A stretch of 41,218 bases of DNA from positions 1-41,218 of IMG/VR virus record IMGVR_UViG_3300020179_000065; one strand, 5' to 3'. The notes below the pieces were generated by a model that saw only the letters and a list, made by a program, of their open reading frames with translations, was not told the origin of the DNA and made no database searches. The stretch is from a virus. The position numbers and the translations under genes were made by a program. The stretch's first letter is position 1, and each line of letters begins with the position of its first letter. Positions 1-41,218 of the stretch are shown piece by piece.

Positions 1-3000
1 TCCGTCGTCTCGCCGCCACCGTCAACCGTGGCCGAATTCAACGGATTGGTCAGGATATAGACGTTCGCCGCATTTGTGGACAGCGACGACAAAACCACCG
101 ACTCCGTCGCCGTGTCGGTCGAAATGACGTCCCATACGACCGTGCTGCGCTCCGCACGAACCATCTTCGTTAAAGGCACCACGACGTAAGAGACACCCAC
201 GGTTTGCTCGATGACCGAGATTACGTCCGATTGACGCACCGCGTTATCCAGCCGTAGCGAAGCAAAGAAGTTGTCGAGATTTGTTCGCAAGGCTTGATCG
301 ACGACGACGGGGTCGCGGCCTTTTTGCAGGACCACCGTGGCCGAAAGGTCCAAAGGCGCGGGGATCGCCTCTTTCACCAGAACGTCAGCCGTCGCGTGTT
401 TCGAATCATCAATCGCATTTTGCGCCAGCGACACGATCAGATTCGTCGTGTAAGTAACCGTGAAGTTTTCGTCATGCTGATAGTTGACCAACACGGTCGC
501 ACCGGACGGAATCGCGCCCGTCTCGACTCGCGTAATCGAAACAGCGGTCGTCTGCGTGCCGAGCGTAATCGTAAAATCAGGCAGGCCCGAGGGGTCATTC
601 GGGCCTTTGTATTGCGTCAGGCCGTCTGCGCTGAACACTTCAATCGTGAAGTAGTTAGCACCTAGATTGTCTAAGAACTCGGCGTATTGACCGATCAGAA
701 CGTGCTGTTCGCCCGTAATCGTGACCGCGCTACCAGATGCGCCGCCCGAGATTTGCAGGTAATCGCCAGATAAAGTCGAACGGCCATAGTCCAAAGGCGA
801 TTTCGGATGATAAAGGCCATAGTTGGCCGCATCGAGTGTGCCTGAAACCGTCCCGACAACCGACGTGATGGAAGCGACGGGTTGGCGAGGCAGTACGAAC
901 TGCGTGCCTGCTTGCTTGCGATAAGAACCAAGCACGATGTCGGTCAGATCAACCACGGGCTGCGCGATGGCCGTGTTGAGTTGAATGGTGTTATACGAAA
1001 GAATCGTGACGCCCGTGAGGTCGAAGATTTCTCCGGTCGAGACGTTCTTGAACTCGTAGCCCGCCACAGGCACGTCGAGCATTTCGACAATCGGGTTGAT
1101 CGCTGAAAGCGACGAATCGACAGCCGTAAAAATCAGATTAGCCGGATTGCCGACGACTTCAAACTGCACATCGTCTGCAATCTCATAGGAGAAGGCGAAC
1201 GTGTCGGTAATCGTGGCGATGTTGCTTTCGCCCTGTACCCAAACGTCCACCTTGCCGCCTCGATGGACGCCGTTTTCGTCCAAGTCCCGAAGCATGAGCG
1301 CATCGCCAGCGGCGATGACGATGGCTTTAATCACGCCCGGCACGTCCGCTGCGGTCTGCGTGTAACCTTGAGCGGTGCCGGAATCGACCGAAGCGAGTCG
1401 ATTTTGCGCGCGTTCGATTAGCGACAGGTTCGACTCGGTGCCCGAACCGCCGAACATCGGCGCTGAGTTCGTGACAAGCAAGCCGCCCGAGATTTGCGAG
1501 AGCACTTGGCGCACTTGGCCCGTGCCCACGTTGCCCGAAGCACCCGCGCTGGTCGCCCGCACAGGCACGTTGACACGATAACGGCCCGAAACCGGATCGT
1601 AGTATGACGCCAACTGCGCGAAGTCGATGGACGCTGCGCGTGACGTGACAAACTGAACGGAGCCTGAAAGTACGACGGTGCCCAATGGGATTTGGATCGT
1701 AAAGGTCGGGCGACGACTCGTGTAAAACGTCACCTCACCCTGCGCCTGTTGCCCCGCACGACGCAAAACGCCGAAGTTACTCGCGTAAGCATCGAACGAT
1801 GAATCAATCAGGTTTTGTACGGCTCCATCGGTCGTCAGATAGAACGCGGCTTTGAGCGCCTGCTTGTAAGCACTTTGGCTGACAGGAATCGACGTGCCCG
1901 ATCCCTGCGGGTCGTCCACCTGAAGCAAAAGCGTTGGCGTGCGTGTCCGATACAGAAAGTCCATCAAGAACCGAAGCCGCTCGGCCTCGGACGAGAAGGG
2001 GTCGATTACCGTGTCCCTTAATACAGACCCCGGCTCGACCTTGATCTGAGGGTTAGAGCGATAAATCGACGTCACGAAACTTTCGACGATTGATTGCCGC
2101 GTCGCCAGCGGGAATGAACCAATCGCCGTAGTAATCGACAACGGACGTGCCACGACCTCTTGCGATAGCGCGGACTCGTATTCGAGATTAGCCGTCGCGT
2201 TGTAGTAGACCGCTAAGACCACATAGTAAAGCGGTGTCTCGGCGGGCAACGACGAGAAACTACCAACCCGAATGGTCGGAGGGTCCGAAGTCGGGCCATT
2301 TGATCGCCCATGCTCGAAAGAATAGACGGTGAACGTCCGAACGCTCTGAATCGTCGCGGACATTCGGATATGCCGGACGGTTTCAGGGATGACAAACCGC
2401 GTGTCCAAGTCGGCTTGCAGTAAGTCCCGATTCTCGTTCTCTTGACGAGCCAATACCCTGAAATACTGCGGGTCCGACAAAGGCACGTCGTTCCCATCGA
2501 CGGCGACGTTCGTATCCAGATCGATTTCGCCAAACGTCGCCGTTTCCTGTTGGCCCGCACCCTGAGTGATCAGGTTCAGGTTGATCTTCGTGTAACCACT
2601 CGCGCCACCACCAGATTCGGTGGAGGCGTAGAAGTTCATGCCACGAAAACCAAGTGACGCACTCGGCTCGGCTTCAATGTCCACCACGGCGTTTTTTTGC
2701 GTGACGCGCACATTGGTCGGCGCGGTGGCAATCACCACGTCCGCATCGCTAACCAACCGAATCGTCGCCGTCGCAGGAGGCGTGGCTACGCCAGAGGGAT
2801 TGATTGCCCGCACCGAGATCGTGTTCGCGCCGGACAACAAAACCAAGCCGTCCGGCTCATACGCAGGATTCGGCACCGTGAATACGCCGTCACCCCATAA
2901 GGCCAACGACGGATCAGACGAATAGCCGGACCCATTGACGGACACCTGAAAGTCAACGGCGTCGTCGGGCAGCGTGCCTTGTATGAATCGGCGCGCAAAT

Positions 3001-3065
3001 GTAGTGCTGAACGCGAGCGTTTCCCGCGCCACACCATCAGGTCCGGTAATCGTAACGAGCGGCAT
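1..3065 (-). CDS. Baseplate J-like wedge protein (3' end beyond the window)
   Basis: The ATG at 3063-3065 overlaps the TAA of the preceding gene (TAATG), and the frame stays open to base 1, giving at least 1021 residues; the C-terminus is missing. The first 150 or so residues look like Ig or fibronectin-type beta domains. The baseplate J hallmark lies in the middle: a stretch rich in AGASGNVGTGQV followed by FGGSGTESNLSLIERAQNRL and a segment resembling PGVIKAIVI. In contractile phages this family (T4 gp6, P2 gpJ) forms the wedge ring around the hub. It is the last visible gene of the minus-strand tail operon and follows a gp25-like gene, the usual W-J arrangement. Family call is firm; the N-terminal beta domains are an addition to the core family. 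Confidence 0.88.
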   Translation of the reverse strand, partial: MPLVTITGPDGVARETLAFSTTFARRFIQGTLPDDAVDFQVSVNGSGYSSDPSLALWGDGVFTVPNPAYEPDGLVLLSGANTISVRAINPSGVATPPATATIRLVSDADVVIATAPTNVRVTQKNAVVDIEAEPSASLGFRGMNFYASTESGGGASGYTKINLNLITQGAGQQETATFGEIDLDTNVAVDGNDVPLSDPQYFRVLARQENENRDLLQADLDTRFVIPETVRHIRMSATIQSVRTFTVYSFEHGRSNGPTSDPPTIRVGSFSSLPAETPLYYVVLAVYYNATANLEYESALSQEVVARPLSITTAIGSFPLATRQSIVESFVTSIYRSNPQIKVEPGSVLRDTVIDPFSSEAERLRFLMDFLYRTRTPTLLLQVDDPQGSGTSIPVSQSAYKQALKAAFYLTTDGAVQNLIDSSFDAYASNFGVLRRAGQQAQGEVTFYTSRRPTFTIQIPLGTVVLSGSVQFVTSRAASIDFAQLASYYDPVSGRYRVNVPVRATSAGASGNVGTGQVRQVLSQISGGLLVTNSAPMFGGSGTESNLSLIERAQNRLASVDSGTAQGYTQTAADVPGVIKAIVIAAGDALMLRDLDENGVHRGGKVDVWVQGESNIATITDTFAFSYEIADDVQFEVVGNPANLIFTAVDSSLSAINPIVEMLDVPVAGYEFKNVSTGEIFDLTGVTILSYNTIQLNTAIAQPVVDLTDIVLGSYRKQAGTQFVLPRQPVASITSVVGTVSGTLDAANYGLYHPKSPLDYGRSTLSGDYLQISGGASGSAVTITGEQHVLIGQYAEFLDNLGANYFTIEVFSADGLTQYKGPNDPSGLPDFTITLGTQTTAVSITRVETGAIPSGATVLVNYQHDENFTVTYTTNLIVSLAQNAIDDSKHATADVLVKEAIPAPLDLSATVVLQKGRDPVVVDQALRTNLDNFFASLRLDNAVRQSDVISVIEQTVGVSYVVVPLTKMVRAERSTVVWDVISTDTATESVVLSSLSTNAANVYILTNPLNSATVDGGGETT

Positions 3066-3265
3066 TAGCCTTCCTCGGGGTCAACGCCTAGTTTCATCGA
3101 CGAGGTTTCTACGACCGCATCAATGGCGTCTAACGCTTTGACAAACATCGAGAGTTTCTGCTTGAACTCAGGATCAAACCGAGAAAAGTCCTCTAAGTCA
3201 GACTTCAAGCGTGCGATTGCGAGCGTCATGCCGATAAGTTTTTGTGCTTTGACTTTGTCGTTCAT
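3065..3265 (-). CDS. Small helical protein between the wedge genes
   Basis: This 66-residue protein is not recognised. Its ATG overlaps the TGA of the gp25-like gene by 4 nt (ATGA), and its TAA overlaps the ATG of the baseplate J gene, so translational coupling on both sides is likely. The sequence is charged and predicted by eye to be mostly helical (for example KLIGMTLAIARLKSDLEDF), with an acidic end DPEEG. Its place between two wedge genes suggests a small baseplate or assembly factor, but nothing in the sequence shows this directly. Confidence 0.75.
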   Translation of the reverse strand: MNDKVKAQKLIGMTLAIARLKSDLEDFSRFDPEFKQKLSMFVKALDAIDAVVETSSMKLGVDPEEG

Positions 3266-4404
3266 TTGACCGCCGTAGGTTGAATACCTAGACTAAGACC
3301 GTTGGTGCCTTTAAGAGCAACAACACCCGGAACCGTAAACACGATGTTCAGCGTAACGGGCTGATTGGATGCGTTTCGCACGGTGACCTGCGCCCTAAAC
3401 ACCGTGGGATCATTCGGATCGATTTGCACCTGCACGTTGCTAATCGAGTATAGCCGTTCTTCGGGCGTCACCGCCTGATATTTCGACTGCGCCGACTGAA
3501 GCGACTTCACCTTTTCCAACGCGGTCTGAATATCCAAGCGCACGAGCGTCTGCGTCGGCGTAAGTGCCTTCGCGCCAATGCGCGTCGTGACTTCAGAGCC
3601 GTAGGTCGGATGATAAGGGTTCGATCCAAGCACCGTCAGGATCGCCTTCAGGCAAGCCTGATAGAGTAGGTTCTCGTTCTCAATCAGGGTCATATCCCCC
3701 TGAATGTCGAACCGATAATCGTTCTCGACGTAAGTACCACCACAACGCGGGCATCTTTCGGAAGGTGCAGCGTAGGTCACTTTGATTGTCGGGTTGCCAA
3801 CCAAAGGCCGCACGAACTTCACCCGCCGCGAAGGTACGGGGAATACGCCCGCAGGCAACTCGGTAGGCAGCACGTCGTAGTAGGTGACTAACTGCCAAGC
3901 GGGGTAAATCTCTTTGCCCCTCGCGCCCAACTGCTCAAAACCTAACGCCGCTGCGCCACCACCGGAGATACGGATGAACGATTCCGTGCTCGGTTCACCG
4001 TTGTCCAAGATGGACAGAACACCGTCGGTGTCGTCCACGAGCACGAAATCAGTCTCAAGCCGAATCGTTTGCACGATGCGGTTGATGCTGACCTGATCGC
4101 CCTCGGGCAGCGTAATAAACACCGTCCCTCGGCGGGTTGTGATGTTCAGAAGATTGCCGTTCGCACCAATGGGCGGCACGCAACGCTGAATCTTATACGG
4201 CCCACGCTTACTCGACGTAAGCGTGGCAATCGAAAACAAACCGCTAGACGGAATGTAGTCCTTGTCGTTGACGAGGATAAATACCGAATCGGTTGATGCG
4301 ATTGAAGTCGTGGTGACCAGCGTTTGACGATCATCAGAAATCGTCACGGGTTCTTCCACGATTAAGTGCGGGCAACGATGCCCTATTTGTGGTTCGCGGC
4401 TCAT
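3262..4404 (-). CDS. gp25/gpW-like baseplate wedge protein with long N-terminal extension
   Basis: 380 residues. The part from about residue 230 onward carries the gp25-like pattern: a GDMTLIENENLLYQA segment, then LTVLGSNPYHPTYGSE, which matches the usual 'L...LGSNPFHPxYGS' core of T4 gp25 and P2 gpW. Those proteins are usually about 100-130 residues, so roughly 230 residues are extra at the N-terminus. The extension has a CPRCGG motif near residue 220 that may be half of a zinc site. The protein would sit in the inner baseplate, binding the baseplate J protein encoded downstream. The ATG at 4404 is preceded directly by a hairpin and has no clear free Shine-Dalgarno sequence. Confident for the C-terminal domain, unsure of the role of the extension. 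Confidence 0.8.
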   Translation of the reverse strand: MSREPQIGHRCPHLIVEEPVTISDDRQTLVTTTSIASTDSVFILVNDKDYIPSSGLFSIATLTSSKRGPYKIQRCVPPIGANGNLLNITTRRGTVFITLPEGDQVSINRIVQTIRLETDFVLVDDTDGVLSILDNGEPSTESFIRISGGGAAALGFEQLGARGKEIYPAWQLVTYYDVLPTELPAGVFPVPSRRVKFVRPLVGNPTIKVTYAAPSERCPRCGGTYVENDYRFDIQGDMTLIENENLLYQACLKAILTVLGSNPYHPTYGSEVTTRIGAKALTPTQTLVRLDIQTALEKVKSLQSAQSKYQAVTPEERLYSISNVQVQIDPNDPTVFRAQVTVRNASNQPVTLNIVFTVPGVVALKGTNGLSLGIQPTAVK

Positions 4405-4439
4405 TCTAGCCTTATGGCTAGATAGCCGCGTTAGCGGCT
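4405..4439 (-). other. Two tandem hairpins in the intergenic gap
   Basis: Two perfect inverted repeats fill the gap between the coiled-coil protein gene and the gp25-like gene: 4405-4422 (7-bp arms, TTAT loop) and 4424-4439 (6-bp arms, GTTA loop). On the minus-strand transcript the first lies directly against the ATG at 4404 and its loop holds AAGG, the only purine-rich candidate ribosome site. There is no T-run, so this is not an obvious terminator. It may control translation or mRNA processing. Confidence 0.5.
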
Positions 4440-5833
4440 CAAGCGGGCAGCGTGATTGTGACCGATGCGCCCAATGACTTGAGTGTGCGGAGCGTGCTTT
4501 CCAGATTCACCGCCTCGGTCGTTGGACGATTCTCGGCTAGAGCCTTGACCTGCGATGAAAGCGCCTTGACCTGCTCGGCCAATGTCGTGATGTGCGTTTG
4601 CAGGTTGCCCATTGCCACAACCGCCTGCCGCTGCTCGTTCTGAATCGTGTTCACCCAATCCTTGAGATTGGCGTAATCCTGCGCGGCCTTCTTGAAACGC
4701 TCTTCAAAAAAGAGGTTGCCCTTGTTGTTCGCGGCGGGTGCTTGGCTCAAATCACGAAGCAAAGCCTCAAACCGCGTGATTGAAGCGTTCGCAGAGGCCA
4801 AGCCCTTGTCGAGAAGATCGACACGCTTGGTTACGTTCACCGCTTCCTCAAGCCGAATCGAAATGTCCAGAATCTCGTCTTGAACCGTCTTGAGAATCTT
4901 GCCCTCAACCGCTTCGAACGCCGAAGCCTCGACCGCAGGAGCCGCTGCAACCGCGACGGCGGGCTTGCTGCGGTTTTGCAGCATGGTCATCTCGAAACCA
5001 AAGGCGTCACGGTACTTGGCGAACGCCCTCGGGTCGGCCTGCTTACCGTCAGACAACTCGTGATAAGCGTTGTTCACGATGGACGTGCGCTTGGGCCGAT
5101 CTTCGGCCAGAAGCCACATATAGAAGGAAAGGAACGCATTGGTGTGCCCCTTCAATGAATCGACGGCGGGGAGCATCGGGCTCGGGAAGAAACTTCCGTT
5201 ACCCGCGTCACCGCTCATAAACGCATTACGGATCACCACACGCTCCGCAGGCTTCAGGCTCAAAACCTTGAAACCCGCCATGTAGAACGTATTGAAAACG
5301 GCCCGCTGTATATCTTCGTTCGGGTTCAACTTATTGAAGAACCCCACGAAATTCGCCTCGGGCGGCAAAGCCTTACCATCAAAGGCAGTCATGCAGCGGT
5401 ACAAGAATCGTGCGGGCAACTTGCTGTACGAACTGAGCAACTGCTTGACGAAACTGTTGGGCTTGCCGCTGATTACGGCGTCTGCAATCGCGGCGTTCTC
5501 GTCTACTTCGATTTGCATTGGCTTCGATACATCAAAGGTATTGGTTTCCATCGTGAACTCGTGGATGTGCTTGTTGTTCATCGCGTTAATCGCCATGCGG
5601 ATACCAGACAGACCGTTCTCGGCCACGATGGGGATACGCCGAGCCTTGGCGTGATTACGCGCCCGCTCAAGACCGCCATGCGACGAGGACAGGTGCCTGA
5701 GCACCATGACGTCAATATCTTGTGGAAACTCGACGGGAGACGAACCCAACAAACGGATTGTGTGACCGTCTTGCTCAAGCGCAGCGGCGTGGTTCTTAGC
5801 GTGGTCAGGCTTGGAGACTATTCCGATAATCAT
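4439..5833 (-). CDS. DUF2325-like N-terminal domain with C-terminal coiled coil
   Basis: 464 residues from the ATG at 5833, chosen over the upstream GTG at 5872 because AAGGAAG lies ahead of it and because MIIGIVSKPDH begins the recognisable fold. Residues 1-85 form a small alpha/beta domain with the pattern of DUF2325: a beta strand, then 'DVMVLRHLSSSHGG' and an alternating 'ARRIPIVAENGLSG' segment. The middle is unrecognised. The last 160 residues are long amphipathic helices rich in heptads (for example LAEQVKALSSQVKALAEN), a likely coiled coil. It lies between the sigma-like factor and the baseplate wedge genes. Whether it is structural, regulatory or an assembly factor is not known; the DUF2325 assignment is tentative. 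Confidence 0.65.
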   Translation of the reverse strand: MIIGIVSKPDHAKNHAAALEQDGHTIRLLGSSPVEFPQDIDVMVLRHLSSSHGGLERARNHAKARRIPIVAENGLSGIRMAINAMNNKHIHEFTMETNTFDVSKPMQIEVDENAAIADAVISGKPNSFVKQLLSSYSKLPARFLYRCMTAFDGKALPPEANFVGFFNKLNPNEDIQRAVFNTFYMAGFKVLSLKPAERVVIRNAFMSGDAGNGSFFPSPMLPAVDSLKGHTNAFLSFYMWLLAEDRPKRTSIVNNAYHELSDGKQADPRAFAKYRDAFGFEMTMLQNRSKPAVAVAAAPAVEASAFEAVEGKILKTVQDEILDISIRLEEAVNVTKRVDLLDKGLASANASITRFEALLRDLSQAPAANNKGNLFFEERFKKAAQDYANLKDWVNTIQNEQRQAVVAMGNLQTHITTLAEQVKALSSQVKALAENRPTTEAVNLESTLRTLKSLGASVTITLPA

Positions 5834-5880
5834 TCGTGATGCGCTTCCTTTCAACAAGGTCATACGCAGCACGAACCGGA

Positions 5881-6768
5881 CTACACCCCCCTAAAACTCT
5901 GAGCCGCACTTTTCACCGAAGCAATCGCCCTTTCGAGCATGAACGGCCTGCACTTGCCCCTATAAAACCTTTCGAGGTCGCTTTTCTTGTAGCCCATCGC
6001 CATACGCGCGGCGACTTCTTTTGTTAAACTTGCGTCCGCTTGCGTGTCGCTTGCCAACGCTAATGCTTTATCTACAAGCGCGTTGAATGCAAAACCTATT
6101 TCAGCATTTTCAAATGAATTATGCACTACCATATTCGTAGAAGCGGCGTCGATTGGCTCGCCGTCTGAGTTATAAATGCCGATTTGCTCAGACGATCCAA
6201 TACGACCCCATTTACGATGGTAATTGCCCAACACGCATTTAATGATTAAATGGACGTAATGACCAAAAGTCGATTTCGACGCATCAAAAGGGCACGTCCC
6301 TTTGTTGCGAACCAAGATGCCCTTGTAGACCTCTTGCAGTACGTCTTCAGGGTTATAACCGTATCGAACGCATGATCGCGCAAAGCCCGCGTAGAACAAC
6401 TTGGCGACCTCATGCCCACGCTTGGTCAAATCAATGCCACGCTCGGGCTCGTGAATCGAAAGCGCGTTGCTCGTCTTGAGGCGAGGCTTTCGTTCGGCAA
6501 TCGACAAAGGGCTGAACAACGTCAGCGTGTCCAAGCCGCTTGCCGGATTCGAAATCTTGAAATAGCGCGCAAACCCAATCTTAGGGTCACGCGCCTCTGG
6601 TCCAGGCTGCGGATTGCGATTGGTAATCGCAATCAACGTCTTGCGCGCCGAAGGGTACTGCATCGAACCCGTCGGCCAATCGACCTCAAACAAGCCCGAG
6701 TCCAACTTTCGGACACGGTGCCCGCCATGAACGATGCGCGCAAAATACGTCTCGACCTGCATCAGCAT
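5881..6768 (-). CDS. Sigma-70-like transcription factor
   Basis: 295 residues from ATG 6768, preceded by GAAGGG with short spacing; a GTG lies at 6771 and another ATG at 6762. Residues 117-190 match sigma region 2: KLFYAGFARSCVRYG, then EDVLQEVYKGIL (the 'DLxQExxxGL' core-binding segment), FDASKSTFGHYVHLIIKCVL (the 'F..F..Y....I' part) and NYHRKWGR. The C-terminal 50 residues (AARMAMGYKKSDLERFYRGK) can form a helix-turn-helix like region 4. About 115 residues at the N-terminus are unlike sigma factors. Phages use such factors to direct host RNA polymerase to middle or late genes. Placement inside the tail operon is unusual. The family call is good; target promoters are not known, though the 43-nt elements at 31.8-39.2 kb are candidates. 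Confidence 0.75.
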   Translation of the reverse strand: MLMQVETYFARIVHGGHRVRKLDSGLFEVDWPTGSMQYPSARKTLIAITNRNPQPGPEARDPKIGFARYFKISNPASGLDTLTLFSPLSIAERKPRLKTSNALSIHEPERGIDLTKRGHEVAKLFYAGFARSCVRYGYNPEDVLQEVYKGILVRNKGTCPFDASKSTFGHYVHLIIKCVLGNYHRKWGRIGSSEQIGIYNSDGEPIDAASTNMVVHNSFENAEIGFAFNALVDKALALASDTQADASLTKEVAARMAMGYKKSDLERFYRGKCRPFMLERAIASVKSAAQSFRGV

Positions 6769-6816
6769 CACCGCCCTTCACGTTGCAGGCGGGGATACTA
6801 ACTACACTTGGCACCG

Positions 6817-6837
6817 ATGTAACCCAAAAAGTTACAT
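6817..6837. repeat. 7-bp inverted repeat upstream of the sigma-like gene
   Basis: ATGTAAC and GTTACAT face each other across a 7-nt loop, 49 bases upstream of the sigma-like gene start and after the end of the spike gene. On the minus strand TTGGGT, 17 bases and TAGTTA run through it, a weak match to a bacterial promoter. It could be an operator or an RNA hairpin; there is no T-run on the minus strand to make it a terminator. Confidence 0.4.
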
Positions 6838-6862
6838 GGCGTTGCGTTTTTTCCTACGAGAC

Positions 6863-9265
6863 TCAGTAGACCAAGAAGTTTGCCACGCCAAGAGTGCCGA
6901 TGGTATTGAATCGCTTACCTGTAAAAGCGTCGATCACTCCATCGGTTAGCACAGCACCAGCGTTTGCAGTACGAACATTGGCGAGTAATGAACCTAATGG
7001 CGCACTTAGCGTGATGTTTCCAAGCAAAGACTCGACTTGGAAACGTCTTAGCGCACGCTGCTCGATTTCTCCGGTGTCCGCGATGATTGAAATATCCCCG
7101 AGATTAGTTTTGAGTTTTATATTGCTGAAACCGAGCGGTGAACTAATCTCAAGACCCGCTTCTGCGCCTGTAAAACCCGAAATCAATCTAATACCGTCTG
7201 CTGCACCCGCTTTGTCGAACGCATTAGCCGGAAAATCAGGCATATTTAACGCGGCCACACCAAGCGCAAGACCTAACGCACTATGCGTGCTCACATTGAA
7301 ACTGCCAAAACTCACGTCATGGTCGAATCGGCCCAAGCCGATGTATGATTTCTGCCCGCCAAAAGGCGCGGCCCATTGATCCACGGTGCCACCAATCGCC
7401 CCCGTCGCAGGACTGCCCGTGAACGTCGTGGTTCGAGCCGCCTTCAAACTAAAAGCACCGCCACCGTAAGCATATTCAGCATTTCCGGAAACACTTACAT
7501 TCAAGTTGCTCGTGTTCACGCTCATCGCGTCGCCTGAGTTTAACGCGAGGCTCTGATTCGCCGTGGAAGTAATGCTTTGGGCGTTGTTTAGTAAAATCTC
7601 CGGCGCTTGTATGTTTGCGAGCGTCGTCGCATTTAGTTTGATGCCCGCAGCACTTGTCACACGCACACCAAACACGCCCGCATCGGGACCGCCCGTTTCA
7701 GCACCACCGCCTGAAATCGTGACCGCGCCACTACTTGAGGTAATCTCGATGCCCACGTTGTCCGTCACTCGCGGACGTGCGACGTTGATCAACGAAACCG
7801 TGCCGTCACCACGCACGGTCAAACTCTGGCCGTCTTCGTCCGTGCCGAGTCGCATCTCACGACCAACGGCGTGATACTCCTGATTCGACTTCGACCCCTT
7901 GCCAGGAAAATAAGACTTGAACACGCCACCCTTCGTGATCGCCATGAAAGCGTCCGGCGCTTTCAAGTCCACGGGGTTCTTCACGCGCACCAGAAAAGCC
8001 GCATGGTCCGTCTCGGGGTCATCGTCCTCGGCAGGCACGATGGATGCCGACACTTGGCCGTCTTTCGTGAAGACCTGCGGCTTCAACGGACGCGCGTAAG
8101 AACCACGGTCACCCGTCGGGTCATTACCAATCGCCGTGCCCAAAACGAACTCGACCATCGGCGCGTTTGGCGACCGATTCGTAGCGTCGATCTGCTCATC
8201 GCCGAGCGGCGTGTTGGGAAGCAAACGATCAATATCGAGGCCGTCGGTTTGCTCGCTGACGGGCAGCGTGCCGTCAGTTGTATGTGCGACCTCAATGCGG
8301 TATTCGGAGTAGGTTTGGCCCGTCGGACCCTGCGTCACCCGCTGATACGGCTTGCCGCCGTACACGATTTCGGGGACGACCTTATCATCATATACGTTAT
8401 TGTCTTGGTCGATGAACAGCCCCCGCTTCAGAACATCTCGGGGGTCAACGTGATTCGGGATGTTCGGCAGGTTGACGAAAACCGTATTGACCTCTAACCC
8501 ACCGCTATTCGTGTTCTCCAACATGGACGGCTCAAGCGGAACGCCGTTTGCGTCCACTTGACGATCCCCATCCCAAAATATGCCGTCGGAAATCATCTGC
8601 GTCGGCAAAAAGGCCGCGTCACGTTGCACCATGCCGCCGTAGACACGAAAACCCGCGCCAGCATGAAACTGTTGAAGCGACCTCACTACAAGGGCTTGGT
8701 CTTGATCGCGCAGGGTGATCTCATTGCCACGTCGATTGGCAAGCGTCACCGATTCGTCCAAAAGCATATCGGCACCTTGCGCCGAAGATGCCGCGACGTT
8801 GCCCGCTTCTAGCAGCATGGACTTGTGCCGTCGACGCCCCACGATGCCCTTTAGGTTCTCCTGAACCTCGGGCGTCATCGCTAAGGCGTCTTGAGCGGTG
8901 AACTGCGTGATGAGCCAATCATAACCCTTCGCCACGCCCGGAATCACCCACGCTACAATCAAAGGCGTGCGGGTACGTCCTGATTCTTGATGCGTGTAAC
9001 CAATCACCGCGATATCCGCAGGCTCGGGCAACGCGCCCAAGAAATGCCGCGCACCGCCCGCCGCGAATGGGATTAGCACGTCACGGTAAATCGCGGATTG
9101 TCCGGTAAGCGACATCAAATCTACAACACGCTTTCGCGGATCTACGCGAAGCACTTTAGCAAACGCTAAAGGGAACGAGTTGCCGTCTTTGTTCGACGCA
9201 TTTGGCTCAAGCGCGTGTTCAGATGAGAGGTCTTGACGAATCTTCGCATTAGAAATCTTAGTCAT
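6863..9265 (-). CDS. Central spike protein with OB-fold domain and beta-helical C-terminus
   Basis: 800 residues. Residues 30-110 resemble the OB-fold of gp5/gpV spikes: FAKVLRVDPRKRVVDLMSL, a segment on RDVLIPFAAGG, then a glycine-rich turn and EPADIAVIGYTHQESG, like the 'P.GD.VlV.f...' region of the family. The C-terminal third is repetitive beta sequence (TSAAGIKLNATTLANIQAP and similar), typical of a triple-stranded helix or needle. In phages this protein trimerises below the hub and pierces the outer membrane. It follows the hub gene by 7 nt. GAGGGG precedes the ATG. No lysozyme domain is evident. The role is inferred from architecture and neighbours. Confidence 0.7.
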   Translation of the reverse strand: MTKISNAKIRQDLSSEHALEPNASNKDGNSFPLAFAKVLRVDPRKRVVDLMSLTGQSAIYRDVLIPFAAGGARHFLGALPEPADIAVIGYTHQESGRTRTPLIVAWVIPGVAKGYDWLITQFTAQDALAMTPEVQENLKGIVGRRRHKSMLLEAGNVAASSAQGADMLLDESVTLANRRGNEITLRDQDQALVVRSLQQFHAGAGFRVYGGMVQRDAAFLPTQMISDGIFWDGDRQVDANGVPLEPSMLENTNSGGLEVNTVFVNLPNIPNHVDPRDVLKRGLFIDQDNNVYDDKVVPEIVYGGKPYQRVTQGPTGQTYSEYRIEVAHTTDGTLPVSEQTDGLDIDRLLPNTPLGDEQIDATNRSPNAPMVEFVLGTAIGNDPTGDRGSYARPLKPQVFTKDGQVSASIVPAEDDDPETDHAAFLVRVKNPVDLKAPDAFMAITKGGVFKSYFPGKGSKSNQEYHAVGREMRLGTDEDGQSLTVRGDGTVSLINVARPRVTDNVGIEITSSSGAVTISGGGAETGGPDAGVFGVRVTSAAGIKLNATTLANIQAPEILLNNAQSITSTANQSLALNSGDAMSVNTSNLNVSVSGNAEYAYGGGAFSLKAARTTTFTGSPATGAIGGTVDQWAAPFGGQKSYIGLGRFDHDVSFGSFNVSTHSALGLALGVAALNMPDFPANAFDKAGAADGIRLISGFTGAEAGLEISSPLGFSNIKLKTNLGDISIIADTGEIEQRALRRFQVESLLGNITLSAPLGSLLANVRTANAGAVLTDGVIDAFTGKRFNTIGTLGVANFLVY

Positions 9266-9272
9266 TGGCCCC

Positions 9273-12200
9273 TCAAATCCGGTCTTTCAATCGCTTCTTG
9301 GCTTCGCTCGCACGGTCACCGATGTTCTTCAGGCTATTGCGCGTAGTGTCCAGCGTGCCCGAGATTCGTTCGCCTGCGGCCTTATAATCGAAAGGCTGAT
9401 TTCCTGAAACGCCCGCCAATGCGTTTTTCGATTGCGACCATAGGTTGCCGACTTCGAGCACTTGTTCCTGCGTCCATTCTTGAAGCGCGCTCTCGTCAAT
9501 CAGTTCTGTGCTGCGATTGAAGGCTTCTACTAAGAACGCGGCGTCAGCACTCTTGCAGCCACACAAGCCTTCATTCGTCAGCCCGATGCTTGCTAACTGT
9601 GCCGCAACATCATCGCCGTATGTAGACTGATACAAGTCAGACGTAGTAATCGGCCTGTTGCGGGCGAGCACTAAGTCCCTAATTTCCCTACGTCGATTTA
9701 CGAGGCGTTCTAAAGAATTCGGGCCTGAGATACCAGCCGCACGAAGTATGTTGCGCTCGTTTTCGTTCAGCTTTTCGTAAAGATTCACCGTGTCATAGCC
9801 TCGGGCCTTGATAATAACCAAAGCCCGCTCCGTCGCGTCCATTGAGTTAGGCGTGGCGTTTAAGTCGGTGTCGGTGAAAAGTTCGTAGTGCTGCGTGAGC
9901 GTCATATCACGGCCATAGGGCATCCCGCCGTAAACCTCGAAACCGTTTTGATCGGACACGGGGAACACGGGCGTATAAAACTTCACGGACGATGGTTTCG
10001 TGGACTTCGTTTTCTTCAAGCCCTTTGGAATGGCACTATTGATTCCAAGTGAACGCTCAAACTGAATCTTGGCCGCATATAGCGTGACCACGATAGCAGC
10101 CTGATCGCCGTCTTTAACCATATCCTTCGCAGACGTCATTAGTTGCGAAGCCGTGTTCGCCATCGGACCCGCGAGTTTGTCCGCGATCTTGCCGACGCCG
10201 GAAGCGTCTTGGTTTTTATATAGGTCCGTGACGAGCACGTTGCCGTCAATGCCGCACGCGACCAGCATTTTGTTGAAATCGCCCAATGCCGCGTAAACCG
10301 CCGAATAAGGCGTGTCCGATTGTTTCGCAACCGGAGTATTCGCAGGCCCCGTTATCTGCATCGAACTTATCGCAGGTAGCGCGCCCACGAAAGTCTGATA
10401 CAACGAAGTGAAGTAGGTGTAGACCGTATTATATGCGTCTCTGAACCTAGCAGAAATAATTTGGCTAGGCTGTTTTTGCTTTGCGGCGGCTGAAATGCGT
10501 TCGGCAATCGCTTTTGACAGCGTTACGGGGGCAATGCCCAAGCCGCCTGCATAGGCTTTCGCGTTTTCCGCGATCTCCTGCGTAGTGGGCAGATTGTTGT
10601 AGTGAGGCGCGAAAGATACTTGGCGAACATCGCCCGTCTGTACGTCAATGTAACTCAGACCCGTCGCGTCGTTGTATACGCCGATGCGAACACCGCGCTT
10701 AGGCTCCGACATAATAATCCCCACGCCGTTGTCTGCTCGCGTGAGCGTGGGGATTTGATTCTTGTCGAGCGACGTTGCGGATTCCTTCACGATTTTAGAA
10801 TCGGGATTGATCACCAACGTCTCGGGTCCTTGGAAATCGGGCAACAAGTGGCTGCTGCTATAATACCTATACTGCCCGCGTAACTCGTTGCCCGGTGCAA
10901 ACAACGCCTTCAAGTTTACGTTCAGGCTAATCCAAGACGCAAGTTCGCGGTCAGAACGAATCGCGCTATTGTCCCCCAACGGACTGTTCTGAAAAACACG
11001 CACCAGATTATTGTCGAACGAACTCAAACCCGCGACATTCTTGTTCTTCGCGTTTTTTTGAGTGTCTGTGCCGGAGGATACAATTTCTTGGCGAATCTTC
11101 GTGAAGATTTCTAGCAATTCGCTCTTTGGGATTAGCCTGCCGTCATCAGGGCCGTCGCCCGTTCTTAAGAAATAGTTGTTCTCGTCGCGCTTCTCTAGCA
11201 CGCCCGGATTCGCGGCAACGATTTGACTCAAGTTGGTTTCGTTCAAGGCTTGCAAAGGAATCGAATCGGCATCTAACTTGGACGCATCGAGCGCCAAAAT
11301 GACGTTCGGGAAGCCGATCATGCGGGTCGGGCCGCTGATTTCATTACCGTCGCCAATGTTTTTCGGATTGACGAATATCGGCATCGCCGGATACTTGCCC
11401 GGCTCGTCAAGTTTGATACTGTCCAATCCAGGGTAACTGCCGTCTTTTGGCGCGTCCACCGGAGGGAACCATTTACGCCTGCGCGCCACGCCATTGATCG
11501 AGGTCGTGCATTGACCGCCGAACGTGAACGAGTGGCCGACGCTCTTGGCGTAGTAGAAGCAATCTAAATGACGAATGTAGACGGGATAGCCCGCGCGTAA
11601 CTCCGGACGAAGTGGGATCGAAATCGTCGCCGAGTTCATGCCGATATTCGCCAAGTCCAAGCGATTGATCGCTGCGACGAAAATCGAACGAGGGTCGGTG
11701 AGATACGTCGTCTCAAACGCCCCGCCCTCTTTCCAACCGAACTGCGCGACGAGTCGGAAATCTACATACGTCGAACCGACGCCCATCCAATCATCGGTGC
11801 CCGTGCCTTTCCAATTCTCGAAGTGAGCACCCGTGCCCTTGATCATCGTCGCTTCGGGCTCGGCACTCGCCTCGCTAATCGAAATCAGGTCGGCATCTTC
11901 GATCACATAGACGGGGTCTTGCCGCGTATCCAGATTGTAGAACGGTGGCTTGAAAACCAGATCGCCGTCTACGTCTTGGTAAAACTCATAACCCGTGAGT
12001 GCGATGACCGCGTTCGCAATCTCCAACTTGCTCATCATATCGCTGTTGAAGAAGTTGACCTGCCCCATTGTGCCGAGGTCATTCGCGTAAACCATCATCT
12101 TCAACATATCAATACGGGTTTGCTTGCCATTCGCCGAGGCCGTGACGCTCGCCGTCGTGCTCGAACGGTCGTAACCTAAAGCCCGCATCGTCGTTTGGAA

Positions 12201-13085
12201 ATCGGACGTCGATTGAAGGTCTTTCGTGTTGATATTAAGTTTGCCACCGATGCTTTTGATGATCTTGTTGACTTTTCTCTGATCGCCGGATTGGAAAATC
12301 CCTAGATAAGCCTGCTCAAACATCGAGAACAGCGAGCCGTCCACGCCGTACATTCGCAGATTGCCCGCACGTTGTTCCCAACGCGACGACCAAAGCTCGG
12401 CGGCGTGCTTGAACCCCTTGCCCTTCGGGTCATTGAAGTTCGTTTTCTGCGAAAGTTTGTATTCGACGCCGAACGCAGCACCGAAGCCCGCACGGACCAA
12501 AGTGTAAATGATCGAGAACGGACTAAGGCGCATGAGCGAGTGACCTTCAAGGTCCACAAACACGCCAGAGTTGTCCGGTCGAGGTCCGAACACCGCACCG
12601 TTGGTAGACAGATACAAGTTCTGCCAAAAGTGCAGGATATCGGCGCATGAAAGCGAGGCCGAATAAAAGCCGCCGCTAAACTCGTGCGAAGCCTCTTTTA
12701 CCACGCCTCGAAAGACTTGGTAATACGGATACATAGAGACATCGCTGAGTCCATCTTCTTTGACTAGGCCACTTTGGTCAAAGTAGCCGCGAAAAAGAAT
12801 CTGAATCTCAAGGCCCGGCTGCAATAACCAATTGCCGTCTGAGCCAAATACATCCGTTTCGTGTTTCGGCACGACGAGCGAGATCGAAGCCGTTGCAATC
12901 GGATCGGTGCTGGAATCGACCGATACAGACGTGATGTATTTTTGCAGTTCGATGCGGCGTCTGCACGTTGAGCACGCTTCAAGCGAAGTCATGCCGTTGA
13001 CGTACACGAGCACGTCCGGCGTATGGCGATATACCGAACGATTCTGCTTCCACGTCGGCGCATAAGGACGGTCTAGCAGACCCAT
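9273..13085 (-). CDS. Baseplate hub protein (gp27-like), very long
   Basis: 1270 residues from ATG 13085, which has GGGAG nine bases upstream; a TTG at 13091 overlaps the previous stop but is spaced too closely. The N-terminal half has hub features: PDVLVYVNG, KYITSVSVDSSTDP with alternating beta strands, the bound-radius type segment YQVFRGVVKEASHEFSGGFY, and AGYPVYIRHLDCFYYAKSV before NGVARRRKW. Hub proteins such as T4 gp27 are about 390 residues, so roughly 700 residues are added after residue 560. The extension is unrecognised and includes a helical end (AGERISGTLDTTRNSLKNIG). A CSTCRRR cluster near residue 40 and CGCKS near residue 1170 may bind metal. It sits between the tube-initiator pair and the spike, as expected for a hub. 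Confidence 0.75.
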   Translation of the reverse strand: MGLLDRPYAPTWKQNRSVYRHTPDVLVYVNGMTSLEACSTCRRRIELQKYITSVSVDSSTDPIATASISLVVPKHETDVFGSDGNWLLQPGLEIQILFRGYFDQSGLVKEDGLSDVSMYPYYQVFRGVVKEASHEFSGGFYSASLSCADILHFWQNLYLSTNGAVFGPRPDNSGVFVDLEGHSLMRLSPFSIIYTLVRAGFGAAFGVEYKLSQKTNFNDPKGKGFKHAAELWSSRWEQRAGNLRMYGVDGSLFSMFEQAYLGIFQSGDQRKVNKIIKSIGGKLNINTKDLQSTSDFQTTMRALGYDRSSTTASVTASANGKQTRIDMLKMMVYANDLGTMGQVNFFNSDMMSKLEIANAVIALTGYEFYQDVDGDLVFKPPFYNLDTRQDPVYVIEDADLISISEASAEPEATMIKGTGAHFENWKGTGTDDWMGVGSTYVDFRLVAQFGWKEGGAFETTYLTDPRSIFVAAINRLDLANIGMNSATISIPLRPELRAGYPVYIRHLDCFYYAKSVGHSFTFGGQCTTSINGVARRRKWFPPVDAPKDGSYPGLDSIKLDEPGKYPAMPIFVNPKNIGDGNEISGPTRMIGFPNVILALDASKLDADSIPLQALNETNLSQIVAANPGVLEKRDENNYFLRTGDGPDDGRLIPKSELLEIFTKIRQEIVSSGTDTQKNAKNKNVAGLSSFDNNLVRVFQNSPLGDNSAIRSDRELASWISLNVNLKALFAPGNELRGQYRYYSSSHLLPDFQGPETLVINPDSKIVKESATSLDKNQIPTLTRADNGVGIIMSEPKRGVRIGVYNDATGLSYIDVQTGDVRQVSFAPHYNNLPTTQEIAENAKAYAGGLGIAPVTLSKAIAERISAAAKQKQPSQIISARFRDAYNTVYTYFTSLYQTFVGALPAISSMQITGPANTPVAKQSDTPYSAVYAALGDFNKMLVACGIDGNVLVTDLYKNQDASGVGKIADKLAGPMANTASQLMTSAKDMVKDGDQAAIVVTLYAAKIQFERSLGINSAIPKGLKKTKSTKPSSVKFYTPVFPVSDQNGFEVYGGMPYGRDMTLTQHYELFTDTDLNATPNSMDATERALVIIKARGYDTVNLYEKLNENERNILRAAGISGPNSLERLVNRRREIRDLVLARNRPITTSDLYQSTYGDDVAAQLASIGLTNEGLCGCKSADAAFLVEAFNRSTELIDESALQEWTQEQVLEVGNLWSQSKNALAGVSGNQPFDYKAAGERISGTLDTTRNSLKNIGDRASEAKKRLKDRI

Positions 13086-13087
13086 GT

Positions 13088-14206
13088 TCAACGTCTCCCA
13101 AGTAACTCAAACGGCGTCTGCGCTTGTGCTGGATTAGCATACGCCTGACCCGACGTACTTGCGGGCGTGGTGGGCGTCACGGGCACCGCTCCCGACAATG
13201 GGTTCACATAAGGACCACGCATAGGCCCCAATGAAGCAGGCTGACCCGCACGGTCGAAGATTTTGTCCGCGACGAATTCCATGTTCCATTCGATTCGATG
13301 CGGCATATCAGACTTGTACGAGTAGTCGAAACTCTCGATATGGCCGATGTAAGTAAACTGATCGTAGTCAATCGCCACCGCGCCAATCGCCAAATGCGCC
13401 TCGGTCTTTCCGTAGGTGTCACGCAAATAGCCGTTGTGACGATAGAACTGATACAGGGCCGTGAAGTTCTGGAACGCAGCCGAGTTTCGCTTCGACGCAA
13501 ACTGAACGCCCGTCGGCGTCGTCGTTTGCATTGAGTTTGCGACCGCACGTTGCGAGTTCTCGCCCGCGATGAAAGCACCCGTCGTGCCCGAGAAACTGAT
13601 TTTTACTTGTTCCTCGCCCCAACGCTCAAACACGAAACCGAAGCGCGTCCGGTCGCTGTATTTCTGAACCGTCGCATAGGCCGTGTTCATATTATTGGGA
13701 TTGACGAGCAACGTCAGAGGCGGGGCTTTGCGAATCTGCTCGACTTGATACTTAATGTCGGTGGCGGTGAACTTGTCGGACAACGTGACCATTTTGCGGG
13801 TCGTGCCGTTGACCTGAAGTACGGCCTCGCCCTCATAGTAAAGTTGCTCTGCGAACGAAGGCGTGCCCCGCGTTGATGTGCCTACAACCGCACTCGTAAC
13901 CATGTTCACGCCGAATTGCCGCTGGACCACACCCGCCGTCACGTTATTGCGCGCGATTTCTTCGCCCGCGCCCGAGTAAACGTCAACGGTGACCCGATTA
14001 GGGTTTGAGGATGCCTGATTGTAAAAAGGCGTGTCCCTTAGATGCTCGGGCAACACGAGCCGCAACGTAAAGGGGGAAAGGTCGCGGGGCAGTTGTCGCG
14101 TACCGTCTATGGGTACGGCGTCTTGCTCTTCAAACGAGTAGAGCAACGACGGGCCTGCGGGTAAGCCGTCATAGCGCGAAGCGATTAGGTCGGGCCTGAT
14201 GCTCAT
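13088..14206 (-). CDS. Baseplate tube-initiator-like protein, paralogue 1
   Basis: 372 residues, ATG overlapping the previous TGA by 4 nt with GGAGAGCCG upstream. From about residue 160 it parallels the neighbouring 191-residue protein: LLVNPNNMNTAYATVQKYSD here, then FVFERWGEEQVKISFSGTTG, a 'FYRHNGYLRDTYGK' segment and a final beta part (YIGHIESFDYSYKSDMPHRI). This pattern resembles the small LysM-like or gp53-type proteins linking hub, wedges and tube in contractile systems. The N-terminal 150 residues are a separate beta-rich domain. The proline/threonine-rich end (VPVTPTTPASTSGQAY) is likely flexible. Function is inferred from position between tape measure and hub. Confidence 0.65.
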   Translation of the reverse strand: MSIRPDLIASRYDGLPAGPSLLYSFEEQDAVPIDGTRQLPRDLSPFTLRLVLPEHLRDTPFYNQASSNPNRVTVDVYSGAGEEIARNNVTAGVVQRQFGVNMVTSAVVGTSTRGTPSFAEQLYYEGEAVLQVNGTTRKMVTLSDKFTATDIKYQVEQIRKAPPLTLLVNPNNMNTAYATVQKYSDRTRFGFVFERWGEEQVKISFSGTTGAFIAGENSQRAVANSMQTTTPTGVQFASKRNSAAFQNFTALYQFYRHNGYLRDTYGKTEAHLAIGAVAIDYDQFTYIGHIESFDYSYKSDMPHRIEWNMEFVADKIFDRAGQPASLGPMRGPYVNPLSGAVPVTPTTPASTSGQAYANPAQAQTPFELLGRR

Positions 14207-14778
14207 CGGCTCTCCGCAGGCGCGGGGTTATACACGGTGCGCCAAGTCTGAATCTCTTTGGAAACCGTGAAATCAGCCGTCATCGTGAACATGAAAGGCT
14301 TGTCCGGCGACTCCGTCACGTTGAACGATGAAAACCAACCGAGATACACGCCACCATCGAAGGTGACTTTGATGATCCCTTGAGCGACGATTTGGCCGTA
14401 GGTGTCGTAAATCGAACCGTTGCCATGAAATAGCGATAGAAAGTCCAAGTAACTATCGTAAGCGAGAGTTTCACGACGAGTGCCGCCCGTGAAACCAGGC
14501 TCCGTCGTAGATACCAAGCCTGTGTAAAGGCGCATGAACGCGCCCGTGACCGCCTCAAACGAGATCGTTTGAGGTTCATCGCCCCAATGCTGTTCGACGA
14601 ACCCGCCTTTGGTCTGAATGCGCTCAATCTTCGTGGCGTACTTCAGGCTCATCGACTGCGGGTTAATGTGCAGTATGAGTTTCCAGCCGTCCGGCAACAA
14701 AGACGTTTCGTGGTCAGGACCGAGTACGTCGAAGATCACGGGCCGTAGGTCACGGTATTTCTCGTTGAACACGGCCAC
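14203..14778 (-). CDS. Baseplate tube-initiator-like protein, paralogue 2
   Basis: 191 residues, GTG start with GGGAGG ten bases upstream, 3 nt after the tape measure stop. It aligns along its whole length with the C-terminal part of the next gene: LHINPQSMSLKYATKIERIQ, EQHWGDEPQTISFEAVTGAF, a 'LFHGNGSIYDTYGQ' segment and YLGWFSSFNVTESPDKPFMF. The shared order of motifs shows an old duplication. Proteins of this size and position directly after the tape measure commonly close the tail tube onto the baseplate hub. Direct evidence is limited to the paralogy and gene order. Confidence 0.65.
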   Translation of the reverse strand: MAVFNEKYRDLRPVIFDVLGPDHETSLLPDGWKLILHINPQSMSLKYATKIERIQTKGGFVEQHWGDEPQTISFEAVTGAFMRLYTGLVSTTEPGFTGGTRRETLAYDSYLDFLSLFHGNGSIYDTYGQIVAQGIIKVTFDGGVYLGWFSSFNVTESPDKPFMFTMTADFTVSKEIQTWRTVYNPAPAESR

Positions 14779-14781
14779 GGA

Positions 14782-17700
14782 TTAGCGGCCTCCCGCTGGT
14801 GCCCGAAGGCCCGACTCCTGAATCACGCGCTTGACGACGTTGTAGACCTTGGCTTCATCGCCGCTGATGTAAATGTTGACGACGCCACCACCGCCGTTGA
14901 TCGCCTTGTCAATCGCACCGCCCGGCTTCGCGCCGAAGAACTCGTCACGCTTGTTGATCGGATTGATCGTGCCTCGGGTTCCGTCGCCACGGTAGATGAA
15001 GTCCTCAACGGGGAATCCTGCTTTAGCGGCAAGTGCCTTAGCTGCCTTATCACTACCAATAGCCCTTTTTAGAAAGGATATGTCACCGACTATCGCAGCA
15101 CCTACCGCACTACCGTATCGTGCCTCTAATAGACTAAGGGCTTGGCCTTCTTCAAGCGTTTTAACTATCTCAATGTTTTGCTTTTCGTTCTCTTTGAGTG
15201 AATCTTCCATCTTCTTTTGCGCGATTACGTCGTCTGACGCTTTCTTTAGAGCGATATCTTTTTGCGCTATGTTTTCTTTGAGGACTTGTTCCTCAGTTCG
15301 ACGCGCTTTAACACCCCCGGCTACGGCTTCGCCAAAGGCATCTAAGGCACTAGGCGCTGCCTCGGATGGTGCAACGCCAAGGGCTCCGGCTTGGGCATTT
15401 GCCATCGAATAGCCTTTGCCCAAACCCTCTAGCGTTTTCTCGCCGATCTCTTTGCGCTTGTCAGCCTCGGCTTTTTGGGCTTTCAGGGTGTCGAGGGTTT
15501 TCCCCAAACCCTCGACTGCCGCCGCGTTGCGTTCTTTTTCGGGTTTCGCCATTTCAGCGGCAATAGTGCTTTCTATTGATTTTATGGAATCGGCGAGGCT
15601 CCCACTTGTCTCTTTGGTATCCTTGACTTCTTGCTCGACGCGCAACCGTTCTTCACGCTTCTTTTTCGTGTCTCCGATCTTGTTACTCCACTCAGCCAAC
15701 CCGTCGAAGATATCAGTCAGGGTGCTGCCGATAGTCTCAAGCAAGCCTGCAATCTTGTTTTTCAGGACATCAGTAATAGAAGTAGTCGCATTGACTTGGT
15801 CTTGGGCAAGTTGTTCCATCGACTGTGGCTTTGCCTTGCTGAGTTCATCGAATAGTTTTTTATCACCCTCGGTTATCGGCACTTCGCCCGAAGCCATTTT
15901 CTCCAAAATCTCGGGGATAGTGGCTTCTGGAAAGTTAGCCTGATAGCGGTTTAGAAGTGACGCCATCTGGTCGAAGTTCTCGCCGGAGATGCCCGTCAAG
16001 TCCTCGAAGTTTTTGCGCGCGATGTAGCCCATTTCGTCAAGGCTTTGCGCGCCGACCAACGACATACCTTCTGTAAGGCGCATGGCTACGTCGGACAAAC
16101 CCGAAAGGCCGGACATACCCTTCGCCATACCCATCGTGCCGCCCTGCGCGCCTTGGGCCACCTTACGCAGTTTCTCCAACCGCTGACCCGCCATCGCCGC
16201 TTGCTCGGGTGCCAAGCCCTTACGCTGCCCTTCGGCAATAAGGGCCTGTTGCAAGCCGCCGATTTCCTTGCCCGACATGTTGGCAAGTTTCGTCATATCG
16301 ATCTCACTAAGGGTTTCGGAAAAAGTATTTCCAAAATCCTTCGTGAAGTTCTCCATTTGATCCGTCAAGGCCGCTTGAAAGATTTTCTGGCCCCTACCGC
16401 CGACGAGCATACTTGCTTTGAAGCGTTCTTCGATGCCTTTGCCGCCCATCTCTTTGGATTGCAGGAGTTCTTGGGCCTTCTCTTTGTCCATGATTTTCAT
16501 CAGGCCGAGAAGTTGGGCAGCGGTCTTGTCCAGACGGATGTTGTAAAGCGCGAGGCCCGAAGTGGTTTGACTAACAGCGGTGAAGAAGTCTTTGACGTTC
16601 AATCCGGCGACTTGAGCACCCGCCGTGATCGCGCCGAAAGAGTCTTTGATGCTGTCTAAGCCCATGCCCATCTTGCCGAACATCATGCTGAAGTTTTGCG
16701 TGAGTTCGTCTACGGTGATGCCTAACGCCCGCGTGTAAGTATTAGCGAACATCGCCATCTCGGTATAGGCTTCCGTCGCGTTGCCCGTCTTAGAAAACTC
16801 CGAACGCAACTGACTCAACGCCATGCCAGAGTCATTAAACTTGGTGATTAAATTCAGCGCGTCCTGCGCGGATACTTTTGTGATATCTGAGAACTCAATC
16901 GCCGCGTCACGAACTTCTTTCAGGCTCGACTTGAGATTGAATCCAGACTCAAAAACCGACTTGCCGAAAAGGTCAACGGCTGGCGCGGCATCTAGTATGG
17001 TCTTGTTGAACTCTCTGACTTGTCCATCGGCGGCGAAAGCAACAGCGGCCAAACCCGCGACCGCAGCACTAAGCCCCAACAGGACGGGACCGAGCTTTGT
17101 ACCGACCGCTAAGAGGGCATCCAACGCACCCGCTTTTTCACCAGGAGCACGTCCCGCAGCGCGCTGCTCTAATGCACGCGCGCTTGCGCGTTGGATAGCC
17201 ATCCCGCCTTTAGAGAGGCCACTCGTAAGAATCTTGCCGAAATCCTCCGCGCTAACGGTCAGCGCACCCGAAAGTGCCTCACCCGCCAACTCGCCGCCTT
17301 CTTGGATGCGCGTGCGAAGTAACTTCGCTGAAGCATCCTGCGCGTCCTTTAGGATTTTCTGCTGCTCTTCAATGCGGGCAAGCGACTTTCGGCTCTGATC
17401 TTCGAAAGCCTGCATCGCTTTGCGCGAAGCAAGGTTCGCTTCTTGCCTTCGCTTGGCGAACTCTTTTGTGAGTTCTTCTTTCCTCTGCGTTAGTTCTTCC
17501 CTTACGGCATCGTTTTTTTCATCATTGATCTGTCTCTGAAGTTCCGCTTCTTCTTCAGCAAACTTTTTCTGTTCAGCGTTTAACTTATCGCCCGCTTCAG
17601 TTATTGATTTCGTGGCCTTCTCAAACGCTTTAGTCACACCTTTGGCTGAAGAGTCCGCGCCGATTTGGAAAGCCTGCGCGATGGCTTTACGGACATCGTC

Positions 17701-17814
17701 ACTTCCCAACTTCAGGCTTTTCTTGAAATCTTCGCCAAACGAATCAGCGGCGTTGCTGAAACTATCTAGGGCCGACTCTGATTTTGGGTCAAGACCGATT
17801 AGGATTTTGCTCAT
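14782..17814 (-). CDS. Tail tape measure protein
   Basis: 1010 residues, ATG overlapping the previous TGA by 4 nt. Long charged helices dominate residues 40-160 (KKFAEEEAELQRQINDEKND and similar), followed by a hydrophobic stretch near 240-260 (LLGLSAAVAGLAAVAFAADG) and a large alanine/glycine-rich helical core. These are the features of tape measure proteins, which fill the tail tube, set its length, and pass into the cell envelope. Using the usual figure of about 1.5 angstrom per residue, the tail would be near 150 nm. It is preceded by two chaperone-position genes, the standard order. Confidence 0.88.
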   Translation of the reverse strand: MSKILIGLDPKSESALDSFSNAADSFGEDFKKSLKLGSDDVRKAIAQAFQIGADSSAKGVTKAFEKATKSITEAGDKLNAEQKKFAEEEAELQRQINDEKNDAVREELTQRKEELTKEFAKRRQEANLASRKAMQAFEDQSRKSLARIEEQQKILKDAQDASAKLLRTRIQEGGELAGEALSGALTVSAEDFGKILTSGLSKGGMAIQRASARALEQRAAGRAPGEKAGALDALLAVGTKLGPVLLGLSAAVAGLAAVAFAADGQVREFNKTILDAAPAVDLFGKSVFESGFNLKSSLKEVRDAAIEFSDITKVSAQDALNLITKFNDSGMALSQLRSEFSKTGNATEAYTEMAMFANTYTRALGITVDELTQNFSMMFGKMGMGLDSIKDSFGAITAGAQVAGLNVKDFFTAVSQTTSGLALYNIRLDKTAAQLLGLMKIMDKEKAQELLQSKEMGGKGIEERFKASMLVGGRGQKIFQAALTDQMENFTKDFGNTFSETLSEIDMTKLANMSGKEIGGLQQALIAEGQRKGLAPEQAAMAGQRLEKLRKVAQGAQGGTMGMAKGMSGLSGLSDVAMRLTEGMSLVGAQSLDEMGYIARKNFEDLTGISGENFDQMASLLNRYQANFPEATIPEILEKMASGEVPITEGDKKLFDELSKAKPQSMEQLAQDQVNATTSITDVLKNKIAGLLETIGSTLTDIFDGLAEWSNKIGDTKKKREERLRVEQEVKDTKETSGSLADSIKSIESTIAAEMAKPEKERNAAAVEGLGKTLDTLKAQKAEADKRKEIGEKTLEGLGKGYSMANAQAGALGVAPSEAAPSALDAFGEAVAGGVKARRTEEQVLKENIAQKDIALKKASDDVIAQKKMEDSLKENEKQNIEIVKTLEEGQALSLLEARYGSAVGAAIVGDISFLKRAIGSDKAAKALAAKAGFPVEDFIYRGDGTRGTINPINKRDEFFGAKPGGAIDKAINGGGGVVNIYISGDEAKVYNVVKRVIQESGLRAPAGGR

Positions 17815-19046
17815 TTCAGATTCTCCAAACCGGGCTTCCTAGCGGCTAGTTTGTCTTGCAACGTCGCACCGCCTGAGTCCTTGCCGTACTCTTCGGGCAT
17901 CTGCGTCGTGCTGATCCAACCTGCTCTGATTTCCGACCCAATGACCTTGTCGTACAAATGCGAGGCAATAGCCGAACTAGGACCATCCGACTTCACGCTG
18001 ACCTGCGTGTTGAAGCCGAGTTCTGCCAATTGCTCAGGCGTGTACCCAACCATTGTGGTCGTGCCCGAAGTGCCCGCGACATACCCTTCTTGATCGCGCG
18101 CCGCTTGAAGTGCCGCCTCGTAATCAGCCTTGCGCTGCGCCATGTTGGATTGAATGCGGTTTAGATACTCGTCTACGACGAGATCGTGCGCGTCTTTCCG
18201 GCCTTCGACGAATCGACGCATTTGCTCATCGAGTTCGTCGAACGAACGTGCGGCTTGAATATGGTCCACGACGTACTCTTCGCCGCCGACCATGATTTTT
18301 ACTTTGACCGTCCCATTCCAATCAGGTCCATAAAGGACTTTATGCAGCGTGTCTGAAATCTGCTTCTGACGGCGATCTTCTTCTCGGGACTTCAGCCGCT
18401 CCAACTCTCGCGTCAAGTGTTGGGCACCCTTGCCTGATACCGAACCGACCTGCGCGCGGGTATGCTCCCACCGCCGCAGGTCATCTAAATACTCGTCCTC
18501 GGCGATGTTGTGGGCAACCCACATCCGACGCACGTTGTTGTCGTCAGATTGCACAGCCTTACGGCCTTGCAGACGCCACAATGCCCGCGAGTAGTTTTCA
18601 TAGCAGTAGCACTCGGATAGCAGCATGGTGCGATCCAAGCGGTTCTGCAAAGTGTTGTAGATGTCGAACAGCGCGTTCAAGTGCTCAAGGCGCAAGTCCT
18701 TGAAGAACTCGTTACGCAAATGGAACGCCGCGTTTCGATCATCGAATACGTCGTATCCATTCACCATCCAGACGGACGATGAAAGCACCCAACGCATCAC
18801 GTCGCCTTTGATTAGCGCGGATTCACATCGCGCACGCAACTGCGTCATTCGATCCAGCGGCAACGTGCGAAACGTAATCACGCTGCCATTTAGATACGCG
18901 GGTGCGTGCAGAAAGCCGTCAGTCAATAGGCTTTCCACATCGTTGTAAAGGAACCGTCTGCGGAAAGAATCATCAAGCCGTTGCTTGGCTAGATGCGCTT
19001 GGTATTCCTCATTCGGTTCTTCGGCGTTGGTCCCGATTTCATCCAC
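17811..19046 (-). CDS. Tail assembly protein, second gene of the chaperone position
   Basis: 411 residues, mostly helical, with no recognised domain. It begins with ATG inside the end of the previous gene (8-nt overlap, ATGGATGA) and ends overlapping the tape measure start by 4 nt, so its translation is probably coupled to both. The sequence contains aromatic/charged helices (EHLNALFDIYNTLQNRLDRT) and a charged coiled-coil region (HLTRELERLKSREEDRRQKQ). Two genes directly ahead of the tape measure gene are commonly tail assembly chaperones, often joined by a programmed frameshift; I see no obvious slippery heptamer here, only overlap. It could also be a structural protein. Confidence 0.6.
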   Translation of the reverse strand: MDEIGTNAEEPNEEYQAHLAKQRLDDSFRRRFLYNDVESLLTDGFLHAPAYLNGSVITFRTLPLDRMTQLRARCESALIKGDVMRWVLSSSVWMVNGYDVFDDRNAAFHLRNEFFKDLRLEHLNALFDIYNTLQNRLDRTMLLSECYCYENYSRALWRLQGRKAVQSDDNNVRRMWVAHNIAEDEYLDDLRRWEHTRAQVGSVSGKGAQHLTRELERLKSREEDRRQKQISDTLHKVLYGPDWNGTVKVKIMVGGEEYVVDHIQAARSFDELDEQMRRFVEGRKDAHDLVVDEYLNRIQSNMAQRKADYEAALQAARDQEGYVAGTSGTTTMVGYTPEQLAELGFNTQVSVKSDGPSSAIASHLYDKVIGSEIRAGWISTTQMPEEYGKDSGGATLQDKLAARKPGLENLK

Positions 19047-19926
19047 GCCGGAAGTTCGGATTCACCTCGCCCTTCGGCGTGGGGTTCAACTCGGGACGTC
19101 CTTTGGGTGCCGCGTCCTTCCCACGATTGCTCAATACCTGCGGGGGAAGCCGCATCGCCGTAGCGTCTAACTCAGGCATCGGAGCGGGCGGGTCCGGAGG
19201 CGGCGCGGGCGGGCCAGGAGGCGGCGAAGAAGCTGGAATCACCGACTCACGCTTTGCCGCCTCTGCACGCTGCGCCTGCACATAAGCACGCTGCGCGTTG
19301 TCTGATTCTTCAATCGCCGTGTTCGCCTTCAACAGCGAATCGACCTGATCCTTGAAAATCGTCGGATCACCCACCGTGCGCTTCTCACGCTCGGCCTTAA
19401 CCTCAATCAAACGACCCTCAAGCCGCGCGATCTCAACGTCCAAATCGTCAATCGACTTGCGAACGATGTTGTCGGCTTCATCCTGAAGCTGCTGCGTCAA
19501 ATCGCCGTAGGCTTCAAACGCCAACGTCAACGACGAACGTGCCCACTCGTTGCGAATCATCTCACGCAACGCGGTTGCCTTCGTGACTTTGATAGGCGTG
19601 CCGTCCTCTAAGACCTCACCCGTGGCGATGAACTTCTCACGGCGCAAATCCAAATCACCGATCTGGATAATGGCGTGCGAAATCACCTCGATACGAAAGC
19701 GGTCGAAGTAGTCTAAGGCTGCGGCTCGGGACATATTGCCGTCCTCAGTAGCCTCATCCTTAGACTCTTCGATCACTTCGGCGGCGTAGCGGTGAACTTG
19801 CGTTTCTTCAACAGGTAACAATGGCCTGATGGTGATATTCAAATCACCAATCTGAAACGTATGCTCATTCTTGCCGAAAGTCTCAAGCGGCTCAAGAGCC
19901 TGCTTCAAGTGCGAGAGTGAAATCAA
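19039..19926 (-). CDS. Putative tail assembly chaperone
   Basis: 295 residues with a TTG start at 19926; the ribosome site is weak (GAAAG about 9 bases upstream). Residues 20-45 (TFQIGDLNITIRPLLPVEET) resemble the opening of phage tail chaperones, which begin with a small beta domain and continue as helices. The middle has a helical pair (IARLEGRLIEVKAEREKRTV). The end is a proline-rich linker with repeated PPPGPPAPPPDPPAP, then a basic tail. Its place between the tube and tape measure genes is typical. The assignment comes mainly from position. Confidence 0.6.
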   Translation of the reverse strand: MISLSHLKQALEPLETFGKNEHTFQIGDLNITIRPLLPVEETQVHRYAAEVIEESKDEATEDGNMSRAAALDYFDRFRIEVISHAIIQIGDLDLRREKFIATGEVLEDGTPIKVTKATALREMIRNEWARSSLTLAFEAYGDLTQQLQDEADNIVRKSIDDLDVEIARLEGRLIEVKAEREKRTVGDPTIFKDQVDSLLKANTAIEESDNAQRAYVQAQRAEAAKRESVIPASSPPPGPPAPPPDPPAPMPELDATAMRLPPQVLSNRGKDAAPKGRPELNPTPKGEVNPNFRRG

Positions 19927-19946
19927 AGCAGTTGTTCTTTCAGTTG

Positions 19947-20735
19947 TTATACGGCAGCGGGATTCACGCCTAGAAGCCCGTTGTTATTGTTGAGAATACC
20001 AGCGAGACTTGCTGCGCTATCGCTTAAAGTTTTGCCATACTGAATCGAGCCGTACTGACCAATGGTCGGGTCGTTGCCCGTCTGCATGAACTCGCCGTAC
20101 ACGCTAGAAAAGTCATGCACGTCGGTCGCAGAGAAATCTCCGGTTTCAGAGATAAGCGCCGCGTCCTTGCCTACGCTTGCCGACCAAGACTCCCACCAGC
20201 AGGCTTCGTACATGGTCACGAGGATACGGTGCGTGCCATCCACGTTACCGTTCGGACCCCAAGACTTGCCGTAAGCAAGGGGCTTGGTCGTGTTGGCGTC
20301 GCCGATTTCAACGTCGGCGATGGTGCTGAACACGATTTGCTGAAGTACGTCGAACGGCCAACGGTGATGGCGAAGCGAACGCACAGGACCGGAAACGCCA
20401 CCCGCATAACCCGTAGACTGCCAGAGATTGCTCAAGTAGAGCAACGTGCGCTCGGTATTGACCTTCATAGGTTCGGTCTTTCCCGGCACCAACTCAGCGA
20501 TGATATCGCCGAAACCGATGCTCGCCACAGGCTCCGTGGTACGGCTGTCAGAAGGATTCAACGTGCCAAGCACGCCGATTTGATACAACTGACCGCTGTT
20601 TTGAGCGCCGTAGGCAGGCGCTAGAACTCGAATCTTTTGGCTGACAACCGCGCGAGTATTTGGCGAAGTGCCATACTTGTAAATATAAGAAGTGCCCTGT
20701 GCAGGGCCATTCGGATTCAGGTCATTGTTAGCCAC
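19947..20735 (-). CDS. Probable tail tube protein
   Basis: 262 residues with a GTG start, supported by GGAG eight bases upstream. It is a soluble, beta-rich protein with no signal peptide or coiled coil (for example YQIGVLGTLNPSDSRTTEPV, RILVTMYEACWWESW). It is the first gene of the minus-strand tail operon, directly before the chaperone pair and the tape measure, where tube subunits normally lie. No sheath gene is visible in this window. A different minor structural role is possible. Confidence 0.5.
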   Translation of the reverse strand: MANNDLNPNGPAQGTSYIYKYGTSPNTRAVVSQKIRVLAPAYGAQNSGQLYQIGVLGTLNPSDSRTTEPVASIGFGDIIAELVPGKTEPMKVNTERTLLYLSNLWQSTGYAGGVSGPVRSLRHHRWPFDVLQQIVFSTIADVEIGDANTTKPLAYGKSWGPNGNVDGTHRILVTMYEACWWESWSASVGKDAALISETGDFSATDVHDFSSVYGEFMQTGNDPTIGQYGSIQYGKTLSDSAASLAGILNNNNGLLGVNPAAV

Positions 20736-20774
20736 GGGTCTACTCCGGCGTTAGTGCTACATCGTTTGTGGGCC

Positions 20775-20780
20775 TATAAT
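20775..20780 (+). promoter_or_regulatory. Possible -10 element for the thermonuclease gene
   Basis: An exact TATAAT lies 12 bases ahead of the ATG at 20793, in the 57-base gap between two divergent genes. A -35 match is poor (TTAGTG, 18-base spacing). With this spacing the transcript would have almost no leader, and there is no Shine-Dalgarno sequence, so the mRNA may be leaderless, or the match may be chance. Confidence 0.3.
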
Positions 20781-20792
20781 CGTTCTAACGCT

Positions 20793-21161
20793 ATGAACAA
20801 GCCGACACCTTACGTTTACCACGGCAACGTGATTTCCAATTATGACGGCGACACGCTGATTGCCGACTTGGACCTCGGCATGGGCGTCCGCATGAAAGCT
20901 AATTGCCGCCTACTCGGACTCGATGCGCCCGAGATTAAGGGCAAAACCGCAAACGAAAAAGCCGCCGCCGTTGCAGCGAAGCAACGACTAGCGGCTTTAC
21001 TCGCATCTGCACCACTCGTATTTCACTCATGCGCCAAACCCGATAAGTACGGGCGGCTTCTGGTGAAGATTTGGGCGGGTGCTGTTTGCGTGAACGACGT
21101 CATGCTCGCCGAAGGGCACGCAATCCCTTATGACGGCGGCGCGAAAGAATCGACGTTTTAG
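20793..21161 (+). CDS. Thermonuclease-family (SNase) nuclease
   Basis: 122 residues. The staphylococcal nuclease core is clear: NYDGDTLIADLDLG (Ca2+-binding Asp of the DGDT motif at 18-21), then CRLLGLDAPE with Arg39, Asp44 and Glu47 at the spacing of catalytic Arg35, Asp40 and Glu43, and YGRLLVKIW with Arg88 matching Arg87. All active-site residues are present, so an active phosphodiesterase on DNA or RNA is expected. There is no signal peptide, so it acts in the infected cell unless exported otherwise. It is a lone plus-strand gene between minus-strand genes and overlaps the histone-like gene at its 3' end by 4 nt. The frame is open further upstream, but conservation starts at this ATG. Confidence 0.88.
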   Translation: MNKPTPYVYHGNVISNYDGDTLIADLDLGMGVRMKANCRLLGLDAPEIKGKTANEKAAAVAAKQRLAALLASAPLVFHSCAKPDKYGRLLVKIWAGAVCVNDVMLAEGHAIPYDGGAKESTF

Positions 21162-21367
21162 GCGTCGGTCTTCGCAGGCTTCGCCGCCTTGCGAGTCTCG
21201 CTCACGCTCTTCTTGAGCGCGGCCAAAGCCTTCTGGCTCTCCGTCGCCACCTTACGCAGACGAGTGCCCGGAACGCCCGTCTTGCCGCCGTCGAACTTCG
21301 ACGCATCTTCCTTCGCGGAATTCAGATTCGCAATCACCGCATCAATCTGCTCAACAAAAGTCGCCAT
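21158..21367 (-). CDS. Histone H1-like (Hc1-type) DNA-binding protein
   Basis: 69 residues from the ATG at 21367, chosen over 21379 because GGAG lies six bases ahead of it. The sequence FVEQIDAVIANLNSAKEDAS, the PGTRLRK motif, a helical LAALKKSVSETRKAA and the lysine/alanine end KPAKTDA match the short Hc1-like domain (GTRxRK and RK near the end) found in bacterial and some phage nucleoid proteins. It would bind and compact DNA, phage or host. It stands alone, with its stop overlapping the end of the thermonuclease gene. Confidence 0.7.
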   Translation of the reverse strand: MATFVEQIDAVIANLNSAKEDASKFDGGKTGVPGTRLRKVATESQKALAALKKSVSETRKAAKPAKTDA

Positions 21368-21485
21368 GACAATCTCCATAGGTTAGAGGAACACCCCGAT
21401 CACTCGATCAGGTAGGTACGCCCAAAAATATACCATGCGGCGTCGATTCTCGGCCCCCCGAGAAACATCGCCCCAATCAGGCCAA

Positions 21486-21980
21486 TCAAACATCGTCCAA
21501 GTCCCCACGTTGTAACCGCTCAAGGACCAAAAGACGATACACCACACGGTCCACCCAATCCGTCATGCGCTCATTAGGCAAGCGGGGGACGACCGATTCG
21601 GCACGATTAAACGACTCCAACGCCTCTGCCAACTGCGCCGTAAATGCAACCTCGTCGATGGGCACCTTCGGGTCATATCCTGATACCTCACGGCACACGG
21701 CTAAAATCCGTTCGACGCCACGCAACTTCGCCATATCCATCACAAGCGACGGCATGGCGTTGCGAAGCCCAACAATCAAAAGCATCAGGGCTTCTGAATG
21801 TCCCGGCTCCAATAACCGCGTCACACGGAATAACGCCGTGTCCTTCGCCGCCACCATGTACCTCCGAGACTCATTCGTTTCCTTCGGGTTCGGAGATACG
21901 ACCCATTCGCCCTCCGGCAGTTTTTTCATCAAATGCCAGAGATTAGCGAGATATGGGGGAACGGTGAGTAAGCGAGACAT
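21486..21980 (-). CDS. Hypothetical protein
   Basis: 164 residues, not recognised. It is soluble and mainly helical, with hydrophobic helices such as EALMLLIVGLRNAMPSLVMD that are short of a membrane segment. There is no cysteine cluster or known motif. The ribosome site is weak. It is followed, toward lower coordinates, by about 100 bases without a gene that hold a 7-bp hairpin at 21447-21464; no T-run follows closely. Confidence 0.65.
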   Translation of the reverse strand: MSRLLTVPPYLANLWHLMKKLPEGEWVVSPNPKETNESRRYMVAAKDTALFRVTRLLEPGHSEALMLLIVGLRNAMPSLVMDMAKLRGVERILAVCREVSGYDPKVPIDEVAFTAQLAEALESFNRAESVVPRLPNERMTDWVDRVVYRLLVLERLQRGDLDDV

Positions 21981-21986
21981 CTACTA

Positions 21987-22103
21987 CTAATTCATGTTCG
22001 CAGGGATCGGCTTAGGCCGCTTAATCTTCACCACCAAAATCTCACGGCCCGTCTTTCGATCTTCGATCTTACGAGTCTCAACGCCCTGTTTCGTCGTAGC
22101 CAA
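21987..22103 (-). CDS. Small basic protein (TTG start)
   Basis: A 38-residue frame with a TTG start at 22103 begins inside the 3' end of the preceding gene and ends just before the 164-residue gene. Its predicted sequence (MATTKQGVETRKIEDRKTGR, then EILVVKIKRPKPIPAN) is basic and well behaved, and it fills a gap that is otherwise empty in a tightly packed region. There is no strong ribosome site, so it may depend on coupling. It may not be a gene. Confidence 0.4.
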   Translation of the reverse strand: MATTKQGVETRKIEDRKTGREILVVKIKRPKPIPANMN

Positions 22104-22263
22104 CTTCAATCAACCCTAACGCTTGTTCGACTTCACTCGGAGTAAGGACCACCCCCACTCCGTTTTCATCAAGCACCATGACGACCTGCCAACTTGACTC
22201 ATGCACGGCAAACACAGTCAAAGCCGCATCACCGCGATAAATAGTCACCGTAGCGTCATTCAT
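22078..22263 (-). CDS. Small hypothetical protein
   Basis: 61 residues from the ATG at 22263, which overlaps the end of the upstream gene by 8 nt (ATGAATGA). The longer frame starting at 22404 is rejected because it lies inside that gene. The sequence has alternating beta character (ATVTIYRGDAALTVFAV and WQVVMVLDENGVGVVL), then a short helix (PSEVEQALGLI). It is not recognised and looks like a small beta-alpha fold. Confidence 0.65.
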   Translation of the reverse strand: MNDATVTIYRGDAALTVFAVHESSWQVVMVLDENGVGVVLTPSEVEQALGLIEVGYDETGR

Positions 22264-22504
22264 TTTCTTCGTCGCACTCCGGACATTCATCTTCAAGGTC
22301 ATACTTGGTTGTGATGCCGACGCTAACAGCGTTATGGAATAGCTGCGCGTAGTCTCTAGCAACCTTAGAGGCCAAAGGTTCGCCGTTTTCGTCGAAAAGC
22401 ACAACCATTATCTCGAATATCAGCGAGAAATTTTCGGGAGCACCTTTCTCAAAGTGAATCTGCAAGTTCTCTACGGCTTGCGCCAACGTCTTTATTGTGC
22501 TCAT
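22256..22504 (-). CDS. Small hypothetical protein with CPEC end
   Basis: 82 residues, ATG with AAGGGC about five bases upstream. It begins with a helix (IKTLAQAVENLQIHFEKG) and ends in an acidic tail that includes DECPECDEENE, a CxxC pair that might bind metal with a partner. Not recognised. It starts 56 nt inside the preceding gene and overlaps the next by 8 nt, so it belongs to a tightly packed unit of small genes. Confidence 0.65.
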   Translation of the reverse strand: MSTIKTLAQAVENLQIHFEKGAPENFSLIFEIMVVLFDENGEPLASKVARDYAQLFHNAVSVGITTKYDLEDECPECDEENE

Positions 22505-22880
22505 TGTGTGCCCTTCTTTCGTTTTCGCTCAAGGGGCAGCGTTGTGCCGCCTCTAGCAAGATAGAATCTACCCCATACACCGACAAGTCGCCGAAAGGCA
22601 CACCGCATAATCCCGTGTCCCCGATCCACGGGCACGAAAAACAGGCGTCACACGGCAAAGGCTTGCACTCAGGTTTCTCGGCCACGCCAACCGACAAGAC
22701 CGTTAGATGCAGTCCTGATTTTGACAAGTAATGCGCGAGATAGTCCGTTTCGTCCGCGCTCAAGTAAAGCGTGTGAAACGTGTCTATGTTTCCGTGATGC
22801 ACCAGCCATGGATTATCGCCTGGCTGAATCGCAATCGACGTAGACCCGCAGACCTGAACCCGCCTTACTTGTCGTACCAC
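22449..22880 (-). CDS. Cysteine-rich hypothetical protein
   Basis: 143 residues from a GTG at 22880 inside the end of the previous gene; the ribosome site is poor, so the true start could be further in. The middle has a cysteine cluster (PECKPLPCDACFSCPW, then GLCGVPF), likely a zinc or other metal site. The last 20 residues overlap the next gene in another frame. Not recognised. Confidence 0.6.
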   Translation of the reverse strand: MVRQVRRVQVCGSTSIAIQPGDNPWLVHHGNIDTFHTLYLSADETDYLAHYLSKSGLHLTVLSVGVAEKPECKPLPCDACFSCPWIGDTGLCGVPFGDLSVYGVDSILLEAAQRCPLSENERRAHNEHNKDVGASRRELADSL

Positions 22881-23149
22881 TTAAGTACGGCCTTGTGCTC
22901 CGCGCTAGGGTATTCCTCGCCGCCATTACAAACCACAAACGGACCTGCCTCGGGCGGCGATAGAAACCCTAAAGCCTTGATCGTGCGGCCATCTTTGCCC
23001 GTCCAGACCAAGTTGTCTTGCTGGAACCCACAAATCGCCAATGCACGATAGGCCAGCGTGACCTTGCTTTCGGGCACCAAGATATTCAGGTGCGCCTTGC
23101 GATTTGGATTCTCGATTTCACGAACTATGTTCTCGACAAGCATATTCAT
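22865..23149 (-). CDS. Hypothetical protein
   Basis: 94 residues, ATG with GGAG seven bases upstream and a 4-nt overlap with the preceding stop. It opens with a helix (MLVENIVREIENPN), then beta-rich sequence (AHLNILVPESKVTLAYRALA). Not recognised. The tight spacing makes a real gene likely. Confidence 0.7.
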   Translation of the reverse strand: MNMLVENIVREIENPNRKAHLNILVPESKVTLAYRALAICGFQQDNLVWTGKDGRTIKALGFLSPPEAGPFVVCNGGEEYPSAEHKAVLKWYDK

Positions 23150-23880
23150 TCGGCCACTCCGTTTCTAACGATCCACCCAAATTGCCGCTCCGGAATGTTC
23201 GAAACCGGAACTACGCAGAAAGGCAACGGACCCACTTGCTCAAAGCGCGCACGCAGCACACCCTCGAAATAAGAAACTGCGGCTTCGACGGGACTGAAAT
23301 CTTCCAACAAGTCCTCGGGGCCATGCACGGTCATCACCCAACGAATGTCGGAATGAAGCGTTGAACGCTTGTAAGCACCCGCGCTCACGCCCAAACGACG
23401 CTCCAACTCAGCCTGAATCGCAGGCGCAAGGCTGCGACGACCTTGTGTGGTCGCAAACGCCAGCCAAGAGAAATAGCGCGCCTTGTCCGGAGGGACGTCG
23501 GCCAAAATCGAAGCGGGCGGGGCTTCAACCACCATCGGTTCCGGAATCTCACCCGCAACGTAACCCTGAACGCTCACGGGCAGATTCGCAGGTTGGGCCA
23601 ACGTAAGTGCAGTCTGCTCGGCTGCATCACGCGCAATCTGAAACCGCGCCTCGATTTCACGAGAAGCGCGTTCCAACATCAAACCCACCAGAATCGGATT
23701 CAACGAATCCGTCACCACGGGTACTGCGGGACGAAAGCCCTCAACAGGCAACGGTTCGTTCGGGTCACGAAACTCAGGAACGTCACCGTCAATCGACGCC
23801 CGCTCAATCACCGCTGCGCGGAACATGGGATTGGCGTTGTGCGTATACAGATCGATTCTAGGGAATGTGTAATCTTTCAT
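23146..23880 (-). CDS. Hypothetical protein
   Basis: 244 residues, ATG with AAGGAACC upstream, overlapping the SWIM-protein stop by 4 nt. It is soluble with no clear motif. A proline/valine-rich linker lies near residue 110-125 (EIPEPMVVEAPPASILADVP) and separates two parts. The C-terminal part (TTQGRRSLAPAIQAELERRL, then a WVMTVHGPEDLLEDF segment) looks folded. The gene is co-transcribed with the SWIM protein and thymidine kinase. I do not recognise the family. Confidence 0.7.
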   Translation of the reverse strand: MKDYTFPRIDLYTHNANPMFRAAVIERASIDGDVPEFRDPNEPLPVEGFRPAVPVVTDSLNPILVGLMLERASREIEARFQIARDAAEQTALTLAQPANLPVSVQGYVAGEIPEPMVVEAPPASILADVPPDKARYFSWLAFATTQGRRSLAPAIQAELERRLGVSAGAYKRSTLHSDIRWVMTVHGPEDLLEDFSPVEAAVSYFEGVLRARFEQVGPLPFCVVPVSNIPERQFGWIVRNGVAE

Positions 23881-24641
23881 GGTTCCTTCTTACCGCCGCC
23901 CAAAACCACCTTTGCCCCCACCTTGATTACACGCTCGGGAACTGCCCAAGGGTCAGGTTGTTCCGACTGCGAAGGCGCTTGACCTCCACCAATCATAATC
24001 CCACCACTCGGAATCTTCGTATTCTGTGACGGCGGCAAAAACGGAGCAGGACGTGAATTCGCAACAGGAGTAATAGGCATAACAGGAGCAACAAGCGCGT
24101 CAGGCGCACGCGAAAGTTTCTCGGCTATGTCCTGAATGTGCTTACACGCTTTCTTGAAAGCGAACGCCTTACAAGAACACGTCCATTGATCATCCGACGT
24201 CCGCGTGACCTCATAGACGCTATCTTTGTCGCCCTTCACCGTCCAACGCTCAGGCTCAGGCTCAGGCGGTTTGACGATTTCGGGCGGCTTGACGAAACCC
24301 GATGGGGGAAGCCCGACAAGTTCACGCGCCGCGTTCGTGACCTCATTAGGTGACGCCACAGACCAATCACCCTTGCGCTCACTAATCTCCAACGCCAACG
24401 CCCGCTGAATCAGGTCCTTAAAATCAGGCAAACCCTCGCCCAAGCCCCCCGGCGCAAAGTTCGGATTGCGTAGCAGCGTTTCTTCCTGCGTCAACATTCG
24501 GGACATCCAAAGCGATTGCCCCGTGCGTGAATTCTTGCAGCCCGAGTTCTGGCACGCGGCGCAAAACGTCTGCTTGAATTGTTCGGGCGAACTTTTCTGG
24601 TGCTCGCCCGAATAGCATTGGTTGAAAAGATCAGGCAACAT
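23877..24641 (-). CDS. SWIM zinc-finger protein with N-terminal cysteine cluster
   Basis: 254 residues, ATG 11 nt inside the end of the thymidine kinase gene. A SWIM motif is visible at residues 153-168: WTCSCKAFAFKKACKHI, with Cys155, Cys157, Cys166 and His168 (CxCx8CxH). SWIM fingers bind zinc and mediate DNA or protein contacts. A second cluster near residues 27-35 (FCAACQNSGCKNS) is also metal-binding in appearance. A proline-rich linker separates the two, and the C-terminal 80 residues are a proline/glycine-rich flexible tail. The function in the phage is unknown; DNA-related work is likely. Confidence 0.75.
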   Translation of the reverse strand: MLPDLFNQCYSGEHQKSSPEQFKQTFCAACQNSGCKNSRTGQSLWMSRMLTQEETLLRNPNFAPGGLGEGLPDFKDLIQRALALEISERKGDWSVASPNEVTNAARELVGLPPSGFVKPPEIVKPPEPEPERWTVKGDKDSVYEVTRTSDDQWTCSCKAFAFKKACKHIQDIAEKLSRAPDALVAPVMPITPVANSRPAPFLPPSQNTKIPSGGIMIGGGQAPSQSEQPDPWAVPERVIKVGAKVVLGGGKKEP

Positions 24642-25158
24642 ACTTTGACCAGCAGGTTCGACAACGGGCCTCGTAAACGCCGTGTGAACCGACTTCGATC
24701 AAATCTGAACTGCGCGAGAGTTTATACGTCCGATTTGCTTTCACGCCACACTTGCACTTGGCGTTAATCTTCGTGACGCGATCTGCCACGGCCAACAACG
24801 CGGGCATCGGCCCAAACGGTTGCCCCTTGTAGTCCAAGTCCAGCCCCGAACAAATCACGCGCACGCCTTGATCGGCCAAGACATTGACGACAAGTACGAG
24901 TGAATCCGGAAAAAACTGACACTCATCAATGCCCACGACTTTTGCGCCTTTAGACTTCTCCAAGATCACGTCGAGTCCAGCAGTAGACGTAGGGACATTG
25001 ATTGCCGGAAACGTAGCGCCGTCGTGAGTCGCCAAATGCGTTTCGTGGTATCTGGTGTCAATGCTCGGCTTAAAAGCAATCGCCTCGACGCCAATCAAGC
25101 GGCGCACGAGTTCGGTCGTCTTACCCGCGTACATACACCCTGCAATCACTTCGATCAT
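24631..25158 (-). CDS. tdk: Thymidine kinase (type II)
   Basis: 175 residues, the usual size for a TK1-like enzyme. The P-loop GCMYAGKT is at 7-14, the catalytic Glu79 lies in GIDECQFF, and a lasso-type region with TYKLSRSSDL follows. Four cysteines in two pairs (KCKC near 135-137 and CRTC near 166-169) form the structural zinc site. The enzyme phosphorylates thymidine to dTMP with ATP, feeding phage DNA synthesis from salvaged nucleoside. It sits in the accessory operon, 4 nt after the upstream gene and overlapping the SWIM protein. Confidence 0.95.
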   Translation of the reverse strand: MIEVIAGCMYAGKTTELVRRLIGVEAIAFKPSIDTRYHETHLATHDGATFPAINVPTSTAGLDVILEKSKGAKVVGIDECQFFPDSLVLVVNVLADQGVRVICSGLDLDYKGQPFGPMPALLAVADRVTKINAKCKCGVKANRTYKLSRSSDLIEVGSHGVYEARCRTCWSKYVA

Positions 25159-25162
25159 GTTC

Positions 25163-25618
25163 TCACACTAAGTTGAAACCGTCGCCCATGACGACGATTG
25201 GATGACGACCCTCACGGATCAGCAGGGCTACAAGTTCCGCGTTCGGAAGATTCGTGGTAAAGCAATCAGGTGGGCCTAATGGGTCTTTCTTACGAGACCC
25301 TACCCCTCCGACGCGGCACAGGTTCGCATTCCAGCCGATGCATCGCGTTTGGCACTCAGCGTGCTTTTGCTCAATCTGCCTGCCCCTCGCGTGCGGCGAA
25401 GGACCAAGTTGACGAAGCAACGGCTCGAACCAGCCGTGATAAGCGTGGGACAACGCCTCGTTGCTGATTTCACGAACCAGCACCGACCAAGGCGTATTCA
25501 TGAATGACGTAAATCCACCCCAAGGCGCATCCGGTTCGGAGTACGCGATCAGAAGTCGGATTAGCCCTTCTTTGGCGCAGACGAAATCGAGTTCACGGAG
25601 TCTCGGTGTTCCGGACAT
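25163..25618 (-). CDS. Hypothetical protein
   Basis: 151 residues starting 58 nt inside the preceding zinc-ribbon gene; the ATG at 25618 has only a distant GGGGA, so a later start is possible. The sequence is soluble with several cysteines spread out (HAECQTRCIGWNANLCRVGG) and no recognised domain. It ends four bases before the thymidine kinase start. Confidence 0.6.
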   Translation of the reverse strand: MSGTPRLRELDFVCAKEGLIRLLIAYSEPDAPWGGFTSFMNTPWSVLVREISNEALSHAYHGWFEPLLRQLGPSPHARGRQIEQKHAECQTRCIGWNANLCRVGGVGSRKKDPLGPPDCFTTNLPNAELVALLIREGRHPIVVMGDGFNLV

Positions 25619-25788
25619 AGATAGCGTTTATTCCCCGAGACTTCTTTTGGACGTCGCCACAAGGTCTTACCGCAGACCGTACAGGCTACGGCGACCGTAG
25701 CTCCACGTTTACGCGCTAACGGAGGCGGCGTATTGGCAGATGCGTTGAAAGTAGGCGAGAGCAGGTTGATAAGTGCTCGCCAAAACAT
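25561..25788 (-). CDS. Small zinc-ribbon-like protein
   Basis: 75 residues. CTVCGKTLWRRPKEVSGNKR followed by YLCPEH gives a CxxC...CxxH arrangement typical of small zinc ribbons that act as nucleic-acid or protein binders. The N-terminus is hydrophobic (FWRALINLLSP), too short for a membrane segment. The ribosome site is weak. It lies between the methyltransferase cassette and an unknown gene and overlaps the latter by 58 nt. Confidence 0.6.
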   Translation of the reverse strand: MFWRALINLLSPTFNASANTPPPLARKRGATVAVACTVCGKTLWRRPKEVSGNKRYLCPEHRDSVNSISSAPKKG

Positions 25789-25812
25789 AACAACGTAGAA
25801 GCAATAACCCCG

Positions 25813-26142
25813 CTAACGAATAACTGAGACTTGTTTGAAAAACCTTGAAGCCGAACCGAATGTCTTGTCTGAACCGCTGGTGACATAATTCGTGATTTCA
25901 CCGTTGTTGTTAAAAATCCTAGCACCGTCAGTTCTGTTCCAAGTGCCGCCAGCACAATTGGGGAAACGATTGACCGTGTTCGCTTCGCCGTCGTGTACAA
26001 GATTCGCGGGCCAACGACCAATAGGCTGTTTGAAGGTGGTGCCAGCGTCACGCTTGTATCTCCAATTTTCAGAGCCGTCGTGACGTTCAGAACCGTTTTC
26101 TGCGTAGGCTCCACCGTTTAGATTGTCAGACGTGACGATCAT
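25813..26142 (-). CDS. DNA methyltransferase middle-domain module 1 (stand-alone, shortened)
   Basis: 109 residues. The ATG at 26142 overlaps the stop of the motif IV subunit (ATGA). Residues after the start match the centre of the sister module at 27466-28074: NWRYKRDAG, PIGRWPANLV and a terminal GSASRFFKQVSV. In one-piece phage DNA methylases this block lies between motif IV and the C-terminal motif I part, where the target-recognition domain sits. Compared with its two sisters it lacks the front block with TVAQNAL and GALNIDGCR; its ATG falls where the sister has CGG. Over 135 nt it differs from that sister at three bases only, a recent copy or gene conversion. Confidence 0.7.
   Translation of the reverse strand: MIVTSDNLNGGAYAENGSERHDGSENWRYKRDAGTTFKQPIGRWPANLVHDGEANTVNRFPNCAGGTWNRTDGARIFNNNGEITNYVTSGSDKTFGSASRFFKQVSVIR
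26006..26140 (-). repeat. Near-identical 135-bp segment shared by modules 1 and 2 (copy 1)
   Basis: This segment matches 27845-27979 with three mismatches, while the rest of the two genes has diverged or differs. It ends at the base following the ATG of module 1. This marks recent duplication or gene conversion. Confidence 0.9.
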
Positions 26143-26702
26143 ATTGGCTTTCTTGCGACGATGATTGGTTCCCAAGCGGGCTTTAATGCGGTGCCGTAAC
26201 CGGACCATTGCCGAGCGGCATCGGTCGCGGGTGCGGTGATGTTGATGGGTTGATGCTCTTGCCCCTGATCCATTGCGCGATCAAATGCTTTGCCACCTTT
26301 GACCTGCGATTTAGGTCGGTCGTTTGCTGACACGCCCACCACCTCTCGCTCCGCTCCCGCCGCCTTGTCAATCGCCTTACTGACGTCCATGGACTTCGGG
26401 AAGCCTGATCCGTAAGTCCAAGCATGGACTTCAAAACCCACGAATCCCGATTTTTTCAGGGCTTGGGTCATCCGATGAAAAGTTCTCGTGCCTGAGAAGG
26501 CTTTGATAACGCCGTTAGGCTTTAGAATCCTAAAGCATTCGCCCCAAAGTTCGGGTGAATAAGCGATTCCGGTCGAGTCCCACCCTTTACCCATGAAGCC
26601 CAATTCATACGGGGGGTCTGAAACTACGGCGTCTACTGAGTTTGGCGATAGGTCTTTGAGTTTGACTAGGCTATCGCCGAGAATCAGTCTAACGGTGTTC
26701 AT
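26139..26702 (-). CDS. Split DNA methyltransferase, subunit with motif IV (DPPY)
   Basis: 187 residues. Catalytic motif IV is at 29-32 in SVDAVVSDPPYELGFMGKGW, followed by a 'FRILKPNGVIKAFSG' segment and a helix (FHRMTQALKKSGF). It ends with ALKPAWEPIIVARKPI, just where one-piece phage methylases continue into the conserved 'GALNIDGCR' block. The SAM-binding motif I and the HPTVKP segment are missing and are found in the preceding gene. So this protein alone is unlikely to methylate DNA. Joined to both neighbours by 4-nt overlaps. Confidence 0.85.
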   Translation of the reverse strand: MNTVRLILGDSLVKLKDLSPNSVDAVVSDPPYELGFMGKGWDSTGIAYSPELWGECFRILKPNGVIKAFSGTRTFHRMTQALKKSGFVGFEVHAWTYGSGFPKSMDVSKAIDKAAGAEREVVGVSANDRPKSQVKGGKAFDRAMDQGQEHQPINITAPATDAARQWSGYGTALKPAWEPIIVARKPI

Positions 26703-27469
26703 TCGTCCAGCCCGAAGAAATCGTCAAAGTCAACGTCACGCTGTTTCGGCGTCGTGTCGCAATCGGACGTGATTATCGCGCGACCTTCTAAAATGCTGCG
26801 CTCGCTATTCCAATGCCGAACTCGGGCGTCCGCAATCGGCAGATAGTCCGGCGTAATCTCGATGCCCGTGAAGTTCATGTGCGCGTTCAAGCAGGCAATA
26901 CCCGTAGTGCCCGAACCCAAAAATGGGTCTACGACGTGCGAGCCTTTGGCGATGTCTTCAAGGCACCACTCCATGATTTCAACAGGCTTTACTGTTGGAT
27001 GAAAGTTAGATCGTGCTGAATTAGAACGATTGCGAGGGTTATTAGGACCCGGAGCGTCGGCATCACGATCTTCTTCCCAACGCCGTTCTTCTAAATCATG
27101 CGTACCCGCTTCGCGTTCCGAAGTCGCGGCTTTCGCCGTGTACGAAAAATTACTCTCAGACGTCGCCACGAAAATCGCGTCGCGGACCTCAAAGCCCGAG
27201 TCCTCGGCTACGCAGACACAATCTGACCCCGTAGCGTCAACGTCATCAGCAGACGCGATGAGCAAATGACCGCCCGGCTTCAATACGCGCAAGGCTTCGA
27301 CTTGCCAAACGTCACCCACGCCCCGCGTGACCAACAGCCCATGCGCCGTCGAATCCTCGTGGGCTTGCCAATCAAAAGCAATCGGGTCATCTACTCGCAG
27401 AACCTTCAAGTCCGGCACAGGAGTAGAAATCAGTTTTGTAAGGTAGTCCCAAAGATTGATTGTGGTCAT
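26699..27469 (-). CDS. Split DNA methyltransferase, subunit with motif I (FxGxG type)
   Basis: 256 residues. The C-terminal half carries FHPTVKPVEIMEWCL at about 156-170 and VVDPFLGSGTTGIA at about 179-192, the SAM-binding motif I of beta-class enzymes, then FTGIEITPDYL. Just ahead, SNFSYTAKAATSERE matches the region that follows the recognition domain in one-piece phage methylases. The N-terminal half keeps an ALRVLKPGGHLLIAS segment but has no DPPY; the equivalent region reads VDDPIAFDW. The missing motif IV is in the next gene, overlapping by 4 nt. The two proteins plausibly form one active site. The methylated base and site cannot be read from sequence. Confidence 0.85.
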   Translation of the reverse strand: MTTINLWDYLTKLISTPVPDLKVLRVDDPIAFDWQAHEDSTAHGLLVTRGVGDVWQVEALRVLKPGGHLLIASADDVDATGSDCVCVAEDSGFEVRDAIFVATSESNFSYTAKAATSEREAGTHDLEERRWEEDRDADAPGPNNPRNRSNSARSNFHPTVKPVEIMEWCLEDIAKGSHVVDPFLGSGTTGIACLNAHMNFTGIEITPDYLPIADARVRHWNSERSILEGRAIITSDCDTTPKQRDVDFDDFFGLDE

Positions 27470-27492
27470 TTGATTGTCACCTGTTGAAAGAA
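27466..27492 (-). repeat. 27-bp direct repeat at the end of module 2
   Basis: The same 27 bases occur at 28071-28097. They encode the common C-terminus FFQQVTIK, the stop codon and the overlapping start codon of the next gene. Such a shared end could serve homologous recombination between modules. Confidence 0.9.
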
Positions 27493-28074
27493 TCTTGAAG
27501 CGCCGCCTTGGTCACCAAGGCCACCGGAGTTTGCGCCATTACGATCTAGTGCGTATTTACCGTATGTGAGTCTGCCTAACGCGCCTCTAGACTTCTCACC
27601 TGCGCCGCCCGAGGATTTGGTTAAACCGCTTTGTTGGTCTAGTGCGTGTATTGGGCAATCTTCGTGGCAGAGCCAATTCGTGATCGTTTCTTTTTTTAGG
27701 CTGACTTCTTCTAGGTCATTTTGTCCGGCGTGACCCGAAGTAGAGATGCCGCCTTTTGATCTTGTTCGTGGCGAGTGGCCGTTTGATTTGACGGTCTTGG
27801 TGCCTGCGTTAAAGCATTCGGGCAAGTGGTTTAGAACGAGATTAGCGGGCCAGCGACCAATAGGCTGTTTGAAGGTGATGCCCGCGTCACGCTTGTATCT
27901 CCAATTTTCAGAGCCGTCGTGACGTTCAGAACCGTTTTCTGCGTAGGCTCCACCGTTTAGATTGTCAGACGTGACGATCCGGCATCCGTCGATGTTCAAC
28001 GCCCCGCAACCGTGTTGCAGGGCGTTTTGAGCGACGGTGCCGATCAGGGGCTTTCTCAGGACGTGAACGATCAT
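27466..28074 (-). CDS. DNA methyltransferase middle-domain module 2 (stand-alone)
   Basis: 202 residues. It opens with MIVHVLRKPL, the counterpart of the last residues of the motif IV subunit, then TVAQNALQHGCGALNIDGCR, NWRYKRDAG, PIGRWPANLVLNHLPECF and a terminal GGASRFFQQVTIK. This is the middle section of phage DNA methylases, the position of the target-recognition domain, as a separate protein. It has no SAM-binding or catalytic motif. The variable part between PANLV and ASRFF differs fully from the other two modules. Stop and start overlaps of 4 nt on both sides. Confidence 0.75.
   Translation of the reverse strand: MIVHVLRKPLIGTVAQNALQHGCGALNIDGCRIVTSDNLNGGAYAENGSERHDGSENWRYKRDAGITFKQPIGRWPANLVLNHLPECFNAGTKTVKSNGHSPRTRSKGGISTSGHAGQNDLEEVSLKKETITNWLCHEDCPIHALDQQSGLTKSSGGAGEKSRGALGRLTYGKYALDRNGANSGGLGDQGGASRFFQQVTIK
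27845..27979 (-). repeat. Near-identical 135-bp segment shared by modules 1 and 2 (copy 2)
   Basis: Partner of 26006-26140, lying inside module 2. The match stops at the codon for the Arg of GCR, exactly where module 1 has its start codon. Confidence 0.9.
28049..28074 (-). repeat. 26-bp direct repeat at the start of module 2
   Basis: Identical to 28477-28502. It encodes the common N-terminus MIVHVLRK plus part of the next codon. Together with the 27-bp end repeat it frames modules 2 and 3. Confidence 0.9.
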
Positions 28075-28097
28075 TTGATTGTCACCTGTTGAAAGAA
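28071..28097 (-). repeat. 27-bp direct repeat at the end of module 3
   Basis: Second copy of the 27 bases at 27466-27492, again spanning the C-terminal codons of a module and the ATG of the following gene. Confidence 0.9.
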
Positions 28098-28502
28098 ACG
28101 AGCAGCCGAACCGTCGTCGTCGTAGCCCGTTGATTCATTACTCCCACCAAGTTTTAGATTGGCCACACCGCCTTTGTTTGCCGCCCGTCCACCTTGCGAT
28201 TTGCCTGTCTCTGGAAAAAGCTCCAGCACGTCGTCGCTGCCGTCGTGGACGAGATTAGCGGGCCATCGACCCGCTTGATGTTGTTGTGTGTCGAAGGCAT
28301 TACGTTCCCGATTGTTTTGTACGCCGCCTGCGAGTGATCCGCTCTTTGCTGTCAGACTCCCACCGGGGAATGCACTCGTTTTGTCTGCTTCCGAGACGAA
28401 GCCGACTCTGCATCCGTCGATGTTCAACGCTCCGGCTCCATGAGCCAAGGCGTTTTGAGCGACCGTGTCTGACAACGGCTTTCTCAGGACGTGAACGATC
28501 AT
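28071..28502 (-). CDS. DNA methyltransferase middle-domain module 3 (stand-alone)
   Basis: 143 residues from the ATG at 28502, one base after the previous stop; the longer frame to 28574 lies inside the preceding gene and is rejected. It shares MIVHVLRKPL, TVAQNALAHGAGALNIDGCR, GRWPANLVHDGSDDVLELFP and the end ARFFQQVTIK with module 2, while the part between GCR and GRWPANL is different. No catalytic or SAM motif. First gene of the five-gene methyltransferase cassette. Its likely role, by family position, is DNA target recognition with the two split catalytic subunits. Confidence 0.75.
   Translation of the reverse strand: MIVHVLRKPLSDTVAQNALAHGAGALNIDGCRVGFVSEADKTSAFPGGSLTAKSGSLAGGVQNNRERNAFDTQQHQAGRWPANLVHDGSDDVLELFPETGKSQGGRAANKGGVANLKLGGSNESTGYDDDGSAARFFQQVTIK
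28477..28502 (-). repeat. 26-bp direct repeat at the start of module 3
   Basis: Second copy of the segment at 28049-28074, covering the start codon and first codons of module 3. Confidence 0.9.
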
Positions 28503-28503
28503 C

Positions 28504-29043
28504 TTACTTGCGCTTTCGACGAACGGTGGCTTCGCCCTTACGCAGTTTGATGAGCAACGCCTTATTCTCGTCACTCAAAACCATGTTGCCCGTCAACGTC
28601 GCCACGCCCGTATCTTTGTCTAGCAATCTTGACGTCAGACCGATTGCCTTGGGCATGATCGACTTGACCAACTTGGGGTCCATGTGCCGAATAGCGATGT
28701 CCCAAACCATATCGAGATAGACGCCCGCCGCGATTTGCAACGGCTGACCGTTATACTCCGCAGACTGACGCTCTTTGTAGAGCAAACGTCCGTCCTCGGT
28801 GCAGAGTTCCAAGTCGAAATGCGAGACGGGCATCGGCACTTCAGGGCGGTCGAAATCAAGCCTGAAAGCGATGCTCACACGCAAGTCGCCAAACGTCACT
28901 CGGGGACGATTGACGTGCCCCCAACCGACGATGTTGACCCGCAACGAACCAGACTCGATCAGGCGGGCAATGACCTCCTGTTCGACTTCCGACATCGGCG
29001 TGTATAGGCTCTTGTTGTTGCCGCCGCCGAACGCATTTGCCAT
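28504..29043 (-). CDS. Hypothetical protein
   Basis: 179 residues, not recognised. It has a beta-rich centre (SGSLRVNIVGWGHVNRPRVT, VSIAFRLDFDRPEVPMP), then YLDMVWDIAIRHMDPKLVKS and a strongly basic end (KGEATVRRKRK). No signal or membrane segment. The ATG follows an unusual structured region (a GGGGTCCCC palindrome and an 8-bp hairpin). It ends one base before the first methyltransferase module, so it may be in the same transcript. Confidence 0.7.
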   Translation of the reverse strand: MANAFGGGNNKSLYTPMSEVEQEVIARLIESGSLRVNIVGWGHVNRPRVTFGDLRVSIAFRLDFDRPEVPMPVSHFDLELCTEDGRLLYKERQSAEYNGQPLQIAAGVYLDMVWDIAIRHMDPKLVKSIMPKAIGLTSRLLDKDTGVATLTGNMVLSDENKALLIKLRKGEATVRRKRK

Positions 29044-29046
29044 GTA

Positions 29047-29075
29047 GGGGACCCCGCTGAATAGCGTTATTCAGC
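29047..29075 (-). other. Palindrome and hairpin between stop and start codons
   Basis: 29056-29075 is a perfect 8-bp hairpin (GCTGAATA/TATTCAGC, 4-nt loop) that includes the stop codon of the cold-shock-domain gene. It is followed by GGGGTCCCC at 29047-29055, whose GGGG is the only possible ribosome site for the next gene. There is no T-run. It may tune translation or RNA stability. Confidence 0.5.
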
Positions 29076-29507
29076 GAACCTTACCCCGCAAGCCCTAATG
29101 CGGTCCCCCTTGCCGACGGCCTCATAAAACAAGACGTCGTCGCCAATCACGGGCACTCGTTGGTCCGCGATATCAGCGCGGTGCAGGAAACAAACGCGGG
29201 CTTGCTCGTCTTCAATGAAGCCCCAACCTGTACGAATATCAAATGACCGTATGCGGCCTAAGACTTCGATAGGCTGCGATACACGCCGGACCATCGCGGC
29301 TTTAGGGCTTTGGCCCTCTCCGATAAAATCCGAACGAAGCATGATTTCAACAGGTTCGCCCGGCAAAGGCGGCGCTTTGTCCTCGCCATTTAGTCGGACG
29401 AAAACCGACACATGGAAAAACACACGCTCACGACCGTCACGAGATTTGCAGAAGCCGAAGAATCGAATAGGGTCGTATATGTCTACAACCATGACGGGCG
29501 CGGGCAT
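29067..29507 (-). CDS. Protein with two cold-shock-like domains
   Basis: 146 residues. Two nucleic-acid-binding cold-shock patterns are visible. The second is clear at 83-113: LGRIRSFDIRTGWGFIED, then VCFLHRADI and a following PVIGDDVLFYE, matching the RNP1-like 'GxGFI' and RNP2-like 'vFxHxSxi' motifs. The first, at 13-36, reads IRFFGFCKSRDGRERVFFHV. Most bacterial Csp proteins have one domain of about 70 residues. The protein likely binds single-stranded RNA or DNA. ATG at 29507, with a distant GGAA upstream. Confidence 0.75.
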   Translation of the reverse strand: MPAPVMVVDIYDPIRFFGFCKSRDGRERVFFHVSVFVRLNGEDKAPPLPGEPVEIMLRSDFIGEGQSPKAAMVRRVSQPIEVLGRIRSFDIRTGWGFIEDEQARVCFLHRADIADQRVPVIGDDVLFYEAVGKGDRIRACGVRFAE

Positions 29508-29513
29508 GGCGTT

Positions 29514-29816
29514 TTAGATTCCAATGGCAACCGCGATTTTGTTGACTAAATCGGATTTCTTAGTCGAGACGTCCAAGTCCAAGCCGATCTCTACGCCAAA
29601 CTTAGCGAGTTCAGCCTTGGTCTTGGTGTTCAACATTTCGCGGGTTAGTTCAATAGCAGGCGCTTCTTCGGGCTCAGGCGTCTTTTCGACCGCAGGCTCG
29701 ATCACAGGCTCAGGCACTTTTTCGGGCGAGGGCGTTGAAACCACAGGAGCCGCGAACACTTGGCGTGGCCGAAGTTTGTTGATCGGGCGCATGGTCATAA
29801 TAGCAAGGCGGGACAT
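29514..29816 (-). CDS. Small protein with SAP-like C-terminus
   Basis: 100 residues, ATG with AGGAGA upstream. A proline/glutamate-rich linker fills residues 28-58 (SPEKVPEPVIEPAVEKTPEP). The end, LNTKTKAELAKFGVEIGLDL, then VSTKKSDLVNKIAVAIG, has the two-helix pattern of SAP, HeH or Rho-N motifs, which bind nucleic acid. Similar short proteins with this tail are often head decorations or head-associated in phages, but that is not shown here. Confidence 0.7.
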   Translation of the reverse strand: MSRLAIMTMRPINKLRPRQVFAAPVVSTPSPEKVPEPVIEPAVEKTPEPEEAPAIELTREMLNTKTKAELAKFGVEIGLDLDVSTKKSDLVNKIAVAIGI

Positions 29817-29826
29817 AGCAGTTCTC

Positions 29827-30198
29827 CTATGCAGGCTTGGGCACGTTCAGATGAATGCCCTTAGTGACCTGATTGCGTTGAATCCGGTCACCGTAAGTGG
29901 TGCTCTCTTCGAGAATCCATTGGACTTGGGGATTGTTGACCACAAGGGCCTCAAGGCGCGCTTGTGAAACAGCGTCCATCGTCGGAAAGAGTATGTTGAA
30001 ATCCCGACGCGCAATCAGACTACGCCGTAGCGCGTACAGGATAAACTCGTCCTCAAGCACCGCAGGGTGCGAGGGGTCTTTCACGATAACCCTTCGACCA
30101 TCGGGCAAAACCTCAATGGTCGAAGGCGCACCGTAAAGTGCGTTCTGCTTGCCGTTATTGAACGACCAATAACCGTAAGGACTAGGTGTGCGTGCCAT
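29827..30198 (-). CDS. Hypothetical protein
   Basis: 123 residues from the ATG at 30198; a longer frame to 30225 overlaps the terminator region and is rejected. The sequence (MARTPSPYGYWSFNNGKQNA, PDGRRVIVKDPSHPAVLEDE, FILYALRRSLIARRDFNI) looks folded but is not recognised. It follows a terminator and is joined by 10 bases to the SAP-tail gene. Confidence 0.65.
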   Translation of the reverse strand: MARTPSPYGYWSFNNGKQNALYGAPSTIEVLPDGRRVIVKDPSHPAVLEDEFILYALRRSLIARRDFNILFPTMDAVSQARLEALVVNNPQVQWILEESTTYGDRIQRNQVTKGIHLNVPKPA

Positions 30199-30221
30199 CG
30201 TGCATTTCGCACGACAATAGC

Positions 30222-30263
30222 CCAAAAAACGAAAACCCCGTGGGGTTATAGCCCACGGGGTTT
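30222..30263 (-). terminator. Intrinsic terminator
   Basis: A 12-bp inverted repeat, AAACCCCGTGGG against CCCACGGGGTTT with a 7-nt loop (30233-30263), is followed on the minus strand by TTTTCGTTTTTT. It lies 40 bases after the end of the gene at 30303-30818 and ends that transcript. Confidence 0.85.
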
Positions 30264-30302
30264 ATCTGACCTTGCGATTAAGTATTAGACAGCCGCTCAG
30301 AT

Positions 30303-30818
30303 TCAGACGAACTGAGACGAACCGTTCGTATTCTGCTGCGCGAGGCGGGCCACGATCAGGCCCTTCTTGCGCCCGAGGTCCGAGATGTCGATGCCGAGTT
30401 CAGCCGCCTTCTTGCGGAGGTCGTCAAGCGAGGGACCCTTCGCGCTGTCGTCCGAAGCAGCGTCCGTCGAAGCCGTCGCGTCCGTCGAAGTCGTAGAAGC
30501 CGCCGCCGTCGCCTTGCGCCGACCACCACGCCCGCGATTGCCCGTGTTGACCGTGGCAAACAACTCGCCACCGTCCACGCTGATCGTGCCGGACTTCGCG
30601 CCACGAACCGTAGCGACCACCGCATCGCCCGCGATCTTCGTCAGCGGGTGAGCGAGTGCCGCCGTCGCCGCACCCGCAAGCGTCGTGTACGCATCGAGCA
30701 ACGCACCGAACGTCGTGATGGGCGCACCGTTGAACGTCAAGCCCTCGATTGAGGGGACCGTCAGGTCACGCAGCGCCGAAGAAATCTCGGAAGGAACAGA
30801 AACACGCTTAGTCGCCAT
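30303..30818 (-). CDS. Basic protein with SAP-like C-terminus
   Basis: 171 residues. The first 90 residues look like a folded domain (LRDLTVPSIEGLTFNGAPIT), then a basic stretch GNRGRGGRRKATAAAS, a serine/threonine/alanine linker with repeated TSTDATASTD, and a SAP-like end (LDDLRKKAAELGIDISDL, KKGLIVARLAQQNT). It is likely to bind nucleic acid. The gene is followed by a strong terminator. GGGAG lies 12 bases before the ATG. The tail resembles that of the 100-residue protein two genes on, which suggests related roles. Confidence 0.75.
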   Translation of the reverse strand: MATKRVSVPSEISSALRDLTVPSIEGLTFNGAPITTFGALLDAYTTLAGAATAALAHPLTKIAGDAVVATVRGAKSGTISVDGGELFATVNTGNRGRGGRRKATAAASTTSTDATASTDAASDDSAKGPSLDDLRKKAAELGIDISDLGRKKGLIVARLAQQNTNGSSQFV

Positions 30819-30928
30819 AGTAGTTAGACTCCCAAAGTTGGTTGATACTATCCGACCCGTTTTGTGGGCGGCTGAAAATCAAGATAAGCAGTAAGTTTGG
30901 TCTTGTAAAGAAGTTTGATGAAAAAAGT

Positions 30929-31147
30929 TTAGAGCCGCTTCGCTTTTTCGTTCAAGCCCTTTGTGCGGGGCACTTCGGGCGCATCTTGTTCCTCTCCATA
31001 CGAATCCCGAACAGGCGGGAAAAGCGAGCCGTCGCTCATATCCTCAGTACGGCGATGCCCATACTCGACGGAACCCTCTTCCCACCCATTAGCGCCTCGT
31101 TCACCCTCTAACCAACGAGCGACGATCCGACGTGCCGAAGGTCGCAT
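30929..31147 (-). CDS. Small charged hypothetical protein
   Basis: 72 residues from the ATG at 31147, which overlaps the upstream TAA (TAATG). Rich in Arg, Glu and Gly (RRIVARWLEGERGANGWEEG), with a charged end KGLNEKAKRL. Not recognised. The translational coupling to the small gene before it supports it as real. Confidence 0.55.
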   Translation of the reverse strand: MRPSARRIVARWLEGERGANGWEEGSVEYGHRRTEDMSDGSLFPPVRDSYGEEQDAPEVPRTKGLNEKAKRL

Positions 31148-31326
31148 TAGAAACCGTTGCCCGCGATGAACAATCGCGTCGCACCGCCCGTCGGCGGGCA
31201 GCACATATTAGGCTGCTTCGCCCCCGCCGCAGCGTCACTCAACGCGACCTTCAAGATCACGTTGCCACGCTGAAAACGATTGATAGGAGGGGAAGGATAC
31301 TGCGCCGACGTTGTTGAACGCGCCAT
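31147..31326 (-). CDS. Small hypothetical protein
   Basis: 59 residues, ATG at 31326 with GGAG about 7 bases upstream. The sequence begins MARSTTSAQYPSPPINRFQR and contains a NVILKVALSDAAAGAK segment and a NMCCPPTGGATRLFI stretch. Not recognised; it may be a small structural or decoration protein, as phage proteins with this mixture often are. Its stop overlaps the next start. Confidence 0.65.
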   Translation of the reverse strand: MARSTTSAQYPSPPINRFQRGNVILKVALSDAAAGAKQPNMCCPPTGGATRLFIAGNGF

Positions 31327-31378
31327 GAGGCTACTCCACGCTAAGGTTGCAAACCTAGCCGCAGGATAGCCGCATTAT

Positions 31379-31774
31379 TTAGTAGTCGTAGCGGTCGTCG
31401 TATCGGTCATCGACGTCGTAGTCGTAATCTTCCTGACCACGATCCTCCAGATACTCTTCGCCAAGGCTTTCGGCCTCGGACTTGGTCAAATCAATCGGAT
31501 ACCACAACCCGTTATCACGGAGGAAGTACGCGCCATAAGCCGTGGCCGACTCGTCCCATGAAGGGTCGTCCCATCCGCCGTTCTGCGCGGGCTCGTACTC
31601 AATGTCGTAGGAGATCGTCAACTCGTGGTCGTCGTCCCCTCGGGTGATCGTCCCCTCGTATTGTCCCGGAGGGCTCCGCAGCGGCGTGACCCGATTGCCC
31701 GCGCAATGCGCGTCAAGAGCGGCGAGTCGGGCATTCACGGCCTGCTTCTTGTCCTTGCACTTGTAGCTGTTCAT
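31379..31774 (-). CDS. Acidic hypothetical protein
   Basis: 131 residues, with a strong AGGAGG site seven bases before the ATG. The first 20 residues are basic (CKDKKQAVNARLAALDAHC), the middle is beta-like (PPGQYEGTITRGDDDHELTI), and the last 25 residues are almost all Asp, Tyr and Glu (EDYDYDVDDRYDDRYDY). It has its own copy of the 43-nt promoter-like element 24 bases upstream. An acidic tail of this kind can mimic nucleic acid or bind basic partners, but no family is recognised. Confidence 0.7.
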   Translation of the reverse strand: MNSYKCKDKKQAVNARLAALDAHCAGNRVTPLRSPPGQYEGTITRGDDDHELTISYDIEYEPAQNGGWDDPSWDESATAYGAYFLRDNGLWYPIDLTKSEAESLGEEYLEDRGQEDYDYDVDDRYDDRYDY

Positions 31775-31798
31775 CGAAGCCTCCTAGTCTAGTTGGGG

Positions 31799-31841
31799 TT
31801 ACACCATCCAAACGGTTTGGGACCGCTTGGAAAACCGAAAA
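31799..31841 (-). promoter_or_regulatory. 43-nt promoter-like element, copy 1
   Basis: TTTTCGGTTTTC, 13 bases, then ACCGTTTGGATGGTGTAA on the minus strand, 24 bases before the ATG of the acidic protein gene. It has six copies in the window with the same spacing. See the finding on this element. Confidence 0.8.
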
Positions 31842-31844
31842 TCG

Positions 31845-31982
31845 TCAGTTCTTCGCGCTATCCTCGATGAAGAGGCTGCGTGCGCGGCGTACCGCGCGGA
31901 TCGCGGCCTTGCGAGCCGCCTTGGATCGCACGATTCCCGCCTCGGTGCGGGCGGTGGCAATCTTGTTGTCGCGGAACTTCAT
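31845..31982 (-). CDS. Small basic protein
   Basis: 45 residues, ATG at 31982 with AGGGAGG eight bases upstream. Very rich in Arg, Lys and Ala (AARKAAIRAVRRARSLF), likely a nucleic-acid-binding helix. Not recognised. Copy 2 of the 43-nt element lies 31 bases upstream. Confidence 0.7.
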   Translation of the reverse strand: MKFRDNKIATARTEAGIVRSKAARKAAIRAVRRARSLFIEDSAKN

Positions 31983-32013
31983 CGAATCCTCCCTAGAAAG
32001 TGGTTTCTTGCGC

Positions 32014-32056
32014 TTACACCATCCAAACGGTTGATTCGGACTAGGAAAACCGAAAA
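32014..32056 (-). promoter_or_regulatory. 43-nt promoter-like element, copy 2
   Basis: Same two blocks with 13-base spacing, minus strand, facing away from copy 3 across an 11-base centre. It lies 31 bases before the small basic gene. Confidence 0.8.
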
Positions 32057-32067
32057 AACGACGTCGA

Positions 32068-32110
32068 TTTTCGGTTTTTCGTGGGTGGCCTAACCGTTTG
32101 GATGGTGTAA
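32068..32110 (+). promoter_or_regulatory. 43-nt promoter-like element, copy 3
   Basis: Plus-strand copy, back to back with copy 2. The ATG of the plus-strand gene lies 32 bases downstream. One base of the first block differs from the consensus (TTTTCGGTTTTT). Confidence 0.8.
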
Positions 32111-32142
32111 GCGACACTATCAAAGCCCGACAGGAGTGAGTA

Positions 32143-32499
32143 ATGTCCGTCACGTTTTTCACAGGCTCGGACGCCGACTTTGACGCGCCCGACGTGAACT
32201 TCTCGAACGCCAACGCGCGCAATCTGCTCGCGCTTATCAAAATCGACGTCGAAGAAGACGACGGCCTTTGCGGTGAAATCCCGCACGACCAAATCGCTAA
32301 CGTGCGCCGCGAGATTACCCGCGCACGCAATAGCGATAGGTCGCAAGCAGTCTCGCCCACCACCATATCGCGTGAAGCCAACGGCCCACTCGTGATCGAC
32401 ATCGGCTCGACCGACGATCAAGTGCTCCGCAGGCTGGACGCACTAGATATGGTGCTAGATTACGCGCAAAAGAAAGGTTGCACCGTCTATTGGGGATAA
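32143..32499 (+). CDS. Hypothetical protein
   Basis: 118 residues, ATG with AGGAG seven bases upstream. Acidic in the middle (DVEEDDGLCGEIPHD), with a beta strand (GPLVIDIGSTDD) and a helical end (LRRLDALDMVLDYAQKKG). Not recognised. First gene of a short plus-strand group transcribed from copy 3 of the 43-nt element. Confidence 0.7.
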   Translation: MSVTFFTGSDADFDAPDVNFSNANARNLLALIKIDVEEDDGLCGEIPHDQIANVRREITRARNSDRSQAVSPTTISREANGPLVIDIGSTDDQVLRRLDALDMVLDYAQKKGCTVYWG

Positions 32500-32537
32500 A
32501 GTGGGGATAAAGCCACTATCCAAGCGGCTAAAGCATC

Positions 32538-32747
32538 GTGGACCATTTAGTAAACCTGCAAAGAGGCGAGGAAATCATCGCCTACATTTTATTCCCTGAC
32601 GTCGGCCAACGAAAATGGTTCGTTTGCTACTTCATGGGATTCATAGGACGCACAAATCTCGTTCAGATTCGCGTGATGGTAGGACATAGGACGCATTACC
32701 TAGTTATTAGGCGTGAGTGTATCCGCAAAATGAGGCTCATTCGATGA
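32538..32747 (+). CDS. Small hypothetical protein
   Basis: 69 residues from a GTG at 32538 with no clear ribosome site. Alternating hydrophobic and basic strands (RKWFVCYFMGFIGRTNLVQI, RTHYLVIRRECIRKMRLIR) suggest a small beta fold. Its stop overlaps the next ATG by 4 nt. Not recognised. Confidence 0.55.
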   Translation: MDHLVNLQRGEEIIAYILFPDVGQRKWFVCYFMGFIGRTNLVQIRVMVGHRTHYLVIRRECIRKMRLIR

Positions 32748-33046
32748 ATGATGAACATGATGACGATCCCTTCGGCATTCTCGCGCTCTTAAAGCCGAAG
32801 CCCGCGAGCAAGCCTCGCACGGACTATATCTATGGGCAGGCTCAGGTCTGCGATGAAGCAATCTTAGAGGGGAACGCGCGCATCGGCGGGTTCGCCAAAG
32901 TCTATGGCGGGCACTTCAAAGGTGAAGCGCGCATCGGTGGATTCGCTAGAATCTACGGAGGCGTTTGGGACGGCACCGAAGGCGTTATCGTCAGCGGCTC
33001 TTGGAATGCCCCTAATCAGCCCCGCCTAGAAACACGGCCAATCTAG
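32744..33046 (+). CDS. Small hexapeptide beta-helix protein
   Basis: 100 residues from the ATG at 32744, overlapping the previous stop (ATGA); the frame opens earlier at 32717 but that start lies inside the previous gene. Residues 30-75 are hexapeptide-type repeats (AILEGNARIGGFAKVYGG, ARIGGFARIYGG), and the end GVWDGTEGVIVSGSW matches the C-terminal cap of the two large beta-helix proteins at 34102-36217. It looks like a shortened relative of those, on the opposite strand. Left-handed beta-helix folds in phages often form trimeric virion spikes or fibres or act as scaffold parts; the role here is unknown. Confidence 0.7.
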   Translation: MNDEHDDDPFGILALLKPKPASKPRTDYIYGQAQVCDEAILEGNARIGGFAKVYGGHFKGEARIGGFARIYGGVWDGTEGVIVSGSWNAPNQPRLETRPI

Positions 33047-33087
33047 CCCTGACGTTTTCAAGGTCAGTATCACAATGGAGGCAAGAT

Positions 33088-33126
33088 ATGGGCATGAAAT
33101 ACTCCTTGAAGTATATCGTGCCCTAA
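33088..33126 (+). CDS. Possible very short peptide
   Basis: A 12-residue frame (MGMKYSLKYIVP) follows a GGAGG site at 7-base spacing in the gap between two convergent genes. Nothing else supports it. It may be chance. Confidence 0.2.
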   Translation: MGMKYSLKYIVP

Positions 33127-33144
33127 AAGCGTGATAAAACCAGC

Positions 33145-34041
33145 CTAGACAAAGTTACGAGGACTCAGAACTCCTCGACCCACAAAGGGACCGAAGGCCG
33201 AACGAACACCACGTCCGAAACGTGGTTGGGACAAACCACGCATATATTTCGTTGTTCTTGCTTTTGCTTCGACGAGTTTATCCCATTGTTCTTCGGCATT
33301 TTGCTTTAGGCTCTCATATTTAGATGACTTTTCAAGGTTTAGACTGATACCGCCGATAGAGTAGTCAAACTCATTTGCAGTCCAATTATAAGCCAAGGCT
33401 TGCGCGGCGTTTACTAATGCTCCCCACAGGATAGAAGCCTTCCAAGCGGGCTTCTGTTGGCAGAGCCGATCTAAGTTGTTGAGTTCTTCCGTCTCGGGCG
33501 GGTGGGCGTTCCACTTCCAGAGGGCGATCTCTAAATACTCGGCGAACTCTGCATCCTCCCAAATGTAGCCGAAGACCTGATTGTAACAACCAACCTCGCC
33601 TTCGGACTTAGGTGGAGCGAACCTATAATTTTTGTCGGGGTTATTATCGCGTGTGAGAATCCGCATTTTGTTAATCAGGTCTGCGACGCATCCAGAGTAT
33701 GCGGATTCGGACGTGACGACGGACGCGGAGACGACGCCGAACTCTTGGACAGCACCTTCTTGTGCTGACGCAGCGGTTTCCCGAAAGAGCCAACGGATGC
33801 GATAGTCGCCGGGCGCGGCGTTAGACGGCACTTGAAGTGCGGCGTAATACTCGCCCACAGCCGGATTGACCGGAGTGCGCGCATTGGAGCCGATCAAGAC
33901 TTCGGCTTGCGTCGAGGGGTCTACCAGATAGATCGCGTAGGTGATTTGGTAGACGTTAAGGGGGTTGCCAGAGGCGTTGGACAGGAAGATGTCCAAGTCC
34001 CCACGACCGAGCAATTGGCCTTGCGTAAAGACGACGGACAT
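33145..34041 (-). CDS. Virion structural protein, neck or connector type
   Basis: 298 residues. The first 110 residues form an Ig-like beta domain (LDIFLSNASGNPLNVYQITY, VGEYYAALQVPSNAAPGDYR). The C-terminal part (FDYSIGGISLNLEKSSKYES, ARTTKYMRGLSQPRFGRGVR, then SAFGPFVGRGVLSPRNF) matches, as I recall it, a conserved virion protein of large phages; I cannot verify that here. The ATG at 34041 is placed directly after a terminator-like hairpin, and its only Shine-Dalgarno candidate (AGGGG) is inside that stem. It is upstream of a region of convergent plus-strand genes. Confidence 0.65.
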   Translation of the reverse strand: MSVVFTQGQLLGRGDLDIFLSNASGNPLNVYQITYAIYLVDPSTQAEVLIGSNARTPVNPAVGEYYAALQVPSNAAPGDYRIRWLFRETAASAQEGAVQEFGVVSASVVTSESAYSGCVADLINKMRILTRDNNPDKNYRFAPPKSEGEVGCYNQVFGYIWEDAEFAEYLEIALWKWNAHPPETEELNNLDRLCQQKPAWKASILWGALVNAAQALAYNWTANEFDYSIGGISLNLEKSSKYESLKQNAEEQWDKLVEAKARTTKYMRGLSQPRFGRGVRSAFGPFVGRGVLSPRNFV

Positions 34042-34080
34042 AAAAAAGCCCCTAGTACGATCAACGCACTAGGGGCTTTT
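34042..34080 (-). terminator. Terminator-like hairpin abutting the structural gene start
   Basis: A perfect 13-bp inverted repeat, AAAAGCCCCTAGT with ACTAGGGGCTTTT and an 11-nt loop (34044-34080), followed on the minus strand by TTTTTT. It ends transcripts from the beta-helix genes and its T-run runs into the ATG at 34041. The AGGGG of the stem is the downstream gene's only ribosome site. Confidence 0.75.
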
Positions 34081-34101
34081 GGATAGCCGTATTAGCGGGA
34101 A

Positions 34102-34869
34102 TCAGGCCGGAACGCCAGGCTCTCGCCACTTGCCCGAAGTGATCTCACCCTCGGAGCCGTCCCATTCGCCGCCGAGGATAATCGCCGTACCGCCGATTCT
34201 GGCCCTGCCAAAGCATCTGGCTTCGCCTCTAACCAAGGCACTCTCGTACACCTTGGCGTTGCCGTACACCTCGGCGTCGTCCCACACCAAGGCGTTGCCG
34301 AACACTTGGGCATTGCCGTACACCTTGGCGTTGCCGTCCACATGGGCTATGCCATACACATAAGCTCTGTCATACACCTCGGCTTTGCCTCTCACCTCGG
34401 CGTTGCCGTACACCACGGCATTGCCGTACACCTGGGCGTCGCCGCCCACAATGGCGTTGTCGGACACATTGGCGTCGCCGTACACCTTGGCGTTGCCGTA
34501 CACCTTGGCGTCGTCCCACACCCAGGCTTCGTCGTACACCTTGGCGTTGCCTTTCACATCGGCTTTGCCGTACACCTGGGCGTCGTCGGACACCACGGCA
34601 TTGCCGTACACCTGGGCGTCGTCGGACACCACGGCATTGCCGTACACCTTGGCGTCGCCCTTCACCAAGGCGTCGCCGAACACCTTGGCGTTTCCGGTCA
34701 CAATGGCATTATCAAAGATGTGCTTCCCAGGGATGTTTACATCAACAGAAGCCGACCTGCTCAGACCCTGAAGTCCAACAAGAATAGCCTTTCTCTCGGA
34801 CGAACCGACGGGCAGGCTAGAAGCCAACTTGATCAGAGCAGAACGGTCGCTTGAACTCAACTTACGCAT
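34102..34869 (-). CDS. Hexapeptide beta-helix protein, short form
   Basis: 255 residues. Residues 1-50 share with the next gene a helix-rich adaptor (LIKLASSLPVGSSERKAIL) and then NIPGKHIF. Residues 50-225 are regular six-residue repeats of the kind VYGNAKVYGDAxV, which predict a left-handed parallel beta helix. The last 30 residues (ARIGGTAIILGGEWDGSEG) form the cap seen in all three family members. In phages such proteins are likely fibres or spikes, but I cannot assign a role. The opposite strand is also open in places because the repeats are codon-regular; those frames are not genes. Confidence 0.8.
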   Translation of the reverse strand: MRKLSSSDRSALIKLASSLPVGSSERKAILVGLQGLSRSASVDVNIPGKHIFDNAIVTGNAKVFGDALVKGDAKVYGNAVVSDDAQVYGNAVVSDDAQVYGKADVKGNAKVYDEAWVWDDAKVYGNAKVYGDANVSDNAIVGGDAQVYGNAVVYGNAEVRGKAEVYDRAYVYGIAHVDGNAKVYGNAQVFGNALVWDDAEVYGNAKVYESALVRGEARCFGRARIGGTAIILGGEWDGSEGEITSGKWREPGVPA

Positions 34870-34906
34870 GGGGGGTCAAACCTTCTTGTGTTCTAGGCTA
34901 GGGGAC

Positions 34907-36217
34907 TCAGGCGGGAACGTCAGGGGCTTCCCACTTACCTGAAGTGATTTCGCCTTCGGAGCCGTCCCATTCGCCGCCGAGGATAATCGCCGTACCGCCG
35001 ATGCGGGCGTCTCCGTATATCTCGGCGCGACCGTACACCTTGGCGTTGCCGTATATCTCGGCGTCGTCGTACACCATGGCAAGGCCATACACCTCGGCCC
35101 TGTCGTACACCCTGCCGCTAATCACCTTGGCGCCGCCGTACACCTGGGCGTCGTCGGACACCACGGCTTTGCCGTACACCTCGGCGCCGCCGTACACCTG
35201 GGCGTCTCCGTAAACTTCGGCGTTGTCGTACACATGGGCGTTGTCGTACACAATGGCTTTGCCGTACACCTTGGCTTCGTCCCTCACCTGGGCGCCGCCG
35301 GACACCTTGGCGTTGTCGTACACCTTGGCCTTGCCCTTCACCTTGGCGTCGTCGGACACCTTGGCGTTGCCGGACACCTCGGCGTCTTCGTACACCCGAG
35401 CGTCGCTAAACACCGAGGCTTTGCCGTACACCTCGGCGCTGCCGTACACCTTGGCTTTGCCGTACACCTGGGCGTTGTCGTACACATGGGCGTTGTCGTA
35501 CACAATGGCTTCGTCCCTCACCTGGGCGCCGCCGGACACCTTGGCGTTGTCGTACACCTTGGCCTTGCCCTTCACCTTGGCGTTGCCGGACACCTTGGCG
35601 TTGCCGGACACCTCGGCGTCTTCGGACACCTTGGCGGCGTTGAAGATATGCTTTCCAGGAATGTTGTAATTTCCCGAAGCCTTCTTGCTTGAACTCTGAA
35701 GTCTAACAAGAATCGCCTTTCTCTCGGTAGAACCGACGGGAAGGCTAGAGGCCAAGCGAATCAACGCAGAACGGTCAGAGGCGGTAAGTTTACGCGAGGC
35801 CATTTTCTTAGCTCCATCTTCAAGATTCGTGAAACCTGAAAAGTCAACCATGTAAGTAGTTCCGTTGGGAAGCACGATCACGTCGCCCACGGACATACTC
35901 GTATGTCCGGTTTTTGAAATCGCGGGCATGGTGTTAGCCTCGCCGTAAGGCGACCAAACTTCACCCTGCATCATATTGAAGATTTCGCTCAGGTTCGTCT
36001 CGTCGACGAGCCCGATGCGTGTATGCGTATTTTCCAAATCAGCGAGAACGGCAGATAAGTCCAAGCCGCGCGTGCCACGGCTGAACTTGGAAAACAGACC
36101 ACGATTGTAGTAGAGGATTTGGGTGCGGCCTCGACCGTAACGATCATCACCCGTGACACCACCTGCGCCTCTCAGGGTGTTGTAACCATTAAAGCCGCCG
36201 TCCGAAAAATAGTTCAT
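34907..36217 (-). CDS. Hexapeptide beta-helix protein, long form
   Basis: 436 residues from the ATG at 36217, with GGGA ahead; an earlier frame to 36472 overlaps the plus-strand gene and is rejected. The N-terminal 140 residues are a separate part (SDGGFNGYNTLRGAGG, LSEIFNMMQGEVWSPYGEAN and HTSMSVGDVIVLPNGTTYMV), the last resembling a small beta domain common in phage hypotheticals. Then comes the adaptor (LIRLASSLPVGSTERKAIL, NIPGKHIF), some 240 residues of hexapeptide repeats, and the GGEWDGSEGEITSGKW cap. Two internal stretches are near duplicates. It and the short form overlap in design, so the pair probably arose by duplication. Confidence 0.8.
   Translation of the reverse strand: MNYFSDGGFNGYNTLRGAGGVTGDDRYGRGRTQILYYNRGLFSKFSRGTRGLDLSAVLADLENTHTRIGLVDETNLSEIFNMMQGEVWSPYGEANTMPAISKTGHTSMSVGDVIVLPNGTTYMVDFSGFTNLEDGAKKMASRKLTASDRSALIRLASSLPVGSTERKAILVRLQSSSKKASGNYNIPGKHIFNAAKVSEDAEVSGNAKVSGNAKVKGKAKVYDNAKVSGGAQVRDEAIVYDNAHVYDNAQVYGKAKVYGSAEVYGKASVFSDARVYEDAEVSGNAKVSDDAKVKGKAKVYDNAKVSGGAQVRDEAKVYGKAIVYDNAHVYDNAEVYGDAQVYGGAEVYGKAVVSDDAQVYGGAKVISGRVYDRAEVYGLAMVYDDAEIYGNAKVYGRAEIYGDARIGGTAIILGGEWDGSEGEITSGKWEAPDVPA
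35220..35390 (-). repeat. Internal duplication in the long beta-helix gene, copy 1
   Basis: 171 bases that recur at 35472-35624 with an 18-base deletion and few changes. The copies are offset by 252 bases, a multiple of the 18-base hexapeptide unit, so the reading frame and repeat phase are kept. Confidence 0.85.
35472..35624 (-). repeat. Internal duplication in the long beta-helix gene, copy 2
   Basis: 153 bases matching 35220-35390 apart from one missing 18-base hexapeptide unit. Confidence 0.85.
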
Positions 36218-36257
36218 GGGTAATCCCACTTCGTTGAAGGGTCCCCCAAGCCCTAAT

Positions 36258-36272
36258 GATAGCGATACTATC
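36258..36272. repeat. Short inverted repeat between divergent genes
   Basis: GATAG and CTATC across a 5-base centre, in the 69-base gap between the long beta-helix gene and the plus-strand structural gene. It may be an operator. No clear promoter was found in the gap. Confidence 0.35.
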
Positions 36273-36286
36273 GAAAGGTACAGGTT

Positions 36287-37573
36287 ATGACCGACAAGCC
36301 GATCCCTTACACGCTCGCGCAAAACCCTGCACCGAATCCGGCTAATCAAGGCCAAGCCTATCAGCAGGACAAATCGGCGTTGGTTCAACGCATCATGGCC
36401 GCTTTCAGGTCCGTGCTGCCTTCTAACTACGTCGCGGCAACCAACGGCCCTTGGTACTCGTTGCAGTTTCAAGCCATGGCCGAGCAGTTGGCCGAGATTC
36501 AGATTAACGCCAGCGAACTCGCCACGGATTGCGATTGGGATTTCACGCGCTCTGATTTTTTGTGGGACTTGCTCGGCGGCGTCGTGTTCCCGAACTCGTC
36601 CTCGGGCATCCCTTACATAAACGGCGATGTTGACTATCGGACGTTCCTGCGTCGAATGGTCGAGTTACTATTGCAAGGCGCGACCAAAGCCTCGATTCAA
36701 GGCGGCATCGAAGCCTTAAACCCGAACGTCACCGCCTATGTGCTCGAAAGATACCTGCAAACGCCGCCTCGTGACCCGAACGGCGCGTACACGATTGCAG
36801 ATCAGTTTGCGTTAGACATTCTAATCGACGCCGGAAACTCGTTCCCCGACAATCCGGCGATCTTACAAGCCAACATCGAACTCGTACTGCGTGCGCTAAA
36901 GCCCGCCCATGTGCTTTGTTCGTATTCGACGCTCTTTCGAGATACTTTCCCGACGCCCGAAGATAACGGCGATGCGTTTTCGTGGGACGTTGAGCCGTAT
37001 TACTACGACGACACTCGCAAGTATTGTCTCGGTGCTAAAGAAATCAGCGGCATCAGCGGCGCGTTCTTAGCGCGTAGGGATTACTTCTCGGACCCGAGCG
37101 TGTCCTTCTCGTCCATTCCGTCCGGCGCGTTGCTTATGATCGGCACGGACCAATACCGTGTTCGCAGTACGCGGGCATTGCTTACAGGTGCCGATGCGGT
37201 CGCAAGGGCGTACACGACATCGCCCTCTGGACTTTCGGGCATGGTCGTCGCTCTCAATGCGACTGATTTATACGATGCCGCTCAAGATTGGGGCGCAAGC
37301 GCAGTCGAAGGCGAAGTGATTACGATTTTGACGGGGCCGAACTCGGGCGCGTCGTATCGACTTGAGACGGTGCTCGGTTCCGACGGTGGGCCTTTGGGCG
37401 AGGCCGGATTGTCCGGCAATCGCGTTCGATTGGCACCAACGATCCTCGTGCTGAATCGTCGAGCGTCGGCTGCTGCGTCTGGTTTGACGTACACGGTCAC
37501 GGTGGACCGTTTAGGTCAACAGCCCGTGCGTGAAGTCTTGGCCGAAGACGTCGCTATTCAGTTTTGGTTATAG
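36287..37573 (+). CDS. Putative baseplate-associated virion protein
   Basis: 428 residues, ATG with GAAAGG upstream. The first 190 residues are largely helical (YSLQFQAMAEQLAEIQINAS, CDWDFTRSDFLWDLLGG, RTFLRRMVELLLQGATKASI), and the rest is beta-rich (ALLMIGTDQYRVRSTRALL, GEVITILTGPNSGASYRLET). This arrangement, with a 'DWDFTRSDFLW' segment, is seen in large structural proteins near the baseplate of big phages, as far as I recall. No precise family is recognised. The plus-strand position, apart from the main tail operon, suggests separate regulation. Confidence 0.6.
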   Translation: MTDKPIPYTLAQNPAPNPANQGQAYQQDKSALVQRIMAAFRSVLPSNYVAATNGPWYSLQFQAMAEQLAEIQINASELATDCDWDFTRSDFLWDLLGGVVFPNSSSGIPYINGDVDYRTFLRRMVELLLQGATKASIQGGIEALNPNVTAYVLERYLQTPPRDPNGAYTIADQFALDILIDAGNSFPDNPAILQANIELVLRALKPAHVLCSYSTLFRDTFPTPEDNGDAFSWDVEPYYYDDTRKYCLGAKEISGISGAFLARRDYFSDPSVSFSSIPSGALLMIGTDQYRVRSTRALLTGADAVARAYTTSPSGLSGMVVALNATDLYDAAQDWGASAVEGEVITILTGPNSGASYRLETVLGSDGGPLGEAGLSGNRVRLAPTILVLNRRASAAASGLTYTVTVDRLGQQPVREVLAEDVAIQFWL

Positions 37574-37967
37574 CCCACGGAGCTTCCGTGAGTACGGAGA
37601 TTCCGTAGTCGTCCTGCAAGATACGCGAGCACTCGCTCACGGCTTCGTCTCGGGTCGTGAACGGACCAATCTCCATGATTGAATCCGCGTCCATCAAGAC
37701 CGCCTGAAAGAACGACGGGTCAGACCTGTATATACGAGCGACGGGCCGATTCGACCCGACCGACTTTAGCGCGATGGCAAGCGCATAAGGGTTGCTCTCG
37801 TACTCCGCGTACAAATCAATATCGACGATGAACGCGGCGTCGCCATTGTCGTAAATGGGTGGCGGGTAAAAAGAAGAAGGTTCCGCATGGAACAAAGCCC
37901 GCTCGACGCAAATGCGATTCAGCGGGTCAGCCAGCATCGCCTTTACTATCTTGTACCTTTCGGTCAC
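37554..37967 (-). CDS. Hypothetical protein
   Basis: 137 residues, GTG start with GGAG seven bases upstream. The final codons overlap the end of the plus-strand gene by 20 nt (convergent). The sequence has mixed alpha/beta character (DAAFIVDIDLYAEYESNPYA, ARIYRSDPSFFQAVLMDADS) and ends with VLTEAPWAITKTE. Not recognised. Last gene of the minus-strand group starting at 38986. Confidence 0.65.
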   Translation of the reverse strand: MTERYKIVKAMLADPLNRICVERALFHAEPSSFYPPPIYDNGDAAFIVDIDLYAEYESNPYALAIALKSVGSNRPVARIYRSDPSFFQAVLMDADSIMEIGPFTTRDEAVSECSRILQDDYGISVLTEAPWAITKTE

Positions 37968-38319
37968 GCAATTCTCCGAACTTTGCTTCTAGCATTTTAA
38001 GCCCCATACGCCTCACACGATACCCCAAAATCTCATCGTTGTCTCTATCGTTGTAGTAAAGGGCTTCAGCCAAGCAGTTAGCGAGTTCTTTTCGCGTCGC
38101 CTCAAGTACGGCGTTTCCAATCTCGTCTAATTCTTCCTCGGTGATCTTCGATAGCAACTGAAGCGAAAGCGAATCGTTGTCAATCGCGGCTTGCCTTATC
38201 GCCTCGCGCACGCTTTCAAACGATTCCGCGTAAAGTCCGGAAACGCGGTCGTACTCGTCTACGCATCCCGGACAAACAAGGTTAGAGATAGATAGTAACC
38301 ACTTCGCTGACGTTGCCAT
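37927..38319 (-). CDS. Hypothetical protein
   Basis: 130 residues from the ATG at 38319, which has GAGG nine bases upstream; an ATG at 38340 is possible but badly spaced. The start has CPGC (LVCPGCVDEYDRVSG), possibly half a metal site. The middle is helical and acidic (KITEEELDEIGNAVLEATRK). Not recognised. It overlaps both neighbours, so the group is probably co-translated. Confidence 0.65.
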   Translation of the reverse strand: MATSAKWLLSISNLVCPGCVDEYDRVSGLYAESFESVREAIRQAAIDNDSLSLQLLSKITEEELDEIGNAVLEATRKELANCLAEALYYNDRDNDEILGYRVRRMGLKMLEAKFGELRDRKVQDSKGDAG

Positions 38320-38440
38320 CGGATTCGACCTCGGGTTCATCCTCGCCGATGACGATCACACGGCGAGGCTCCCTCTCTTGCTTCTTTACCTCCACAGGGG
38401 GTGGTGGCGGTGGTAGCGGTAGTTGAAGATCGTTACTCAT
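38282..38440 (-). CDS. Small proline-rich protein
   Basis: 52 residues from the ATG at 38440, which follows GGGGGG. It begins LQLPLPPPPPPVEVKKQERE, a run of seven prolines, and continues into an acidic end (EPEVESDGNVSEVVTIYL). Likely unfolded or a linker-type protein. Its start overlaps the small membrane protein gene by 8 nt. Not recognised. Confidence 0.6.
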   Translation of the reverse strand: MSNDLQLPLPPPPPPVEVKKQEREPRRVIVIGEDEPEVESDGNVSEVVTIYL

Positions 38441-38564
38441 AGATTCCCCCCTTCCATCTGAGAATTGCGTTTGCGAAGCGTTCTTCGCGCTCGATCTCGG
38501 TCCTGCGTTTGTGGCGCAGTACCCATATAATAGTTCCAATAGCCATTATTACGCCGACCGTCAT
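38433..38564 (-). CDS. Small single-span membrane protein
   Basis: 43 residues. The ATG at 38564 overlaps the previous stop (ATGA) and the stop overlaps the next ATG by 8 nt. MTVGVIMAIGTIIWVLRHKR gives one transmembrane helix at the N-terminus, followed by a basic cytoplasmic-type stretch (RRTEIEREERFANAILRWKG). It is in a minus-strand group expressed from 43-nt elements, away from the lysis genes. It may be a membrane anchor or regulator; no family is recognised. Confidence 0.65.
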   Translation of the reverse strand: MTVGVIMAIGTIIWVLRHKRRTEIEREERFANAILRWKGGIYE

Positions 38565-38986
38565 CCCGCGTACCCCGCGATACCCTGAATCGACGTGCCG
38601 CCGCCGCCGCCGTGCATCCCGTCAAAGCGACCCGCGTTCGGGTTCGCCGTGAACCCGCGCACGGGCTTATCGAACTCACGGTGCTTCAGCTTGAAGCCGT
38701 AGGCCGCGAGTTCGGCCTTGATGTTCGCCACGATCTTTTGCGTCGTCGCGTTCAACACTTGAAGTTCGAACGCCGTGTATTCCTCACGGTCGTTGTCTGC
38801 CAAGTGCTCTGCGAACGCCTCGACCGAAGCAAACTCCGGCTCCTTCGGATTCAGCCCGCCGAAGCGGACCAGCCCCGTCTGAACAGGCTCGGCGACTTCA
38901 CGCCGCATCGCACGCCGCTCGGCGCGCTCTTCGGCAATCTGGTCTTCACGGTCTTGATTGTGGGGGACGAAACCGATGCGGCGCAT
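38561..38986 (-). CDS. Hypothetical protein with glycine-rich end
   Basis: 141 residues, ATG at 38986 with AAGGAG six bases upstream. The frame is open further upstream through copies 4 and 5 of the 43-nt element, so the longer version is rejected. The N-terminus is charged and helical (DREDQIAEERAERRAMRREV), the middle contains VEAFAEHLADNDREEYTAFE, and the end is glycine-rich (GRFDGMHGGGGGTSIQ). Not recognised. First gene of the five-gene group down to 37554. Confidence 0.65.
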   Translation of the reverse strand: MRRIGFVPHNQDREDQIAEERAERRAMRREVAEPVQTGLVRFGGLNPKEPEFASVEAFAEHLADNDREEYTAFELQVLNATTQKIVANIKAELAAYGFKLKHREFDKPVRGFTANPNAGRFDGMHGGGGGTSIQGIAGYAG

Positions 38987-38996
38987 GGCAGGCTCC

Positions 38997-39039
38997 TTAC
39001 ACCATCCAAACGGTCGGCAACCGCTTGGAAAACCGAAAA
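38997..39039 (-). promoter_or_regulatory. 43-nt promoter-like element, copy 4
   Basis: Minus-strand copy directly before the 141-residue gene: the block ends ten bases from the ATG and its last AA forms part of AAGGAG. If it is a promoter, transcription must begin inside the second block, or else this gene is read from copy 5. Confidence 0.8.
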
Positions 39040-39062
39040 TCGGCGGGAGCACCATGCCCCGC

Positions 39063-39105
39063 TTACACCATCCAAACGGTTCAAGTCGGGCTAGAAAACC
39101 GAAAA
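39063..39105 (-). promoter_or_regulatory. 43-nt promoter-like element, copy 5
   Basis: Minus-strand copy, 66 bases upstream of copy 4 in the same direction, so the two stand in tandem. Back to back with copy 6 across an 11-base centre. Confidence 0.8.
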
Positions 39106-39116
39106 TCGACGTCACT

Positions 39117-39159
39117 TTTTCGGTTTTCTAGGGCCTGCCCGACCGTTTGGATGGTGTAA
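39117..39159 (+). promoter_or_regulatory. 43-nt promoter-like element, copy 6
   Basis: Plus-strand copy, 24 bases before the ATG at 39184, opposite to copy 5. The 11 bases between copies 5 and 6 and between copies 2 and 3 both contain CGACGTC. Confidence 0.8.
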
Positions 39160-39183
39160 GCACAACCTCAAGGAGCGATGAAC

Positions 39184-39693
39184 ATGGAACACTTCAACGG
39201 AAAGGACATCTTCGCGGCAATCGCCGCGAAGTTCGACTACATCCCCCGCCCCCACACTACCGGCCACGTCACGGACTACGACGTGTCTAGGCTGATCTCC
39301 GGACTTCTCGACTCCCTTGCGGAGATTGAGAACGTCTACTTCACCAAGCCAAACCGGAAAGGGCGCGACCGTCTGACCGCTGCGGAGTTCATCACGGAGA
39401 CGGTCAATTTGACAATCGCGGACTACCGCGAAAACTATGAGCGGCCCGCGCCCGCCGATCTCATGCGCGGCTTGCAGGACATCGCGGCGACGCTCACGCA
39501 AGACGCCGTCCGCGAGGCTTGCGCCGCGTTGGAAGAGCGGGTCAGCGTTGACGTTTGCCACTTCTTTGGCGACATCGACGACTTGATGACGGGCAGGCTT
39601 GAAATCCCTCGGAATTTCCTGCGCGATCTGATTAGCGAGGGTGCGATGATTATCTCACAGGAGATCAAGAAGGAAGCGGCAAAGGCCGCTTAA
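39184..39693 (+). CDS. Hypothetical helical protein
   Basis: 169 residues. The second ATG at 39184 is used, because AAGGAG is eight bases before it and only two bases before the ATG at 39178. Mostly helical and acidic (DIFAAIAAKFDYIPRPHT, ISGLLDSLAEIENVYFTKPN, EACAALEERVSVDVCHFFGD), ending in a Lys/Ala helix (QEIKKEAAKAA). Not recognised. Its transcription likely starts at copy 6 of the 43-nt element. Confidence 0.7.
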   Translation: MEHFNGKDIFAAIAAKFDYIPRPHTTGHVTDYDVSRLISGLLDSLAEIENVYFTKPNRKGRDRLTAAEFITETVNLTIADYRENYERPAPADLMRGLQDIAATLTQDAVREACAALEERVSVDVCHFFGDIDDLMTGRLEIPRNFLRDLISEGAMIISQEIKKEAAKAA

Positions 39694-39708
39694 GGCTTCC
39701 TGATTGCG

Positions 39709-40464
39709 TCAGACGTAATCTTCGCCCTCAAGCGGGCGCACAGCAAAGACGGCTCGATAATCTCGGGCGGTCTTGCCATGAATCGAACGCACGGACTTGA
39801 TCACGCCCTCGTGACGAGTCCCATCGGGCTTCTTGCCGCCTGCGTTCCCCTCATACGTCTCAAACTTGCCGTCCGGATTTAACGCCGTCGCCGCCAAAGT
39901 GACGTGGGCACCGTCGGCATCGCCCTCCGGCCCAATCACGACGATGTCGCCAGGCTGAATACCCGACAGCGGGATTCGACGTGCGTTACCCTTCGACCAA
40001 ACCCAAAGTCGATACGTCGAAGCGATGTGCTTCTTGCGGAGCAGAGGCTTCAGGCCGACCTGCCCATAGCACCACGCCGCAAATGCACCGCACCACTCGA
40101 ACATTCCGTTCTTCGTGTACGGAATGTTCGGTCTCGCAGTAGGCCCAATCTCCGCAGTAGACCAACCTAAGCCGGACGCGCCACGGATATACTCGTCGAT
40201 GCGAGCCGCGCCGTTTTTCGGGCCACCGGAAACAGGCTCCGTCACGCCGCGCATCCACTCGGTATGCGCGACCTGAATCAGCCGATCCATGCGCGACTGA
40301 TGAGCGTCGAGCGCCGGAGGCTCGCAAACAAGAGCCTTCTCGTCTACGGGTTCGTCCGGATGGCCGTTGAGTTTCGCCATCTGGACTTCACGGCCCATAC
40401 GACGCATCTCGGTCGCAACGGTTTCCGTCAGGGCTTCAAGGGCTAGGGAGATCAGAGGGTTCAA
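39709..40464 (-). CDS. CHAP-domain peptidase, probable endolysin or tail lysin
   Basis: 251 residues with a TTG start; AGGAG lies eight bases upstream and the start is inside the previous gene. The CHAP fold (residues 60-230) shows Cys125 in GMFEWCGAFAAWCYGQVG, His187 in GAHVTLAATAL and the following TYEGNAGG with Asn207, the Cys-His-Asn order of the family. Residue 174 region PGDIVVIGPE matches the 'PGDvvff' part. CHAP enzymes cut the peptide or amide bonds of peptidoglycan. The N-terminal 60 residues are helical (ALTETVATEMRRMGREVQ) and have no signal. The neighbour is another hydrolase, so this is a lysis-related region. Confidence 0.75.
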   Translation of the reverse strand: MNPLISLALEALTETVATEMRRMGREVQMAKLNGHPDEPVDEKALVCEPPALDAHQSRMDRLIQVAHTEWMRGVTEPVSGGPKNGAARIDEYIRGASGLGWSTAEIGPTARPNIPYTKNGMFEWCGAFAAWCYGQVGLKPLLRKKHIASTYRLWVWSKGNARRIPLSGIQPGDIVVIGPEGDADGAHVTLAATALNPDGKFETYEGNAGGKKPDGTRHEGVIKSVRSIHGKTARDYRAVFAVRPLEGEDYV

Positions 40465-40918
40465 TGTGAGGTCTCCTGCTGCGTGGGATGTATTTCTCGT
40501 AGAAAGAATGGGTCAGCGTGCCGACCAAGTTCTTTCTACCAGCGTGGCAAACAGCCGGATTATCGGAAGGACCGCAGTAGAAGTAAGCGTCATGTGCCCA
40601 TGCCGGAACAGGCAGGGAGTCGAAAGTAGCGAGTATGCCGAGTGTCAGGTGATGGGGCTTCCAGAATCGAGGCGATTCAGGGCACTTGGTCGCGTAAGCG
40701 TTGGGGTAACTCAGCGCGTCAAAGAGCGAATAGCCAAACTTCTTAGAGCGATTCACGGCGGTCTGCAAAACCACCGCGCCGTCTTGGGAGTCGATGCCGG
40801 ACTCGCAACGGACTACGTTGGTTGCGAGTTTGATAGTCTTGATCGTGTCAAGCGATTTCGGGATTTCGGGGATGATGTGGGCTTTTGCTGCCAAAACAAA
40901 TGCAATGAAAGAGAGCAT
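40436..40918 (-). CDS. SleB-like cell wall hydrolase
   Basis: 160 residues. MLSFIAFVLAAKAHI looks like a short signal peptide. The SleB/Hydrolase_2 pattern follows: VVRCESGIDSQDGAVVLQTA, then VNRSKKFGYSLFDALSYPNA, with Glu39 in the catalytic position, and a C-terminal HDAYFYCGPSDNPAVCHAG. This family cuts the glycan strands of peptidoglycan. An exported hydrolase beside a CHAP enzyme and a small membrane protein makes a lysis cassette likely, but a virion-entry role is not excluded. Confidence 0.7.
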   Translation of the reverse strand: MLSFIAFVLAAKAHIIPEIPKSLDTIKTIKLATNVVRCESGIDSQDGAVVLQTAVNRSKKFGYSLFDALSYPNAYATKCPESPRFWKPHHLTLGILATFDSLPVPAWAHDAYFYCGPSDNPAVCHAGRKNLVGTLTHSFYEKYIPRSRRPHIEPSDLPSP

Positions 40919-40919
40919 T

Positions 40920-41036
40920 TCAGCGTCCTTCGGTTAGGGCGCAAATAAGCGCGAGCACCGTCCAAAGGATCAGCGCCACGCTAGGCGAGATCAATGGAAC
41001 GGCTTTACGTCTGATTTCAGGGTCATAACGGCGCAC
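40920..41036 (-). CDS. Small membrane protein, possible holin-like
   Basis: 38 residues from a GTG at 41036 with GGTAAG about eight bases upstream. A basic N-terminus (VRRYDPEIRRKAVP) is followed by one hydrophobic stretch (VALILWTVLALICAL), then ALTEGR. It ends two bases before the hydrolase gene. One short membrane span with a charged tail fits some very small holins or spanin-type parts, but this is inference from position only. Confidence 0.5.
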   Translation of the reverse strand: MRRYDPEIRRKAVPLISPSVALILWTVLALICALTEGR

Positions 41037-41078
41037 GGAGTAATCTTACCGCGCACTATGTAGGTTTATGCCCCTTAT

Positions 41079-41218
41079 TTAGTCAAACTGATTTTCACCT
41101 TTGGCTGCTTCAAGCAATCCAGAGTATGAAACGTATTGGCCTTCGCCGAAAGCGGGCGGTGCCGCACCGACGTCATCGAACGCGCGTGCAAAAATCAGGA
41201 ATACGGCGAGAATGTCCT
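41079..41218 (-). CDS. Partial protein, C-terminus only
   Basis: The frame is open at the right edge and stops at 41081-41079. The visible end reads DILAVFLIFARAFDDVG, then APPAFGEGQYVSYSGLLEAA and KGENQFD. The start and most of the gene lie outside the window. The hydrophobic stretch could be part of a membrane helix. Not recognised. Confidence 0.55.
   Translation of the reverse strand, partial: DILAVFLIFARAFDDVGAAPPAFGEGQYVSYSGLLEAAKGENQFD

Follow-up and report, generated by a model that had tools for sequence, protein, structure and literature searches.

The window analysed here, the whole 41,218-nucleotide stretch of the IMG/VR virus record IMGVR_UViG_3300020179_000065, carries on its minus strand five coupled open reading frames (ORFs), which are transcribed in the order module 3, module 2, motif I subunit, motif IV subunit, module 1. 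This order, the coordinates and the 4-nt ATGA overlaps, present at 4 of the 4 ORF junctions, bear out the initial annotation. The features are as follows:

28071..28502, minus strand: recognition module 3, 143 aa (phrog_3008 match, 2e-11)
27466..28074, minus strand: recognition module 2, 202 aa (phrog_3008 match, 9e-13)
27836..27979, minus strand: VR1 cassette of module 2, counterpart of the copy in module 1 (84% identity to that of the sister phage)
26699..27469, minus strand: SAM-binding (motif I) subunit, 256 aa, with motif X (HPTVKP) and motif I (DPFLGSGTTG)
26139..26702, minus strand: catalytic (motif IV) subunit with DPPY, beta-class N-terminal half, 187 aa (phrog_6025, 1.9e-32)
25813..26142, minus strand: recognition module 1, 109 aa, without the constant N-terminus
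25997..26140, minus strand: VR1 cassette copy inside module 1, 144 nt (96.5% identity to 27836-27979)

In the scanned neighbours of the array, the recognisable genes are those for a thymidine kinase, a cold-shock domain protein, structural proteins and lysis. Neither a nuclease nor a partner restriction endonuclease was recognised among these scanned neighbours; several neighbours are without a family name.

The motif order of beta-class N6_N4_Mtase enzymes (IV, recognition domain, X, I), with a (D/N/S)PP(Y/F/W) sequence and a motif I of the FxGxG type, is found in the set of chains, not in a single chain. Within the five ORFs of the window, HPTVKP and DPFLGSGTTG are confined to the motif I subunit and DPPY to the motif IV subunit, and the Pfam profile N6_N4_Mtase (PF01555) is divided between the two, the motif IV subunit matching profile positions 1-90 and the motif I subunit positions 149-219; the placement of the two motifs on separate subunits, as originally proposed, is thereby confirmed. 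The same partition is seen across 29 non-redundant contigs: the DPPY pattern occurs in 47 of 49 DPPY-subunit ORFs (and in all 28 of the aligned DPPY subunits), motif I occurs in none of these ORFs, and DPPY occurs in none of the split motif I ORFs. Since DPPY and motif I are never found on the same split ORF, neither subunit could act alone. Inteins interrupt both kinds of subunit, between HP and TVKP in motif I subunits and between YG and SGFP in motif IV subunits. The earlier statement that each ORF lacks what the others have holds for this strict motif partition, but not for the motif I subunit as a whole: its residues ~1-110 repeat the motif IV half in degenerate form, without DPPY (seen in alignments and by hhalign, E 4e-5), and this degenerate half is kept across the family. 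Judged from its sequence, the window array is a split form of the beta-class (N6A/N4C) phage DNA methyltransferase, and a widespread one.

AlphaFold is acquainted with one-piece beta-class folds, and its predictions were made here for two different homologues: a chain in which the motif IV and motif I subunits of L008 are joined by an out-of-frame linker (242 of 705 residues), and the window motif I subunit (P0003) alone. The L008 chain was predicted with a pTM of 0.55 and aligned by Foldseek to M.BceJIV with a TM-score of 0.64-0.66 over 667-670 columns that run from the motif IV subunit through to the C-terminus of motif I, at an rmsd of 17 Å, which means that part of this alignment is not superposed. 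The window motif I subunit alone reached a TM-score of 0.27 to M.BceJIV. The DPPY and motif I chain is thus predicted to form one composite, complete class I methyltransferase fold, while the motif I subunit alone is not.

Split and coupling recur in 28 contigs besides the window, so the split in the window is not due to chance. Of 81 junctions, 66 have 4-nt NTGA overlaps. The closest relative, a sister phage that is syntenic with the window at ~83% nucleotide identity and is included among the 29 contigs, has kept the split but carries 7 modules and 2 DPPY subunits as compared to 3 and 1 in the window. Relatives with a different number of modules, which the initial annotation had suggested looking for, therefore exist: per array there is essentially one motif I subunit, with 1-7 modules and 1-6 DPPY subunits, the latter being multiplied in relatives as well as the modules. 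Natural fusions of a module to motif I are found in L016, L119, L198, L199, L283 and L298, and L280 has one triple fusion, motif IV-module-motif I. The order in the fusions is that of the one-piece enzymes, e.g. Mycobacterium phage Dumbo gp99, the motif IV, middle domain, motif I order stated at the outset. Among 50,697 records there is no isolate phage in which a split motif I subunit is matched at a single locus over 80% of its length. Two candidate isolate carriers, Vibrio phage CKB-S1 and Microcystis phage Mel-JY01, were rejected, as both have the one-piece form.

The modules are ~105-230 aa in size and resemble the recognition position of beta-class enzymes. The proposed search of each ORF against phage methylases was productive for modules 2 and 3, which match the N-terminal part of the phrog_3008 DNA methyltransferase, and for the motif IV subunit (phrog_6025), but module 1 on its own gave no match in the family scans. 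Module 3 is built of a constant N-terminus (MIVHVLRKPL..ALNIDGCR), a first variable region VR1 (GFVSEADK..), GRWPANL, a second variable region VR2 and a SAARFF end; module 2 has a VR1 of the type TSDNLNGGAYAEN.., then a long middle, VR2 and an ASRFF end. Modules 2 and 3 start with their own copy of a strand (IVHVLRKPL...) that also ends the motif IV subunit (IIVARKPI), indicating that the joint was duplicated rather than cut, while module 1 starts ~31 residues later, directly at the variable cassette. The breakpoints are consequently not identical in all modules, contrary to what had been reported initially. The VR1 of module 1 is a recent copy of that of module 2 (144 nt, 96.5% identity), and its VR2 is common to the last module of the sister phage; module 3 and the sister phage share a VR1 but differ in VR2. 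Module 1 is a truncated recombinant: a recent recombination has left it without the 31 N-terminal residues that the other modules have, and it may be inactive.

More generally, the modules are mosaics in which two hypervariable cassettes, VR1 and VR2, are set in constant frames and reshuffled between phages. We distinguish 31 VR1 types and 34 VR2 types among the modules; VR1 type 0 has 8 different VR2 partners, and a single VR2 type has 3 VR1 partners. One-piece enzymes have VR1 and VR2 cassettes in common with the modules, at the same position. L022 and L024 are ~98% identical over ~8.6 kb except for ~300 nt of VR1 and adjoining sequence, a difference that reads as one swapped cassette.

Several other explanations of the array have to be weighed. 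Gene decay, in which stop codons and duplication would have broken up what was once a one-piece methyltransferase and left pieces that are open by accident, could draw on the abundance of one-piece homologues, the truncation of module 1, a frameshifted motif IV copy in L032 and apparently broken one-piece genes in L220 and L240. However, the identical split is found in 29 contigs, the overlaps of 4 nt come with the ORFs' own start codons, and the joints have duplicated strands in place of clean cuts. Moreover, comparison with the sister phage gives dN/dS values of 0.055 for the motif I subunit, 0.088 for module 2, 0.15 for the motif IV subunit and 0.29 for module 3, indicative of strong purifying selection on all four, and in the trees of both halves the split subunits make up one side of a branch with 100/99 support, apart from the one-piece enzymes. 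Decay is exceedingly improbable, and on the relatives, dN/dS and trees we reject it. The initial annotation would have abandoned its reading had close relatives carried a one-piece enzyme and the ORFs been lost or frameshifted elsewhere; the closest relative instead retains the split under purifying selection, which supports a modular enzyme with separate recognition subunits. Sequencing error is likewise rejected, as the split is found again in independent contigs, where start and stop codons overlap.

Two further explanations were considered. The motif I subunit could be a whole enzyme, or a pseudo-enzyme scaffold similar to MTA9 or METTL14, with the DPPY subunit and the modules serving separate enzymes or regulation. 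Its second, degenerate N-terminal half, present family-wide, would fit such a role and is reminiscent of complexes such as MTA1-MTA9, in which an active subunit is paired with an inactive one (PMC9852454). Nevertheless, DPPY and motif I never occur together on a split ORF, and the predicted motif I subunit alone does not have a complete methyltransferase fold (TM 0.27, as compared to 0.65 for both together); we consider this explanation quite improbable, and self-sufficiency of the motif I subunit is not favoured. Alternatively, the array might encode a heteromer with a single working specificity, the other modules being silent stores of cassettes that recombine into the active one, much as in phase-variable hsdS with its silent loci. 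Inter-module recombination is shown by the recent copying of VR1 between modules 2 and 1 and by the cassette replacement between L022 and L024, and module 1 lacks the constant N-terminus; yet modules 2 and 3 are both complete, each with a start of its own that is ATGA-coupled in the same operon, and purifying selection acts on them, for which silent stores would have no need. This makes the silent-store explanation unlikely.

We favour, with a probability of about 0.8, a heteromeric beta-class DNA methyltransferase with a split catalytic pair, exchangeable recognition modules and several specificities per operon. Given the motif partition and the structure prediction, the C-terminal half of the motif I subunit would join the DPPY subunit in one fold and one active site. 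A recognition module takes the place of the target-recognition domain between the halves of one-piece phage enzymes, as homology, natural fusions and common cassettes show. The modules, and in relatives the multiple DPPY subunits, would compete for the single shared SAM-binding subunit, which could yield several methylation specificities from one operon. Comparison of the phages shows exchange of the two variable cassettes of each module and gain and loss of modules, through which specificity would change. The likely use would be to shield phage DNA from restriction by many host enzymes, by analogy with the multi-specific C5-methyltransferases of Bacillus phages. DNA methylation activity, recognised motifs and the simultaneous use of several modules are what we infer. 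A more far-reaching version, for which we see about even odds, is that the one SAM-binding subunit can combine with any DPPY subunit and any module, the specificities being the product of the parts; the array would evolve by cassette swapping under phage-host restriction pressure, and the degenerate half would provide a platform on which the exchanged catalytic subunit docks, or would hold its place.

Sequence-specific DNA methyltransferases normally have one polypeptide and one recognition domain; multi-specific methyltransferases have everything on one chain, and in Type I enzymes the catalytic domain is whole. In the open-access literature we found split C5 enzymes, C5 enzymes with multiple TRDs and MTA1c, and no earlier description of a split beta-class array, although one may have been missed. 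A split active site with a stock of interchangeable recognition parts would make it cheap for phages to change or stack methylation specificities, and one virus may disguise its DNA at many sequences. Split arrays would also explain a puzzling class of methylase fragments in viral metagenomes and could offer ready-made split parts for programmable methylation.

The array resembles the one-piece phage beta-class enzymes (phrog_67 / phrog_3008; Mycobacterium phage Dumbo gp99) in its parts, in their order (from motif IV half through recognition domain to motif I half) and in the cassette positions, but differs in having three kinds of separate genes, whose copy numbers are unequal, in the additional half without DPPY carried by the motif I subunit, and in forming a separate lineage in both half trees. 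It also resembles Type I HsdM2-HsdS with phase-variable hsdS, in that the specificity subunit is encoded apart and its two variable regions, set in constant frames, are shuffled by recombination. HsdM is a single polypeptide with motif I and NPPY, whereas in the phage array the catalytic fold itself is split. Scans of the modules against Pfam, NCBIfam, PHROGs and PADLOC detected no HsdS (Methylase_S) homology, so the modules at most work like HsdS; as they have two variable, recombined regions between conserved ones, the HsdS comparison drawn earlier is apt as an analogy of organisation.

The gene organisation fits several recognition domains on one catalytic core, a situation for which the known multi-specific cases are C5 enzymes, while the window array is of the beta class. 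C5-methyltransferases of SPbeta-group Bacillus phages carry several target-recognition domains on one enzyme and counter several restriction systems (PMC12707154); these are single polypeptides, whereas the phage array is an amino-methyltransferase with its domains as separate proteins. M.AquI and M.EcoHK31I are naturally split C5 enzymes, whose two polypeptides carry complementary motifs and must come together for activity, but they are fixed two-part enzymes for which exchangeable recognition subunits or arrays are not described (PMC3404938). Finally, the ciliate 6mA complex MTA1-MTA9-p1-p2 and METTL3-METTL14 combine a catalytic DPPW subunit with a degenerate partner and separate DNA-binding subunits (PMC9852454); there the DPPW subunit binds SAM, whereas in the phage array SAM binding and DPPY are on different chains and the recognition parts are seemingly interchangeable.

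The initial annotation described five coupled minus-strand ORFs with ATGA overlaps, all of which we found in the order it gave.

Features of the methyltransferase array of the window and its flanks, genes in order of transcription
28502-25813, minus strand: array of five head-to-tail genes, ATGA overlap at every junction
First, minus strand: module 3, 143 aa
Second, minus strand: module 2, 202 aa
Third, minus strand: motif I subunit, 256 aa, with HPTVKP and DPFLGSGTTG
Fourth, minus strand: motif IV subunit, 187 aa, with DPPY
Fifth, minus strand: module 1, 109 aa
29067-29507: cold-shock-domain protein, flanking the array region
24631-25158: thymidine kinase, flanking the array region

The Pfam N6_N4_Mtase model is shared out between two chains, the motif IV subunit matching profile positions 1-90 and the motif I subunit 149-219, and a family scan placed modules 2 and 3 on the N-terminal part of the phrog_3008 DNA methyltransferase. 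One-piece phage enzymes, for example Mycobacterium phage Dumbo gp99, have these parts in a single ORF, with the motif IV half first, then the middle domain and the motif I half last. The neighbours of the array that were scanned included no recognisable restriction endonuclease.

Each ORF had been said to lack what the others have. This holds for DPPY, which the motif I subunit lacks, but that subunit is more than the missing half. Residues ~1-110 form an additional, degenerate motif IV half (LKPGxH..., GFEVRDAIFV) without DPPY, and this pseudo-half, related to the motif IV half by profile comparison (hhalign E 4e-5), is kept throughout the aligned family of motif I subunits. Nor are the breakpoints the same in all modules, as had been proposed. 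The joint is duplicated, with the motif IV subunit ending in ...EPIIVARKPI and modules 2 and 3 opening with their own MIVHVLRKPL, and module 1 starts ~31 residues later than the other modules, right at the variable cassette. Its cassette is 96.5% identical to that of module 2 over 144 nt, the latter being only 84% identical to the cassette of the sister phage (IMGVR_UViG_3300037042_003620, the closest relative), and therefore reflects recent copying inside the array of the window; module 1 may be inactive.

Searching viral and prokaryote genome contigs yielded 29 non-redundant contigs with the system (27 viral, among them the window, itself an IMG/VR virus record, and two MAG contigs), many of the arrays lying on contigs of 100-375 kb; here, L-numbers denote contigs with related loci. 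Relatives with other module numbers, which the initial annotation had suggested looking for, do exist: synteny between the window and the sister phage extends from 19.5 to 32 kb (~83% nucleotide identity), but the array of the sister phage holds seven modules and two motif IV subunits, and its motif I subunit is interrupted by an intein, whereas the window has three modules, a single motif IV subunit and no intein. Modules and motif IV subunits number three and four in L004, four and two in L008, six and six in L121, and six and five in L198, respectively, and the motif I subunit is single-copy in nearly all arrays (two copies in L199). The partition of motifs is conserved. DPPY is present in 28/28 aligned motif IV subunits and, across all 29 contigs, its pattern occurs in 47 of the 49 motif IV ORFs (one exception, from L032, is the C-terminal fragment of a copy with a frameshift), none of which has motif I, and DPPY is absent from every split motif I ORF. 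Some motif IV subunits, in L004, L008, L010, L016 and L032, have SGMP(A/T)GN in place of SGFPKS; this second subtype stands alongside the common type in L004, L008 and L016, and perhaps has a different target base or partner. The motif IV subunit at L121:8910-9638 carries a cysteine-rich (CxxC) insertion after DPPY, with similar ones in some neighbours.

Elsewhere in the window, a ~105-nt imperfect palindrome (32008-32113 and 39060-39165, copies ~80% identical), also found in the sister phage and near the end of L178, is a possible regulatory or replication element; a second shared repeat of 46 nt lies at 31799-31844 and 38997-39042. Two adjoining genes at 34102-36472, ~73% identical in DNA, have beta-solenoid/hexapeptide-like repeat arrays, match YdcK/bactofilin and phrog_7964/5070, and are likely duplicated fibre or structural proteins.

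As judged against the sister phage, four of the genes are under purifying selection: dN/dS is 0.055 for the motif I subunit (extein parts only), 0.088 for module 2, 0.15 for the motif IV subunit and 0.29 for module 3. Coupling is widespread, with an NTGA four-base overlap at 66 of 81 junctions in 22 loci. Could the split be a series of recent gene break-ups? In the trees of both the N-half (arbitrarily rooted) and the C-half (87 columns), with one-piece sequences drawn from the same searches, one branch parts split from one-piece sequences (100/99 support), which therefore rules this out.

Natural fusions argue that the three parts work jointly: the motif I subunit carries a fused module at its N-terminus in L016, L119, L198, L199, L283 and L298, and L280 has a triple fusion, a 577-aa motif IV-module-motif I ORF that retains the pseudo-half. 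Intein-like insertions, beginning with Cys and ending in HN or GN, occupy two conserved sites, each in two different phages:

L003:4923-6833, motif I subunit, HP/TVKP
L032:4995-6908, motif I subunit, HP/TVKP
L020:2495-4261, motif IV subunit, YG/SGFP
L280:4169-6088, motif IV subunit, YG/SGFP

Inteins favour conserved, needed sites.

A composite methyltransferase fold is predicted for the two catalytic subunits. We folded with AlphaFold2 a chain (A5, from L008) of motif IV subunit, artificial 242-residue linker (out-of-frame residues, stops read as Gly) and motif I subunit. Both cores reached pLDDT ~90, and the pTM of 0.55 over 705 residues would, by its definition, exceed expectation for just one placed core. 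Foldseek aligned the chain from the motif IV subunit through the motif I C-terminus with the one-piece M.BceJIV over 667-670 columns (TM 0.64-0.66 of target), albeit at an rmsd of 17 Å, part of the alignment failing to superpose; matches of ~190-210 columns gave TM 0.28-0.47. The top viral matches likewise cover the full span, at some 690-970 columns. The motif I subunit of the window alone folded less surely (mean pLDDT 70.7, pTM 0.50) and scored only 0.27 against M.BceJIV, the joint chain being from another homologue. In these two predictions from different homologues, the pseudo-half is no substitute for the motif IV subunit.

Comparison of some 55 modules revealed mosaics: constant sequence at the start (MIITLLRKPLEGSVAENTLKHGCGAINIDATR), GRWPAN at the hinge and GGASRFF at the end enclose two hypervariable cassettes, VR1 and VR2, although some modules have a single cassette only. 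The cassettes, clustering into 31 VR1 and 34 VR2 types, are exchanged: one VR1 type occurs beside eight different VR2 types and, conversely, one VR2 type beside three VR1 types, and L022 and L024 are ~98% identical over ~8.6 kb apart from a ~300-nt stretch in which VR1 and part of the middle have been replaced. One-piece enzymes have related cassettes at the equivalent place. Between the sister phages L026 (4163-4558) and L028 (3878-4558), with flanks ~90% identical, the module is 132 versus 227 aa, the shorter having lost VR1 and much of the middle.

In the best-supported reading, two chains would build one active site, the motif IV subunit together with the motif I subunit's C-terminal half, one module at a time would provide target recognition, and several modules would give one operon several specificities. 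We infer that the system methylates DNA and that modules compete. Bacillus phages have multi-specific C5 enzymes, and by analogy the role may be restriction evasion (PMC12707154).

In the open-access literature we found no description of a beta-class enzyme that is split and has arrays of recognition and catalytic subunits, and no isolate phage record matches a split motif I subunit with a coverage of 80%. The proposed likeness to HsdS stands for organisation, two variable cassettes in a constant frame, but not for sequence, no homology to HsdS appearing in any library scanned. Split C5 enzymes (PMC3404938), multi-domain C5 enzymes (PMC12707154), Type I M2S enzymes and MTA1c (PMC9852454) each have one aspect in common with the system.
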